From: an uncultured Opitutaceae bacterium
GTDB lineage: Bacteria; Verrucomicrobiota; Verrucomicrobiia; Opitutales; Opitutaceae
NCBI GenBank assembly: GCA_937902925.1
Contig: CALFNN010000037.1
Coordinates: 62,001-126,000, forward strand
DNA length: 64,000 nucleotides
Direction of reading: 5' to 3'
The position numbers and the translations under genes were made by a program. The first letter of the stretch is position 1. The number at the start of each line of letters is the position of its first letter. Positions 1 to 64,000 of the stretch are shown piece by piece. The notes under the pieces were generated by a model. It made no database searches, was not told the origin of the DNA, and saw only the letters and a program-made list of their open reading frames with translations.

Positions 1-3000
1 GCTCGGTCGCAAACGCCACGCTCGCGCCCGGCTCTCCGGCCACCGCGCACCAGTCCTCGCCTGCCCGCGTGTAGCGCAATTGCAGCGCATCGTGCCGCGC
101 CGCCACCCGTCGCAGCGCCGCAGCGAACCTCTGGCCATCGAAATCCGCCGGCACGACGAACAGCGCGGACTGGTTCCAATGCGCCGGCGCGGTAAACTCC
201 TGCGCAAAGAACCACTGCTGGATCGGCGTCAACGGCACCGCGTCCGTCATGGCCACGGATTCGCGAGCCGCGCCGTCCGCCGCCGGCGCGGTCACCGTCG
301 CGGCGAGTTCGGCCAGCGTCTGGTGCTGGAACACCGCCTGCGCCGGCACCCGCAGCCCGGCCGCCGCGGCGCGCGCGGCGATTTGCAGCGCCAGGATCGA
401 GTCGCCGCCCAGCGCGAAAAAATTGTCGTGCCGGCCGACGCGCGGCACCCGCAGGAATTCACGCCACAGCCCCGCGAGCAGGGTTTCGGCCATTCCCGCC
501 GGCGCGGCGTCCGCCGGTCCCGTCGCGCCCTCCGGCGCCGGCGCCTCCGGCAGCGCCCGCCGGTCCACCTTGCCGCTCGCGAGCAACGGCCACGTTTCCA
601 TTTTCGCGAACCGCGCCGGCACCATGTAGTGCGGCAGCCGTGCCGCGACCGCGCTCCGCAACGCCGCCATCCAATCGCGCGGCGCGCCGGGCCATTCCAC
701 GTAACCCGTGAGTTGCCCGTCGCGGACGGCCGCCGCCGCCTTGACGACGCCGGGCGCCGCCGCCATCGCAGCTTCCACCTCGCCCAGCTCGACGCGAAAA
801 CCACGCAGCTTCACCTGGTCATCCGTGCGACCGAGATATTCGAGCACGCCGTCGCCGCGCCAGCGCACGAGATCGCCCGTCGCGTAAAGGCGCGCGCCCG
901 GCTCCGGCGAAAACGGATCCGGCCAAAACCGCTCCGCCGTCAGTGCCGGCTGCCGCCAGTAGCCCTGCGCCAGCTGCGCGCCACCGACAAAAAGTTCCCC
1001 TGCGACGCCGGCCGCCACCGGCTGCCGCGCCGCATCCAGCACATGCAGCGCGCAACCCGGTGCCGCCGGCCCGAGCGGAATCGTCGCCGCCCCGCCATCG
1101 CGGGCACTGCACATCCACTCCGCACACTCGATGGTCGCTTCGGTCGGGCCATAGAGATTCACCAGCGGCACGCGCTGCCCGGCCGTCAACCGGTCGCGCA
1201 ATCCCGCCGTCAGCGGCTCGCCGCCCGAGAATAGAATCCGCAGCGTCGACATCGCGGCAAATCCCGGCTCCGCCGCGAGCCGCTCCAGCAGCGTCGGCAC
1301 CGCCTGCAGCACCGTCACACCCGCGCGCCGCATCGCCGCCACGAGCGCCGCCGGGTCGCGCTGCGCCCCCGGCGCCGCCAGTTCGAGCCGCCCGCCGGTC
1401 ATCAACGGCGCCCAGAATTCCCACACCGACGCGTCGAAGGTGAACGGCGTTTTTTGCAGCACCACGTCGCGCGGGCCGAACGCGTGCGCCGTGTTGAACC
1501 ACGCCATGTGATTCGCCAGCGCACCGTGCGGGATCGCCACGCCCTTCGGCTGGCCGGTCGAACCGGACGTGAACAAGACATAGGCGACATCCGCGCCATC
1601 CATCCTCACCGGCTCCACCGCGGGAACCGTCGGCGGCGCGTCATCCCACGCGATCACGCGCGCGCTCAGGCCCGCCGGCAGACGTGCGCGCATCGCGGTC
1701 GGCAACAACACGGCATCGAGGCGGTTTTCCCCGACGATCGCGCGCAGCCGTTCCGGCGGCGACTCGGAATCCAGCGGCACGTAGGCCGCGCCGACGCGCC
1801 ACGCGCCGAGCAGCGCGGCGACCATCGCGGGCTCGCGCTCCGCCAGCACCGCCACCGTGCCGCCCCGCCCCACTCCCGCCGTGTGGAGCCGTGCCGCCAT
1901 TTGCGCGGCCCGCGACTGCAATTCCGCATGGGTCCAGCTCGCGTCGCCGAGCGCCACGGCCACCGCGTCCGGCGTCCGCGTCGCCTGTGCCGTGATCGCC
2001 TGCGGCACCAACGCCAATGCTCCGCCCGCCGCCGGGCCGCGGCTCCATGCCGCAACCTGCGCTCGCTCCGGTTCCGGCACCCACGCCAGTGCACGCACCT
2101 CCGCCTTGGGCGCTGCGACGATCGCGCCCAGCAGCGCCACGTAACGCGCGAGAAACCGCTCCGCCGTCGCCGCGTCGAACAAATCGCGATTGTGCTCCAG
2201 CCCGAGCGCGAGCGTGCCGTCGGCGCGTTCGGCGGCAGTCAGCGACAATTCGAATTTTGCCGTCGTCACCTCCGTCGTCACCGCCTCCAGCCGCAGCGCG
2301 CCCAGCGCCAGCTCGGCCCGCGGCGTGTTCTGCACGCTGAACATCACCTGGCATAGCGGCGCGCGGCTCACGTCGCGTTCCGGATTCACCGCCTCGATCA
2401 CTTGTTCGAAAGGCGCTTCCCCGCGGTCGTGCGCCCGCAGCGTCCGCGCCCGCACCCGCCGCACGAGCTCCGCGAACTCGAGCCCCGGCGCCACGTCTGC
2501 GCGCAGGACGAGCGTGTTCACAAAAAGCCCGATGAGGTCCTCCAGCTCCGGCCGCACGCGTCCCGCGACCGGCGTGCCAATCGCAAAATCCAACTGACCC
2601 GTGTGCCGCCACAGCCAGACCTCCCACGCCGCCAGCAGCACCATGAAGAGCGTCGCGCCTTCCTGTCGCGCGAGCGAGCGCAACGCGACCGCCGTTGCCG
2701 CCGGCACTGTCGCCCGGGCGAGTCCGCCGCGAAACGTGGACACCGCCGGCCGCGGCCGGTCGAGGGGCAGTTCCAATACCGGCACGCCGCGCAACTCCTC
2801 CGCCGCGGCGTTCACTTGCGCCGCCAATTCGCCGTCGTGGGCCCGCCGCCGATGCCACGCCGCGTAGTCGCCGTAATTGACGGTCAGCGGCGCGAGCGCG
2901 CCACCCGCGTAGAGCGCCGCGAGCTCGCGGACCAGCACCGACTCCGACCAGCCGTCCGTCACGATGTGGTGCATCGTGAGCAGCAGCCAGTGCCGCTGCG

Positions 3001-6000
3001 GCCCGAGTTTCACCACTCCCGCGCGCATGAGAGGCCCCCGGGCCAGATCGAACGGCTCGGCCGCCTGCGCCGCCGCCGTCCGGCGGGCCGCGGGCAACCG
3101 TTCGCTCTCCGGTCGCCGCGAAAAATCCTCGACGGCGATCGCGATCGGCGCCGCCGGGAGCACTTCGGCGGTGGCTTGACCGAGCCGTTCCGGAAACACG
3201 GTGCGCAATCCCTCGTGCCGCGCGATCACGCCGTTCAACGCCCGTTCGAGCGCCGCGACGTCGAGCTCGCCATGCGCCTCAAACACGGCCGGCAGGTGAT
3301 ACGCCGCCCCCGCCTCCGCCAGCCGCGCCAGCACCCACAGGCGTTGCTGCGCCAGCGAAAGCGGCGCCGGGACACCCGCCGCGCGCGCCCCAATCGGGGC
3401 CTCACTCGTTGCAACTCCGCCGACGCGCGCCGCGCGAACGCCGCTCGCAAAGCCGCCCGCCGTGGGACAATCGAACAGCAGCCGCAGCGGAATCTCCACC
3501 TTGCACGCCGCGCGCACGCGCGCCACGACCTGCGTCGCCAGCAGCGAGTGTCCGCCCAAGTCGAAAAAATTATCCTCGCGGCGCACCCGGGCCACCCCAA
3601 GCACCTGCGTCCAGATGCCGGCGACGATTTCCTCGACGGGATCGCCGGCGCCCGCCTCGACCGCCGGCGCTCGCGCATGGTCGTCGCGGTCCGGCGGCAG
3701 CGCCTTCCGGTCGAGTTTGCCATTCGGCGTGCGGGGAAGCCGCTTGAGGAAATGCCACGTCGCCGGCTGCATGTAGTGCGGCAGCGTCAGCCCCAGCCAC
3801 CGCGCCAGGATTTCCGACGTCGACGTCGACCCCGGTTTGGCCGCGACGAAGGCCGCGAGATACTTGCCGCGCTGCGGATGTTCACGCGCCACGACCGCCG
3901 CCTCCGCGACATCGGCGTGCGCCTCGAGCCGCGCCTGGATTTCGCCCAACTCGACGCGGAAGCCGCGAATCTTGATCTGGTGATCGCCGCGGCCGAGATA
4001 CTCGAGCTGCTCGTCACCCCGAAACCGCCCGAGGTCGCCCGTGCGATAAAGCCGGCCACCGGGCTCCGGCGAAAACGGATCCGGCACGAACCGCTCCGCC
4101 GTCAGATCGGGCCGGCCGAGATAGCCGCGGGCGAGCCCCTCGCCAGCGAGCAGAATTTCGCCGATCGCGCCCGCCGGCACGGGCTGCAGGTCCGGATCGA
4201 CGAGGTAGAGCCGCGAGTTCGCGATCACTCGGCCGATCGTCGCCGGTCCGCCGCGCGTCCGAAGCGCGCACGTCGAATAAGTCGTGTCCTCCGACGGCCC
4301 GTAGAGATCATAAACGCGCTCGACCGACGCGAAGCCGTAAAGCCGGTCGGCCAGCGCCGCGGTGAGCGGTTCGCCCGCGAGGTTGATCGTGACGATCGAG
4401 GACGGAATCGCGTCCTGGCGGGCGAGCTCGGCCGCGGCCGACGGCACGGTGTTGATCAGCGTGACCTCCGCGCGCGCCGGCAGCGTCGGCAGCGCAAGCG
4501 CGTTTTCCGCCACGATCACGGCGCCGCCGCTGGCGAGCGTGACGAAAATCTCGAACACCGACAGGTCGAAGCACACCGACGTCGAGAACAACACGCCCGC
4601 CAGCTCGCGCGCCGTGAAGACGCTTTGCGCCCAATGCACGAACGCCACCGCCTGCCGGTGTTCGATCGCCGTCGCCTTCGGCCGGCCGGTCGAGCCCGAG
4701 GTGTAGATGAGGTAGGCGAGATTTTCGGGACGAACGAAATTCTCCGGACGGCCCGCCCGGACGTCAGGCCCGACCTCGTCGATCCAAACCGTCGGCACGG
4801 CATGCGCCGGGAGCGCGGCGGCGAGCGAGCGTTGCGTGACCAGCGCCGCAAGCTGGGCGTCGCCGAACATGAACGCGAGCCGCTCCGCCGGGTAAGTCGG
4901 GTCGAGCGGCACATAGGCCGCGCCGGATTCGAGCACGCCGAGCAACGCGATCACGAGTTCCGCTCCCCGCTCCAGGCACACGCCGACGCATCGCTCCGGG
5001 CCGGCGCCGAGTTCGCGCAATCGCGCTGCGAGCGCCACCGCCCGCCGCGCCACCTCCGCGTAGCTCAGCCGATGCGCACCATCGATCAGCGCCACCGCCG
5101 CGGGCGTCCGTGCGACCTGGGCGGCGAACAGGTCCGCGAGCGTCGCGGCGCGGTCGTGGTCCCGCGCCGTGGCATTTTCCCGCGTGAGGACCTGCGCGCG
5201 CTCCGCGCCCGTGAGTCCGTGCAGCAGGCCGACGGGCTGGTCCGCGCCACCGGCAAACGCCGCAAGCAGCGCGCGAAAGTATTCCAGCCAGCGCGCGGCC
5301 AGGTCGTCGGGCAGCCGCGCCCGGTCGTGCAGCATGAGCAGCGTGATCGCGGCACCGGGCGCCACGATCATCGTCGCGGGATAGTGCGTGCGCTCGTGGC
5401 TGTGGGCTTGCTCGACGCGGATCTCGCCCAGCGCCCCGGCGAGCGCCTCGTCGATCGGATAGTTCTCGAAGACGAGGAGTGTCTCGAACAACGCGTGGTC
5501 GCGCGGCACCTCCGTCCAGCCGTGAATCTTGACGAGCGGCGTGTGCTCGAACTCCCGCGCCGCCATCACGTGCGCCTGCAGGTCGCGCAGCCAGGCGCCG
5601 ACCGGCCGCGCCGGTGCGATCCGCGCGCGCAGCGGCAGCGTGTTGATGAAGAGACCGACCATCCCGTCCGCGCCCGGCAGGTCGGGCGGCCGCCCGGAAA
5701 CGGTGTTGCCGAAAACCACGTCGCGCTCCCCGCCCAGCCGCGCAAGCAGGAGCGCCCATGCGCCCTGGACCACGGTGGCCAACGTGACGCGCGCCGCGCG
5801 GGCCAGCGAACGCAGCGCCTCGGACTCAGCGGCGTCCAGCATCAGCGTGAGTTCGCCGTGCCGCTCCCTCCCGGCCGGCAGCGGCGTGTCGGGCGGCCGC
5901 GCGAGCCCCAGCGGAGTCGGTTGCGAGAAATCCCCCAGCTCCGCCCGCCAGAACGCCTCGGCGCGCGCGGCGTCCTGCTGTTGCAGCCACCCCAGATACT

Positions 6001-6544
6001 CGCGAAACGGCCGCGCGGTCGTGAGCGGCGCCGGCTGGCCGGTGCGCAATGCCTGGTAGGCCGCGAGCCATTCGCGCAGCACGTGCGCCACGCTCCAACC
6101 ATCGAGCAGCAGGTGGTGCCGGCTCCACAGCAGGAACCACGCGTCGTCGCCGAGACGCGCGAGCGTGATCCGTGTGAGTGGCGCTTTCGCCGGATCGAAC
6201 CCGCGACGCGCATCGTCGGCCACCAGTTCCGATTTCAACCGCGTCTGCGTCGCCGGGTCGCGGTCGCGCCAGTCGAGCAACGTGAAGGGCGTCTCGGCCG
6301 TGCGGCCCACGACCTGCAATGGCGCCTTGCCGGTTTGCCACGCGAACGCCGTCCGGAAAATGGCGTGGCCGGCGGCGACCGCGCGCCACGCGCGCGCCAG
6401 CGTTTCCGCCTCGAGCGGCCCGCGCAGCACCGCGCTGAACTGGTCGTGATAGGCGCCGTCCTTGGGCGTGAGAATCGCATGGAAGAGCAAGCCCTCCTGC
6501 AACGGAGTCAGCGGATAGACGTCCTCGATGTTTTTCTTCGACAT
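1..6544 (-). CDS. Non-ribosomal peptide synthetase, C-A-T-C-A-T-(E), 3' end outside window
   Basis: Multimodular NRPS; about 2,180 residues are visible and the C-terminus lies beyond base 1. Domain order: C1 (starts YPLTPLQEGLLFHAI, the type that follows a D-residue; HHLLLDGWS near residue 145), A1 (TSGSTGRPKA near 614), T1 (GGHSLLATQ near 997), C2 (PLSLAQQRLW, LCL type; HHIVTDGWS near 1193), A2 (TSGSTGQPKG near 1660), T2 (GGDSILAL near 2046). It then begins a domain with PLTPIQQWFFAQEF, as in epimerisation domains. A1 pocket residues read by eye give DLFNNALTYK, which matches the alanine code. A2 gives DAWQFGLIEK, close to the glutamine code DAWQFGLIDK. The ATG at 6544 begins MSKKNIEDVYPL, resembling acceptor communication-mediating domains, 17 nt after the stop of the preceding NRPS. 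Architecture is firm; substrates are inference. Confidence 0.95.
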   Translation of the reverse strand, partial: MSKKNIEDVYPLTPLQEGLLFHAILTPKDGAYHDQFSAVLRGPLEAETLARAWRAVAAGHAIFRTAFAWQTGKAPLQVVGRTAETPFTLLDWRDRDPATQTRLKSELVADDARRGFDPAKAPLTRITLARLGDDAWFLLWSRHHLLLDGWSVAHVLREWLAAYQALRTGQPAPLTTARPFREYLGWLQQQDAARAEAFWRAELGDFSQPTPLGLARPPDTPLPAGRERHGELTLMLDAAESEALRSLARAARVTLATVVQGAWALLLARLGGERDVVFGNTVSGRPPDLPGADGMVGLFINTLPLRARIAPARPVGAWLRDLQAHVMAAREFEHTPLVKIHGWTEVPRDHALFETLLVFENYPIDEALAGALGEIRVEQAHSHERTHYPATMIVAPGAAITLLMLHDRARLPDDLAARWLEYFRALLAAFAGGADQPVGLLHGLTGAERAQVLTRENATARDHDRAATLADLFAAQVARTPAAVALIDGAHRLSYAEVARRAVALAARLRELGAGPERCVGVCLERGAELVIALLGVLESGAAYVPLDPTYPAERLAFMFGDAQLAALVTQRSLAAALPAHAVPTVWIDEVGPDVRAGRPENFVRPENLAYLIYTSGSTGRPKATAIEHRQAVAFVHWAQSVFTARELAGVLFSTSVCFDLSVFEIFVTLASGGAVIVAENALALPTLPARAEVTLINTVPSAAAELARQDAIPSSIVTINLAGEPLTAALADRLYGFASVERVYDLYGPSEDTTYSTCALRTRGGPATIGRVIANSRLYLVDPDLQPVPAGAIGEILLAGEGLARGYLGRPDLTAERFVPDPFSPEPGGRLYRTGDLGRFRGDEQLEYLGRGDHQIKIRGFRVELGEIQARLEAHADVAEAAVVAREHPQRGKYLAAFVAAKPGSTSTSEILARWLGLTLPHYMQPATWHFLKRLPRTPNGKLDRKALPPDRDDHARAPAVEAGAGDPVEEIVAGIWTQVLGVARVRREDNFFDLGGHSLLATQVVARVRAACKVEIPLRLLFDCPTAGGFASGVRAARVGGVATSEAPIGARAAGVPAPLSLAQQRLWVLARLAEAGAAYHLPAVFEAHGELDVAALERALNGVIARHEGLRTVFPERLGQATAEVLPAAPIAIAVEDFSRRPESERLPAARRTAAAQAAEPFDLARGPLMRAGVVKLGPQRHWLLLTMHHIVTDGWSESVLVRELAALYAGGALAPLTVNYGDYAAWHRRRAHDGELAAQVNAAAEELRGVPVLELPLDRPRPAVSTFRGGLARATVPAATAVALRSLARQEGATLFMVLLAAWEVWLWRHTGQLDFAIGTPVAGRVRPELEDLIGLFVNTLVLRADVAPGLEFAELVRRVRARTLRAHDRGEAPFEQVIEAVNPERDVSRAPLCQVMFSVQNTPRAELALGALRLEAVTTEVTTAKFELSLTAAERADGTLALGLEHNRDLFDAATAERFLARYVALLGAIVAAPKAEVRALAWVPEPERAQVAAWSRGPAAGGALALVPQAITAQATRTPDAVAVALGDASWTHAELQSRAAQMAARLHTAGVGRGGTVAVLAEREPAMVAALLGAWRVGAAYVPLDSESPPERLRAIVGENRLDAVLLPTAMRARLPAGLSARVIAWDDAPPTVPAVEPVRMDGADVAYVLFTSGSTGQPKGVAIPHGALANHMAWFNTAHAFGPRDVVLQKTPFTFDASVWEFWAPLMTGGRLELAAPGAQRDPAALVAAMRRAGVTVLQAVPTLLERLAAEPGFAAMSTLRILFSGGEPLTAGLRDRLTAGQRVPLVNLYGPTEATIECAEWMCSARDGGAATIPLGPAAPGCALHVLDAARQPVAAGVAGELFVGGAQLAQGYWRQPALTAERFWPDPFSPEPGARLYATGDLVRWRGDGVLEYLGRTDDQVKLRGFRVELGEVEAAMAAAPGVVKAAAAVRDGQLTGYVEWPGAPRDWMAALRSAVAARLPHYMVPARFAKMETWPLLASGKVDRRALPEAPAPEGATGPADAAPAGMAETLLAGLWREFLRVPRVGRHDNFFALGGDSILALQIAARAAAAGLRVPAQAVFQHQTLAELAATVTAPAADGAARESVAMTDAVPLTPIQQWFFAQEFTAPAHWNQSALFVVPADFDGQRFAAALRRVAARHDALQLRYTRAGEDWCAVAGEPGASVAFATE

Positions 6545-6561
6545 GCGCGACGACGGATCGG

Positions 6562-9500
6562 TCAGAATTCGATTTCCTCGATGGCGCGGTCAAGCTCCGC
6601 CTCGCTCGCGCCCGCCAGCGCAAAACGACCCGGCTTCTCCGGCGCCGGAACCGCCGTCATGGATGGCGTCACGACGCCAGCCACCGCCGCGACGAGCAGG
6701 GCCCGCAGATGGGTGAAATGCGCCGCCGCGAGGCTCGCGACGGTTTCGCGCCGGTGGATCTTTTCCGAATAATGCCACTCGAACGTCAGCGCTCCGCCGA
6801 CGATGAGGCCGTTCACGTCGAGCAGGTGCGCCCGTTCGCCGCGCGGGCTGGTCTGCGGTCCGACACTTTCGCTCGCCGGACCGAACGGACTGTCGCCGCC
6901 CACGAGCCCGTCGAACTGCCCGAGATAATTGAAGCAGAGTTCCGCCGCCGGCACTTCCCAGCGCGGCGGCTCCGCCAGCCAGCGTCCCACGCCATAACCG
7001 AGACCACGCCGCGGCACCGCCGCGAGTTGCGCCCGCACGATGGCCACGCTCGCGACGGCGGTCGCGATGCCCTTCAAGTCGAGTTCAACAGGGAATAATG
7101 TCGTGAACCAGCCGATCGTGCGCGCCAGGTCCAGGCCCGCGTCTTCGGTTTCGCGCCCATGGCCCTCGAGATGCAAGCGAACCGAGTCGCGGCCCGTCCA
7201 GTCGCGCAGCGCCAGCGCGAGCGCCGCCAGCAGGAGGTCGTTGATCTGGCAGCCATAAGCGGCCAGCGCCCGGCGCAACAGCGTCTCGGTCTCGGCCGTC
7301 GTGAGGGAAACAGCGAGCACGGCGACGTCGGCGACCCGATTCGTGCCGGCGGGAAAATCGCGCGGCAGCGGCGCCGCGGGCAACGCCGTGAGCGCCCGCC
7401 AACGGCTCGCTTCGCCTGCGAGCGCTTCGCCGCGCGCCAGCTCGCCGAGCCACCGACCCCACGCCGCGAAGGAGCCCGGGACCGGCGCCAGCTCGCCCGC
7501 GCCCCGATAGGCCGTCAGCAAGTCGTCGAGCAGGATCCGCCACGACACGCCGTCGACGACAAGGTGATGGATGACCATGAACAACCGCCCCGCTTGCACC
7601 GTGCCGCCATCGAGCCACAGCGCCCGGACGAGCGGCCCCCGCGCGAGATCCAACGCCGCCTGCTCCGCCGCGCACGCTGCCGTGATTTCAGCCGCCGATG
7701 CAAACGGAACGACCCGAAACGCGCAATCGTCGGGCGAGTGCTCCGCCACCCGGACGCTCCACGATGCGGAGCTGTCGCGGCCGAAACGGGCGCGAAGCAT
7801 CGGATGGTGGGCGACAATCCGCCGCAGCGCCTGCTCGAGCCTTGCCGGCTCAAGCCGCTCGCGCGCCGTGAGCAGCACGGATTGATTCCAGTGGTGCGCC
7901 TCGGCGAAATCCTGCGCGAAGAACCATCGCTGAATCGGGGTGAGTGCAGGCGCGGCACCGGCGGCGTCCGGTGGCGGCGCCGACGGCACGCCGGCCGCAG
8001 TCGTTGCCGCGCCGGCGACGACTGCCAGCTCCGCAACCGTCGGATGCTCGAAGACCATGCGGGGCGAAAGGGACAGCCCCGCGTCGCGCGCGCGCGCGAC
8101 GATCTGCAGCACCTGGATCGAGTCGCCGCCGAGTGAGAAATAATTGTCGTGAATCCCGATCCGCGGGAGCTTGAGCACCCCGGCCCAGATTTGCGCGAGC
8201 GCCGACTCGATCGCCGTGCGCGGCGCCGCGAAATCATCCGCGGCGAGCGCCGCCGGCTCGGGCGGCGCCGGCAGCGCCCGCCGGTCGAGTTTGCCGTTGG
8301 GCGTGAGCGGCAGCCGCGGGAGCGGCACGAACACCGCCGGCACAAAATACTCCGGCAGTCGCGCGCCCAGCCACGCCCGCAACTCCGCATCGAGCGCCCG
8401 CCCCGCGGGTAGATCCGGCCCCGCCACATAGGCAACCAGCCGTTTCCCCGCCATCGCCGGCGCCCGCCCCGGGAGGTTGTCAACTAATAGTTGACAACCT
8501 ACCGGAGGCGTCGCGGGGACTTCGTGCGCGATCACGGCAGCTTCGGCGATCACGGCGGCCGCGGTGATGCGCGGATGCCGTTCGAGGACCGCCTGGATTT
8601 CACCGAGCTCGATCCGGAACCCGCGGATTTTCACCTGATGGTCGCGGCGGCCGAGGAATTCGAGCTGGCCGTCGGGACGGAAACGCGCGAGGTCGCCCGT
8701 GCGGTAAAGCCGCGCACCGGGCGCCGATCCGAACGGACTGGGCAAAAACCGCTCGGCGGTCAGCTCCGGCCGGCCGAGATAACCACGGGTGACGCCGGCG
8801 CCGCCGATAAAAATCTCCCCGACGGCGCCGAGCGGCACGGGCTGAAAATCGTCGTCGAGCAGGTAGAGCTGCGAGCCGGGCAGCACGCGGCCGATCGTCG
8901 CGGGGCCGCCGCGCTCGCGCCGCGCGCACGTCGAATAGGTCGTGTCCTCCGAGGGCCCGTAGAGATCGAAGACTTTTCCGACGGCGCCGGCCGCGTAAAC
9001 TTGATCCGCGAGCGCGGCGCTCAACGGCTCGCCCGCGAGGTTGACGACCCGCACGCCCGGCGGAATCGCGCGCTGGCGCACGAGCTCGGCCGCCGCGGAC
9101 GGGACGGTGTTGACGAGCGTGACCTCGGAGCGCGCGGAAAGCGTCGGCAGGGCGAGCGCATTATCGGCGACGATGATTTTTCCCCCGGCCGCGAGCGTCA
9201 CGAAGATTTCGAAAATCGACAGGTCGAAGCAGACGGACGTGGAGAACAGCACTCCGGCCAGCTCGTCGTCGCGGTAGGCCGAGCGCGCCCATGCGAGCAA
9301 CGCGGTCGCCTGCCGGTGCTCGATCGCGGTCGCCTTCGGGCGGCCCGTGGAGCCGGAGGTGTAGATGAGGTAGGCGAGGTTTTCGGGATGAATCGAAGGA
9401 ACACGTCGCGACCTTTCTCCGGACAGACGGCCCGCCGGCAGGTCGGGCCCAGCCTCGTCGGCCCAGAAAGTTGGCGCGGACAACGACGGCAAACGCGCCG

Positions 9501-12500
9501 CGAGTTTGCGTTGCGTCACCAGCACCGCGACGTGCGCGTCCTCGCACATGAACGCGAGCCGGTCCGCCGGATAGGCGGGATCGAGCGGCACGTAGGCCGC
9601 GCCGGTTTCGAGGACCGCCAGCAGCGCGGTGACCAGGCCGGCGCCGCGGTCGAGGCAGACGCCGACGAGTTTTTCCGGGCCGGCGCCAAGGGCCCACAGG
9701 CGATCTGCCCAGACGCGGACACGCGCCGCGAGATCGGCGTAGGTGATGCGGGTTTCACCATCGATCAGGGCGACAGCTTCCGGGGTGCGGGTGACACTCG
9801 CGGCGAAGCCATCGTGCAGCAGCCGCGGCGCACCGGCCGGCAGCGGGGCGGCGTTGAAGGTTTCGACGACGAGCCGGCGCTCGTCCGAGTCCAGCAGTGA
9901 AAGCGATTCGTGGCGCGCCGGGACGTCCACCGCCATGGCGCCGAGCACCCGATCGTAGGCGGCGACGAACGACTCGACCTGCGTGCGCGTAAACTCGGCG
10001 GGATCGAAGCGCAGCTCGAGTTGCAGCGTGCCGACCGCGGAGTCCGCGCTGAACTGCGCGAAGTAGGCGAACGTGTTCTGGTCGAAATAGCGCGCGCCGA
10101 GCACCGCGAGATCGTCGCGCGCCCGCAGCGCATCGAGGACGTGGAAGTGGACGAAGTTGAACGACGTCTCGAACAGCGACGTCCGGCCGTGGACCTTCTG
10201 CAACTCGGCGAGCGGATAGCGGCGGTGCGGCAGCACCGCCTCGTCGGCGCGCAGGATGGCGCGCGCCAGGTCCGCCCATGTGCCGGGCGCGACGGCGAGC
10301 CGGCAAGGCACAGTGTTGAGAAACAGACCGAGCGACTCGGCGGCGCCGGTCGTTTCGGGGCGACCATTCGAGATCACGCCGGTCATCACCTCGCGCGAAC
10401 CGGTGAGATGCGCGACGACCTTGGCGTGGGCGGCGAGCAACGCGTGCTTGAGCGAAACCCCCGCGCGGTTGGCGAAGGCGTTGAGCGCGGCGCTGCGCTC
10501 GCGCGGCCAGGTGAAAAACACCGCGTCCTGCGCCGGCGACTCGGGCGCGACCCGGTCCGGCCGGCGCGGCAGTTGCGCGGCGGGCGGATCGTCGAGCTGC
10601 GCGGCCCAGAAGCGCCGCGCCTCGTCGGAGGCGAGCGTGGCGCGCTCGAGGGCAACGTAGTCGCGAAACGGCGGCGGCGGTCCGGCGGCAGGCGTGCTCT
10701 TCCCGGCGAGACCGTCGAGGTAGGCGGCGAAGACTTCCGCCAGCAGCGCCGACACGCTCCAGCCGTCGAGGATGGCGTGGTGCAGGCTGAGGGAAAACTG
10801 CAGCGTCGTCGCTGAGCGCCGGTGCACCGCGACCCGCAGCAGCGGCGGCTCGCCCCAGGCGAAGCCGCGCTTCTTTTCGGCGGCGCACCACGCATCGAGG
10901 GCCGACTCCTGTTCCGCCGGAGCGAGTCCCGTCAAATCGTGCACCGTGAGCGGCATGACGACCCGAGCGTGGACGAACTGGAGCGGTTCGCTGAATCCTC
11001 CAGTCCGGACGGAGGTCCGCAGGACCGCATGGCGGGCGGTGACTGCGGCCAGGACGGCCCGGAGCGCGGATTCGTTCCACGCGACGCGCAGATGGTAGGA
11101 AAACAGGTCGTGAAAGACCGGCGATTCCGGGTGCAGCTCAGAATGAAACACCATGCCGGCCTGCAACGCCGCCAGCGGATAGGCGTCGACGACATCCGGC
11201 GGCAGTTTTGCGCGGTCTTCGGCGGTCAACAGCGAGAAGGCGCCGGGCGTCGCGGACGCGGTCGACGCCGCCGGCACCAGCACGCGCGCCAGTTCACGGA
11301 CGGTCTGGTGACGGAAAAGATCCTGCAGTTGAAAATCCCAACCGCGCGCCCGCGTCGACGCCCGGACTTCGATGCTGCGGATCGAGTCTCCGCCCAGCGC
11401 GAAGAAATTCTCGGTCACGCCGACCGCCGGCACGCCGAGCACGGCAGCCCAGACGGCGGCGAGCGTGCGTTCTGCATCCGTCGCGGGAGCGATGTGCTCC
11501 ACGGCGGCTTCGGCGCGGCGGCCGGCGAGCGCGGGGAGCGCGGCGCGGTCGACCTTGCCGTTCGTGGTCAGCGGCAATTGTTCGACGAACGTGAAGGCCG
11601 CCGGCACCATGTAGTCAGGCAGGAACGCAAGCAGGTGCTGCCGCAACGCCGCGGCATCCGGCACTGCGTTCTCTCGCGCGACCAGCCACGCCACGAGCCG
11701 GGTCTCGCCCGACGGTTCGCGTTGCGCGAGCACCGCGCATTCGGCGATCGCGGGGTGACGGCCGAGCGCGGACTCGATTTCGCCGAGCTCGATGCGGAAG
11801 CCGCGGACCTTCACCTGAAAATCGATGCGCCCGAGGTATTCGAGGTCGCCGTTCGCGAGCCGGCGGGCCGAATCGCCGGAGCGATAGAGCCGGCCGCCGT
11901 TTGCGGTCGCAAGCGGATGCGCGATGAAACGCTCCGCGGTGAGCCCGGGGCGGTTGAGATAACCCCGCGCGAGACCGGCGCCTCCGACAAAGATTTCCCC
12001 CGCGACGCCGCGCGGCACGGGTTGCAGGTGCGCGTCGAGGAGATGGAGCGTGAGATCGGGAATCGGTTCGCCGATGACGCTGCCCGAATTCGCCGCCACA
12101 TCGGCCGCCGTGATTTCGCGGTAGGTCACGTGCACCGTTGTCTCGGTGATCCCATACATGTTGACGAGCCGCGGCGCGCGATCGCCGTGGCGCGCGATCC
12201 ACGGCGCGAGCGTCGGGAGGTCGAGCGCCTCGCCGCCAAAGACGACCCATTGCAGGGCCAACGCCGGTGCCGCGGGAAGGGCCGCGTCGTGGTTGACCAG
12301 TTGCCGGAACGCGGACGGCGTTTGACTGAGGACGGTGACGCGCTCGCGGACCAGCAGCTCGTGAAACCGGTCGACGGCGCGGCTGGTCTCGAACGGCACG
12401 ACGACCAGCCGGCCGCCATGGAGAAGCGCGCCCCAGATTTCCCAGACGGAAAAATCGAACGCGAACGAATGGAAGAGCGTCCACACGTCGGTCGCGTCGA

Positions 12501-14535
12501 AGTGAAACCAGTGCTCCGTCTGCGTGAAGAGCCGCGTGACGTTGCGGTGCGTGACCGGCACGCCCTTCGGCCGGCCCGTCGAGCCGGACGTGTAGATGAC
12601 ATAGGCGATATGCTCGGGCGCCGGGGCCGGCAGCGCCGTCGCGGGCGCCGCGGAAATCGCGGGCCAGTCGGCATCGAGCGAAACGACCGGCACGCCGGCG
12701 GGCACGGCGATTCGCTCGCGCATCGCCGCATCCGTCAGGACGGCGACCGCCGCGCCGTCCGCGAGCATGAACGCCTGCCGTTCCCGCGGATAAGCCGGGT
12801 CGACCGGCAGGTAAGCGCCACCGGCCTTCAGGATGCCGAGGATGGCAACAAGCACGTGCGCCGAGCGCTCCATGGCGATCGCCACGAGTCGATCGGCGCC
12901 GACGCCGCGGGCGCGGAGAAAGCAGGCGAGTTGGTCCGAGCGGGCGGCGAGTTCGGCGTAGGTGATTCGCGCGGTCTCGTCGGACACCGCAACACGGGTC
13001 GCGTGGTTCGCCGCGGCCGCGGCGAACCACTCGACGAGCGTCGTGCGGCCTCGCGGCTCGGGACGCGAGACCGGCGGCGCCGGCCAGAGCGCGCGTTCGG
13101 CCGCGGACACGACCGGCAAACGCGACAGCGGGGTGTCCGGCGCCGCGACGATTCCGGCGAGAAGCGTGAGAAAATTCTCCGCCAGCAACGCCATCGTCGA
13201 CGCCTCGAAGAGGTCGGTGCTGTATTCGAGCAAGCCGCGCATCCCACCGCCGGGCGCGTCTTCGAACACAAGCAGCAGATCGAATTTCGCCGCGGCGATT
13301 TCCGACGGCCGCGACCTGAATTCGACGCCCGCGAGTCGCACCGGCTCCGCCGCCGCGCCCTGGAACGTAAACCCGGCCTGAAAAACCGGATGATGCGCGA
13401 GGTCGCGCGCGACGTTGAGCCGCTCGACGATTTGCTCGAACGGCGTCTCCTGATGCGCCAGCGCCGCCTGCGTGGCCGCAACCACGCGTTGCAGCAGGCC
13501 ACGGAACGACGGGTCGCCGGCGAGATCGGCGCGGAGTGCGATCATGTTGACGAAAAAACCGACCAGCTCCTCGAGCGCCGCGTGACCGCGGTTGGCCACC
13601 GGCGAGCCGACCGCGAAGTCCGTCTGGCCGGCATAGCGGCCCAGCAGCGTCTGCCACGCGGCGAGGAACGTCATGAACGGCGTCGCGTTCCCCCGCAACG
13701 CGAGCGCGCGGATTTGCCCGACGAGCGGCGCCGGAATCTCGAAGCGATGGCCGGCGCCGCGACCGGAGAGCGCCGCGGGACGACGCCGGTCGGCGGGCAG
13801 CGCAAGCACCGGCGTGCCGGCGAGACGATCGGTCCAGAATTTCAGCGACTCCGCCCACTCAGGCGAGACGGCCCGCCGGCGTTGCCAGGCGGCATAGTCG
13901 GCGTATTGCAGCGGCAGCGGCTGGAGCGGCGGCGCGTCCGCCCCACCCTTCGCGAACGCGGCGTAAAGCGCGCCCAACTCGCGCACGAGCACGCCGATCG
14001 ACCAGCCGTCGAACACCAGGTGATGCACGCAGAAGAGCAACCGATGCTCGTCGGGGCCGAGTTGCAGCAGTCGCGCCCGCAGCAACGGCGGCCGGGCGAG
14101 ATCGAACGGCGCGGAAAATATCTCCCGTTCCCGGATTGCGATGGCGGCGGCCTGCGGCGACGGGCGCAAGGCGGTCAGATCCTCGACGACCAGCGGCGAG
14201 TCGGCCCCGACTCCATCCGCCACCACGCACGCGGGCCGCCCGTCGCGCTCCGGAAACCCGCAACGCAGGATCTCGTGCCGGCGGAGCAATTCCGCCAACG
14301 CCCGTTGCAGCGCCGTCGCCTCGAGCGGCCCGCGCAAGACGAACGCCTCACCGAGATGATAGGCGGTGTTCTCCGGCTGAAGCTGTTGCACGAACCACAA
14401 TCGCTCCTGGGCGAACGACAGGCCCGGCCCTTCGCCCGGCGCGCGCGGACGCAGCGGCTCCCCGGCATCGGGCGCCACGGAGACACCCTTCTGCGCGAGC
14501 AGTTTTCGAAGGAGAGCTTGTTTGTCAGGAGTCAT
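6562..14535 (-). CDS. Non-ribosomal peptide synthetase, C-A-T-C-A-T-E
   Basis: NRPS of 2,657 residues. Domains: C1 (LSFAQERLWFVQQL; HHLVFDGWS near 169), A1 (TSGSTGRPKG near 646; YGITETTVHV; RGFRIELGEIE), T1 (GGDSIRS near 1046), C2 (YPLAALQAGMVFHSE; HHAILDGWS near 1250), A2 (TSGSTGRPKA near 1724), T2 (GGDSIQVL near 2133), and a C-terminal epimerisation domain (HHLVVDGVSWRIL near 2323, IGWFTTLFPVEL, FNYLGQFDG). The A1 code reads DFWSVGMVHK, close to the threonine code DFWNIGMVHK. A2 reads DLFNNALTYK, the alanine code, so D-Ala is the predicted product of module 2. The protein ends in an acidic tail, AIEEIEF, a candidate donor docking element. A2 carries two in-frame insertions absent from its close paralogue at 3.5-5 kb. 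The start at 14535 (MTPDKQALLRKLLAQ) is preferred over an upstream ATG at 14592 because the family N-terminus begins there. Confidence 0.95.
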   Translation of the reverse strand: MTPDKQALLRKLLAQKGVSVAPDAGEPLRPRAPGEGPGLSFAQERLWFVQQLQPENTAYHLGEAFVLRGPLEATALQRALAELLRRHEILRCGFPERDGRPACVVADGVGADSPLVVEDLTALRPSPQAAAIAIREREIFSAPFDLARPPLLRARLLQLGPDEHRLLFCVHHLVFDGWSIGVLVRELGALYAAFAKGGADAPPLQPLPLQYADYAAWQRRRAVSPEWAESLKFWTDRLAGTPVLALPADRRRPAALSGRGAGHRFEIPAPLVGQIRALALRGNATPFMTFLAAWQTLLGRYAGQTDFAVGSPVANRGHAALEELVGFFVNMIALRADLAGDPSFRGLLQRVVAATQAALAHQETPFEQIVERLNVARDLAHHPVFQAGFTFQGAAAEPVRLAGVEFRSRPSEIAAAKFDLLLVFEDAPGGGMRGLLEYSTDLFEASTMALLAENFLTLLAGIVAAPDTPLSRLPVVSAAERALWPAPPVSRPEPRGRTTLVEWFAAAAANHATRVAVSDETARITYAELAARSDQLACFLRARGVGADRLVAIAMERSAHVLVAILGILKAGGAYLPVDPAYPRERQAFMLADGAAVAVLTDAAMRERIAVPAGVPVVSLDADWPAISAAPATALPAPAPEHIAYVIYTSGSTGRPKGVPVTHRNVTRLFTQTEHWFHFDATDVWTLFHSFAFDFSVWEIWGALLHGGRLVVVPFETSRAVDRFHELLVRERVTVLSQTPSAFRQLVNHDAALPAAPALALQWVVFGGEALDLPTLAPWIARHGDRAPRLVNMYGITETTVHVTYREITAADVAANSGSVIGEPIPDLTLHLLDAHLQPVPRGVAGEIFVGGAGLARGYLNRPGLTAERFIAHPLATANGGRLYRSGDSARRLANGDLEYLGRIDFQVKVRGFRIELGEIESALGRHPAIAECAVLAQREPSGETRLVAWLVARENAVPDAAALRQHLLAFLPDYMVPAAFTFVEQLPLTTNGKVDRAALPALAGRRAEAAVEHIAPATDAERTLAAVWAAVLGVPAVGVTENFFALGGDSIRSIEVRASTRARGWDFQLQDLFRHQTVRELARVLVPAASTASATPGAFSLLTAEDRAKLPPDVVDAYPLAALQAGMVFHSELHPESPVFHDLFSYHLRVAWNESALRAVLAAVTARHAVLRTSVRTGGFSEPLQFVHARVVMPLTVHDLTGLAPAEQESALDAWCAAEKKRGFAWGEPPLLRVAVHRRSATTLQFSLSLHHAILDGWSVSALLAEVFAAYLDGLAGKSTPAAGPPPPFRDYVALERATLASDEARRFWAAQLDDPPAAQLPRRPDRVAPESPAQDAVFFTWPRERSAALNAFANRAGVSLKHALLAAHAKVVAHLTGSREVMTGVISNGRPETTGAAESLGLFLNTVPCRLAVAPGTWADLARAILRADEAVLPHRRYPLAELQKVHGRTSLFETSFNFVHFHVLDALRARDDLAVLGARYFDQNTFAYFAQFSADSAVGTLQLELRFDPAEFTRTQVESFVAAYDRVLGAMAVDVPARHESLSLLDSDERRLVVETFNAAPLPAGAPRLLHDGFAASVTRTPEAVALIDGETRITYADLAARVRVWADRLWALGAGPEKLVGVCLDRGAGLVTALLAVLETGAAYVPLDPAYPADRLAFMCEDAHVAVLVTQRKLAARLPSLSAPTFWADEAGPDLPAGRLSGERSRRVPSIHPENLAYLIYTSGSTGRPKATAIEHRQATALLAWARSAYRDDELAGVLFSTSVCFDLSIFEIFVTLAAGGKIIVADNALALPTLSARSEVTLVNTVPSAAAELVRQRAIPPGVRVVNLAGEPLSAALADQVYAAGAVGKVFDLYGPSEDTTYSTCARRERGGPATIGRVLPGSQLYLLDDDFQPVPLGAVGEIFIGGAGVTRGYLGRPELTAERFLPSPFGSAPGARLYRTGDLARFRPDGQLEFLGRRDHQVKIRGFRIELGEIQAVLERHPRITAAAVIAEAAVIAHEVPATPPVGCQLLVDNLPGRAPAMAGKRLVAYVAGPDLPAGRALDAELRAWLGARLPEYFVPAVFVPLPRLPLTPNGKLDRRALPAPPEPAALAADDFAAPRTAIESALAQIWAGVLKLPRIGIHDNYFSLGGDSIQVLQIVARARDAGLSLSPRMVFEHPTVAELAVVAGAATTAAGVPSAPPPDAAGAAPALTPIQRWFFAQDFAEAHHWNQSVLLTARERLEPARLEQALRRIVAHHPMLRARFGRDSSASWSVRVAEHSPDDCAFRVVPFASAAEITAACAAEQAALDLARGPLVRALWLDGGTVQAGRLFMVIHHLVVDGVSWRILLDDLLTAYRGAGELAPVPGSFAAWGRWLGELARGEALAGEASRWRALTALPAAPLPRDFPAGTNRVADVAVLAVSLTTAETETLLRRALAAYGCQINDLLLAALALALRDWTGRDSVRLHLEGHGRETEDAGLDLARTIGWFTTLFPVELDLKGIATAVASVAIVRAQLAAVPRRGLGYGVGRWLAEPPRWEVPAAELCFNYLGQFDGLVGGDSPFGPASESVGPQTSPRGERAHLLDVNGLIVGGALTFEWHYSEKIHRRETVASLAAAHFTHLRALLVAAVAGVVTPSMTAVPAPEKPGRFALAGASEAELDRAIEEIEF
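8453..8520. repeat. Short palindromic element inserted in frame within an adenylation domain
   Basis: Bases 8474-8500 form a perfect 27-nt palindrome: a 13-base arm AGGTTGTCAACTA, one central A, and the exact reverse complement of the arm. It is AT-rich against the GC-rich NRPS around it. It is read through in frame as part of a roughly 25-residue segment between A-domain motifs A8 and A10, which the paralogous Ala-type A domain of the next NRPS lacks. The mode resembles in-frame palindromic insertions known from other bacteria, such as Rickettsia palindromic elements. No second copy was noticed in the window. Confidence 0.75.
9391..9421. repeat. Second small in-frame insertion in the same A domain
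   Basis: Just upstream of motif A3, this A domain reads LSGERSRRVPSIHPENLAY where the paralogue in the downstream NRPS reads PENFVRPENLAY. That is about seven extra residues (21 nt). The extra DNA holds the self-complementary octamer GTCGCGAC at 9404-9411. It may be a remnant of another short repeat, or ordinary linker drift; boundaries are approximate. Confidence 0.35.
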
Positions 14536-14638
14536 GCCGGAGCAAGTCGACGGAAACGCGGCGGCGGACCGTGCACCGCGGCCGCCATCCAACCACGCCG
14601 AAAGCCGCCTGCAAGCAGGCTCCGGCGCTCCCGCGAGT

Positions 14639-15439
14639 TTAAGCCACCAACGCCTCCCCGGCCAGGGCGGTCAGCGGGCGGGCGTCGCGGCTGACGAGAA
14701 ACTCGGGGCGCGGTTCGCCCGGCGGGCGCGGCACGTTGGCCACGCTGTTATACGTGACGATGAGCATCGTGCGGTCCCAGGGCGAAAGATTGGGCGTGGA
14801 GCCGTGCGCGAGATTCGGATGAAAAATCAACACGCTGCCGCGCGGACCCTTGGGCGCGACGATGCCGCCGTCCTCCACGAGCCGCGCGATCGTCTCCCGG
14901 TCGAGCGAATACTTGAGATCGGCGCTCACGTTGTCCTGCCATCCTCCGCGGCCGCGCGCGGCATCGACGTCGATCATGCCGTGGCGTTGCGAGCGCGGGA
15001 TGCACATCAGCGGGCCGTTGAACTCGGTGACCTCGTCGAGGTAGACCATGACGTTGACGCAGCGCGGCTCCGCCATGCCGTCGCCCTTGCGCCAGAAAAT
15101 GTAATCCTGGTGCCATTTCCAGACGTCGCCGCCGAAGGCCGCCTTGAAATTGACCTTGAACTGATAGACGTAGGCCGCGCCGCCCACGATCTGTTCCGCC
15201 GGACGCAGCAGCCGCGGCAGCCGCGTGAGCCGGGCCATGACCTCGCTGGTCAAGTGGCAGCCGTGCAACGCGCGGACGGTCTGGCTGTCTTTTTCCAGCA
15301 CGCGACTCGGATGATCGATTCGCGCGAGTTCCTTCGTGGCGGTGTGCAACGCGTCGACCTCGGCATCGGTGAAGACACGCGGAAGGAACAAGAGGCCGTC
15401 TTCTTCGTAGCGCTGGAGCTGGGCGGGGGTGAGTTCCAT
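14639..15439 (-). CDS. PhyH-family 2-oxoglutarate/Fe(II) dioxygenase, tailoring enzyme
   Basis: A 266-residue member of the phytanoyl-CoA dioxygenase family, which includes ectoine hydroxylase. The iron-binding HxD is in WKWHQDYIFW and the distal His in NLAHGSTPNLS; a conserved Arg in DRTMLIVTYN probably binds 2-oxoglutarate. The HxD is intact, so hydroxylation is expected rather than halogenation, where Asp is replaced by Gly or Ala. It lies between two NRPS genes on the same strand (139 nt after one, 103 nt before the next), so it probably hydroxylates an amino acid or carrier-bound residue of the peptide. The substrate cannot be read from sequence. The start at MELTPAQLQRYEEDG was chosen because it matches the usual family N-terminus; an ATG 102 nt upstream would add an atypical extension. 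Confidence 0.85.
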   Translation of the reverse strand: MELTPAQLQRYEEDGLLFLPRVFTDAEVDALHTATKELARIDHPSRVLEKDSQTVRALHGCHLTSEVMARLTRLPRLLRPAEQIVGGAAYVYQFKVNFKAAFGGDVWKWHQDYIFWRKGDGMAEPRCVNVMVYLDEVTEFNGPLMCIPRSQRHGMIDVDAARGRGGWQDNVSADLKYSLDRETIARLVEDGGIVAPKGPRGSVLIFHPNLAHGSTPNLSPWDRTMLIVTYNSVANVPRPPGEPRPEFLVSRDARPLTALAGEALVA

Positions 15440-15578
15440 GTGGGAAAAACGAGAAGCAGGAACGTGACCAACGTCGCGGCGCGCATCAAGCAGAGTGATG
15501 CGGAAACGCGGGGAAATTTCCGCAACAAATGCGTTACGCACGACGACCCGACAAACGGCTAGGGAATTCGCCCCAGCC

Positions 15579-18500
15579 CTACGCGTGTTCCTGCGAGCCG
15601 GCCGCCTCCGCGTCGCTCATCGCCTCGACCGCGCGGACGGTGCGGGCGACTTCGTCGAGCAGCGCCGGCCCGCCGGCCACCTCGGCCACGGCCGTCGCGA
15701 AACCGGCAAGCGTCGGATGCTCGAAGAGCGCGCGCAGCGGCACCTGCAACGTGGTGCGGGCGCGCAGCCGCGCGACGACCCGCGTCGCGAGCAGCGAATG
15801 GCCGCCGAGGTGGAAAAAATTATCGTCGCGCCCGACCCGCGGCACGCCGAGGAGCGCCGCCCAGATCTCCGCGACGAGTTTTTCGCCCTCGCTGGCGGGC
15901 GGCACGTGGGCGGCGTCCCGCGCAAACTGGCTCGCATCGAGGGCCGGCAGGCTGCGGCGGGCGATCTTGCCACTGGGGGTCAGCGGCAGCACCGGCAGTT
16001 CGACAAACACCGCCGGCACCATGTAGTCGGGCAGCCGCGCGCCGAGAAATGCCCGCAGCTCGGCCACCGTGACCGTGGCGCCCGGCAGCAGCGTGAAGAA
16101 ACCCGCGAGGCACTTGTCGCCCGGCGCGCGCTCGCGGAGCACGACAGCCGCCCCGGCCACCGCGGGGTGCTGGACGAGGAGCGTCTCCACCTCGCCGAGC
16201 TCGACGCGAAAGCCGCGGATCTTCACCTGGTCGTCGAGCCGGCCGAAGAACTCGATGTTGCCGTCGGGCAGCCAGCGCGCGCGATCGCCGGCCCGATAGA
16301 GGCGGTCGCCCGGTTCGGTCGCGAACGGGTTCGGCACAAAACGCTCGGCTGTCAGCTCCGAGCGGCGGTGGTAGTCGCGACCGAGGTTGGCGCCGCCGAT
16401 GTAGAGTTCACCGGGCACGCCGACGGGCACCGGGTTGAGCCGCGCGTCGAGCAGGTAGATCTGGGTGTTGGCGATCGGCCGGCCGATGGGCGGCGGCGGA
16501 CTGAGCCGCGCCGGCGGACCGTCGAACGTGTAGGCGGTGACGACGTGCGTCTCGGACGGACCATAGTGGTTGTGCAGCACGCAGTGCGGAAGGCGCCGGC
16601 ACAGCTCGAGAATCGGCGGCGTGAGGATGAGCGCCTCGCCGGTCGTCGTGATTTCGCGCAGCGACGCGAACAATTCCAGCCGGTTGCCGTAGTCGGCCGC
16701 GATTTGCTGGAAGACGACCACGGGCAGCACGATCTTCTCGATCTGCGCGGCCTGCAGGTAGTCGACCAGCGCCGCGGTGTCCGCGCGCATTTCCTCCGTG
16801 GCAATGTGCAACTCGCCGCCGCTGCCGAGCACGGCGAAGATGTCGTGGAAGCTCACGTCGAAGCTCAGCGACGCAAAGAACAACCCGCGCGCGCCCGTGA
16901 GCAACGTGGCATGATGCCAGCGGATGAGGTTGCACATCGCCGCGTGCCCGAGCGTCGTGCCCTTCGGCCGGCCGGTGGAGCCGCTCGTATAGATGATGTA
17001 GGCAAGATGCGCGCCGGTCACGGCCGATGCGGGACGCGTGCGCGGTTCCGCGGCCAGTTCGGCCGCGGCGCGATCGAGGTCCAGCTCGACGACCCCCGGC
17101 GGAAGCTCCGGGCGAGAGCGTGTCTCGGTGTGGGTGATCAACACCGGCGCATGCGAGTCCTCGAGCATGAACGCAACCCGGTCCGCCGGATAAGCGGGAT
17201 CGAGCGGCAGATAGCAGCCGCCGGCCTTCATCACCCCGAGCACACCCACGATCATGTCGAGCGTCCGGCCGAGATAGAGGCCGACAACGACATCGGGCCC
17301 GACGCCGAGTTTCTGCAGGCGGTGCGCGAGCCGATTGGCGCGACTCTCCAGCTCCGCATAGGTGATGCGCTCGGCGGCATCGACGAGGGCGAGCTTCGTG
17401 GGATCGCGGTCGACGGCCGCCTCGATGAAACGATGCAGCAGCGGTTCGCCGGCGCCGGCAAAGGCGCAGGCGGTGGCATTGAAATCGCGCAGCACCTGGC
17501 GGCGCTCGCCGTCGGCCAGCATCGGGAGATCGAGCAGGGCCGCATCGGGTGTCGCGCCCGCGCTGGCAACGAGCCGGGAAAAATGACCGGCCATTCGCGC
17601 CATCGTCGCCGGGGCGAAGAGATCGGCGCGATACTCGATCCACCCGTCGAGCCCGCCACCGGCCGCGTCGCGGACGGTGAGCGTGAGGTCGAACTTCGCC
17701 TCGGGAATCTCCGTCGGCATAAATTCGGCGCGGACGCCGGGCAGTTCGAGCGCCGGGAGCGCGGTCTGGTGCACGAACATCACGTCGAAAAACGGATTGC
17801 GGTTCAGTTCGCGTGCCGGTTGCAGGGCTTCCGCGAGCAACTCGAACGGCACGTCCTGATGCGCGTAGGCGGCGAGACACGTTTCCCGCACCGTCCGCAG
17901 CCAGGCGCGAAACGCCGGCTCGCCGGCCACGGTCGAGCGCAGCACGAGCGTGTTGGTGAAAAATCCGATCAGCGGCGCCGTCTCGGGACGCGCGCGGCCG
18001 GTGACAGGCGAGCCGACGGCGAGATCGGCCTGGCCGGTGTAGCGGTGGAGGAGGGTCTGGAAGACCGCGAGCAAGGCGATGAAGAGCGTCGCACCCTCCG
18101 CCTGCGCCACCGTCTCAAGCGTGGTGCGCGCCGCGGCGGGAATCTGAAACGCGACCGTGCCGCCGCGTGAAGTCGGCTGCGGCGGTCGCGGGAAATCCGT
18201 CTGCAACTCGAGCGACGCGACACCCGTGAGCTGCGCGCGCCAGAATTCGATTTGAGCGCGGCACGCCTCGCCCTCGCCCCAGCGCCGCTGCCACGCGGCG
18301 AAGTCCGCATACTGGACGGCCAGCGGGGCAAGGGCCGGCGGCGCGCCGGTCGTCTCGGCCCGGTAAAGCGCGGCCAGTTCCATCGCGAGCAAACCGAGCG
18401 ACCACTGATCGCTCACGATGTGATGCATCGTCACGAGCAAGACATGTTCGTCGGCGGCAAGCCGCAGCAAGGTCGCCCGCAGGAGCGGGCCGCGCGCGAG

Positions 18501-18935
18501 GTCGAATGGCCGCGCCGATTCCGCGGCGATCCGCCCACGCAGGGCGGCGTCGCGGGCGGCGGGCTCCAGCACCACCAAATCCTCCGTCGCCCATCCCGGG
18601 GCCGCACTCGGCGCAACTTGTTGCATCGGCCGGTCGCCGGACGCGGCGAACGTCGTCCGCAACACCTCGTGCCGCGCGCAGAGGACGGCGAACGAGCGAT
18701 CGAGCGCGGCGGCATGGAGCGCGCCGGTGAGCCGGAGCGCGCCGGGGACGTTGTAGGCGGCGCTGTCGGGCTCGAGCTGGTCGAGGAACCAGAGACGTTG
18801 TTGCGCGAACGACAGCGGCGCGGGCGCGGCAGGGTTGGCGCGCGGCAGCAGCGCGTCGTCGGTCGGCGCGGCGAGCCCCTCCTCGGCGAGCAGCAGGTCG
18901 AGGAGCGCCTGGCGATCGGTGGCGGCGGGGCTCAT
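15579..18935 (-). CDS. Non-ribosomal peptide synthetase, single module C-A-T
   Basis: NRPS of 1,118 residues: a condensation domain (PLSFAQQRLWFLDQL; HHIVSDQWS near residue 169, with Gln in place of the usual Gly after the catalytic Asp), an adenylation domain (YTSGSTGRPKG near 647, HNHYGPSETHVVT, RGFRVELGEVE) and a thiolation domain (GGHSLLATR near 1043). The ATG sits one base after the stop of the upstream PKS (TGAGATG on the coding strand), so translation is probably coupled and this module is the natural acceptor of the polyketide chain. The A pocket (FDVSFHDIF ... HNHYGPSETHVV) reads about DVHVTTHVV, which matches no amino-acid code I know. No thioesterase or reductase follows the T domain, so the chain must pass to another protein. 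The start MSPAATDRQALL is preferred over a frame extending 57 nt into the PKS gene. Confidence 0.93.
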   Translation of the reverse strand: MSPAATDRQALLDLLLAEEGLAAPTDDALLPRANPAAPAPLSFAQQRLWFLDQLEPDSAAYNVPGALRLTGALHAAALDRSFAVLCARHEVLRTTFAASGDRPMQQVAPSAAPGWATEDLVVLEPAARDAALRGRIAAESARPFDLARGPLLRATLLRLAADEHVLLVTMHHIVSDQWSLGLLAMELAALYRAETTGAPPALAPLAVQYADFAAWQRRWGEGEACRAQIEFWRAQLTGVASLELQTDFPRPPQPTSRGGTVAFQIPAAARTTLETVAQAEGATLFIALLAVFQTLLHRYTGQADLAVGSPVTGRARPETAPLIGFFTNTLVLRSTVAGEPAFRAWLRTVRETCLAAYAHQDVPFELLAEALQPARELNRNPFFDVMFVHQTALPALELPGVRAEFMPTEIPEAKFDLTLTVRDAAGGGLDGWIEYRADLFAPATMARMAGHFSRLVASAGATPDAALLDLPMLADGERRQVLRDFNATACAFAGAGEPLLHRFIEAAVDRDPTKLALVDAAERITYAELESRANRLAHRLQKLGVGPDVVVGLYLGRTLDMIVGVLGVMKAGGCYLPLDPAYPADRVAFMLEDSHAPVLITHTETRSRPELPPGVVELDLDRAAAELAAEPRTRPASAVTGAHLAYIIYTSGSTGRPKGTTLGHAAMCNLIRWHHATLLTGARGLFFASLSFDVSFHDIFAVLGSGGELHIATEEMRADTAALVDYLQAAQIEKIVLPVVVFQQIAADYGNRLELFASLREITTTGEALILTPPILELCRRLPHCVLHNHYGPSETHVVTAYTFDGPPARLSPPPPIGRPIANTQIYLLDARLNPVPVGVPGELYIGGANLGRDYHRRSELTAERFVPNPFATEPGDRLYRAGDRARWLPDGNIEFFGRLDDQVKIRGFRVELGEVETLLVQHPAVAGAAVVLRERAPGDKCLAGFFTLLPGATVTVAELRAFLGARLPDYMVPAVFVELPVLPLTPSGKIARRSLPALDASQFARDAAHVPPASEGEKLVAEIWAALLGVPRVGRDDNFFHLGGHSLLATRVVARLRARTTLQVPLRALFEHPTLAGFATAVAEVAGGPALLDEVARTVRAVEAMSDAEAAGSQEHA

Positions 18936-18936
18936 C

Positions 18937-31481
<12,545 letters not shown>

Positions 31482-31584
31482 ACTCGCACGCGTCCGTGCA
31501 ATAGGGAAATCTCAAATGAGGAGATTGCCCCGCGCCAACGCCGTTGACAGCGCCGCGCGGGTCCGATGCGTAACACGTCTGCCG
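31482..31584. promoter_or_regulatory. Divergent intergenic region between the PKS train and the C-A-T NRPS
   Basis: About 100 bases separate the TTG/GTG start of the FAAL-PKS (minus) from the ATG of the stand-alone NRPS (plus), so promoters for both should lie here or overlap the gene starts. It includes a locally AT-richer stretch at 31501-31525 (atagggaaatctcaaatgag). I see no convincing -35/-10 pair or operator. Confidence 0.4.
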
Positions 31585-34500
31585 ATGCCGACACCGCCCG
31601 CTCCGACCACCGAACTGCTCACGCTCCTCGACGCCTGTGCGGCGCGGGGCATCGCGCTGGAGGCGGGGGCCAACGGCGCGCTGCGCGTGCGGGCGCCGAG
31701 CGGGGCATTGACGCCGGAACTGCAGGCGCAACTGAGGGCCCACAAGGCGGCGCTCGCGGAGCTGCTCGCGCGGCAGTCGGCCGAAACGGCGTCGATTCCG
31801 CGGCGCTCCGGGCCGGCCGGCACGGCGCCGCTGTCGTCGGCGCAGGCGCGGCTGTGGTTTCTGGCGCAACTCGACCCGGCCAGCATCGCCGCCTACAACA
31901 TCGTGGCAGCGGTGCGGATCCGCGGCGCGCTGAACGCGGACGCGCTCGAGCGGGCGGTCAACGCGCTCGCCGCGCGGCACGAGACGTTGCGGACAAGCTT
32001 TGCGGCCGTCGCGGGCCAGCCCGAGCAGAACATCGCCGAGCGCGTGCGGGTGCCGACGGAGCGAAGCGACCTGGGCGCGCTGGCGGCGGCTGCGCGCGAG
32101 CCCGAGGTCACGGCGCGGTTGCGAAAGGAGTGCGCACGGGCGTTCGATCTCACCCGCGCGCCGTTGCTGCGCACGACGCTGCTGACGCTCGGCGTGGAGG
32201 AAGCGGTGTTTATTTTCACGATCCACCATCTCGTCTCCGACGGCTGGTCCTCGGGCGTGATCATCCGCGACCTCGCGGCGCTCTACGCGGCGGAAACAGG
32301 CGGCGTTCCAGCGGCGCTGCCGGACATGCCGGTGCAGTTTGCCGACTATGTGGCGTGGCAGGCGGAGCGGCTGGCGTCGCCGGCGGCGGCGCGGAGCCTC
32401 GAGTATTGGAAAACGAAGCTGGCGGGAACGCCCGTCCTCAACCTCGCCACCGATCATCCGCGTCCGCCCGCGATGAGCTACGCGGGAGCGACCGAATACT
32501 TCACCTTTCCGGCGGAGCTGTCGCAGGCGCTCGGCGAACTCGCCCGGCGCGAGGGCGCCACGCTGTTCCAGGTGCTGCTCGCGGGCTGGAGTGCGCTGCT
32601 GCTGCGCTACACCGGGCAGACGGATTTTGCGGTCGGCACGTCGATCGCGAACCGCGGGCACCCGCGTCTCGAACCGCTGATCGGTTTTCTCACGAACACC
32701 CTCGTGTTGCGCACGCCGCTCGACGGCGATCCACCCTTTGCCGAGGTCGTCGCCCGGACGCGGGCGGTGGCCAGCGCCGCCTATGAGCATGCGGAGACAC
32801 CGCTGGAGCGGATCATCGAGGCGGTGCAGCCCGACCGGACGATGAGCCAGAATCCGCTCTTCCAGGTGTGTTTTTCGCTCCTGCAGGCGCATCGCGACGC
32901 GTTGCGCCTCGGCGACGGGCTCACGCTGGAACAGCTCAACGTCGCGAGCGCAACGGCGCGATTCGACCTGACGGTGACCGTCGAGGACACACGCGCGGGA
33001 TTGCTCGTCGGCGTCGAATACAGCCGCGATTTGTTCGAAGCCGCAACCATCGGGCGGATGATGCGGCACTATCGCGCGCTGCTCGAAAGCGCCGTCGCGG
33101 CGCCCGGCACGCGGATCGCGGCGCTGCCGATCCTGAGCGCGGAAGAGCGGCGGACGCTGCTGCACGATTGGAACGCGACCAAGACGGCCTATCCGCGGGA
33201 GAAATGCGTGCACGAACTGTTCGAGGCGTGCGCCGCGGCGACGCCGGACGCGCCGGCCGTCACCGCCGGAGGGCGCACGCTCACCTACTCCGGGCTGAAC
33301 GCGCTCGCCAACCGTCTCGCGCGGCGGCTGCGCGCGCGCGGTGTCGGCGCCGATGCCGGCGTGGCGGTATGCGCCGAGCGGACGCTCGAGATGGTGGTGG
33401 CCCTGGTCGCGGTGCTGAAGGCGGGCGGGCATTACCTGCCGTTCGATCCCGCCGACCCGGCGGAGCGGATCAACTTTCTGTTCGAGCAGGTCGGCGCGCG
33501 CGTCCTGCTCGCACCCGCGGAAGCGCAATCGCGGCTGCCGGCGACACGCGTGCCGTTCCTCGCCGTGCAACTCGACGCGCCCGAGTTCCTCGCCGAGTCG
33601 GCGGAAAATCTCCCGAACGTCGCGGCGGCGGACAACCTTGCCTACACGACCTACACCTCGGGTTCCACGGGGCGGCCGAAGGGCATCTGCATTCCGCACC
33701 GCGGGGTCGTGCGCCTCGTGCGCGACACGAACTATCTGAGTTACGGGCCCGATCTGCGCGTCCTCGAGCTGGCGCCGGTGTCGTTCGACGCGTCGACCTT
33801 CGAACTGTGGGGCGCGCTCTGCAATGGCGCCGAGCTCGTCGTGCTGCGGCCGGGCGCGCCGTCGATCCGCGAACTGGGCGAGGAAATCCAGCGGCACCGG
33901 ATCACGTCACTCTACCTCACCTCGGCATTGTTCAACCTGATGGTCGACGAACGCGTGGAGGCGTTTCGCGGCGTGCGCCACCTGCTGGTCGGCGGCGACA
34001 TCATCTCGGTGCCCCACGCGAAGAAAGTCCTCGCGACGCATCCCGGGCTCACGCTGATCAATGGCTACGGCCCGACCGAGACGACGACCTTCGCGAGCTG
34101 CGGCATCGTGCGGAAACCCGGGGAAGTCGGCTACACGGTGACGATCGGCCCGCCGATCTCGAACACGACGGTCTACATCCTCGACCGCGAGATGCAGCCG
34201 GCCCCGATCGGCGTGCCGGGCGACCTTTATCTGGGCGGCGACGGCAATGCCCGCGGCTACCTCTGCCTGCCCGATCTGACGGCGGAAAGTTTTCTGCCGA
34301 GCCCGCACGCGGAATCCCCCGGCGAACGCATCTACAAGACCGGCGACCTCGCGCGCTGGATGCCGGATGGCACGGTCGAATTTCTGGGCCGGCGCGATTT
34401 TCAGGTGAAGGTGCGTGGCTTCCGGATCGAACTCGGCGAGATCGAGAGCTGTCTCGCGGCCCATCCGGCGGTGAAGGAAACGCTGATCCTCGTCCACGAA

Positions 34501-35076
34501 ACGCGTCCCGGCGACAAACGGCTCGTCGCCTACGTGCAGCCACGCGACCGCGCGACGCCACCGGGCGAGGAGATATTGCGGACGCACATCCGGGCGCGGT
34601 TGCCGGATTTCATGGTGCCGGCGGCATTCGTGATCGTGCCGGAGTTTCCGCTGACGATGCACAACAAGGTCGATCGCGCCGCCCTGCGTGCGCTCGGCAG
34701 TGGGACGACGGCGCGGAAAGCCGCGCACGTGCCGCCGCGGACACCCCTCGAGGAGACCGTCGCGGATTTGTGGCGGACGGTGCTCAAGGCGGAGCGCGTG
34801 GGCGCGACCGATAATTTCTTCGACCTCGGCGGACACTCGCTGCTCGCGACGCAGGTGATGTGGCGGGTGTTCGAGGTGTTCCACGCGGAGCTGCCGCTCC
34901 GGTTGTTGTTCGAAGCGCCGACGGTCGCGAGTTTTGCCGCGGCGCTCGCGGGGGCGGTCGACCAGGCGGCGGGGAAACCGGGGCGCGCGGAGGCGATTGC
35001 CCGGGTGCACCAGCGCGTCAGCCGGATGTCGCCGGAGGAAGTGGCGCGGACACTGGCGGCGAAGCGGGCGAACTAG
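31585..35076 (+). CDS. Stand-alone NRPS module with TubC-type docking domain, C-A-T
   Basis: NRPS of 1,163 residues. The first 60 residues (LLTLLDACAARGIALEA followed by a helical stretch) resemble the TubC N-terminal docking domain, which binds the C-terminal tail of an upstream synthetase. Then come a condensation domain (HHLVSDGWS near 214), an adenylation domain (YTSGSTGRPKG near 690; YGPTETTTFA; RGFRIELGEIE) and a T domain (GGHSLLATQ near 1083). The A code reads roughly DAFLLGGTF, similar to valine-type codes such as DAFWIGGTFK, so an aliphatic residue is plausible. There is no thioesterase. It is the only assembly-line gene on the plus strand, so its place in the chain cannot be read from gene order; the docking domain argues against a starter role. 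The start was set by the docking-domain boundary; no Shine-Dalgarno is evident. Confidence 0.94.
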   Translation: MPTPPAPTTELLTLLDACAARGIALEAGANGALRVRAPSGALTPELQAQLRAHKAALAELLARQSAETASIPRRSGPAGTAPLSSAQARLWFLAQLDPASIAAYNIVAAVRIRGALNADALERAVNALAARHETLRTSFAAVAGQPEQNIAERVRVPTERSDLGALAAAAREPEVTARLRKECARAFDLTRAPLLRTTLLTLGVEEAVFIFTIHHLVSDGWSSGVIIRDLAALYAAETGGVPAALPDMPVQFADYVAWQAERLASPAAARSLEYWKTKLAGTPVLNLATDHPRPPAMSYAGATEYFTFPAELSQALGELARREGATLFQVLLAGWSALLLRYTGQTDFAVGTSIANRGHPRLEPLIGFLTNTLVLRTPLDGDPPFAEVVARTRAVASAAYEHAETPLERIIEAVQPDRTMSQNPLFQVCFSLLQAHRDALRLGDGLTLEQLNVASATARFDLTVTVEDTRAGLLVGVEYSRDLFEAATIGRMMRHYRALLESAVAAPGTRIAALPILSAEERRTLLHDWNATKTAYPREKCVHELFEACAAATPDAPAVTAGGRTLTYSGLNALANRLARRLRARGVGADAGVAVCAERTLEMVVALVAVLKAGGHYLPFDPADPAERINFLFEQVGARVLLAPAEAQSRLPATRVPFLAVQLDAPEFLAESAENLPNVAAADNLAYTTYTSGSTGRPKGICIPHRGVVRLVRDTNYLSYGPDLRVLELAPVSFDASTFELWGALCNGAELVVLRPGAPSIRELGEEIQRHRITSLYLTSALFNLMVDERVEAFRGVRHLLVGGDIISVPHAKKVLATHPGLTLINGYGPTETTTFASCGIVRKPGEVGYTVTIGPPISNTTVYILDREMQPAPIGVPGDLYLGGDGNARGYLCLPDLTAESFLPSPHAESPGERIYKTGDLARWMPDGTVEFLGRRDFQVKVRGFRIELGEIESCLAAHPAVKETLILVHETRPGDKRLVAYVQPRDRATPPGEEILRTHIRARLPDFMVPAAFVIVPEFPLTMHNKVDRAALRALGSGTTARKAAHVPPRTPLEETVADLWRTVLKAERVGATDNFFDLGGHSLLATQVMWRVFEVFHAELPLRLLFEAPTVASFAAALAGAVDQAAGKPGRAEAIARVHQRVSRMSPEEVARTLAAKRAN

Positions 35077-35124
35077 AGCGGGCTTCGGCGATGGTCTCGC
35101 GACGGCCTCCCTTCGACCGCGCCC

Positions 35125-35982
35125 TCAAGTCCAATAGATCGCGGTCGACGGGTCCTTGAAGCCCATCAGGAACGAGATCGTCGAGCGATACTCGCCGGGC
35201 TTCGACTGGGCCTGCACGGCGTGAACGAGCTTGCCGTTGAAAAAATAAATGTCGCCGGCGTGCACGGGTAGGTCGATGCGCTCGAAATTGTCGAGCCACT
35301 CCGCCTGATACGGGTAGCCGGTTTCCTCGAGGCCGAGCGCGCGGCGCGTGGCGACGTCGGGCTCGATGTTCCAGTAGACGAGCTGGCCGCCGGCCTCGCC
35401 GTTCTGGAGGCACATGTTGACGGCCGCGAGCGGATTGCGGGCGACGCTCTGGATCTCGAAGCCCGCCTGGCTCTTCGCGCTGAGCTGGCCCGCGTCGTCG
35501 TGCGCCGCGAGGGCGAACTTGCCGCCGCCGCTCCACGAGCGGATGACGAATTCGCCGGCCTTCCGGCCGTGGTGTGCGGCGACCCGCAGCGCGACCCCCG
35601 ACTGGGCGAGTTCCGCGCGCACCTCCGCCATCAGTTCGTCGAAGACATTGCGGCCGCCCTCGAACACGTCGTGCACGGCGGCCTCGGTGGCGGCGGCCTC
35701 GTTGAAATAAAGCTCCAGCGTCTTGGCGTAGTGGTAGGTGCCAAGATAATAGGCCGGGACCGCGTCGCCGCGCTGGCGGCGCTGCGGGTGCTTCCAGAAG
35801 TTCTCGCAGATCCGGCGGCAGAGGTCCGGCTCCATCGCGCCGCGAAACATGCAGCCGGCCACCTCGCCGCGCATGACGCGGACGATTTCGTGGGCGTTCA
35901 GCTGCGTGAACTCGTTGATCCGGAAATAATCGTCCGGATAAATGCGTCCGGTCAGGCGCGGGATGGTCGTGGTTTCAGCCAT
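35125..35982 (-). CDS. 2-oxoglutarate/Fe(II)-dependent oxygenase, probable tailoring enzyme
   Basis: A 285-residue protein with features of a 2OG-Fe(II) oxygenase jelly-roll. The likely iron triad is HDD (LAAHDDAGQL) with a distal His in FNGKLVHAVQAQ; the Arg in YRSTISFLMGF probably binds 2-oxoglutarate. Because Asp is kept in HxD, hydroxylation is more likely than halogenation. It is distinct from the PhyH-type enzyme at 14.6-15.4 kb. It is convergent with the stand-alone NRPS (48 nt between the stops) and divergent from the exporter, so a role in peptide hydroxylation is inferred from position. It could act on a free amino acid or on a carrier-bound residue. Confidence 0.75.
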   Translation of the reverse strand: MAETTTIPRLTGRIYPDDYFRINEFTQLNAHEIVRVMRGEVAGCMFRGAMEPDLCRRICENFWKHPQRRQRGDAVPAYYLGTYHYAKTLELYFNEAAATEAAVHDVFEGGRNVFDELMAEVRAELAQSGVALRVAAHHGRKAGEFVIRSWSGGGKFALAAHDDAGQLSAKSQAGFEIQSVARNPLAAVNMCLQNGEAGGQLVYWNIEPDVATRRALGLEETGYPYQAEWLDNFERIDLPVHAGDIYFFNGKLVHAVQAQSKPGEYRSTISFLMGFKDPSTAIYWT

Positions 35983-36129
35983 GCGGATCGTCGTTGTGGC
36001 GGGACAAGCGCCATTTGTCTAGACGATGTTAAGTCACAACGCGGTGTCGCGGATGGCATTCTGCTCTTGCTTGACCCCGGACCGCGCGGCTTGCTCTCCG
36101 CGTTCTTCTCCGCCGCGAGAGTAGCGTCC
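35983..36129. promoter_or_regulatory. Divergent intergenic region, oxygenase / exporter
   Basis: A 147-base spacer between divergently transcribed genes. It contains an AT-richer patch around 36015-36040 (TTTGTCTAGACGATGTTAAG) with the small palindrome TCTAGA, the only visible candidate for a promoter or operator. No sigma-70 hexamer pair stands out. Confidence 0.3.
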
Positions 36130-37761
36130 ATGAATCTGATCAACTTCATCAAGCGAGAGAGCACGGTTTCGCTGCAATCGCTGCTGGTGCTGACGCTCAT
36201 CTCGGGCATCGCGCAGGGCCTGCTGCTGGCCATCATCAACGCGGCCGCGGCCTCGGCGAACTACGCCGACCTGAACTTCCGCTACCTCATGATGTTCGGA
36301 CTGGCGATCGCGATCTTCATCGTCTCGAAGAAGGTGGCGCTCGCCCGGTCGTTCATCGTCACCGAGCAGGTCATCGCCAAGCTGCGGATCCGGATCGGCG
36401 ACAAGCTGCGGCGCTCCGGGCTGGTCACGGTCGAGCGGATCGGCAAGGCGCAGGTCGAGCAGCGGCTGGCGCAGGACACGCTCACGATCTCCCAGGCGGC
36501 GGGCGAGATCGTGAACGCCGTGCAGTCGGCGATCATGATCGTCGTCTGCGTCCTCTATCTCGCGACCCTCTCGATCCCGGCCTTCGTGATCACGCTCGGG
36601 ATGATCGCCGGCGGCATCTCGATCTACCTGCGCAACCAGCGCTCGATCAACCGCGAGTTGCAGGCCGCCACCGTGAAGGAAACCGAGTTCTTCATCTCGC
36701 TCGGCCACCTGATGGACGGATTCAAGGAACTGAAGGTCAACGCGACGAAGTCCGACGACCTGTTCGAGAAGCATTTCACGAAAATCTGCACCGACACCGA
36801 GCAGGTGAAGGTGCGCACGGGGCTGGAGTTCGTCCGCAATTTCATCTTCTCGCAGACTTTTTTTTACGTGCTGATCGCCGTCCTGGTATTTCTCCTGCCA
36901 GCCTTCAGCGCGGCCTACTCCGACGTCATCGTGAAGACCACCGCGGTCATCCTGTTCATCGTCGGCCCGCTGACCTCGCTCGTGAGCTCGATCCCGATCT
37001 ACGCCCGGGCGAGCGTCGCGGTGGACAACATCGGAATGCTCGACCGCTGGCTCGACACGCCGGAGGCGGCGGCGGAGCGGCTGGTGACGCCGGCGAAGAT
37101 CGACTTCCGCGGGTTCACCGAAATCGTCGCGGACGAGGTGAGCTTCAGCTATTTCACCGAGGGCTCGGGAGCCCCGGCGTTCTCGGCGGGACCGTTCAAG
37201 CTGCGGGTGCAGGCGGGCGAGGTGCTGTTCATCGTCGGCGGCAACGGCTCGGGCAAATCCACCCTGATGAAGCTGCTGACCGGCCTGTATGCACCGCAAG
37301 CCGGGGCGTTGATGGTCGATGGCGTGCGGTTGCAGCCGGCGCACTACCCCGCCTACCGCGAGCTGTTCTCGATCGTGTTCACGGATTTCCACCTCTTCGA
37401 CCGCCTCTATGGCCAGCACGACATCGATGAAAAACGCCTGGCCCAGCTGCTCACGCGAATGCAGCTCGACGACAAGACGACCTTTGAACAGGGTCGGTTC
37501 ACCAACCTGAACCTTTCCACCGGCCAGAAGAAGCGCCTCGCCCTGATCATCGCTTACCTCGAGGACCGCCCCGTGCTTGCCCTGGACGAATTCGCCGCCG
37601 ATCAAGACCCGGAATTCCGCCAATTCTTCTACGAAACCCTCCTGCCGGAACTGAAGGCTGCGGGCAAAACCGTCGTCGCCATCACCCACGACGATCGTTA
37701 TTTTCACTGCGCCGACCGGGTCATCAAGATGGAGTATGGCCAGATCCAGCCCGCCGCGTGA
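36130..37761 (+). CDS. Cyclic-peptide-type ABC exporter, fused membrane and ATPase domains
   Basis: A 543-residue ABC half-transporter of the SyrD/PvdE (cyclic peptide exporter) family. An N-terminal membrane domain of about six segments (first at SLLVLTLISGIAQGLLLAII) precedes an ATPase with Walker A GGNGSGKST, signature LSTGQKKRLAL, Walker B VLALDEFAADQDP and switch His in AITHDDRY. Homologues move lipopeptides or siderophore precursors out of the cytoplasm, so it is the obvious exporter for the PKS/NRPS product. The start MNLINFIKRES at 36130 was chosen because the first membrane helix follows directly; the open frame upstream overlaps the divergent oxygenase gene. It is followed after 18 nt by the SPFH gene, probably co-transcribed. 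Confidence 0.9.
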   Translation: MNLINFIKRESTVSLQSLLVLTLISGIAQGLLLAIINAAAASANYADLNFRYLMMFGLAIAIFIVSKKVALARSFIVTEQVIAKLRIRIGDKLRRSGLVTVERIGKAQVEQRLAQDTLTISQAAGEIVNAVQSAIMIVVCVLYLATLSIPAFVITLGMIAGGISIYLRNQRSINRELQAATVKETEFFISLGHLMDGFKELKVNATKSDDLFEKHFTKICTDTEQVKVRTGLEFVRNFIFSQTFFYVLIAVLVFLLPAFSAAYSDVIVKTTAVILFIVGPLTSLVSSIPIYARASVAVDNIGMLDRWLDTPEAAAERLVTPAKIDFRGFTEIVADEVSFSYFTEGSGAPAFSAGPFKLRVQAGEVLFIVGGNGSGKSTLMKLLTGLYAPQAGALMVDGVRLQPAHYPAYRELFSIVFTDFHLFDRLYGQHDIDEKRLAQLLTRMQLDDKTTFEQGRFTNLNLSTGQKKRLALIIAYLEDRPVLALDEFAADQDPEFRQFFYETLLPELKAAGKTVVAITHDDRYFHCADRVIKMEYGQIQPAA

Positions 37762-37779
37762 CCGGCAAACCACCCGCCC

Positions 37780-38709
37780 ATGAGCGATTCCGATTCTCCC
37801 TCCTCCCCTCCGCCGCCCCGCCGCCGCACCCTGCGCGAACGGTGGGAGGCCCAGATGCTGCACCTGCGCGACCTGGCGCGCGAGCACATGCTGCCGATCT
37901 GCCTGAGCGGGCTCATTTTCACTTTCTTCTGTTTTTACCTGGCCAACCGCATCTTCATCTTCATCGGCCCCGGCGAGGCCGGCGTGCTGTTCCACCGGAT
38001 TTCCTCCGGCACGGACACCGACAATATCTACGGCGAAGGCATGTCCGTCATCGCGCCGTGGAACAAGATGTTCATCTACACGGTGCGGGTGCAGCAGCGC
38101 AACGAGATCGTCGAGGCGCTGAGCAGCAATGGCCTGACCATCCGCGTCACGGTGCAGATGCGCTATTATCCCGAGTATAAAAACCTCGGCCTGCTGCACC
38201 AGAAGGTCGGCCCCGACTACGCGGACTCGATCGTCGTTCCCGAGGTCACCGCCGGCGTGCGCGAGGTCATCGGCAAATATCTTCCCCAAGACCTCTACAC
38301 CCTGAAGACGAGCGACATTTCCGACGCCATCATCCAGAGCGCCGTGCGCAGCGTGAGCGAAAAATTCATCGTCCTCGACGACGTCAACATCGTGAACATC
38401 CGCCTGCCCGCCCTCGTCACGACCGCGATCGAGAACAAGCTCACCCAGGAACAGATGGCGGAGGAATACAAATTCCGCATCGAGCGCCAGGAGCAGGAGA
38501 AAATCCGCCTCAAGACCGAGGCCGAGGGCATCGCGCAATACAACGACACGATCACCAAGAGCATCACGCCCGAGCTGCTCCGGTTCAAGGGCATCGATGC
38601 CACGCTGGAGCTCGCGAAATCGCCCAACTCCAAGGTCATTGTCATTGGGTCCGGCAAGGACGGCCTGCCGCTGATCCTCAATCCCGACGGCGCCGCCGCG
38701 AAGCCGTGA
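37780..38709 (+). CDS. SPFH/prohibitin-family membrane protein
   Basis: A 309-residue protein: a charged Pro-rich cytoplasmic start, one membrane anchor (about 40-62, PICLSGLIFTFFCFYLAN), an SPFH (band 7/prohibitin) domain (VGPGEAG-like FIGPGEAGVLFHRI) and a charged helical tail (KLTQEQMAEEYKFRIERQEQ). Family members form large oligomers at membranes and scaffold other membrane complexes or proteases. It lies 18 nt behind the peptide exporter, so it may organise or stabilise it, but that is inference from proximity only. It could equally be a general membrane-stress protein that lies here by chance. Confidence 0.85.
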   Translation: MSDSDSPSSPPPPRRRTLRERWEAQMLHLRDLAREHMLPICLSGLIFTFFCFYLANRIFIFIGPGEAGVLFHRISSGTDTDNIYGEGMSVIAPWNKMFIYTVRVQQRNEIVEALSSNGLTIRVTVQMRYYPEYKNLGLLHQKVGPDYADSIVVPEVTAGVREVIGKYLPQDLYTLKTSDISDAIIQSAVRSVSEKFIVLDDVNIVNIRLPALVTTAIENKLTQEQMAEEYKFRIERQEQEKIRLKTEAEGIAQYNDTITKSITPELLRFKGIDATLELAKSPNSKVIVIGSGKDGLPLILNPDGAAAKP

Positions 38710-38717
38710 CCGGCCGG

Positions 38718-38734
38718 CGGGCGCGGCGCGCCCG
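38718..38734. repeat. GC-rich hairpin between convergent genes
   Basis: An inverted repeat with 8-base arms and a single central base (around GGGCGCGGCGCGCCC) lies just after the SPFH stop and before the stop of the convergent PotD-like gene. There is no T-run on either side, so it is at best a weak or factor-assisted terminator. Confidence 0.35.
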
Positions 38735-38775
38735 GGGGCGTGGCTCCGATCCGTCCCGCCCCTCGCGGCCCTCGC

Positions 38776-39846
38776 TCAGGGCTCGATCGCCCGATACTCC
38801 GCCCAGATCGCGTCGTAGAGATGCTGCGCGTCGCCGAGGTCCGTCAGGTAAAAAATCTTGCCCGGCGGCGGCGACACATAGGAGGGCGACTGCCGCATTT
38901 TCGGGGAAACCTTGTCGAACTTGTCGTCGAGGGAATTGGCGTAATGACTGTTGGCGGTGACCTCCGCGGCGATATCGGGCCGCAGCAGATAGTTGATGAA
39001 TTGCTTGGCGAGCTCCTGCTGGCTCGACGACCGCGGGATGGCCAGCGTGTCGGCGGTCAGGATGGATCCCTCCGCCGGCATGACGTAGCCAATGTTCGGA
39101 TCCTCCTCCTGCGCGATGGTGATTTCGGGCGACCACGTTTGCAGCAACACGCCCTCGCCGCTGCGCAACAGTTCGCGGCCCTCGCCGAGCACCAGGCGGG
39201 GGATGCCGCCTTCCCGCTCCTCGTGCAGAAAATCCCGGGCGGCCTTGAGCTCGTCGGGATTGCGGCTGTTCGGCGCATAGCCGAGCGCGATCAACACCAG
39301 CCCGATGGTCTCCCGCGGCTCGTCGAGCACGAGCAGTTTCCGGCCGTAAACCTGCTCCTCCTCCCGGCTGAAATACTCCCGCCACGTCTTCGGGGGGTTC
39401 GGCACGGCCTTCTTGTCGTAGCCGATGCCCGCGTAGTTCAGCATGTAGGGAATGCCGTAGTAGAGATCGTCGGGATTGCCGAGGAGCCCGGAACGAAACT
39501 CGGACTGGATCAGGGACATGTTCGGCACGTCCGCCCGCGACATCTTGACCAATAAATTCTGCCGGCGCATGTCGCCGATGATGTAGTTCGACGGCATGAT
39601 GACGTCGAATTCGCTCCAGCTCACCTTCACCCGCGCCAGCATCTCGGCATTGCTCGTGTAGGTGCGGACCGTGATCCGCACGTGATATTCCTCGGAAAAC
39701 TTCCGCACGACGCTCGACGGCAGGTAGCCATCCCAGATGTAAAGCTTGAGCACCGGCCGCGACCACCACCACGTCCCGACGCCGGCGAACGCCAGCAACG
39801 CCAGCACCATCGTCACTTGCAGGCTGTGGCGGGTCGCACGGTTCAT
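38776..39846 (-). CDS. PotD-like polyamine-type periplasmic substrate-binding protein
   Basis: A 356-residue extracellular solute-binding protein of the PotD/PotF type. An N-terminal hydrophobic segment ([17 protein letters not shown]) acts as signal or anchor, followed by the typical opening [22 protein letters not shown] and [19 protein letters not shown]. No permease or ATPase genes for polyamine uptake are next to it, so it is an orphan binding protein here and may serve a transporter encoded elsewhere. It interrupts the biosynthetic cluster between the exporter pair and the MbtH/thioesterase pair, and its link to the peptide is unclear. The start [10 protein letters not shown] at 39846 places the signal segment at the N-terminus. 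Confidence 0.85.
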
Positions 39847-40046
39847 GGAGAGAGGATGGGAAAACGAGGGACGGAACCGACGCGCCGACCGCGCCCACCG
39901 CCCGGACAAGGTGCCTTGTATGCCGAACCTCGCGAAGTGCTGTCAAGGGAACGCGGTGCGCCGCTCGCCGCGAATTTGCGCTGGCCACCGTGCGCCGTCA
40001 CGCGTTAACCCACTGGCGCAATTCCCGCATCGCACCCTTTCGTCGC
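39847..40046. promoter_or_regulatory. Divergent intergenic region, PotD-like / MbtH-like
   Basis: A 200-base spacer between divergent genes; promoters for the PotD-like gene and for the mbtH/thioesterase pair are expected here. I see no clear promoter hexamers, repeats or small reading frame with a ribosome-binding site. Confidence 0.3.
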
Positions 40047-40265
40047 ATGAGCACTCCCGAGACACCGCCCGAGATTTTCAAAGTCGTCGTGAACCACGAG
40101 GAGCAATACTCCATCTGGCCGGCCTACCGGGAGAATCCACTGGGCTGGCGCGACGCCGGCAAATCCGGCACCAAGGAGGAATGCCTCGCCTACATCAAGG
40201 AGGTGTGGACCGACATGCGCCCCTTGAGCCTGCGCAAGAAGATGGCCGAGAGCGGACAGGGCTGA
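40047..40265 (+). CDS. MbtH-like protein, NRPS adenylation partner
   Basis: A 72-residue MbtH-family protein. It keeps the family pattern: [10 protein letters not shown], then [12 protein letters not shown], then [11 protein letters not shown], including the conserved tryptophans. These proteins bind adenylation domains and are often needed for their solubility or activity, so it most likely serves the NRPSs in this window. The start at ATG 40047 leaves a ten-residue lead before the conserved core. It is followed by the type II thioesterase after 22 nt, probably in one transcript. Confidence 0.95.
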
Positions 40266-40287
40266 ACCGCCGTCTGCCGCGTTCGCC

Positions 40288-41046
40288 ATGCCCGCGCCCC
40301 TCGCCGCCAGCAAGTGGCTGAGCTGCCCGCGACCCGATCCCGCCGCACCGATGCGGTTGTGGTGCCTGCCGTTCGCCGGCGGCGGCGCCGCGGTGTGGCA
40401 TCCATGGGCGGCGCGACTTGCCGGCTCGGCCGAGATCGTGGGCGTCCGCCTGCCCGGTCGCGAAAACCGGATCGCGGAACGCCCCGTGTCCGAGTTTGAA
40501 CCGCTCGTCGCGGCGATCGCCGACGAACTCGCGCCCCACGTCCACGAACGCGATGTCCTGTGTGGCCACAGCCTCGGCGCCATCCTCGCCTTCGAGGTGG
40601 CGCGCGAGTTGCGGGCGCGGCGGCTGCCCGGCCCCGCGGGACTCGTCGTCGCCGGCGCGCGCGCCCCCCACCTTCCCCGCACCGAACCCGATCTCCGCCA
40701 TCTGCCCGACGACAATTTCGTCGCGCAGGTCGACCGGCGCTACGGCGGCATCCCGCCCACGGTGCGCGAGAATCGCGAGTTCCTCGATCTGTTTCTGCCG
40801 GCGCTGCGCGCCGATCTCACGATCTTCGAGACCTACCGGCACACCGCGGCCCCCGCGCTCGCGGTCCCATTGCTCGCGCTCGGCGGCTCCGACGATCTTC
40901 ACGTGTCGCGCGCCCAGGTCCTCGCCTGGGGAGCGCACACCACCGGGATTTTTTCCGTGGATTTTTTTCGGGGCGGCCACTTCTTCCCGCAGGGGCAGGT
41001 CGATGCCGTCACCGCGCGGGTGGGGGATTTTCTCCACTCCTTTTGA
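40288..41046 (+). CDS. Type II thioesterase, editing enzyme of PKS/NRPS lines
   Basis: A 252-residue alpha/beta hydrolase of the GrsT/SrfAD type. The catalytic Ser is in CGHSLGAILAFEVARELR, the Asp in LGGSDDLHV and the His in GGHFFPQG; the opening RLWCLPFAGGGAAVWHPWAARL is characteristic. Such enzymes remove misprimed or stalled acyl groups from carrier proteins. As no integrated thioesterase is visible on the synthetases, it could also take part in release, although release is more likely catalysed by a domain beyond the left edge. It is the second gene of the mbtH operon. Confidence 0.93.
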   Translation: MPAPLAASKWLSCPRPDPAAPMRLWCLPFAGGGAAVWHPWAARLAGSAEIVGVRLPGRENRIAERPVSEFEPLVAAIADELAPHVHERDVLCGHSLGAILAFEVARELRARRLPGPAGLVVAGARAPHLPRTEPDLRHLPDDNFVAQVDRRYGGIPPTVRENREFLDLFLPALRADLTIFETYRHTAAPALAVPLLALGGSDDLHVSRAQVLAWGAHTTGIFSVDFFRGGHFFPQGQVDAVTARVGDFLHSF

Positions 41047-41152
41047 GGCAACGCGCCGTCGCTCATTTTCGGTTTTTTCTTGCTAGTGCCTGCGTGCTGG
41101 AAAATCTTTGCCCGCACCCACATCGTAACGTTTTTCAACGGGAGACTGATTC

Positions 41153-41683
41153 ATGTCCAAGACCATCGCCATTTCCAAACAAGCCGCCGCCGAAGCCGTC
41201 GTTAACAAATACATCCCGTGGTCCATGGGCGCGGGATTCGTCCCGGTGCCGCTCGCCGACATCGCGGCGATCACCGGCGTCCAGCTCAAGATGCTTGCCG
41301 AAATCTCCAAGATTTATGGCGTCGAATTTTCGGAGAACCGCGGCAAGTCCATCGTCTTCTCGCTGCTCGGCGGCGTCGGGTCGCTCTCGATCGCAGCCGG
41401 CGTGTTCGGCAGCGTCGTGAAGGCGATCCCGGGCTTCGGCAGCATGCTCGGCGCGGCCACCCTTCCGGTGGTTGCGGGCGGCATCACTTACGCCACGGGC
41501 AAGGTGTTCATCCAGCATTTCGAGTCGGGCGGCACGTTCCTCAACTTCGACTCGCTCGAGGCGAAGAAGGTTTTCGCCGAGAAATTCGAAGAGGGTAAAA
41601 AAGAAGTCTCGGCTCTCGCCTCCAAGGTCGACGGCAAGCTCAACCAGGCCGTCGCCACGGTCGACCAGGCCGTCGGTCTCTAA
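41153..41683 (+). CDS. DUF697-type membrane-associated protein (copy 1)
   Basis: A 176-residue protein with a DUF697-like core: MGAGFVPVPLADIAAITGVQ, a Gly/Ala-rich hydrophobic double segment (LGGVGSLSIAAGVFGSV and LGAATLPVVAGGITYATGKVF) and the motif HFESGGTFLNFD, then a charged amphipathic tail. The family's function is unknown; relatives are sometimes fused or linked to GTPases. A GGGAG at 41140-41144, eight bases before ATG, is one of the few clear Shine-Dalgarno sequences in the window. Two further paralogues lie at 42.6-43.8 kb. The 105-nt gap after the thioesterase suggests its own promoter. Confidence 0.75.
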   Translation: MSKTIAISKQAAAEAVVNKYIPWSMGAGFVPVPLADIAAITGVQLKMLAEISKIYGVEFSENRGKSIVFSLLGGVGSLSIAAGVFGSVVKAIPGFGSMLGAATLPVVAGGITYATGKVFIQHFESGGTFLNFDSLEAKKVFAEKFEEGKKEVSALASKVDGKLNQAVATVDQAVGL

Positions 41684-41722
41684 GTTTCATTGTTCGTTCC
41701 AACCACTAAACCAACGTTCGCC

Positions 41723-41902
41723 ATGCTCAGACTCCTCCTCCCGCTCCTCATCCTCGCCTCCATCGTCGGCTATATCGGCAAGAACCGCAAATTCGGCTTT
41801 TGGGGTTACTTCTTCCTCTCGATCCTCTTCACGCCGATCGTCGGCCTTGTGACCGTCTTCGCCTCCGACAAGCGTCCCGCGCCCGCCGCGCCCGCCGCCT
41901 GA
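41723..41902 (+). CDS. Small two-segment membrane protein
   Basis: A 59-residue hydrophobic peptide: one membrane segment (LLLPLLILASIVGYIG), a short charged turn (KNRKFGFWGYF), a second segment (FLSILFTPIVGLVTVF), and a short polar Ala/Pro tail. It lies 39 nt after the first DUF697 gene and ends just before a strong terminator, so the two probably share a transcript. No function can be assigned; small proteins of this kind are common and poorly conserved. Confidence 0.65.
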   Translation: MLRLLLPLLILASIVGYIGKNRKFGFWGYFFLSILFTPIVGLVTVFASDKRPAPAAPAA

Positions 41903-41918
41903 TCGGCATCGCCTTTCC

Positions 41919-41947
41919 ACTCCCGGGTCACCCCCGGGAGTTTTTTT
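41919..41947 (+). terminator. Rho-independent terminator
   Basis: A nine-base stem (ACTCCCGGG with CCCGGGAGT) and a five-base loop are followed by seven T. It lies 17 nt after the small membrane protein gene and closes the DUF697/membrane-protein unit. Confidence 0.85.
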
Positions 41948-41987
41948 GTGCCCGGAGCGGGGGCTCGCGTTCCTCCCGGCGGGGTGC

Positions 41988-42572
41988 ATGATTTTTTCCA
42001 CGGTGAAAATCACGATGTGCAATGGCAAGGGCGGCGCCGGCAAAACCACGCTCGCCGTCCTCCTCGCCACCGCCTTCCAGAAGGCGGGCCACCGCGTCGC
42101 GCTGGTCGATCGTGATCCGCAGGGCACGGCCACGCGGTGGATCGAGGAGACGCACGACATCGAACTCGCCCAACCCGACGGTAATCACCGCCTGGTCCTG
42201 ATCGACACGCCGCCGCGTCTCGAGTCGGCGGCGCTCCAGGAGTCGCTCGCCGAGTCCGATTGCGCGCTGCTGGTCAGTTCGCCCTCGCCCGCCGATTTGT
42301 GGACATCGCAGAACACGGTCGCGACCATCCAAAAATATCTGCCGGCCGGCCGGCCGGCGCGGATCATTTTCAACCAGGTGCAGAGCCGCACGATCCTCGC
42401 GAAGGATCTCGCCGCGCTCGCCCAGCGCATCGGCCTGCCCGCGCTCACGGCGCACATCGGCCGGCGGCAGGCCTTCCAGCACGCCGCGCTCCTCGGCTGG
42501 CGTGCGCTGGACGCGGAAAGCCGCGAGGAACTTCTCTCCGCGGCGCTCGAAATCGCCGCCCTCCACCCCTAG
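41988..42572 (+). CDS. ParA-family ATPase, short form
   Basis: A 194-residue P-loop ATPase of the ParA/MinD group: a deviant Walker A (NGKGGAGKTTLAV, with both lysines), the A' motif DRDPQGTATRW and Walker B LVLIDTPPR. No ParB gene or parS-like repeats are nearby and the protein is short, so chromosome partitioning is unlikely. Orphan ParA proteins often position membrane or cytoplasmic complexes. It is followed after five bases by two DUF697 genes, which suggests a shared unit. The start MIFSTVKITMCNGKGG at 41988 was taken as the ATG nearest the P-loop giving a full first strand. Confidence 0.85.
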   Translation: MIFSTVKITMCNGKGGAGKTTLAVLLATAFQKAGHRVALVDRDPQGTATRWIEETHDIELAQPDGNHRLVLIDTPPRLESAALQESLAESDCALLVSSPSPADLWTSQNTVATIQKYLPAGRPARIIFNQVQSRTILAKDLAALAQRIGLPALTAHIGRRQAFQHAALLGWRALDAESREELLSAALEIAALHP

Positions 42573-42577
42573 CCCCA

Positions 42578-43252
42578 ATGCCCATGGCCCGAGCAAAAAA
42601 GAGCGACCAGCTCCTCGCAAAACTCAATCGCTCCCTCGACACGCCGCACGCGGCCGCCGCGGCCCCGGCGGCCGCCGCACCCGTGGCAAAACCCGCCTCG
42701 CCCGAAAAAGCGCCCGCGGCTCCGGCGCCGCGACCGGTGGCCGCCGCAAATCCTCCGCCGCCGATCGCGCCCCCGCCCGTCGCGCCCGGGGCCGCCGCCG
42801 TGTCGCCGCGCCGGGCCGCCGCCGTCGACATGGTCAACCGCCACCTGCCGTTCGCGCTGGGCGCCGGCCTGGTGCCGCTGCCGCTCGCCGACGTCGCCGC
42901 GATCACGGGCGTGCAGCTCAAACTTCTTTCCGCCCTCGCCGCGCACTACGACGTGCCATTCCCGCCGAACCGCGCCAAGGCGATCATCGCGTCGCTGATC
43001 GGCGGCGCAGGCGCCTGGACGCTTGCCGCCGGCGTCTTCGGCAGTCTCGCCAAGGCCGTGCCGGGCGTCGGCACCTGGCTCGGCGCCAGCACGCTCCCGT
43101 TGTCCGCCGGCGCCGTCACCTACGCACTCGGTCACGTGGTCATCAATCATTTCGAGGGTGGCGGCACGCTCCTGGATTTCGATACCGCAACCGCCCGCCG
43201 GGCGTTTCTCGAAAAAATCGCCGAGGCGAAAACCGCCCTGCGCCATCGCTGA
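42578..43252 (+). CDS. DUF697-type protein with Pro/Ala-rich leader (copy 2)
   Basis: A 224-residue protein. The first 80 residues are a low-complexity Ala/Pro linker with a basic start (ARAKKSDQLLAKLNRSL). The DUF697-like core follows: LGAGLVPLPLADVAAITGVQ, the hydrophobic pair IGGAGAWTLAAGVFGSLAKA and LPLSAGAVTYALGHVV, and HFEGGGTLLDFD. The core is clearly homologous to copy 1. It starts five bases after the ParA-like gene (a second ATG six bases in is also possible) and is followed after five bases by copy 3. Confidence 0.75.
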   Translation: MPMARAKKSDQLLAKLNRSLDTPHAAAAAPAAAAPVAKPASPEKAPAAPAPRPVAAANPPPPIAPPPVAPGAAAVSPRRAAAVDMVNRHLPFALGAGLVPLPLADVAAITGVQLKLLSALAAHYDVPFPPNRAKAIIASLIGGAGAWTLAAGVFGSLAKAVPGVGTWLGASTLPLSAGAVTYALGHVVINHFEGGGTLLDFDTATARRAFLEKIAEAKTALRHR

Positions 43253-43257
43253 TCGCC

Positions 43258-43824
43258 ATGCCCGAACCTGCCGCGAGCCCGCCCGTCCCGCCGCCGCGCG
43301 CCGCCGTGCGCGTGCCGACTCCTGCGCTATCGGCCTACGCGCGCACGATCGTGCACCAGCACGCCGCCCTGTGCGTCGCGGCCACATTCGTCCCGAATCC
43401 GGTCGCCAACAGCCTCGCGGTCACCGGTGTCCAGCTCAAGATGCTCGCCGATCTCTCGCACGCCTACGGCGTGCCGTTTTCGCAGGACATCAGTCGCTCG
43501 CTGATCGGCGCGACCGCGGGCGGCGTCCTGAACTATTTCATCGCGCGGAACCCGATCACGCGCGGCGTGCGCGACTTCCTGACGGCCACCGTTCCATGGC
43601 TGGCCTGGCCCCTGCGCCTCCTCGCCGGGCCCGCGTTGATGGCGGTTTACACGATCGTGCTCGGCTATGCCTTCGTGCGCCACTACGAGAGCGGCGGCGC
43701 CTATCACGATTTCAACTGGCGCGACTTCCGGCACGAACTCACGCGCAAACTCGGCCTCCCACCGCCCAGGCTGGACCCTCCGATCGACGTCGTCGCCACC
43801 AGCGTGGCGCCGGAAAAGGTCTGA
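43258..43824 (+). CDS. Divergent DUF697-type protein (copy 3)
   Basis: A 188-residue paralogue of the two preceding DUF697-like proteins. It shares ATFVPNPVANSLAVTGVQ, LKMLADLSHAYGVPF and HYESGGAYHDFNW, but its hydrophobic middle has diverged (FLTATVPWLAWPLRLLAG, LMAVYTIVLGYAFV), with longer membrane segments. It is last in a ParA-DUF697-DUF697 unit with five-base gaps and is convergent with the PPTase gene. Function unknown. Confidence 0.7.
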   Translation: MPEPAASPPVPPPRAAVRVPTPALSAYARTIVHQHAALCVAATFVPNPVANSLAVTGVQLKMLADLSHAYGVPFSQDISRSLIGATAGGVLNYFIARNPITRGVRDFLTATVPWLAWPLRLLAGPALMAVYTIVLGYAFVRHYESGGAYHDFNWRDFRHELTRKLGLPPPRLDPPIDVVATSVAPEKV

Positions 43825-43853
43825 GCCGCGGCCAGGTGCCACCGCGCGTCGAT

Positions 43854-44615
43854 TCACGCCCACGCAAACCATCGGGCGCCGTCGATGCCCCGGGGCGCCA
43901 CCACGGCGCCGGCGTAGCCCGGCCCGACCGGCACCGGCCAAACTTTCCAGCGCGTTCCCGCCTCCGGGTCGTCCCGGTCGGCGACCAGGCCCGCAGGCGC
44001 GCCGGGCGCGAGCCGCACCTGAAAACTGTCCAGCGGCTTGGCGAGGCCGACGCCCAGCGCCTTGAGATACGCCTCCTTCCTCGTCCAGCCGTTGAAAAAT
44101 CCCTCGATGCGCGTCGCCTCCGGCAGCGATTCCCATTCCGCAATCTCCCCGGGCGAAAAATAGCCGCGCACCAGATCGGCGCTGTCCACTTCACGCCAGC
44201 GTTCGACATCCACTCCCACCGGCCGGCCGTGCGCAAACGCCAGCAACACCCACTCGCCGGCGTGAGACGTGTTGAACTCGATCCGCCCAGCCGCCGGCAC
44301 GGTCGCGAGCACCGGCTTTCCCTTCTCCTCCGTGGCAAACGTCACCGTCGCGGGGCCAACCCCGAGGTAGGCGCCCAACGCCGCCCGCAGCGCTCCCCGG
44401 CTCACCAGTTCGCGCGTCGCATCGTCCGGAAAACGAAACCGCTCGAGCCGGGCACGCTCCTCCGCGGTGAGCAAAACCCGCCAGCGCTCGAGGACTGGCG
44501 GGGGCTGCCGCACCGAAATCCGCCAGACATGCACTTCGTCCGGCCCGAGTTTCGTCGTCGCCGGCTGGGCCGGCTCCCACGCCGCAGAACCGGAATCGAT
44601 CGTCCTCCCGCTCAT
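43854..44615 (-). CDS. Sfp-type 4'-phosphopantetheinyl transferase
   Basis: A 253-residue PPTase of the Sfp/Gsp type. It carries both signature motifs, GVDVERW (Mg2+ and CoA binding) and WTRKEAYLKALG, plus FNTSHAGEWVLLAF upstream. It converts apo carrier domains (ACP and T) to the holo form and is the likely activator for every carrier domain in this window. It is transcribed opposite to the DUF697 unit. The start MSGRTIDSGSAAW at 44615 avoids a 249-nt extension overlapping the neighbouring TPR gene and gives a normal length for the family. Confidence 0.93.
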   Translation of the reverse strand: MSGRTIDSGSAAWEPAQPATTKLGPDEVHVWRISVRQPPPVLERWRVLLTAEERARLERFRFPDDATRELVSRGALRAALGAYLGVGPATVTFATEEKGKPVLATVPAAGRIEFNTSHAGEWVLLAFAHGRPVGVDVERWREVDSADLVRGYFSPGEIAEWESLPEATRIEGFFNGWTRKEAYLKALGVGLAKPLDSFQVRLAPGAPAGLVADRDDPEAGTRWKVWPVPVGPGYAGAVVAPRGIDGARWFAWA

Positions 44616-44718
44616 CGCCGGGAGTTGTGCAGAGCCTCGACCCGATGGCAACCACGGCAGACCTGCCACACGTTGAAAGTGAGCTTGACCTCGAGGGTGA
44701 CGGCGCCACGTGACTTGC

Positions 44719-46584
44719 TCAGTGCGGGGAGGCCCGCGCCGGCCCCGCTGCCGGCAGCGCATGCAGCCGGGCAAGGTTGTCACGCGCCGCGGGATAATCG
44801 GGCCGGAGACGCAACGCCTCCTCGTAGTGCGCGCTCGCTTCGGCGACGTGTCCCATCCGGGCAAGGGTGTTGCCGAGAAAAAAATGAGTCACGGCGACGC
44901 CCGGCTCCAGTTGCAATGCCCGTTCGTATTCCCGCGTCGCATCCGCGAGGCGATTCAACCCCGACAGGGCGCTGCCCAGGTTGCGGTGCATCGTGGCGTC
45001 GTCGGGCTTGAGCCGCACGGCCTGCTGGTATTGCGCCAGTGCCTCGGTCATCCGGCCGGTGCGAAAGAAAACATTGCCCAGGTTCACGTGCCCCTCGGCC
45101 AGTGCCGGGTTGATGCGGACGGCCGCCCCGGCGTGCTGCATCGCACCGGCAAGATCGCCGGCTTGAAAGAGCGCATCGGCGAGATTGTTGTGCGCGCTCG
45201 CAAAGTTTGGCTTGAGCCGGACCGCTTCCCGGTCCTCGCGAATTGCGCCCGCCGTGTCGCCGGTCTCGAGCAGGAGTTCGCCGAGGTTGAAATGCGCCCG
45301 GGCGTTATCCGGGCATTTCACCACGGTATCGGCCCAGAGCGCCGCCGCACTGCGGTAGGTCTCGTTCCGGCGCACCGTAAGCGCAGCCCACCCAGCCGCG
45401 AGCGCCATGACTACGAGTGGACTACGCCGGCCCAGCAGCGAGTAAACGCCGGTCACCAGCAGTGCCAGCACGCCCGCCAGCGGCAGATACATCCGGTGCT
45501 CGGCCATTGTCTCCGTCGCGATCGGCACAATGCTGGAAGTCGGCGCCAGCACCGCGAGAAAAAATACTCCCGCAAACCCAGCGGCTCCGCGCCGCCACGC
45601 GCCCACGGTCGTGGCGGCAACCAGCAACCCGAGCACCAAGGCAGCCGGCAGCACCTCCGCCGGGCCATTTGCCAACGCAACGCCGTAGTCGAACACCAGC
45701 GGATGCGGCCAGAACGACAACCCCAGGTAGCGGACACCCGCCTCCACTTGGGTCAACGCGTAGGCCGACCATGTCACCGGCGTCTCGAAGCCTGCGGTTC
45801 CTCCGCGGCTGCCTGCTCGGGCAACGAGACCAGCGAGCGGTATCCACGTCGCGGCCAGTCCGACATACAGCCACTGCCGCCGCCGCCACGCCTCGCGAAA
45901 GGTTCCTGCCCCAAAGGTCCGGTCGTAGAGCAGCACCAGCAGTGGCGCCGAAACCATGACTTCCTTGCACGCCATCCCCGCGAGACACGCCCCTACGGCG
46001 CAGGTCTGCCAGCGCCACGCCGCGGTCGACTCCATGCTGCGGACAAAACAATATAACGTCGCCAGGTAACACAGCGCCATCATCGATTCGGCTCGCTGCA
46101 CCACATACGTCACCGCCTCGGTTTGCAGCGGATGCACCGTCCACAGTGTCGCGACGGCCAGCGCGATTGCCGTCGCGTTCGCATGGAATCGCGTTTGCAG
46201 CGCCGGCCGGTCGAGCGTTCGTCGCACCAGGCCGAACAGCGTCAATCCCGCGAGCACGTGAATCACGAAGTTGAAAGCGTGATAGCCGCGCACGGACAGG
46301 CCGCCCCACGCATAGTTCAGGGCCAGCGAGAGGCTCATCAGCGGCCGACCGTCGACCGGCAACCCGCGCTCGGGTGATCCCGTCAGCCACGGGGCCGGCG
46401 GCCAGAGGTGCCGGATGGTCGGATTGTCGACGATCGCCGGTCTGTCATCGTAGACAAACGCACCCGCAAAACTTCCGTGGTAGGCGGCGAACGCGGCCAG
46501 CACGATGATCGCGACCGCCGTCATCCGGTCCGGCGGTTTTGCGAAAATTTTTCGGCGGAAAGCGGTCTTGGGAATCGGAGACAT
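44719..46584 (-). CDS. TMTC-type membrane protein with C-terminal TPR repeats (copy 1)
   Basis: A 621-residue protein. About eleven membrane segments in the first 390 residues include the glycosyltransferase-like signature FAGAFVYDDRPAIVDNP and WTVHPLQTEAVTYVVQRAES, typical of the TMTC/dolichyl-mannosyltransferase-like group. About six TPR units follow (for example AHFNLGELLLETGDTAGAI, GHVNLGNVFFRTGRMTEAL). Eukaryotic relatives are O-mannosyltransferases; the bacterial enzymes are largely uncharacterised. A second copy lies at 49.8-51.4 kb. It is 104 nt upstream of the PPTase on the same strand, but no functional link is evident. Confidence 0.85.
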   Translation of the reverse strand: MSPIPKTAFRRKIFAKPPDRMTAVAIIVLAAFAAYHGSFAGAFVYDDRPAIVDNPTIRHLWPPAPWLTGSPERGLPVDGRPLMSLSLALNYAWGGLSVRGYHAFNFVIHVLAGLTLFGLVRRTLDRPALQTRFHANATAIALAVATLWTVHPLQTEAVTYVVQRAESMMALCYLATLYCFVRSMESTAAWRWQTCAVGACLAGMACKEVMVSAPLLVLLYDRTFGAGTFREAWRRRQWLYVGLAATWIPLAGLVARAGSRGGTAGFETPVTWSAYALTQVEAGVRYLGLSFWPHPLVFDYGVALANGPAEVLPAALVLGLLVAATTVGAWRRGAAGFAGVFFLAVLAPTSSIVPIATETMAEHRMYLPLAGVLALLVTGVYSLLGRRSPLVVMALAAGWAALTVRRNETYRSAAALWADTVVKCPDNARAHFNLGELLLETGDTAGAIREDREAVRLKPNFASAHNNLADALFQAGDLAGAMQHAGAAVRINPALAEGHVNLGNVFFRTGRMTEALAQYQQAVRLKPDDATMHRNLGSALSGLNRLADATREYERALQLEPGVAVTHFFLGNTLARMGHVAEASAHYEEALRLRPDYPAARDNLARLHALPAAGPARASPH

Positions 46585-46761
46585 GCCGGCGACGGGGTGG
46601 CGATCGACCGAGCTTTGCTGCCGGAGCCCGCGCGAGAGTCCAGCCGTTTACCATCTTGCATGTTTCGCCGCCGCACGCGGCGCGCCCACGAACCCGGGTC
46701 TTTTCCTCATCCTTCCCTCGTGAAACGCCGCTCCGGTTAACTATAAAAGCAAACGTTCACC

Positions 46762-49615
46762 ATGGGCTCGAACAACACCGAGCTCAACTTCGACGGCATG
46801 GCGGTCGCCAGCATCAACGCCGAGGGCGTCGGCCGCGGCGCCGAGGTGCAATATCTGTCCGCCGCGGACATCGCCTACGTCAAGATCCACGAGCTGCCGC
46901 TGCCGGAGGACAGTTCCAACGCGATCGGCGGCTCGATCGACATGGTCCGCCGCTCCGCCTTCGAATACAGCAAGCGCAAGATTTCCTACCAGACGCTGCT
47001 CAAATCCGACGGCGAGAAATTCACCTTTCAGGACATGGACGGGCCAAAGGACCGCCTTGTGCCGCGCTGGCGCCCGAATTGGGAAATCCAGTGGACCGAG
47101 CCGGTCAGCCACGATTTCGGCTTCGCCATGACCGTCGGACAGAACGACACGCTCGTGAACACCCACTGGTCGCTGCCCGGCCAGAACTTCGGCACCACCG
47201 CGAACAACGCCGCCGCCGAGGCCGCGATGGCCGCGGGCCAGCCGATCCCGAACGTTCCCAGCATTTACAACCCCGGGCTGCGGGCACCGTTGAACCACAA
47301 TGCGTCGAAGCAGCAGGGCAAGGACTACGCGAGCGCCCGCGTCGACTGGCGCGCCTCGCCCGAACTCACCCTCGGTTGGTCGATCAGCGGCACGAAGGGT
47401 TGGGTCCAGAATGCCGACGATATCCGCTACTCGTGGGACGCGGCGGCCACCGGCAGCGGCGACGTGGATCGCTACGTCGACAAGACCACGAGCCTCGGGC
47501 GCGTCGGCGGCGGCGCGATCTATCACAACAGCCCGCTCTGGCGCGACGTCTACGCCCCGGAAGTATCGACGGTCCTCGACGCCGCGTGGCGCAAGGGCGG
47601 CTGGTCGGCCAAGGTCAAGCTCGGCTGGTCGGAATCGCGCTACCAGTATGACGACGTCAAGGATGGGTTCTTCGGCAGCACGAGCACCGCGGGCGTCACC
47701 GGCCTCAACAACATTCCCCAGACCGGCGTGGGCTTTGGCACCGCCAATCCGATTCCACTCACGATCGACTTCAAGAACATCGATTACTGGGGGCCGAAGA
47801 CCATCCAAGCCTGGACCACGGTGAATGGCGCCGCGAGGCACCAGCATGGCGGACTACACGGTGCCCGTCAATTGGGCGAGCAATGCCGTCACCCGCATCG
47901 GTGGCGCCCGCTCGCGTCCCGGTTACGGCAAGGAAATCCTTTCGGCCGAGAAGAGCTACATCAAGCGCGACTTCGCGCTGAGCAATCCGCTCTCGCTCCA
48001 ACTGGGCCTCGATTACTACGAGGATTTCCGCAACCGGCATTATCCCTACTACAACTGGACCTTCGTCGGTCCGGACGGCATCCCCAATTCCGCCGACGAC
48101 ACGTCCACCCTGATCGGGGCGGACAGTCTTCACGCTCGCACCGACTCGCAGTATGGCTATCCGGGCAGCGAGCGCATCAGCATGACGAAGCTCTACTCGC
48201 TGTTTCAGCAGCACCCCTCGTGGTTCCAATACGACGCCGATCGTTCGGCGATCGCCAGCGCCACCAGCAATTCCGCCTACGACCTGACGGAGAAGAATCT
48301 CGCGAGCTATCTGCAGTTTGACTGGAGCCTGATGAACAACCGGCTCCGGCTGGTCGGCGGCGTGCGCTACGAGAAGACGAAGGCGAACGCCCGCGGCCTG
48401 CTCACCGACAACAGCGCCGCCTATATGAAATATTCCGACGGCTCCACCGTGCGCCTGTCCGACAAGGACGCCAGCGGCGCCGCGCTCGTGGCCAACCTTG
48501 GCACCTCGACGGCGGTGAACTACCAGCTGGTCAAGGGCCCGAATGTCCTCCCCGCCACGCGCGCCGGCGCCCCGATCTTCCTCCCCGCCGTGCAGGCCGC
48601 GGGCAACGCCCAGCGGGCCGCGGGCAAGACCACCGACACGACCACCAACCTCGGCCGCGGCAGCGCGACATGGGCCGCCCTCGTGTATACCGAGAAAGGC
48701 GCAACGGGTCAGGGCGAGAACGACGGCTACGACCCGAGCCTGAACCTCAACTACGACATCACCGACAACCTCGTCTTCCAGTTCGGTTACGCCCGGACCC
48801 AGGCCAGGCTCGACTACAGCACGGTGCTGATTCCCGGGTCCAGCCGCACCGACGACATTGTGACGAGCGGCCTCGGCACCGGCGCCCTCGGCAAGATCAC
48901 GCTCCACAACACCGACCTCAAGCCGTGGAGCGGCGACAACTATACCGCCCGTCTTTCCTACTATACCCGGACCGGCGGCGTGATCGGCCTCGAGTTGTTT
49001 ACCAAGCGCATCAAGAACATCATCGTCGGCGAGGACTCCGCGCCGCTGACGAGCCAGGATATCACCGCCATCGACGCCCAATATCCGGATCTCAATCTCG
49101 GCCCCGACGCCGTCGGCTATTCGCTCCACACCGACTACAACGAGGGCGACGGCGCACTCGATGGCGCCCAGCTCGAGCTGCGGCAAAACCTCGATCGTTA
49201 CGTCGCCGAATGGGCGCACGGTTTCACGGTCGACGGCTCGGCGACCTACACCAACCGGACCGGGCCAAACAGCAGCGCCTTGGGGAAAAACATCGCGTGG
49301 AACAACAAGCTGCACGTCACCTACAGCAATCGAAAGTTTTCGGCGAACGTCGGCTACACCGTCGTGGGCACGCAGGTGGAGACGCCGGTCATCACGAGCA
49401 ACGGCAAGAACGGCACGCAGGTTCGGGTGCGCCAGGATCTCATCGATGTCAGCCTCGCCTACAACCTGACCAAAAGACTCCGGGCCTTTTTCCAGGTCGG
49501 CAACCTGCTGAACGAGCTCACCGCTCGTGAGCAGCGTTATCCCGGCAGCACGAGCATGACGAGTTCGAACACCTACGGTAAGACTTACGTCGCGGGCCTG
49601 ACCGGCGAGTTCTAG
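46762..49615 (+). pseudogene. TonB-dependent receptor, 5' truncated and frameshifted
   Basis: Two overlapping frames encode consecutive parts of one outer-membrane receptor. The first, from 46762, begins inside the plug (NFDGMAVASINAEGVGRGAE, LPLPEDSSNAIGGS) and lacks the signal peptide, TonB box and first half of the plug. It remains barrel-like to about 47820 (IDYWGPKTIQAW), then turns into Arg-rich nonsense. The second frame, shifted by +1 and recognisable from about 47840 (MADYTVPVNWAS), carries the rest of the barrel to a normal C-terminus ending in Phe (TYVAGLTGEF). The shift lies near 47820-47845. No missing 5' part is seen in the 177 bases upstream, so it is very probably non-functional even if the frameshift were a sequencing error. 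Confidence 0.85.
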
Positions 49616-49643
49616 CGCGGGTCTTGCGTTCATCGCCCTTTTT

Positions 49644-49678
49644 CGAGGCGCGGCCGGTCCGGCCGCGCCTCGTTATTT
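49644..49678 (+). terminator. Long hairpin after the TonB receptor remnant
   Basis: A perfect 12-base stem (CGAGGCGCGGCC with GGCCGCGCCTCG) and five-base loop lie 28 nt after the receptor stop. A run of five T precedes the hairpin and a broken T-run (TTATTT) follows it, so it may act in both directions, more strongly on the minus strand. Confidence 0.65.
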
Positions 49679-49750
49679 CCCCCGCCCGCGCGGCAGTTTG
49701 CAATCACCGCTCGACCATCCGCCGCTCGCCGCCAAGTGTTCCCGCCGCCG

Positions 49751-51427
49751 ATGCCGAAGGCCAACCCTGCTCGCGATCACTCCGTCCCGGCGCCGCCGTC
49801 AACCGTGACGCCGACCGGCGGCCTGCCTTCCTGGCTCGCCATCGCGGTCCTCGCCGCCGTCACGCTGGCCGCCTATTGGCCGGCGCTCACCGCCGGCTTC
49901 GTCTGGGACGACAACGCCCATGTCACCGCCCCAGCGCTGCGTTCGCTCGCAGGACTGCGCCGGATCTGGTTCGAGGTGGGCGCCACCCAGCAGTTTTATC
50001 CACTCCTCCACACGGCGTTTTGGATCGAGCACCGGCTCTGGGGCGATGCCCCGCTCGGCTACCATCTGCTCAACATCGCACTCCACGTCGGTGCCGCCTG
50101 TCTGTTCGCATTGGTCCTTCGTCGGCTCACGATTCCCGGCGCGTGGCTGGCTGCGGCCATCTTCGCGCTCCATCCGGTGCACGTCGAATCCGTCGCCTGG
50201 ATCAGCGAGCAAAAGAACACCCTTTCCACCCTGTTCTACCTCGGCGCCACCCTCGCCTATTTGCGCTTCGACGTTTGGCGCCGGCCGACGCACTACGCGC
50301 TCGCGTCTGGCCTCTTCGTTCTCGCCCTGTCGACCAAGACCGTCACCGCCAGTCTGCCGGCGGCGCTGCTCGTGATCTTTTGGTGGCAGCGCGGACGCTT
50401 GGCGTGGCGGCGCGACGTCGCGCCCTTGCTCCCGTGGTTCACGCTCAGCGTCGCCGCCGGCGTGCTCACCGCATGGATCGAGCGGAAACTCATCGGCGCG
50501 GAAGGGGCGGCGTTCGCACTCGCGCCCATCCAGCGCCTCGAACTCGCCGGCCGCGCCCTCGCGTTTTATCTCGGCAAACTTCTCTGGCCCTCCGGTTTGA
50601 TTTTCATCTATCCCCGCTGGTCGCTCGATCCGGCGTCCGTTGGCCAGTGGATTCCGTCATTGGGGACGGTGGGGGTCGCAGCCTGGCTCTGGCACCGGCG
50701 GGCCTCGTCGCGCGCGGGTCTCGCCGCGTTTCTTTTTTTTACCGGGTCGCTTTTTCCCGCGCTCGGTTTTTTCAACCTCTTTCCATTCACCTACTCGTTC
50801 GTCGCCGACCATTTTCAATATCTCGCCAGCCTGGGCGTGATCGCGCTGGCCGGCGCCGCACTCGCGCGGCTGGCCGGCGGGCACCGGTTCGCCGGCGGCA
50901 TGCTGGTCGCGTCGCTGTTGTTGATCCTCGGCACACTGACGTGGCGCCAGAGCCGGACCTATCACGACGCGTCCACGCTGTTTCGCACGACCATCGCGCG
51001 AAACCCCGCTTGCTGGATGGCGTGCAACAACCTCGGCAAAGAATTCCTGGCGAACCCGGCGCAGATTTCCGCAGCGATCCCGCTGTTCGAACGCGCCCTC
51101 CAGCTCCGCCCGGACTACGCCGAGGCCGAAAGCAACCTTGGGCTCGCGCTGACGCAAACCGGCCGGCCTCGCGAAGCGATCCCGCACCTCGAGAAATCGC
51201 TGCGGCTCAAGCCCGGTCTCTACCAGACGCACAACAATCTGGGGATCGCGCTGGCCAGCGCCGGCCGCGCGCAGGAGGCGCTCGCCGCCTTCGCCGAGGC
51301 CGCACGCCTGAATCCTTATCTCCCCAACATCCAGGAAAACTGGGGCAAGGCGCTCCTCCTGCTCGATCGCCAACCGGAGGCCGCCGAACATTTCGCCGCG
51401 GCCGCGCGGTTGCGCGCCCGCCCGTGA
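49751..51427 (+). CDS. TMTC-type membrane protein with C-terminal TPR repeats (copy 2)
   Basis: A 558-residue paralogue of the protein at 44.7-46.6 kb. An N-terminal multi-pass region carries the signature LTAGFVWDDNAHVTAP and FALHPVHVESVAWISEQKN. Three to four TPR units follow (ACWMACNNLGKEFLANP, AEAESNLGLALTQTGRPREA, QTHNNLGIALASAGRAQEA). Probable polyprenyl-linked glycosyltransferase or a relative; substrate unknown. The ATG at 49751 is preferred to a GTG 15 nt upstream. Its stop is 5 bases from the stop of the convergent ndh gene. Confidence 0.85.
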   Translation: MPKANPARDHSVPAPPSTVTPTGGLPSWLAIAVLAAVTLAAYWPALTAGFVWDDNAHVTAPALRSLAGLRRIWFEVGATQQFYPLLHTAFWIEHRLWGDAPLGYHLLNIALHVGAACLFALVLRRLTIPGAWLAAAIFALHPVHVESVAWISEQKNTLSTLFYLGATLAYLRFDVWRRPTHYALASGLFVLALSTKTVTASLPAALLVIFWWQRGRLAWRRDVAPLLPWFTLSVAAGVLTAWIERKLIGAEGAAFALAPIQRLELAGRALAFYLGKLLWPSGLIFIYPRWSLDPASVGQWIPSLGTVGVAAWLWHRRASSRAGLAAFLFFTGSLFPALGFFNLFPFTYSFVADHFQYLASLGVIALAGAALARLAGGHRFAGGMLVASLLLILGTLTWRQSRTYHDASTLFRTTIARNPACWMACNNLGKEFLANPAQISAAIPLFERALQLRPDYAEAESNLGLALTQTGRPREAIPHLEKSLRLKPGLYQTHNNLGIALASAGRAQEALAAFAEAARLNPYLPNIQENWGKALLLLDRQPEAAEHFAAAARLRARP

Positions 51428-51431
51428 CGGC

Positions 51432-52730
51432 CTACGCCGAGCCCGCCGATTTCTCCCCGGAAAGCCCCGTGATGATCCGGGCGCCACGTTTGTAGGTCAG
51501 ATAAGAGTAGGTCCATTGCAGCAGCACGGAGATCCGGTTTCGAAACCCGATCAGAAACAGCAGGTGCACCGTCAGCCACGCGAGCCACGCCGGGTAGCCG
51601 CTGAGATGGACGCCATTGATATCCGCCACCGCGGCCGACCGCCCGATCGTCGCCATCGAGCCCTTGTCGCGATAGACAAACGGCTCGCGCCCCGGCGGCG
51701 CGAGTTTTTCGCCACGCAGCTCGCGTGCAATGACCCTGGCGGCGTGCCGGCCCATTTGCATCGCTCCCTGTGCGACGCCGGGAACGGTCACGCCCTTCGC
51801 ATCGACCAACGTGACGATGTCACCGACCGCAAAAACCCCGGGGAATCCCGGCACACTGAGATCCGGCAGCACCTTGATCCGGCCCGCACGGTCGGCTTCG
51901 ACCCCGAGTTGGCGGGCAACCGGCACCGCGACGACCCCGGCGCCCCAGATGATATTGTCCGCGCGGATCGTCTGCCCGCCCGCGACCACCTCGCCCCGTC
52001 GGATTGCCTCGACCCGCATGCCCGTCCGCACCTCGACGCCGAGTTTTTCGAGCTGCCGCTGCGCGCTCGCCGAGAGCTCGGGCGGAAACGTCGCGAGCAC
52101 CCGCGGACTCCCCTCGATCAGGAGCACGCGAGCCTTCGACGGATCGATCCGGTCGAAATCCTTGTTGAGCACGGTGCGCGTGAGCTCCGCAAACGTCCCC
52201 GCCAGTTCCACGCCCGTCGGGCCTCCTCCGATGACGACGATGCTCATCGCCGCCTCGCGTTTGGCCGGATCGGATTCGGTCTCGGCATTTTCGAACGAAC
52301 ACAGGACTTGCCGCCGGATGCGCAAGGCATCGTCGAGCGTCTTCAGCCCCGGCGCCACCTGTTCCCATTCCGGATGACCGAAATAATTCGTCACGCCGCC
52401 GGCCGCGATGACGAGATAGTCGTAGCTCAATTCGCCGCGCGTGTGCCGCACGCGTTTTCCCGGCAGATCGAAACCCGTCACCTCGCCCATGATGACCTCG
52501 AGGTTGGGCCGGCCGCCAAAAATCGTGCGCACGGGCTGGGCGATATCCACCGCCGCCAGCCCCGCGGTCGCCACCTGATAGAGGAGCGGTTGAAAAAGAT
52601 GATGATTCTGCCGGTCGATGAGCGTGAGACGGGCGGCGGGGGCGGGAAAATGGCGCACGAACGCCAGACCGCCGAAGCCGGCGCCGATCACGACGATGTG
52701 CGGCAGAGGAGAAACCTTGGGCGATGCCAT
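51432..52730 (-). CDS. ndh: Type II NADH dehydrogenase
   Basis: A 432-residue flavoprotein of the NDH-2 family that passes electrons from NADH to quinone without proton pumping. Two Rossmann motifs are clear: FAD at IVVIGAGFGGL and NADH at IVVIGGGPTGVELAGTFAEL. FPGVFAVGDIVTL and PGVAQGAMQMGRHAA match the family, and the C-terminal hydrophobic/amphipathic segment (AWLAWLTVHLLFLIGFRNR) is the usual membrane anchor. The start MASPKVSPLPHIVVIG at 52730 puts the FAD motif close to the N-terminus. A complex I operon begins at the right edge of the window, so the cell has both NADH routes. Confidence 0.92.
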   Translation of the reverse strand: MASPKVSPLPHIVVIGAGFGGLAFVRHFPAPAARLTLIDRQNHHLFQPLLYQVATAGLAAVDIAQPVRTIFGGRPNLEVIMGEVTGFDLPGKRVRHTRGELSYDYLVIAAGGVTNYFGHPEWEQVAPGLKTLDDALRIRRQVLCSFENAETESDPAKREAAMSIVVIGGGPTGVELAGTFAELTRTVLNKDFDRIDPSKARVLLIEGSPRVLATFPPELSASAQRQLEKLGVEVRTGMRVEAIRRGEVVAGGQTIRADNIIWGAGVVAVPVARQLGVEADRAGRIKVLPDLSVPGFPGVFAVGDIVTLVDAKGVTVPGVAQGAMQMGRHAARVIARELRGEKLAPPGREPFVYRDKGSMATIGRSAAVADINGVHLSGYPAWLAWLTVHLLFLIGFRNRISVLLQWTYSYLTYKRGARIITGLSGEKSAGSA

Positions 52731-52830
52731 GGTAAAAAACGCTGACCGCCCGCCGCCCGGAGGCAACCTGTCGCCCGACAAATTTGCTGTTCTTCAGGCA
52801 TGAATAAATTCTAGCTCACCATTCCACCTC

Positions 52831-53133
52831 ATGCGCGCGCCCGCCAACATCCAGCTTATCGGTGAAGAAGTCGCCATTGTCTGGGACGACGGCGTGGAGA
52901 GTTATTTCCCGTTCGAACGGCTCCGCGCCGCCTCGCCCAGCGCCGCCAACCAGGGCGAACGCGACATTCTCGGCAACCAATATGGCGGCGACGGTCCGAA
53001 GAAATTCGACGGCGTGCAGGTTCTCGGCTGGGACGTGATCGGGAACTACGCGATCCGGTTCGAGTTCAGCGACGGTCACCGCACGGGACTTTACAGCTAC
53101 GACTACCTGAGAAAACTCGCCGGCCAGCCCTGA
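52831..53133 (+). CDS. DUF971-family protein
   Basis: A 100-residue protein of the DUF971 (GBBH-like N-terminal) family, recognised from IVWDDGVESYFPFERLR, VLGWDVIGNYAIRFEFSDGH and GLYSYDYLRKL. Family members occur alone or fused to oxygenases, and some are linked to iron-sulfur cluster handling; the function here is not known. It is followed after seven bases by hisI, so the two probably share a transcript. Confidence 0.85.
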   Translation: MRAPANIQLIGEEVAIVWDDGVESYFPFERLRAASPSAANQGERDILGNQYGGDGPKKFDGVQVLGWDVIGNYAIRFEFSDGHRTGLYSYDYLRKLAGQP

Positions 53134-53140
53134 TATTTCC

Positions 53141-53596
53141 ATGTCCACCTACGTCTTCCCCGCCCGCACCACCACCGCCGAGATCGAGCTCGGCACGACG
53201 TTGCAACCGAAATTCGGCGCCGACGGCCTGATCCCGTGCATCACGCAGGATGTCCACACGGGCGACGTCCTGATGTTCGCGTTCATGAATGCCGAGGCGC
53301 TGGCGCACACGCTCCGGACGAGAAAGGCCACCTACTGGAGCCGCTCGCGCAGCAAACTCTGGGTGAAGGGTGAGGAGTCCGGAAACGTCCAGCACGTGCG
53401 CGAACTCCGCACCGACTGCGACCAGGACGTGCTGCTCCTCAAGGTCGAGCAATCCGGCGCCGCCAACGCCTCGTGCCACAACGGCTACAAATCCTGTTTT
53501 TACCGCAAACTCGCCGACCTCGACGATCCCGCGCTAAAATTGCAGTTCACCGCCGAGCGCCTCTTCGATCCCGCCACCGTCTACAAGAAAAAGTAA
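53141..53596 (+). CDS. hisI: Phosphoribosyl-AMP cyclohydrolase
   Basis: A 151-residue HisI, the third step of histidine synthesis (opening the purine ring of PR-AMP). Family motifs are complete: ATYWSRSRSKLWVKGEESGN, then RTDCDQDVLLLKV with the Mg-binding Asp cluster, then CHNGYKSCFYR, whose Cys residues bind zinc with the Cys of DCDQD. There is no HisE (pyrophosphohydrolase) fusion, and no other his gene is adjacent, so the pathway is dispersed in this genome. Confidence 0.95.
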   Translation: MSTYVFPARTTTAEIELGTTLQPKFGADGLIPCITQDVHTGDVLMFAFMNAEALAHTLRTRKATYWSRSRSKLWVKGEESGNVQHVRELRTDCDQDVLLLKVEQSGAANASCHNGYKSCFYRKLADLDDPALKLQFTAERLFDPATVYKKK

Positions 53597-53607
53597 CGGC
53601 GCGCCGG

Positions 53608-54066
53608 TCAGCCGGTCTTCACCGCCACATATTCGCCGTGGAACCGGGCGACCGTGGTCCCATCGCAGGTCAGCCCGGCGCCGAGCGCAAGCCGGGCCTT
53701 GTCATGGCGGGCGAGCGTTCGCAGGAATTTTTCGAAGTCGGCGGGCTGCGGCGCCGCGCACCGGGCCGCGAATTCGCCCGCGATCGGCGCGAGATACTCG
53801 ACGCCGTTTTTCTGAATCACCAGGCGTGAGGCCTGACCGGCAGATTGCAGCGCGAAATGCAGCCAGGTCCACGCCGACAGGATCGCGACCGCCGAGACGC
53901 TGCCACCGAAAACGGTCGCGCGATGGTTGACGTTGGGCGCGAGCGGCGCCGCCAGCGTCGCACCCGTCGCATCGCACACCTGCACGCGCACCCCCATCGC
54001 GGCGGAGATGGGAATGTGCCGGTGCAAATAGGCCTCGATCTCGCCCGCAGTGGGCACGGCGGCCAT
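53608..54066 (-). CDS. YiiD-type hotdog thioesterase-like protein
   Basis: A 152-residue single-domain protein resembling the C-terminal putative thioesterase domain of YiiD: IPISAAMGVRVQVCDATG, NHRATVFGGSVSAVAILSAW and SRLVIQKNGVEYLAPIAGEF. A hotdog fold acting on an acyl-CoA or acyl-carrier substrate is likely but unproven. It lies 18 nt after the larger protein gene upstream on the same strand and may be co-expressed with it; it is convergent with hisI. Confidence 0.75.
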   Translation of the reverse strand: MAAVPTAGEIEAYLHRHIPISAAMGVRVQVCDATGATLAAPLAPNVNHRATVFGGSVSAVAILSAWTWLHFALQSAGQASRLVIQKNGVEYLAPIAGEFAARCAAPQPADFEKFLRTLARHDKARLALGAGLTCDGTTVARFHGEYVAVKTG

Positions 54067-54084
54067 GGCGCAAGCCGCGAAAGG

Positions 54085-56166
54085 TCAGTTTGTCGCCGCG
54101 GGCGGAAGCGGCGGCTCCCCGACGGCCGGCGAAACCGCCGGCTCGGCCTCCGCGGGCGCGGACACGACTTCGCCCGCCGGCGGCTCGGCCGGAGCAGCGA
54201 CCGCATCCGGGCCGCCGGGCTCCGAAGTCGGCGCACTGGCTTCCGCGCCAGGCGCATCGGCCGCCGGAGGCAACGGTGCCGCAGCCTCGGACGCCGGTTT
54301 CGCCTCGAACGGCGGGGACGACGGGGGCGCCTCGGGAAAGTTCTCGGGATCGTGCTCCTCGGCCTCGACCTCTTTCTTGCGCGCCTCGACCATCGGCGGC
54401 GGCGCAAACAGCCGGCCGTCGATGAACTCCGTGACGTAGCCCTCGCGCACCAGCCACATGAGGTCGCCTTGCAGCCGGGCGATTTTTGCGCGTTCCTCGA
54501 TCGAGGGCGCGGCGGGCTCGGCCTTGGCCGGCGCCTCGGCCGCCGGGGCCGCCTCCCCCGCCGGAGCGGAGGGCGCGACCGGTGCCGGCGCCACGACGAT
54601 GCCGAGGAATTTCGCCGCGAGTTCACTGGCGCGGATCATCGGGTGCACCTCGATAAACGAGATAAGCGCGCCGATGCTGTCGGCAAATGTCTGTCCGGGA
54701 ACGCGGAATTTCCGCTTCACCGCGCAGACATAGGACACGCCCTTCGAACCCTTCTTGAAGATGGTGAAATGCTCGCGGCGCAGGCGACCGCGCAACGCGT
54801 TCGCCGTATCGAGGGGAAACCGGCGCTGGCGCTCGAGCGCCCCCTCCACCGCGCGGCGGATTTCGCCGGGCGGCATCGTTTCCGCAACCTTGCCGTGGAA
54901 ACGGGCGCTCTCGGCATGGCGCACGACTTTTTCCCGCGCGTGCGTGAGGAGATAAAGGCGCGCGTCCTCGAGCGAATCGAAGGTCGGCACAACCGGCGCG
55001 GCGGTCTCCGCTGGAGCCGCCGCGGGCGGCGTCTCCACCGGGGCGGCGTTTTCCCCGGCCGGCGCGGCCGGGGCCGCGTCGCTGGCCGGACTCGATTCCG
55101 GCACCGGACTCTTCGCCGGCTCGGCCGGCTTTGGCGCCGCGAGCGTTTTCCACGTGTAACGCGTGGTCTTCTTCATCTTCTCGAGCCACTGATTCACGAC
55201 CTCGGGGTCGCGGATGGTCTCGATCCGGCTGCGAAACGCCTCGAACGGCATCCGCGCGACCTTCGCCGCGTGATGTTGCTGCACGATCTGGTTGTAACGG
55301 TGATAATTTGGCGGCCCGAGCAGCTCGCCGGTCACACCGCATTTATTGATGACCTGATAGTTTCCCTTCGGCGGGTCGACCTCGACCTCGGCGGCATCGA
55401 AAAACAGTCCCAGATGATGAGCCAGCACATGGGCCACGGCCGCGTCGTCGCTCTCGAACGGCAGATGGTCGGGCACCGAAATATAGAAGGGCTGTTTGGC
55501 GGGCTTGGCGGGAGACTCCGCCGTCGGAGTTTCGGGCCCGGCGGCTGACCGGGGCGCGGCGAATTCGGGCATCTTGCGCGTAACGACGACGACGAAACGA
55601 TCGGTCTTGTCGACCACGGTGCGCGCGATTTCAAACAGCTCGATCGTGCGGCAGGACTTCCGGATCGTTTGCACGAGGGTGTTGAAGCTCGTGTCCTCCG
55701 GATAAAAGGTGACGTTGAAAAACGGGCTGTCATACGGACCGCGATCCTGCTGCTCGTTGCGACCGCCATAGCGTGGACCACCCCGGTCGCCGCCACCGGG
55801 GCCGTCGCGGCGGGGCCCGCCGCGATATTCACCACCCTCGCGCCGCGGGCGGGCACCGCCCGAGAATTCGCGGCGATCCGCTGCCCCCGGGGCGCTGGTC
55901 GGGGCGCCCGCGACCCCATCGCCACCGGCCGGGCCGGCGGGTTTCCGAAAAGAGCGCCGGTCGCGGTTCATCGGAGCTCCGCCACCCGGGCCGTCCCGCC
56001 GGTCCTCACGCCGGGGCCGGTCGCCCCCGTGGTCACGTTCGCGACGGTCGGAGGGGGACGATTTGTCCTGGGTCCATTGCGTGCCGAAGCTGAAGCCCTG
56101 TAGCTGGCTCAGATCGAGTTTGTTGAAATCCGCGGGCGGATTCTCCTTGGGAACATTGTCGTCCAT
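54085..56166 (-). CDS. Conserved low-complexity protein with Arg/Gly-rich N-terminal region
   Basis: A 693-residue protein I cannot assign to a characterised family. An N-terminal disordered stretch (about 30-160) is rich in Arg, Gly and Asp with RGG-like patches, as in RNA-binding proteins. A compact region follows (NVTFYPEDTSFNTLVQTIRK, FESDDAAVAHVLAHHLGLFF), then an Ala/Pro linker, then a second compact region (RREHFTIFKKGSKGVSYVC) and a long Ala/Pro/Glu tail. The RGG-like segment plus two folded parts suggest nucleic-acid binding; this is only a suggestion. The start MDDNVPKENPP at 56166 is preferred; an upstream ATG at 56217 is possible. Confidence 0.7.
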   Translation of the reverse strand: MDDNVPKENPPADFNKLDLSQLQGFSFGTQWTQDKSSPSDRRERDHGGDRPRREDRRDGPGGGAPMNRDRRSFRKPAGPAGGDGVAGAPTSAPGAADRREFSGGARPRREGGEYRGGPRRDGPGGGDRGGPRYGGRNEQQDRGPYDSPFFNVTFYPEDTSFNTLVQTIRKSCRTIELFEIARTVVDKTDRFVVVVTRKMPEFAAPRSAAGPETPTAESPAKPAKQPFYISVPDHLPFESDDAAVAHVLAHHLGLFFDAAEVEVDPPKGNYQVINKCGVTGELLGPPNYHRYNQIVQQHHAAKVARMPFEAFRSRIETIRDPEVVNQWLEKMKKTTRYTWKTLAAPKPAEPAKSPVPESSPASDAAPAAPAGENAAPVETPPAAAPAETAAPVVPTFDSLEDARLYLLTHAREKVVRHAESARFHGKVAETMPPGEIRRAVEGALERQRRFPLDTANALRGRLRREHFTIFKKGSKGVSYVCAVKRKFRVPGQTFADSIGALISFIEVHPMIRASELAAKFLGIVVAPAPVAPSAPAGEAAPAAEAPAKAEPAAPSIEERAKIARLQGDLMWLVREGYVTEFIDGRLFAPPPMVEARKKEVEAEEHDPENFPEAPPSSPPFEAKPASEAAAPLPPAADAPGAEASAPTSEPGGPDAVAAPAEPPAGEVVSAPAEAEPAVSPAVGEPPLPPAATN

Positions 56167-56304
56167 GTAGTCCGAAAAAGCGGGCGTAGGCCCGCGTGGG
56201 TTGGCGTGGTGTTGCAAGACCGGGTCGCAGTCGCTGCCGAGTGTCCACGTGCCACGGGGGGAGTGGCAAGCAGTTTCCCGACAACAGCGGCCCTCCCGGG
56301 ACAG

Positions 56305-57063
56305 CTAGGCGGCGTAGAAGTTGCCTGCCTCGACCGTCCCCGGCATTATCGCTCGCCGCGCGGTTCTGACATTGAACGAAAACGCCGTGAGGGAATCGCG
56401 GGTCCGCACGCGCAAGACCGAGCCGTGAAAGCGCACGCACATACGGGCGATATAAAGCCCGAGACCAGGGCTGCCGATCTTGCTCGTGTATTTCACGGGG
56501 TGCCCCAGCTCGAAGAGATACGGCATGTGGTCGGCCGGTATCCCGGGGCCGCCGTTGGCCACGGACAACTGCCAGACTTCCTCGCGCACCGGCGAAAGGC
56601 GGACGCGCACCCACGTCCCATGGGCATAGGCAACAGCGTTGCCGATCAGATTGACGAGGGCGTGGCGAATCAGCGTCGGCGAGAACGAGCAATGCATCGC
56701 GGGCGGCATTTCCAGGGCAATCGGCGCCCCGGAAGGCCAGACCCCGGGCTCACGCACGAGGTCGCCGATGAACGTCGACAGGTCCCCGGGCCCGTAGTCA
56801 GCCGCACCGCTTCGCGTCAGGAACAGGAAACGCATCCCCGAGAGCAGCTCGCTCATCCGCTTCACGCCGCCCTGGATGTCGCGCAGGCAGCGCGCACGTT
56901 CCCTGTCGTCCGTTACCGCGGAAAAGACCGAGACGGAAAGCGACACCTGGCAGAGCACATTGGCCAGATCGTGCTGCAAGAGCCCGGGCAGGAGCGCCCG
57001 CTCTTCCGAGAGTTTCCGCTCTTCCTCCAGTGCCTGAAAAAGTGCCTCTTCAAGCGAAGGCAT
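56305..57063 (-). CDS. Cytosolic sensor histidine kinase without sensor or receiver domain
   Basis: A 252-residue kinase with no membrane segment. A short N-terminal coiled helix leads to the phospho-acceptor box LLQHDLANVLCQVSLSV, then the ATPase boxes N (HALVNLIGNAVAYAHG), G1 (VANGGPGIPADH) and G2 (GSPGLGLYIAR). It lacks an extracellular sensor, so it probably receives its signal from a partner protein. The start MPSLEEALFQALEEER at 57063 overlaps the end of the 80-residue protein gene by 14 nt, which implies coupling to that gene and to the YcaO gene before it. The partner regulator could be the LuxR-type protein at 62.0-62.7 kb. Confidence 0.85.
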   Translation of the reverse strand: MPSLEEALFQALEEERKLSEERALLPGLLQHDLANVLCQVSLSVSVFSAVTDDRERARCLRDIQGGVKRMSELLSGMRFLFLTRSGAADYGPGDLSTFIGDLVREPGVWPSGAPIALEMPPAMHCSFSPTLIRHALVNLIGNAVAYAHGTWVRVRLSPVREEVWQLSVANGGPGIPADHMPYLFELGHPVKYTSKIGSPGLGLYIARMCVRFHGSVLRVRTRDSLTAFSFNVRTARRAIMPGTVEAGNFYAA

Positions 57064-57292
57064 GATCCGCCTTGGGGACATAGCGGTAGGCCCCGGGCAG
57101 TCCCCACTTCATCGTTTCCACCGCCTCGAGCATCGCGGGCCGGGAACCCTGCCGGATCGCGAGCATCAGTTCGATGCCGTCGCGCGGGGTGATTCTTTCC
57201 TCCTGGATCGCGGCGCGCAGCGCGGTCAACGCCGCGGTCCGGTCGCCGCGGTTCACGCAGTCACGAATTTGGGTCAAAGTCAGTTGATTCAT
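57050..57292 (-). CDS. 80-residue protein of unknown function between YcaO and kinase genes
   Basis: A small, soluble, probably all-helical protein (MNQLTLTQIRDCVNRGDRT, then ALTALRAAIQEERITPRDGI) with two helical pairs and a C-terminal aromatic stretch (WGLPGAYRYVP). I do not recognise a family. It starts three bases after the YcaO stop and overlaps the kinase start, so it is tightly held between the two. It could be an adaptor passing a signal to the kinase, by analogy with small kinase partners; this is speculation from position. Confidence 0.7.
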   Translation of the reverse strand: MNQLTLTQIRDCVNRGDRTAALTALRAAIQEERITPRDGIELMLAIRQGSRPAMLEAVETMKWGLPGAYRYVPKADHAFA

Positions 57293-57295
57293 AAG

Positions 57296-58180
57296 TCACC
57301 AGAAAAAGAAAGAGCTTTTCGGATCCAGATATTCGCGCGACGGCATCTCGGGCACCACGCGCCACACGGTCGCATACTTCGACCACGGGCCGGGCAGCTC
57401 ACCGTCGAACTGCACGGACCACTCGGCTTCGCGGTGCGGCTTGCGGTCGAACACGCGGCGGAGGAACTCGGCATGGCCTTCCTCGCCGGCAAAATACAGG
57501 CAACGGCGCTCGAAGCAGTTCGGCACCTCGCGGACCACGCTGCGCAGCTTGTAATAGCCGACCACAAACTCGTTGCGGGCCAGTTCCACCGCCGCGCGCG
57601 CCGCCGCGGTGCGAAAGGTCGAGCCCGCCGAGTAACCGTAGCTCACGTGTCCGGCAGCCGACCGGCGGAACAGCAGGGCCACCTCGCCAAACTTCGCGCT
57701 GTGCTCCAGACGAAGCGCGGTGACGCCGAGGAGCGCGTCGCCCACGACGGAAGCGCGCATGTGACCGGACCACCAGGAAATCAAGGCCCAGCGCTCGAGT
57801 GCCTCAAGGTGCGCGCGCTTGCGCGCCTGCGCCTTGAACAACCCGGGGAACGCGGCCATGCCGTTGGTCGAATTATCGACATCGAAGCCGTATCTGGCGG
57901 CATCGTCGCCGTTGGAAAGCGTGTAGAATGCCCAGCGCTCGAGCGCTTCGGAGATCGCCATATGACGCGCGACTTGAGCCGAACCGCTCGCCCCGGTGCC
58001 GTCGGCGTTGCCGTAAACCGACAGCGGGGCCTTACCTTGAATCAGACCGGGCGCCAGATAGGCGTTCGCCTGATGCGCCTGCCGCCCCAGCACATCGATG
58101 GATCCCGACGAGACGCGCTCGATGGGACCTCCGTCAGTCGTGAAGATGTCACGATAGTTGATGGCGGCGAGGCTGAACAC
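57296..58180 (-). CDS. Short YcaO-like protein
   Basis: A 294-residue protein with the main YcaO ATP-binding elements in order: QVARHMAISEALERWAFY (the SxxxExxER-type motif), DNSTNGMAAFPGLFKAQ then HLEALERWALISWW (the second Glu/Arg motif), and GSTFRTAAARAAVELARNEF (the third conserved helix). YcaO enzymes activate peptide backbone amides with ATP to make azolines, thioamides or amidines, or serve in RimO-linked modification. This one is shorter than the usual 400-plus residues, with no partner E1-like or TfuA gene nearby, and ends in a run of aromatics (SSFFFW). The start is GTG at 58180. It follows a 54-residue secreted-peptide gene by 11 bases. Substrate unknown. Confidence 0.75.
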   Translation of the reverse strand: MFSLAAINYRDIFTTDGGPIERVSSGSIDVLGRQAHQANAYLAPGLIQGKAPLSVYGNADGTGASGSAQVARHMAISEALERWAFYTLSNGDDAARYGFDVDNSTNGMAAFPGLFKAQARKRAHLEALERWALISWWSGHMRASVVGDALLGVTALRLEHSAKFGEVALLFRRSAAGHVSYGYSAGSTFRTAAARAAVELARNEFVVGYYKLRSVVREVPNCFERRCLYFAGEEGHAEFLRRVFDRKPHREAEWSVQFDGELPGPWSKYATVWRVVPEMPSREYLDPKSSFFFW

Positions 58181-58191
58181 GGGAAGTGCGA

Positions 58192-58356
58192 TCAGTTTTC
58201 GTTCGTGCCGCAGGGCAATCCGGGACCATCCATGACGGAGCCGGCCGCGCCCTTGGCGTGACCGAGGGTATCGAATCTTTCGGCGGCATGAGTTGCACCC
58301 ACGGCCAGAAACATCGTAGAAAACAAAGCGAGCAGGAGGGAGGATATCTTTTTCAT
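58192..58356 (-). CDS. 54-residue secreted small peptide, first gene of the YcaO operon
   Basis: ATG at 58354-58356 opens a 54-codon frame ending TGA at 58192-58194. It has a textbook Sec signal peptide: KK start, hydrophobic core SLLLALFSTMFLAVGA, and probable cleavage after THA. That leaves about 30 residues beginning AERFDTLGHAKG and ending GLPCGTNEN, with one Cys, one Ser and two Thr. The duplicated purine-rich leader AGGTGAAAGGTGAA directly before ATG gives a good ribosome-binding site, rare in this window. It lies 11 bases before the YcaO-like gene, so co-expression is likely. It may be a secreted signal or a modified peptide precursor; RiPP leaders are not normally Sec signals, so either reading is tentative. 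Confidence 0.75.
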   Translation of the reverse strand: MKKISSLLLALFSTMFLAVGATHAAERFDTLGHAKGAAGSVMDGPGLPCGTNEN

Positions 58357-58405
58357 TTCACCTTTCACCTTACGCCAGTCCCGTTAAGTCTTCTACCGCG
58401 CCGTT

Positions 58406-58443
58406 TACCATTACAGCAGTAATGCACTACCTTTTAAATGGTA
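58406..58443. promoter_or_regulatory. Nested inverted repeats over the hybrid kinase start
   Basis: An outer pair, TACCATT (58406-58412) and AATGGTA (58437-58443), flanks an inner hairpin CATTAC-AGCA-GTAATG (58409-58424) whose right arm contains the ATG of the hybrid kinase gene. The site lies between two divergent signalling operons. It may be an operator for both, or an RNA structure covering the start codon. Confidence 0.45.
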
Positions 58444-61400
58444 TCGTTCTAATCGGGCTTCTTCCGTTCATGCCGGCCACCCCGCTTGGCGCGGCCCCAC
58501 CCGAAGAGGGAATGATCCATGCATCATTCTCTCCAAGTCAATTGCAGGGAGAAACTTACGTCCTTCAGATTGCCCAGTCAAAAGACGGCCAGATCATCGC
58601 AGGCGGAGAAAGAATCGTCTATTACGAGAATAACGAATGGCAGATTGTTTCCGGATTCCGGAAGCCGGCTATCCGCAGTCTGCTGGTCGATGGCACGACC
58701 CTGTGGGTCGCTTCGCTAAATGAAATCGGAAAGATCAAACTTCCGATCGGCGCGGGCAGCCGGTATGAGCGGTTGTCCATTCCGGAAATCGCAAATGCTG
58801 GCGAGTTCTGGCAACTCGCCAAGATTGGCGGTCTACTCATTGCCACCACCAATGAAGAGGTTTGGTTTATCGATCCCGCCAGTCAGACGGCCCGGCATAC
58901 AAAACTTCCGAACAAAAGTCGGTTGATTCTCCTCCCATTTGATGGGCGGGTGTTGGTGGCACAGCCGGGGCGAGGCCTGTGGGAAGTGACCGGAGGCGAA
59001 CTCCAGCCGCTGCCATCGCCACCCTCCGGGACCGGCAATGAGCTTTGGCTTTGGACGGACGGCAACTTTGTGCTGACCGGCCACGCTTTGTATAAACGGG
59101 AAGGCCCGGACTATCGCGTCGTCGCCCAAACCCGCCGTCTGACCGATGAGGGCATCATCACGAGCGCCACCCTCTGGGATAAATATCTCGCCATTTCGAC
59201 TGCTACAAAAGGGCTCGCTCTGATCCAGCTCGACTCCGGGCGCATTACTTACGTTACCCGTGCCTCGGTTCTGCCAACGCTTGCGTTGATGGACGTCTTC
59301 AAGGATCGGGCTGGAAAGCTTTGGATCGGCTCCAGGCAGGGCATCACTGTTTTTGAGCCGCCGCGATTCGGCCACGAAATGACGTTGGAGAATTCACCTA
59401 TAAGCGCTGCCCGAATCGACGGACTTTTTATCAGCTACGAGGATCACGGGGAATACTATCCCGAACACGGGAAGGACGAAACGCTCCCCCGAACTTACGA
59501 AACGATACCCAGTCGCCATGGTCCGATATTCGGCCTGTGGGAAAAAATTCGCGTGGGAGGGAGTGAAATCGATACGATCGGAAATCGGACCGGCACCATG
59601 GTCGAGTTGCCGGACGGCAACCTGCTAACCACGTCGACCGAGAGACTCTATTTCGTCGATGTTGCGGCGGGCAAATCCCGACTGGTGTCAGGACCCGCCG
59701 CGGAAATAACCGGTTTCGCCATCCGCGGCGACACGCTCTGGGCCGCCACGATCGACGGCAACCTCTACCGCGCGCCGACCGCTCCACCGTTTACCTTCGC
59801 CAAGGCGGCCAAGCTCCCCGACTCCAGCGCGGCAAAACTCCACCTGCTCGGCCAGACCCTTGTGGTCGCTTCCGCCGACAGCGTCCGTTTCGGCGAGCAT
59901 TTCCGCGTCGTGGACCATACGGCGGGACTCCACAACCCGTTGCTCGCGTCCACCGACGAGGGCACGTTGTGGCTGCTCGGCGAACAGGCGGGCGAGCAGC
60001 GCCTCGGCCGCCTCGTCTCTTCCGGCGATTCTGTCGGGTGGGAAACCGTCGATGCCAAGGGCCTCCCGCAGTTGTCCGAAACTCATTCGCTCACCGCCAG
60101 CGGGCGCACCCTCACGATTTGCGGCGACAACAAGATCCTCGAACTCGAAACCGGCGCACTCACCGCGACCTACCGCCTCGATCCGCCGCAACTGCAGTTC
60201 TCGATTCGGGACTCACGCGAGGGAGACGCCACGATCCTCGATGCACCCCCGTCCGAACTGGGCGCCGAGCAGAACAGCCTGAGCTTCAGCGGCAGCCTGC
60301 CCTACGACGAATTCGGCGAACGCCCCCGCTTCGAGCGCCGCTTGCTTCCGACGGAGACCGCCTGGATTCCGACCAAGGGCGGCGAGAAGGTCAGCTATCC
60401 CTCGCTCTCACCGCTGACCTACACGCTCGAGGTGCGGGCCACGAACCTCGGCCACGTCGGCCCGGTCGTGTCCCACGTCTTCACCGTGTTGCCGCCGTGG
60501 TATGCCTCGCGCGGCGCGGTCGGCGGCTACGTGTTGCTCGCGGCGCTCGGCTTTTATTTCCTCTATCGCTTCCGCACGCATCAGATTCGCGAGCGCAACC
60601 TGCAACTGGAGCGCACGGTGGAGGAGCGCACGCGCGAGCTCGCCGCCGCCAGCGCCGCCAAGACCGAATTCCTCGCCTCGATGTCGCACGAAATCCGCAA
60701 CCCGATGAACGGCGTCATCGGTCTCGTGAACATCCTCCGCGACGGCGCGGTCGCCCCCAAACAAGCGCACACGCTCAAGCTCCTCCACAGCTGCGCGGAG
60801 CAACTCCGCAGCACGGTCGACGACATCCTCGATTTTTCCAAGATCGAGGCCGGCCGCCTGACGCTCGAGTCGAGTTTTTTCGACCTGCTCGACACCCTCG
60901 AGGCCGCGGCGGCCACCGTCGATCCCACGGGCCGCGCGATCCGTTTTCTCGAGCGGCCGCCGGCGAGTCTTACGCTCCAGGGCGACGCCGCCAAGCTCCG
61001 CCAGATCTTCGCCAACTACCTCAGCAACGCCCTCAAATACGGCGTGCCACCCGAGGCTCGCGTGAGCACGATCCTCACTCCTGCGGAAGGCGGCGTGCAG
61101 CTCACGCTCAGCGTCACCAGCTCGGGGCCCACCATCGACAAGGACACTCTCGACCAGTTCTTCGAGAGCTTCACGCGCGGCACCGAGGCGGTGGAGCGCA
61201 ACATCCACGGCACCGGCCTCGGCCTCGCGATCTGCAAACGCTACGCCCAGGCGATGGGCGGCGATGTCGGCGCCGTCAGCACCAACGGCGAGACCACGTT
61301 CTACCTCAACGTTCCCTTCGAGAAGGTCAGCGCCGCCGCCATCGCGCACCCGGTCGCCGCCCCGCCCTCCACCCTGCCCGCCCGCGCGCTCGCGATCGAG

Positions 61401-62015
61401 GACGAGGACTACAACCGCATCGTCCTCGGCAGCATTCTCGCCAAGATGAACTACACGGTCGACTGGGCCACGACCGGGGTGGAAGCGCTGCGACTGGCGC
61501 GCGAAAACGGCTACGACATCGTGCTGACCGACTACCGCCTGCCCGACACCAACGGCGTCGAGCTCACCAGGCAGATTCTCCGCCTCTGTCCCGACCCGAA
61601 GCCCGCGGTGTTTGCCGTCACGGCTTATTCCACCCGCGAGCGCCGCGACGAGTGCCTGAACGCCGGCATGGCGGGTTTCATCAGCAAACCCATCACGCTC
61701 GAAAAACTTCGCACCACCCTCGCCAGCTGGGGCGACCGCCAGCTCACGACGATTTCGCTCGAGGCCTCCCGCCTCACGCCGCGGCCGCTCGCGCGGATCC
61801 CGACCGAGATCGCGGCGGCGTGGACCGACCTCCGGCAAACGGCCCGGACCGATGCAAAGCAAGCCGCCGAGCTCGCCCATCGGCTGAACAACCTTTGCCG
61901 CGCCCTCGACCACATCGACCTCGCCGAGCAGCTCGAGTTGCTCGAGGGCGTCCTCGAGCGCGGCGAACCCGCGGAAAAACTCATCCAGGCCATCGCGAGT
62001 CTCGTCGACGCCTGA
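58422..62015 (+). CDS. Hybrid sensor histidine kinase with propeller-type periplasmic sensor and receiver
   Basis: A 1,197-residue membrane kinase. A signal peptide (LNGIVLIGLLPFMPATPLGA) leads to a long periplasmic region of repeated short beta units (such as GKLWIGSRQGITVFEPP), as in two-component regulator propellers. A Y_Y_Y-like domain (about 610-690) and one membrane helix (near 705-725) follow. The kinase has SMSHEIRNPMNGVIGL (phospho-His), FANYLSNALKYG (N box) and IHGTGLGLAICKRY (G box). A receiver domain (Asp in YDIVLTDYRLP, Lys in FISKPITLEK) is followed by a possible degenerate Hpt helix (AAELAHRLNNLCRAL). It is divergent from the peptide/YcaO/kinase operon and convergent with a LuxR-type regulator. 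The first 1.3 kb is visibly less GC-rich than the rest. Confidence 0.92.
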   Translation: MHYLLNGIVLIGLLPFMPATPLGAAPPEEGMIHASFSPSQLQGETYVLQIAQSKDGQIIAGGERIVYYENNEWQIVSGFRKPAIRSLLVDGTTLWVASLNEIGKIKLPIGAGSRYERLSIPEIANAGEFWQLAKIGGLLIATTNEEVWFIDPASQTARHTKLPNKSRLILLPFDGRVLVAQPGRGLWEVTGGELQPLPSPPSGTGNELWLWTDGNFVLTGHALYKREGPDYRVVAQTRRLTDEGIITSATLWDKYLAISTATKGLALIQLDSGRITYVTRASVLPTLALMDVFKDRAGKLWIGSRQGITVFEPPRFGHEMTLENSPISAARIDGLFISYEDHGEYYPEHGKDETLPRTYETIPSRHGPIFGLWEKIRVGGSEIDTIGNRTGTMVELPDGNLLTTSTERLYFVDVAAGKSRLVSGPAAEITGFAIRGDTLWAATIDGNLYRAPTAPPFTFAKAAKLPDSSAAKLHLLGQTLVVASADSVRFGEHFRVVDHTAGLHNPLLASTDEGTLWLLGEQAGEQRLGRLVSSGDSVGWETVDAKGLPQLSETHSLTASGRTLTICGDNKILELETGALTATYRLDPPQLQFSIRDSREGDATILDAPPSELGAEQNSLSFSGSLPYDEFGERPRFERRLLPTETAWIPTKGGEKVSYPSLSPLTYTLEVRATNLGHVGPVVSHVFTVLPPWYASRGAVGGYVLLAALGFYFLYRFRTHQIRERNLQLERTVEERTRELAAASAAKTEFLASMSHEIRNPMNGVIGLVNILRDGAVAPKQAHTLKLLHSCAEQLRSTVDDILDFSKIEAGRLTLESSFFDLLDTLEAAAATVDPTGRAIRFLERPPASLTLQGDAAKLRQIFANYLSNALKYGVPPEARVSTILTPAEGGVQLTLSVTSSGPTIDKDTLDQFFESFTRGTEAVERNIHGTGLGLAICKRYAQAMGGDVGAVSTNGETTFYLNVPFEKVSAAAIAHPVAAPPSTLPARALAIEDEDYNRIVLGSILAKMNYTVDWATTGVEALRLARENGYDIVLTDYRLPDTNGVELTRQILRLCPDPKPAVFAVTAYSTRERRDECLNAGMAGFISKPITLEKLRTTLASWGDRQLTTISLEASRLTPRPLARIPTEIAAAWTDLRQTARTDAKQAAELAHRLNNLCRALDHIDLAEQLELLEGVLERGEPAEKLIQAIASLVDA

Positions 62016-62042
62016 GGCGGCTGCGGTCGCCCGGGACGGCCG

Positions 62043-62684
62043 TCAGCGCAGCCGATCGATCGTGGTGAACCCCGACTTCAGCGCGAATTTCTGCAAGTCC
62101 TGCGCGGTGTGCAGGTCGAGTTTGAGCATCACGTTGCGCTTGTGCGTCAACACGGTCGAGACTCCCAGGCCCAGCGTCGCGGCAATCTCCGCCTCGGTGT
62201 GCCCCGCCCCCAGCAGGCGCAGGAGCTCCTGTTCGCGGTCCGACAGCAGCTTCGTGAAGTTTTCCTGGTCCTGCCCCAATTCCCGCCGTCGTTGCACGAA
62301 CCGGGGACTGAAAAATGCCCCGCCCGCCGCGATCATCTGGATCGCCGTCATCAGCACCTTCGGCTCCTCGTCCTTGTGCACGAAGCCCTGGACAAAACTC
62401 CGGCTCACCCGGTGCACGATGTAATCCTCGCACGACGAGGAGCACAGCAGCACCGGGGCCGATACGCGCGCCTTCGACATTTCGTCGACAAAATCCACGC
62501 CGTCGCCATCCGGCATCCGGATATCCAGCAGCACCAGGTCGACCGTGCGCAGCACTTCCATCCCGGCCCGCACCTCCCCCAGGGTGCCGGCCTCCAGCAC
62601 GACCGTGCCGCCGCAATCCTCCACCAAGAGGCGTCGCAGCATGCTGCGAAACATCAACTGGTCTTCCACCAGCGCGAATTTCAT
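62043..62684 (-). CDS. NarL/LuxR-type DNA-binding response regulator
   Basis: A 213-residue regulator: a receiver domain (acidic pair in MKFALVEDQLMF, phospho-Asp in VDLVLLDIRMPDG, Lys in GFVHKDEEP) and a C-terminal LuxR-type helix-turn-helix (LSDREQELLRLLGAGHTEAE then LGLGVSTVLTHKRNVMLKL). It is the likely output of one or both kinases in this locus; its stop is 27 nt from the hybrid kinase stop. The start MKFALVEDQ at 62684 is the normal receiver N-terminus; an ATG 75 nt upstream would add an unrelated extension. Confidence 0.92.
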   Translation of the reverse strand: MKFALVEDQLMFRSMLRRLLVEDCGGTVVLEAGTLGEVRAGMEVLRTVDLVLLDIRMPDGDGVDFVDEMSKARVSAPVLLCSSSCEDYIVHRVSRSFVQGFVHKDEEPKVLMTAIQMIAAGGAFFSPRFVQRRRELGQDQENFTKLLSDREQELLRLLGAGHTEAEIAATLGLGVSTVLTHKRNVMLKLDLHTAQDLQKFALKSGFTTIDRLR

Positions 62685-62992
62685 GGCTCCGGGTTGCACG
62701 GGGGTTTTGAGACTGCGATCCACGGGGAAATTTACCATACGTGGCAAACGGCGTGGCACTCACCCCCGAATAACCGCCGACGCATCCAGCCCGTCAGCCG
62801 GCACGACTGCAACCTTCTTGTCACAAAGAACCTGACATAACGCCTCGCCGGACGCTCGCCACCGTTATCGCCGCCGCTGGCGGCGCAGGCACGCCAAGAT
62901 GGCCGCCGCTGGCCGCGCCTCAAGCGATGCGCAGCTTAGCGCAAGAAACAACGCAGATTCGCCATTGAACCGGGGCCCGCCGGGCTTCAACA
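62685..62992. other. Intergenic region between the response regulator and nuoA
   Basis: 308 bases without a credible gene. It should hold the regulator promoter (minus) and the nuo promoter (plus). Visible structure: an imperfect palindrome TTTACCATACGTGGCAAA at 62731-62748, sharing TTTACCAT with the site before the hybrid kinase, and a GC-rich hairpin GCCGCC-GCT-GGCGGC at 62870-62884 followed by a similar sequence at 62901-62919, possibly in the nuo leader. No riboswitch or RNA gene is recognised. Confidence 0.4.
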
Positions 62993-63382
62993 ATGTCGCC
63001 ACCTCACGCAATGGACGCACATCCCTATGCATTTCTTGCCTTGTTCGCGGCCATTGCCGTGGCGTTCCCCGTGATTTTGCTGTCGGTCGCCCAGTTGTGG
63101 TTCCGGTTTTTTCAGCCGGCCAAGCCCAGCGCCGACAAGGGCGCCGCCTATGAATGCGGCGTCACCCCGACGGGCGACTCGTGGATCCAGTTCAAGGCCC
63201 ACTATTATCTCTACGCGATCCTCTTTCTGATCTTCGACGTCGAGCTGTTGTTTCTCCTGCCCTTTGCCGTGGCCTTCACCGGCCTGTCCGCCGGCGCCCT
63301 CGCCACCATGTTGGTTTTTATTTTCCTGCTCGCCGAGGGCTTGGTCTGGGCATGGCATCGCGGGCACCTCGAATGGAAATAA
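62993..63382 (+). CDS. nuoA: NADH-quinone oxidoreductase subunit A
   Basis: A 129-residue membrane subunit of respiratory complex I with three membrane helices ([56 protein letters not shown]). The conserved loop [20 protein letters not shown] and the acidic residues in FDVELLF are diagnostic. An internal ATG at 63011 ([12 protein letters not shown]) is an equally plausible start. It is followed by nuoB after one base, the usual order of a nuo operon. Confidence 0.93.
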
Positions 63383-63383
63383 C

Positions 63384-64000
63384 ATGAGCGACGCCGCCAG
63401 CCCCGCGCCTGTCGAACGGGCGCCCACCAGCCCCATCACCGACGTCGAGCGCGACGAACTCCGCCGTCACGGCATCCTCCTCACCAGCCTGCAGGAACTC
63501 TACACCTGGGGTTGCAGCAACTCGGTCTGGCCGCTCAATTTCGGCCTCGCGTGCTGCGCGATCGAGATGATCGCGGCGTCGATGGCGAAATTCGACATCG
63601 CCCGCTTTGGCTCGGAAGTTTTTCGACCGTCTCCCCGTCAGGCCGACCTCCTCATCGTTTCCGGCACCGTCACGAAGAAAATGGCGCCGCAGGTCGTCCG
63701 CCTTTGGAACCAGATGCCCGAGCCGAAATACTGCATCGCCATGGGCGCGTGCGCGATTTCGGGCGGGCCGTTCAAGCAGGGCTACAACGTCCTCAAGGGC
63801 ATCGACCGCTTCATCCCCGTCGACATCTACATCCCCGGCTGTCCGCCACGCCCCGAGGCGCTCCTCCACGGACTCGTCGAGCTGCAGAAAAAAATCAAGG
63901 GCTTCCAGCTCTCCGGCCCCGATGCCCCGCGCCACCTGCGCGCCGACATCAAGTGCGACTATCCCGTGCCGGATTTCGGCGAGCACGATCTCCAGCCGCC
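63384..64000 (+). CDS. nuoB: NADH-quinone oxidoreductase subunit B, 3' end outside window
   Basis: About 205 residues of NuoB, which holds the terminal [4Fe-4S] cluster N2 that reduces quinone. The cluster cysteines are present: the pair in LACCAIEM, one in GACAISGG and one in [34 protein letters not shown] is also typical. The Ala/Pro-rich N-terminus (about 20 residues) is longer than in E. coli. The reading frame is open to base 64000. Confidence 0.95.

Follow-up and report, generated by a model that had tools for sequence, protein, structure and literature searches.

The operon at 56305–58356 of the window (the whole 64,000-nucleotide stretch of Opitutaceae DNA analysed here) raised the question of what a YcaO-like protein does beside a small peptide gene and a kinase gene, that is, whether it modifies the peptide into a signal with its own receptor or serves as a sensor that controls the kinase. 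The first-pass annotation had described four genes, and our mapping, which places all four frames on the minus strand, agreed with it in position and in the spacings between peptide, YcaO, 80-aa protein and kinase (11, 3 and −14 bases). The neighbouring divergent hybrid kinase and response regulator, which it had overlooked, are more constant partners than either the 80-aa protein or the kinase without a sensor. The features of the locus are listed below.

58192–58356, minus strand: precursor peptide gene (54 aa; leader and variable tail)
57296–58180, minus strand: stand-alone YcaO enzyme gene (294 aa, GTG start)
57050–57292, minus strand: gene of the 80-aa accessory protein
56305–57063, minus strand: accessory gene of a soluble histidine kinase with no sensor domain (252 aa, HATPase_c)
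58422–62015, plus strand: divergent hybrid histidine kinase gene, the proposed peptide receptor
62043–62684, minus strand: response regulator gene with a GerE (LuxR/NarL) DNA-binding domain
58428–58443, no strand: palindrome TACC-N8-GGTA (TACCTTTTAAATGGTA), the proposed regulator site
58393–58409, minus strand: a second intergenic element, GGTAAACGGCGCGGTAG, conserved within the window's clade in the promoter region of the peptide gene

A conserved module in Opitutales

The operon of the window is one version of a module that occurs in Opitutales (Verrucomicrobiota), and its carriers form a small set of bacteria from soil and water. Three parts of the module are constant: the gene of a short peptide with a leader, a YcaO that stands alone and a divergent hybrid kinase. 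A LuxR/NarL-type regulator usually accompanies them. The divergent kinase was present in 69 of the 70 loci with at least 3 kb of upstream sequence, and the regulator in 51 of the 59 loci with at least 5 kb. Of the four genes in the first-pass annotation, those of the peptide and the YcaO belong to these constant parts; the other two, for the 80-aa protein and the sensorless kinase, are accessories limited to certain clades. The former was limited to the closest clade, with a related 74-aa protein seen by eye in L054 and L056; the latter, which contains HATPase_c and by eye an H-box HDLAN, had close orthologues in 5 of the 80 fetched loci (L046, L048, L049, L051 and L052). In 18 of 70 loci, and in the window, the YcaO gene was followed by a kinase-type gene of the same orientation. 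Clustering of the neighbour frames of at least 90 aa from 26 loci yielded, besides kinase/regulator and YcaO, no gene cluster in more than six of the loci, and neither a leader-binding partner nor an exporter appeared there as a constant neighbour. The genome from which the window comes also holds a second module, which has its own YcaO with a kinase beside it. PADLOC gave no match, and the literature searched contained no described system with such a gene set, in line with the first-pass annotation.

The small gene probably encodes a RiPP precursor

The small frame, preceded at its ATG by the bases AAGGTGAAAGGTGAA, proved to be coding, as had been claimed. Eight close relatives (L046–L052 and L093) carry the peptide with 43–56% identity (E 2e-7 or better), and of 15 pairs chosen by hand out of all possible pairs, the 13 for which a leader dN/dS could be computed all gave values under 1 (0.05–0.56). 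The frame is thus conserved and under purifying selection rather than neutral. The leader of the window peptide (about residues 1–30) is hydrophobic and ends in AAERFDT, and is followed by a variable tail with the Pro-Cys core PGLPCGTNEN. A Sec signal on this peptide is plausible from its sequence. By eye, several leaders have no good signal-peptidase site, and those of the Cerasicoccus type look poor as signal peptides.

A leader profile matched in 69 of the 76 loci that have 300 nt or more of upstream sequence, versus 2 of 9601 other ORFs. As its 65 seed loci were chosen by a pattern that demands G, A and D in fixed positions, conservation at these columns is partly circular and the recall is not independent, while the specificity against distant ORFs is independent of the seeding. 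Six of the seven loci missed by the profile have a candidate peptide by eye, which raises the count of peptide genes ahead of YcaO to 75 of 76. Two of three Coraliomargarita-type peptides escape the profile, so its negatives are not absolute, above all for the YcaO-less locus L174 discussed below.

Among 74 precursors the median peptide–YcaO gap was 23 nt, and the leader was kept while the tail varied. The tail was often built around Pro-Cys (50/74), and Cys was present after the leader in 70 of the 74 precursors, with Pro preceding the last Cys in 45 of these 70. Two Cys residues separated by 1–4 residues were found in 46 of 74 tails and CxxPC in 24; in the window peptide and the eight close relatives named above, the tail holds just one Cys. 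After the conserved Pro, Cys and Thr are exchanged in Cerasicoccus-type peptides, and P-T is found in Coraliomargarita-type ones. Eight precursors contained tandem cores, with five copies in L122, four in L031, three in L043, L092, L118 and L123, and two in L079 and L085. The kept leader, the variable tail and the tandem cores together constitute the anatomy of a RiPP precursor, and with the adjoining predicted modifying enzyme the locus has the composition of a RiPP gene cluster. The RiPP half of the module is well supported. Phr, HrpV and DUF1801 identities for the small proteins were rejected, their matches being far under the cut-off.

The YcaO fold and its motif residues

Across loci the module YcaO is about 295–310 aa long. 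By Pfam the YcaO-like call was weak, since PF02624 matched the window protein with E 7e-5 and 22.7 bits, under the cut-off of 25.7, and a whole-genome scan with the same model missed it. The call was confirmed by structure: the AF2 model (pLDDT 91.7) aligned in VIA-align with YcaO-domain enzymes in all of the top 14 rows (Z 9.7–17.6), and the next row fell to 6.1. The YcaO-family profile matched no PDB sequence and Foldseek by itself found nothing at E <= 0.001, so the fold became visible only after structural re-alignment.

In 76 of 78 rows all seven motif residues EER/EER/E (E78/E81/R82, E126/E129/R130 and E199) were intact. The rows that depart from this are L079 and L125, whose loci showed an atypical precursor or none. 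R195 was R or K in 71 of 78 rows. Two further motif residues of E. coli YcaO, N187 and E191, have no conserved counterpart, with position 114 mostly hydrophobic and position 118 being Q in 49 and E in 11 of 78 rows. The concern that nucleotide-binding residues might be missing was thus largely not borne out, in that most motif residues align and these two do not.

Two known enzyme classes were considered and rejected. PF07812 (TfuA), with a positive control in Methanosarcina, had no match in the window's own genome (95% complete), which speaks against a TfuA-associated thioamidating YcaO. A TOMM cyclodehydratase was set aside since no ThiF-like C protein is beside or fused to the YcaO and PxPxP within the last 15 residues occurred in 0 of 78 rows; ThiF matches in the genome were confined to contigs C12 and C105, and the YcaO genes are on C37 and C74.

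The divergent hybrid kinase

The divergent kinase consists of a double-propeller sensor, a TM helix, HisKA, HATPase and a receiver, so that the periplasmic domain, the kinase core and the receiver of an HTCS-type protein are joined in a single chain. Its sensor aligned with BT4663, BT4673 and BT3049 at VIA-align Z 23.3–30.0; BT4663, with heparin in its entry title, provides the one named ligand of this fold, a sugar. The window kinase has 139 matches in its own genome, and the best non-self match was the kinase beside the second YcaO, with 314 bits versus 214 for the next.

Kinases linked to YcaO also kept together in a tree, which required 4 label changes compared with a shuffled mean of 17.3 (0 of 500 shuffles as low); the tree was made by a quick method, with long branches flagged as meeting, and the unlinked kinases L174, L177 and L183 fell on the YcaO-linked side. 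In the sensor search, some YcaO-linked kinases scored below unlinked ones. For none of 19 YcaO-less kinase relatives did the 4.5 kb on the divergent side contain a leader-profile match or a YcaO. In one of them, L174, the kinase is accompanied by a regulator, recognised by eye, and neither peptide nor YcaO was seen in between. Core similarity tracked the sensor beyond the YcaO (partial Mantel r 0.153, 20/2000), a small effect in a liberal test, and the value for core with YcaO given the sensor was not zero either (0.082, 189/2000).

Proposed mechanism and alternatives

On balance we favour, with moderate confidence, a self-contained module in which a YcaO-modified peptide signal would be exported, sensed by the divergent kinase and fed back through the regulator. 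We infer the chemistry, the export, the ligand–receptor pairing, the binding of the regulator and the direction of regulation as follows. The small gene would encode the RiPP precursor, and YcaO, using ATP, would modify a backbone amide adjoining the core's C-terminal Cys (or Thr), with thiazoline or methyloxazoline as a first guess. The leader may carry the peptide to the periplasm or outside, where trimming would take place. The double-propeller domain may then sense the peptide, phosphate may pass from the divergent kinase to the neighbouring NarL-type regulator, and the regulator would act on TACC-N8-GGTA in the shared promoter to close a feedback loop. A modified peptide signal with its own receptor, as first suggested, is thus supported in outline, the divergent kinase, present in nearly all loci, being a more likely receptor than the sensorless kinase with its few orthologues. 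Several observations weigh against this reading: the two motif positions that are not kept, the lack of a constant leader-binding partner or exporter among the clustered neighbours, the leaders that look poor as signal peptides, the sugar ligand of BT4663, the 46 of 69 promoters that have no strict palindrome, the small Mantel effect, the unlinked kinases on the YcaO-linked side of the tree and the low sensor scores of some linked ones.

Hypervariable cores and multi-core precursors would also suit weapons, and stand-alone YcaO antibiotics such as bottromycin exist (PMC4603692), so that the peptide could be a modified, bacteriocin-like antimicrobial whose kinase and regulator control only its production or self-protection, as in autoinduced lantibiotics. 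We consider this unlikely, since what constantly accompanies the peptide is a sensor kinase, the neighbours (clustered, and in part scanned for domains) showed no immunity, exporter or protease gene as a constant feature, and L174 retains kinase and regulator where neither peptide nor YcaO was seen. Less probable still is a Cys-based metal-binding or stress-buffering peptide, with the kinase sensing the loaded peptide or the stress. The paired Cys residues and CxxPC motifs fit it, as do the demonstrated signal-peptide leaders of bufferins (PMC12452194), but the single tail Cys in the window's group, the replacement of Cys by Thr in Cerasicoccus-type peptides and a tail variation far exceeding that expected for a metal site argue against it.

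The other reading offered at first, in which the YcaO fold would be a non-catalytic sensor or adaptor for kinases and the peptide an ordinary secreted protein, could draw on the two lost motif positions and on the same-direction kinase-type genes after YcaO. It is very improbable, because the other seven motif residues are nearly always intact, a peptide gene almost always precedes YcaO and the hypervariable peptides may carry near-identical cores in tandem.

Beyond the module reading itself, we tentatively raise the somewhat doubtful possibility of a new class of Gram-negative quorum sensing, with a YcaO-modified, signal-peptide-led pheromone read by a double-propeller kinase and two channels possible per genome. 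Such channels would be kept apart by their different cores, sensors and operator palindromes (TACCTTTTAAATGGTA in the window versus TACCGGAATTCCGGTA in the second module), and some would make several pheromone copies per precursor. Indirect support for peptide quorum sensing comes from the conserved module, the co-inheritance of kinase and YcaO, and the promoter palindrome.

Comparison with known systems

Antibiotics, together with a few modifications of proteins, are the main source of what is known of YcaO peptide chemistry; hybrid kinases with a double propeller are known as sugar sensors. The module resembles bottromycin-type and other azoline, amidine or thioamide YcaO systems in the YcaO fold, most motif residues, the small precursor gene just upstream and the Cys/Thr near the core C-terminus. 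It differs from them in the shorter enzyme, which has no PxPxP near its C-terminus, in the lack of TfuA in the genome and of ThiF genes on the same contigs, in the hydrophobic, signal-like leader and in the tie to a sensor kinase. With the Bacteroides hybrid systems BT4663, BT4673 and BT3049 it shares a double-propeller extracellular domain followed by kinase core and receiver. By its entry title, BT4663 senses heparin fragments. These Bacteroides proteins have an AraC-type output in the same chain, whereas the output here lies in a regulator of its own, of LuxR/NarL type, with genes for a peptide and a YcaO as partners.

Agr/ComX-type loci bring together a modified ribosomal peptide, its modifying enzyme, a kinase and a regulator. 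The module would parallel them in holding all four in one locus, and differs in its enzyme, receptor fold and Gram-negative hosts. A signal-peptide-like leader and a Cys-containing core are likewise present in bufferins and oxazolins, which are MNIO RiPPs led by Sec signal peptides (PMC12452194); here YcaO replaces the MNIO enzyme and the constant neighbour is a sensor kinase. According to the same source, signal-peptide leaders are rare among bacterial RiPPs, and Sec use in the natural host was experimentally demonstrated for bufferins only.

Judged from the genomes, the module likely represents a new kind of bacterial chemical signalling. If so, it would join YcaO peptide chemistry and double-propeller hybrid kinases, two fields with hardly any contact, and give Verrucomicrobiota a peptide signalling system. 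It would also provide a short enzyme able to act on a signal-peptide-led substrate when the customary leader-binding partner is missing, and would offer natural receptor/ligand pairs with variable cores.

Promoter palindromes

The palindrome TACC-N8-GGTA was found ahead of the peptide gene in 23 of 69 loci, compared with 0.5 expected, and its strict form was absent from the other 46; spacers of N6, N7, N9 and N10 each occurred in 0 of 69 promoters. In the window it lies 87 nt before the peptide start and overlaps the first codons of the divergent kinase. The second module of the same genome has the different palindrome noted above.

Within the genome, the operator pattern GGTAARCGRCGNNRTAG had one exact and three one-mismatch sites versus five control sites, and no regulon emerged from it because its sites did not outnumber the control. 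With up to two mismatches, the window palindrome recurred in the window and at two overlapping-array places 22 bp apart on contig C103 (control: one match per strand). A third array copy was seen in the C103 sequence, and this tandem-array pattern occurred in 1 of 177 genomes, the window's own. The palindrome of the second module had six exact places, its own module included, and 12 places versus 3 for the control with up to two mismatches. We do not claim a regulon from these matches. One palindrome site is located 38 nt ahead of a molybdopterin dehydrogenase gene, and another 110 nt ahead of frames that look kinase-like and receiver-like by eye.

Gene content of the module

The first-pass annotation had proposed a tight operon of four genes, and the positions of the four frames and the gaps between them (11, 3 and -14 nt) were found to be exactly as it had placed them. 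The genes of the region are:

58192-58356, minus strand, precursor peptide
57296-58180, minus strand, YcaO protein
57050-57292, minus strand, 80-aa protein
56305-57063, minus strand, sensorless kinase
58422-62015, plus strand, divergent hybrid kinase, proposed peptide receptor
62043-62684, minus strand, regulator with GerE domain

A conserved module of a RiPP and a sensor is very likely real; its biosynthetic half is well supported and its signalling half is plausible. The loci compared were the best 80 of 99 confirmed places that scanning the named genome collection had yielded. Of the 70 loci with 3 kb or more of upstream sequence (window counted), 69 had a window-type hybrid kinase divergently upstream of YcaO, and in 64 of the 70 this kinase was a single open frame of at least 1000 aa starting within 620 nt of YcaO. 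Where 5 kb or more of upstream sequence was available, the window-type regulator followed beyond this kinase in 51 of 59 loci, the window again counted. When the frames of at least 90 aa in the first 26 loci were clustered, every cluster besides kinase, regulator and YcaO occurred in at most six loci.

The genes downstream of YcaO were accessory. Besides the window, 6 of the 80 loci encoded the 80-aa protein, one match being weak (L059, E 0.004). Five of the 80 carried a close orthologue of the sensorless kinase (L046, L048, L049, L051, L052); kinases about 30% identical to it followed YcaO in six loci (L054, L055, L056, L059, L066, L094). Both genes were missing after YcaO in L047 and L050, whose YcaO proteins are 86 and 82% identical to that of the window. 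In a tally made by hand, in which the window's own kinase was masked by a longer frame, 18 of the 70 loci with enough sequence had a co-directional kinase-type gene downstream of YcaO, and all seven of these 18 that were checked against Pfam contained a HATPase domain. The Pfam domain scan of the window's sensorless kinase likewise detected HATPase_c, with no sensor domain and no match to the HisKA model; an H-box-like HDLAN was seen by eye.

Precursor peptide

The precursor gene upstream of YcaO had a median length of 61 aa (74 precursors). Among the 76 loci with 300 nt or more upstream, the leader profile matched in 69, versus 2 of 9601 ORFs elsewhere, namely a second precursor of L060 just past the distance limit and an ORF downstream of YcaO in L062. 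Six of the seven loci missed by the profile had a candidate by eye, and L125 had none. In 15 hand-chosen comparisons, dN/dS was 0.05-0.56 for the leader (13 computable), 0.12-0.99 for the tail (12 computable) and 0.03-0.16 for YcaO (all 15); the leader values speak against neutral evolution of the peptide frame, which the first-pass annotation had named as a result that would overturn its reading.

The leader consensus, approximately MK..kR..lG..SsLLLavGf.rAA.rLDP, resembles a Sec signal in the majority of members. Since some leaders lacked a good cleavage site and those of Cerasicoccus type (MKKAIVSILRTVVYNVGFRS...) appeared poor as signals, both judged by eye, the conserved property may instead be recognition by YcaO.

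Cysteine made up 6.1% of residues after the leader, versus 0.8% of the leader and 1.3% of YcaO. It was present after the leader in 70 of 74 precursors, with PC in 50 of 74, and the residue before the last Cys was Pro in 45 of 70. At the same place the Cerasicoccus-type peptides contained P-C or P-T (PTWPCEV, PSYPCEV, PTFPTEV, PTYPTEV; PSVGTEI in one relative), and the Coraliomargarita-type peptides C-L/M-P-T-V. We infer that such a swap of Cys and Thr at one site would be tolerable to an azoline-forming enzyme. Eight precursors carried tandem cores: five in L122, four in L031, three in L043, L092, L118 and L123, and two in L085 and L079; L043 and L123 are closely related to each other. In L060, L061 and L063, one YcaO was preceded by two different tandem precursors, one of which was without Cys after the leader in L061 and L063. 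L023-L026 formed a divergent subgroup with YcaO proteins of 318-326 aa, peptides that carry SIYC or a similar motif close to their end, and linked kinases of low score against the sensor profile.

YcaO enzyme

The description of the 294-aa protein as YcaO-like was borne out by fold, through model comparison, while its Pfam YcaO match was weak (E 7e-5, below the cut-off). The AF2 model from a 78-row alignment had a pLDDT of 91.7 and a pTM of 0.90. The highest VIA-align Z scores were to microcin synthetase chain D (17.6), Methanopyrus YcaO (16.8), a heterocyclase (4v1v, 16.5), E. coli YcaO (12.9) and TruD (9.7), the next row falling to 6.1; we take the microcin synthetase chain and the heterocyclases to be YcaO-domain proteins.

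Profile comparison of the family with E. coli YcaO (probability 54, E 1e-4, columns 104-203) paired E126/E129/R130 with E199/E202/R203 and R195/E199 with R286/E290, and E78/E81/R82 were paired by eye with E75/E78/R79. The nucleotide-binding residues, whose lack had been proposed as grounds for rejecting the first-pass reading, were partly recovered, the E. coli residues being presumed to be ATP-binding as assigned: EER/EER/E was complete in 76 of 78 rows, but E. coli N187 and E191 had no conserved equivalent in the 78. Position 114 was mostly hydrophobic, and at position 118 the residue was Q in 49 rows of the 78 and E in 11. The two EER/EER/E exceptions were L079, with an atypical precursor, and L125, for which no precursor was seen. 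The source genome gave no TfuA match, and its ThiF genes were on contigs other than those of YcaO.

Sensor kinase

The AF2 model of residues 1-730 of the hybrid kinase had a pLDDT of 90.0. The five top VIA-align rows were extracellular or periplasmic domains of Bacteroides two-component systems, covering nearly the full sensor; BT4673 gave Z 30.0 but a poor rmsd of 17.6, BT4663 gave Z 28.8 with an rmsd of 4.5 over 636 residues, and BT3049 gave Z 23.3. In the source genome 139 stretches matched the kinase, the best non-self match being the kinase neighbouring the second YcaO (314 bits; next 214).

With at most five candidates scored per genome, the top 18 ranks of the sensor profile in 177 genomes were all YcaO-linked kinases, as checked by coordinates against the YcaO relatives; other linked kinases (from genomes G003, G084, G147, G055, G157) scored below unlinked ones. 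In a tree built from 62 linked kinases and 19 unlinked ones, the label required 4 changes versus a shuffled mean of 17.3, with 0 of 500 shuffles as low. The 4.5 kb on the divergent side of each of the 19 unlinked kinases contained no leader-profile match and no YcaO (best YcaO-profile E 0.085). Three of them (L174, L177, L183) were placed among the linked kinases; L174, from a genome (G049) sharing its genus code with G033, contained the kinase and, by eye, a regulator, with no peptide or YcaO seen in between, and is possibly a listener-only locus. In partial Mantel tests on 54 loci, the correlation of core with sensor given YcaO was r 0.153 (20/2000), and that of core with YcaO given sensor was r 0.082 (189/2000).

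Distribution

YcaO relatives were present in 22 of 177 genomes of the order, with two copies in the source genome. The profile search was positive in 16 of 384 class-level genomes and in 14 of 387 sampled across the phylum, two sets that share members, and all positives belonged to the same family or order. Absence elsewhere is unproved because the pattern scan of the named genomes may overlook distant members. Record titles of the 80 loci included Opitutus, Lacunisphaera, Cerasicoccus, Coraliomargarita and Didemnitutus, which we take to be Opitutales-type, along with broader Verrucomicrobia names and, for L090 alone, plain 'bacterium'. This last locus has a YcaO and a leader peptide and is the exception to the kinase count above, its 8 kb of upstream sequence containing no divergent kinase.

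The module was not found described in the literature covered on YcaO, RiPPs, Verrucomicrobia or Opitutaceae, and two-component or peptide signalling; subscription papers were mostly outside this coverage, so its novelty is provisional. The portions seen of PMC10352776, PMC13063428, PMC5589413, PMC8120280, PMC4603692, PMC12452194 and PMC7794033 did not describe it, the sole mention of Opitutus in those of PMC7794033 being as a training genome.

Promoter palindromes

In the 160 nt upstream of the peptide start, TACC-N8-GGTA was present at 23 of 69 loci versus 0.5 expected, and the relaxed TAC-N10-GTA at 36 of 69 versus 0.9, expectations being taken from other windows of these loci and the counts not being independent because the loci are related. 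Other palindrome spacings were found in 0 or 1 of the 69. Most sites lay either 63-65 or 83-88 nt upstream of the start, two positions separated by about two helical turns, with outliers at 93-138. In the 64-kb window TACC-N8-GGTA was found once, at 58428-58443 (0.03 expected); its conservation in the window's clade may be partly owing to coding, since it overlaps the first codons of the kinase. The palindrome was also present, with different centres, in the far relatives L114, L118 and L040. The 16-bp TAC-N10-GTA has the form of the NarL 7-2-7 site, and by its GerE domain (Pfam) the module regulator belongs to the NarL/LuxR type.

The second module of the source genome had TACCGGAATTCCGGTA in place of TACC-N8-GGTA. 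Further copies were seen elsewhere in this genome at L201:6023 (38 nt upstream of a dehydrogenase gene), L209:1314 (110 nt upstream of a kinase-like and then a receiver-like frame, by eye), L208:3538, 7639 (one mismatch) and 12187, and L210:4179. Three tandem TACC-N8-GGTA copies were observed at L201:9587-9646 (contig C103:232086-232145), which might also be a repeat element because the array contains a 36-bp perfect palindrome by eye. Their 22-bp spacing is shared with the region before the L047 and L052 peptide genes, and the array lies about 470 nt from a row of genes for a P460-like protein, a phosphoesterase and a molybdopterin dehydrogenase.
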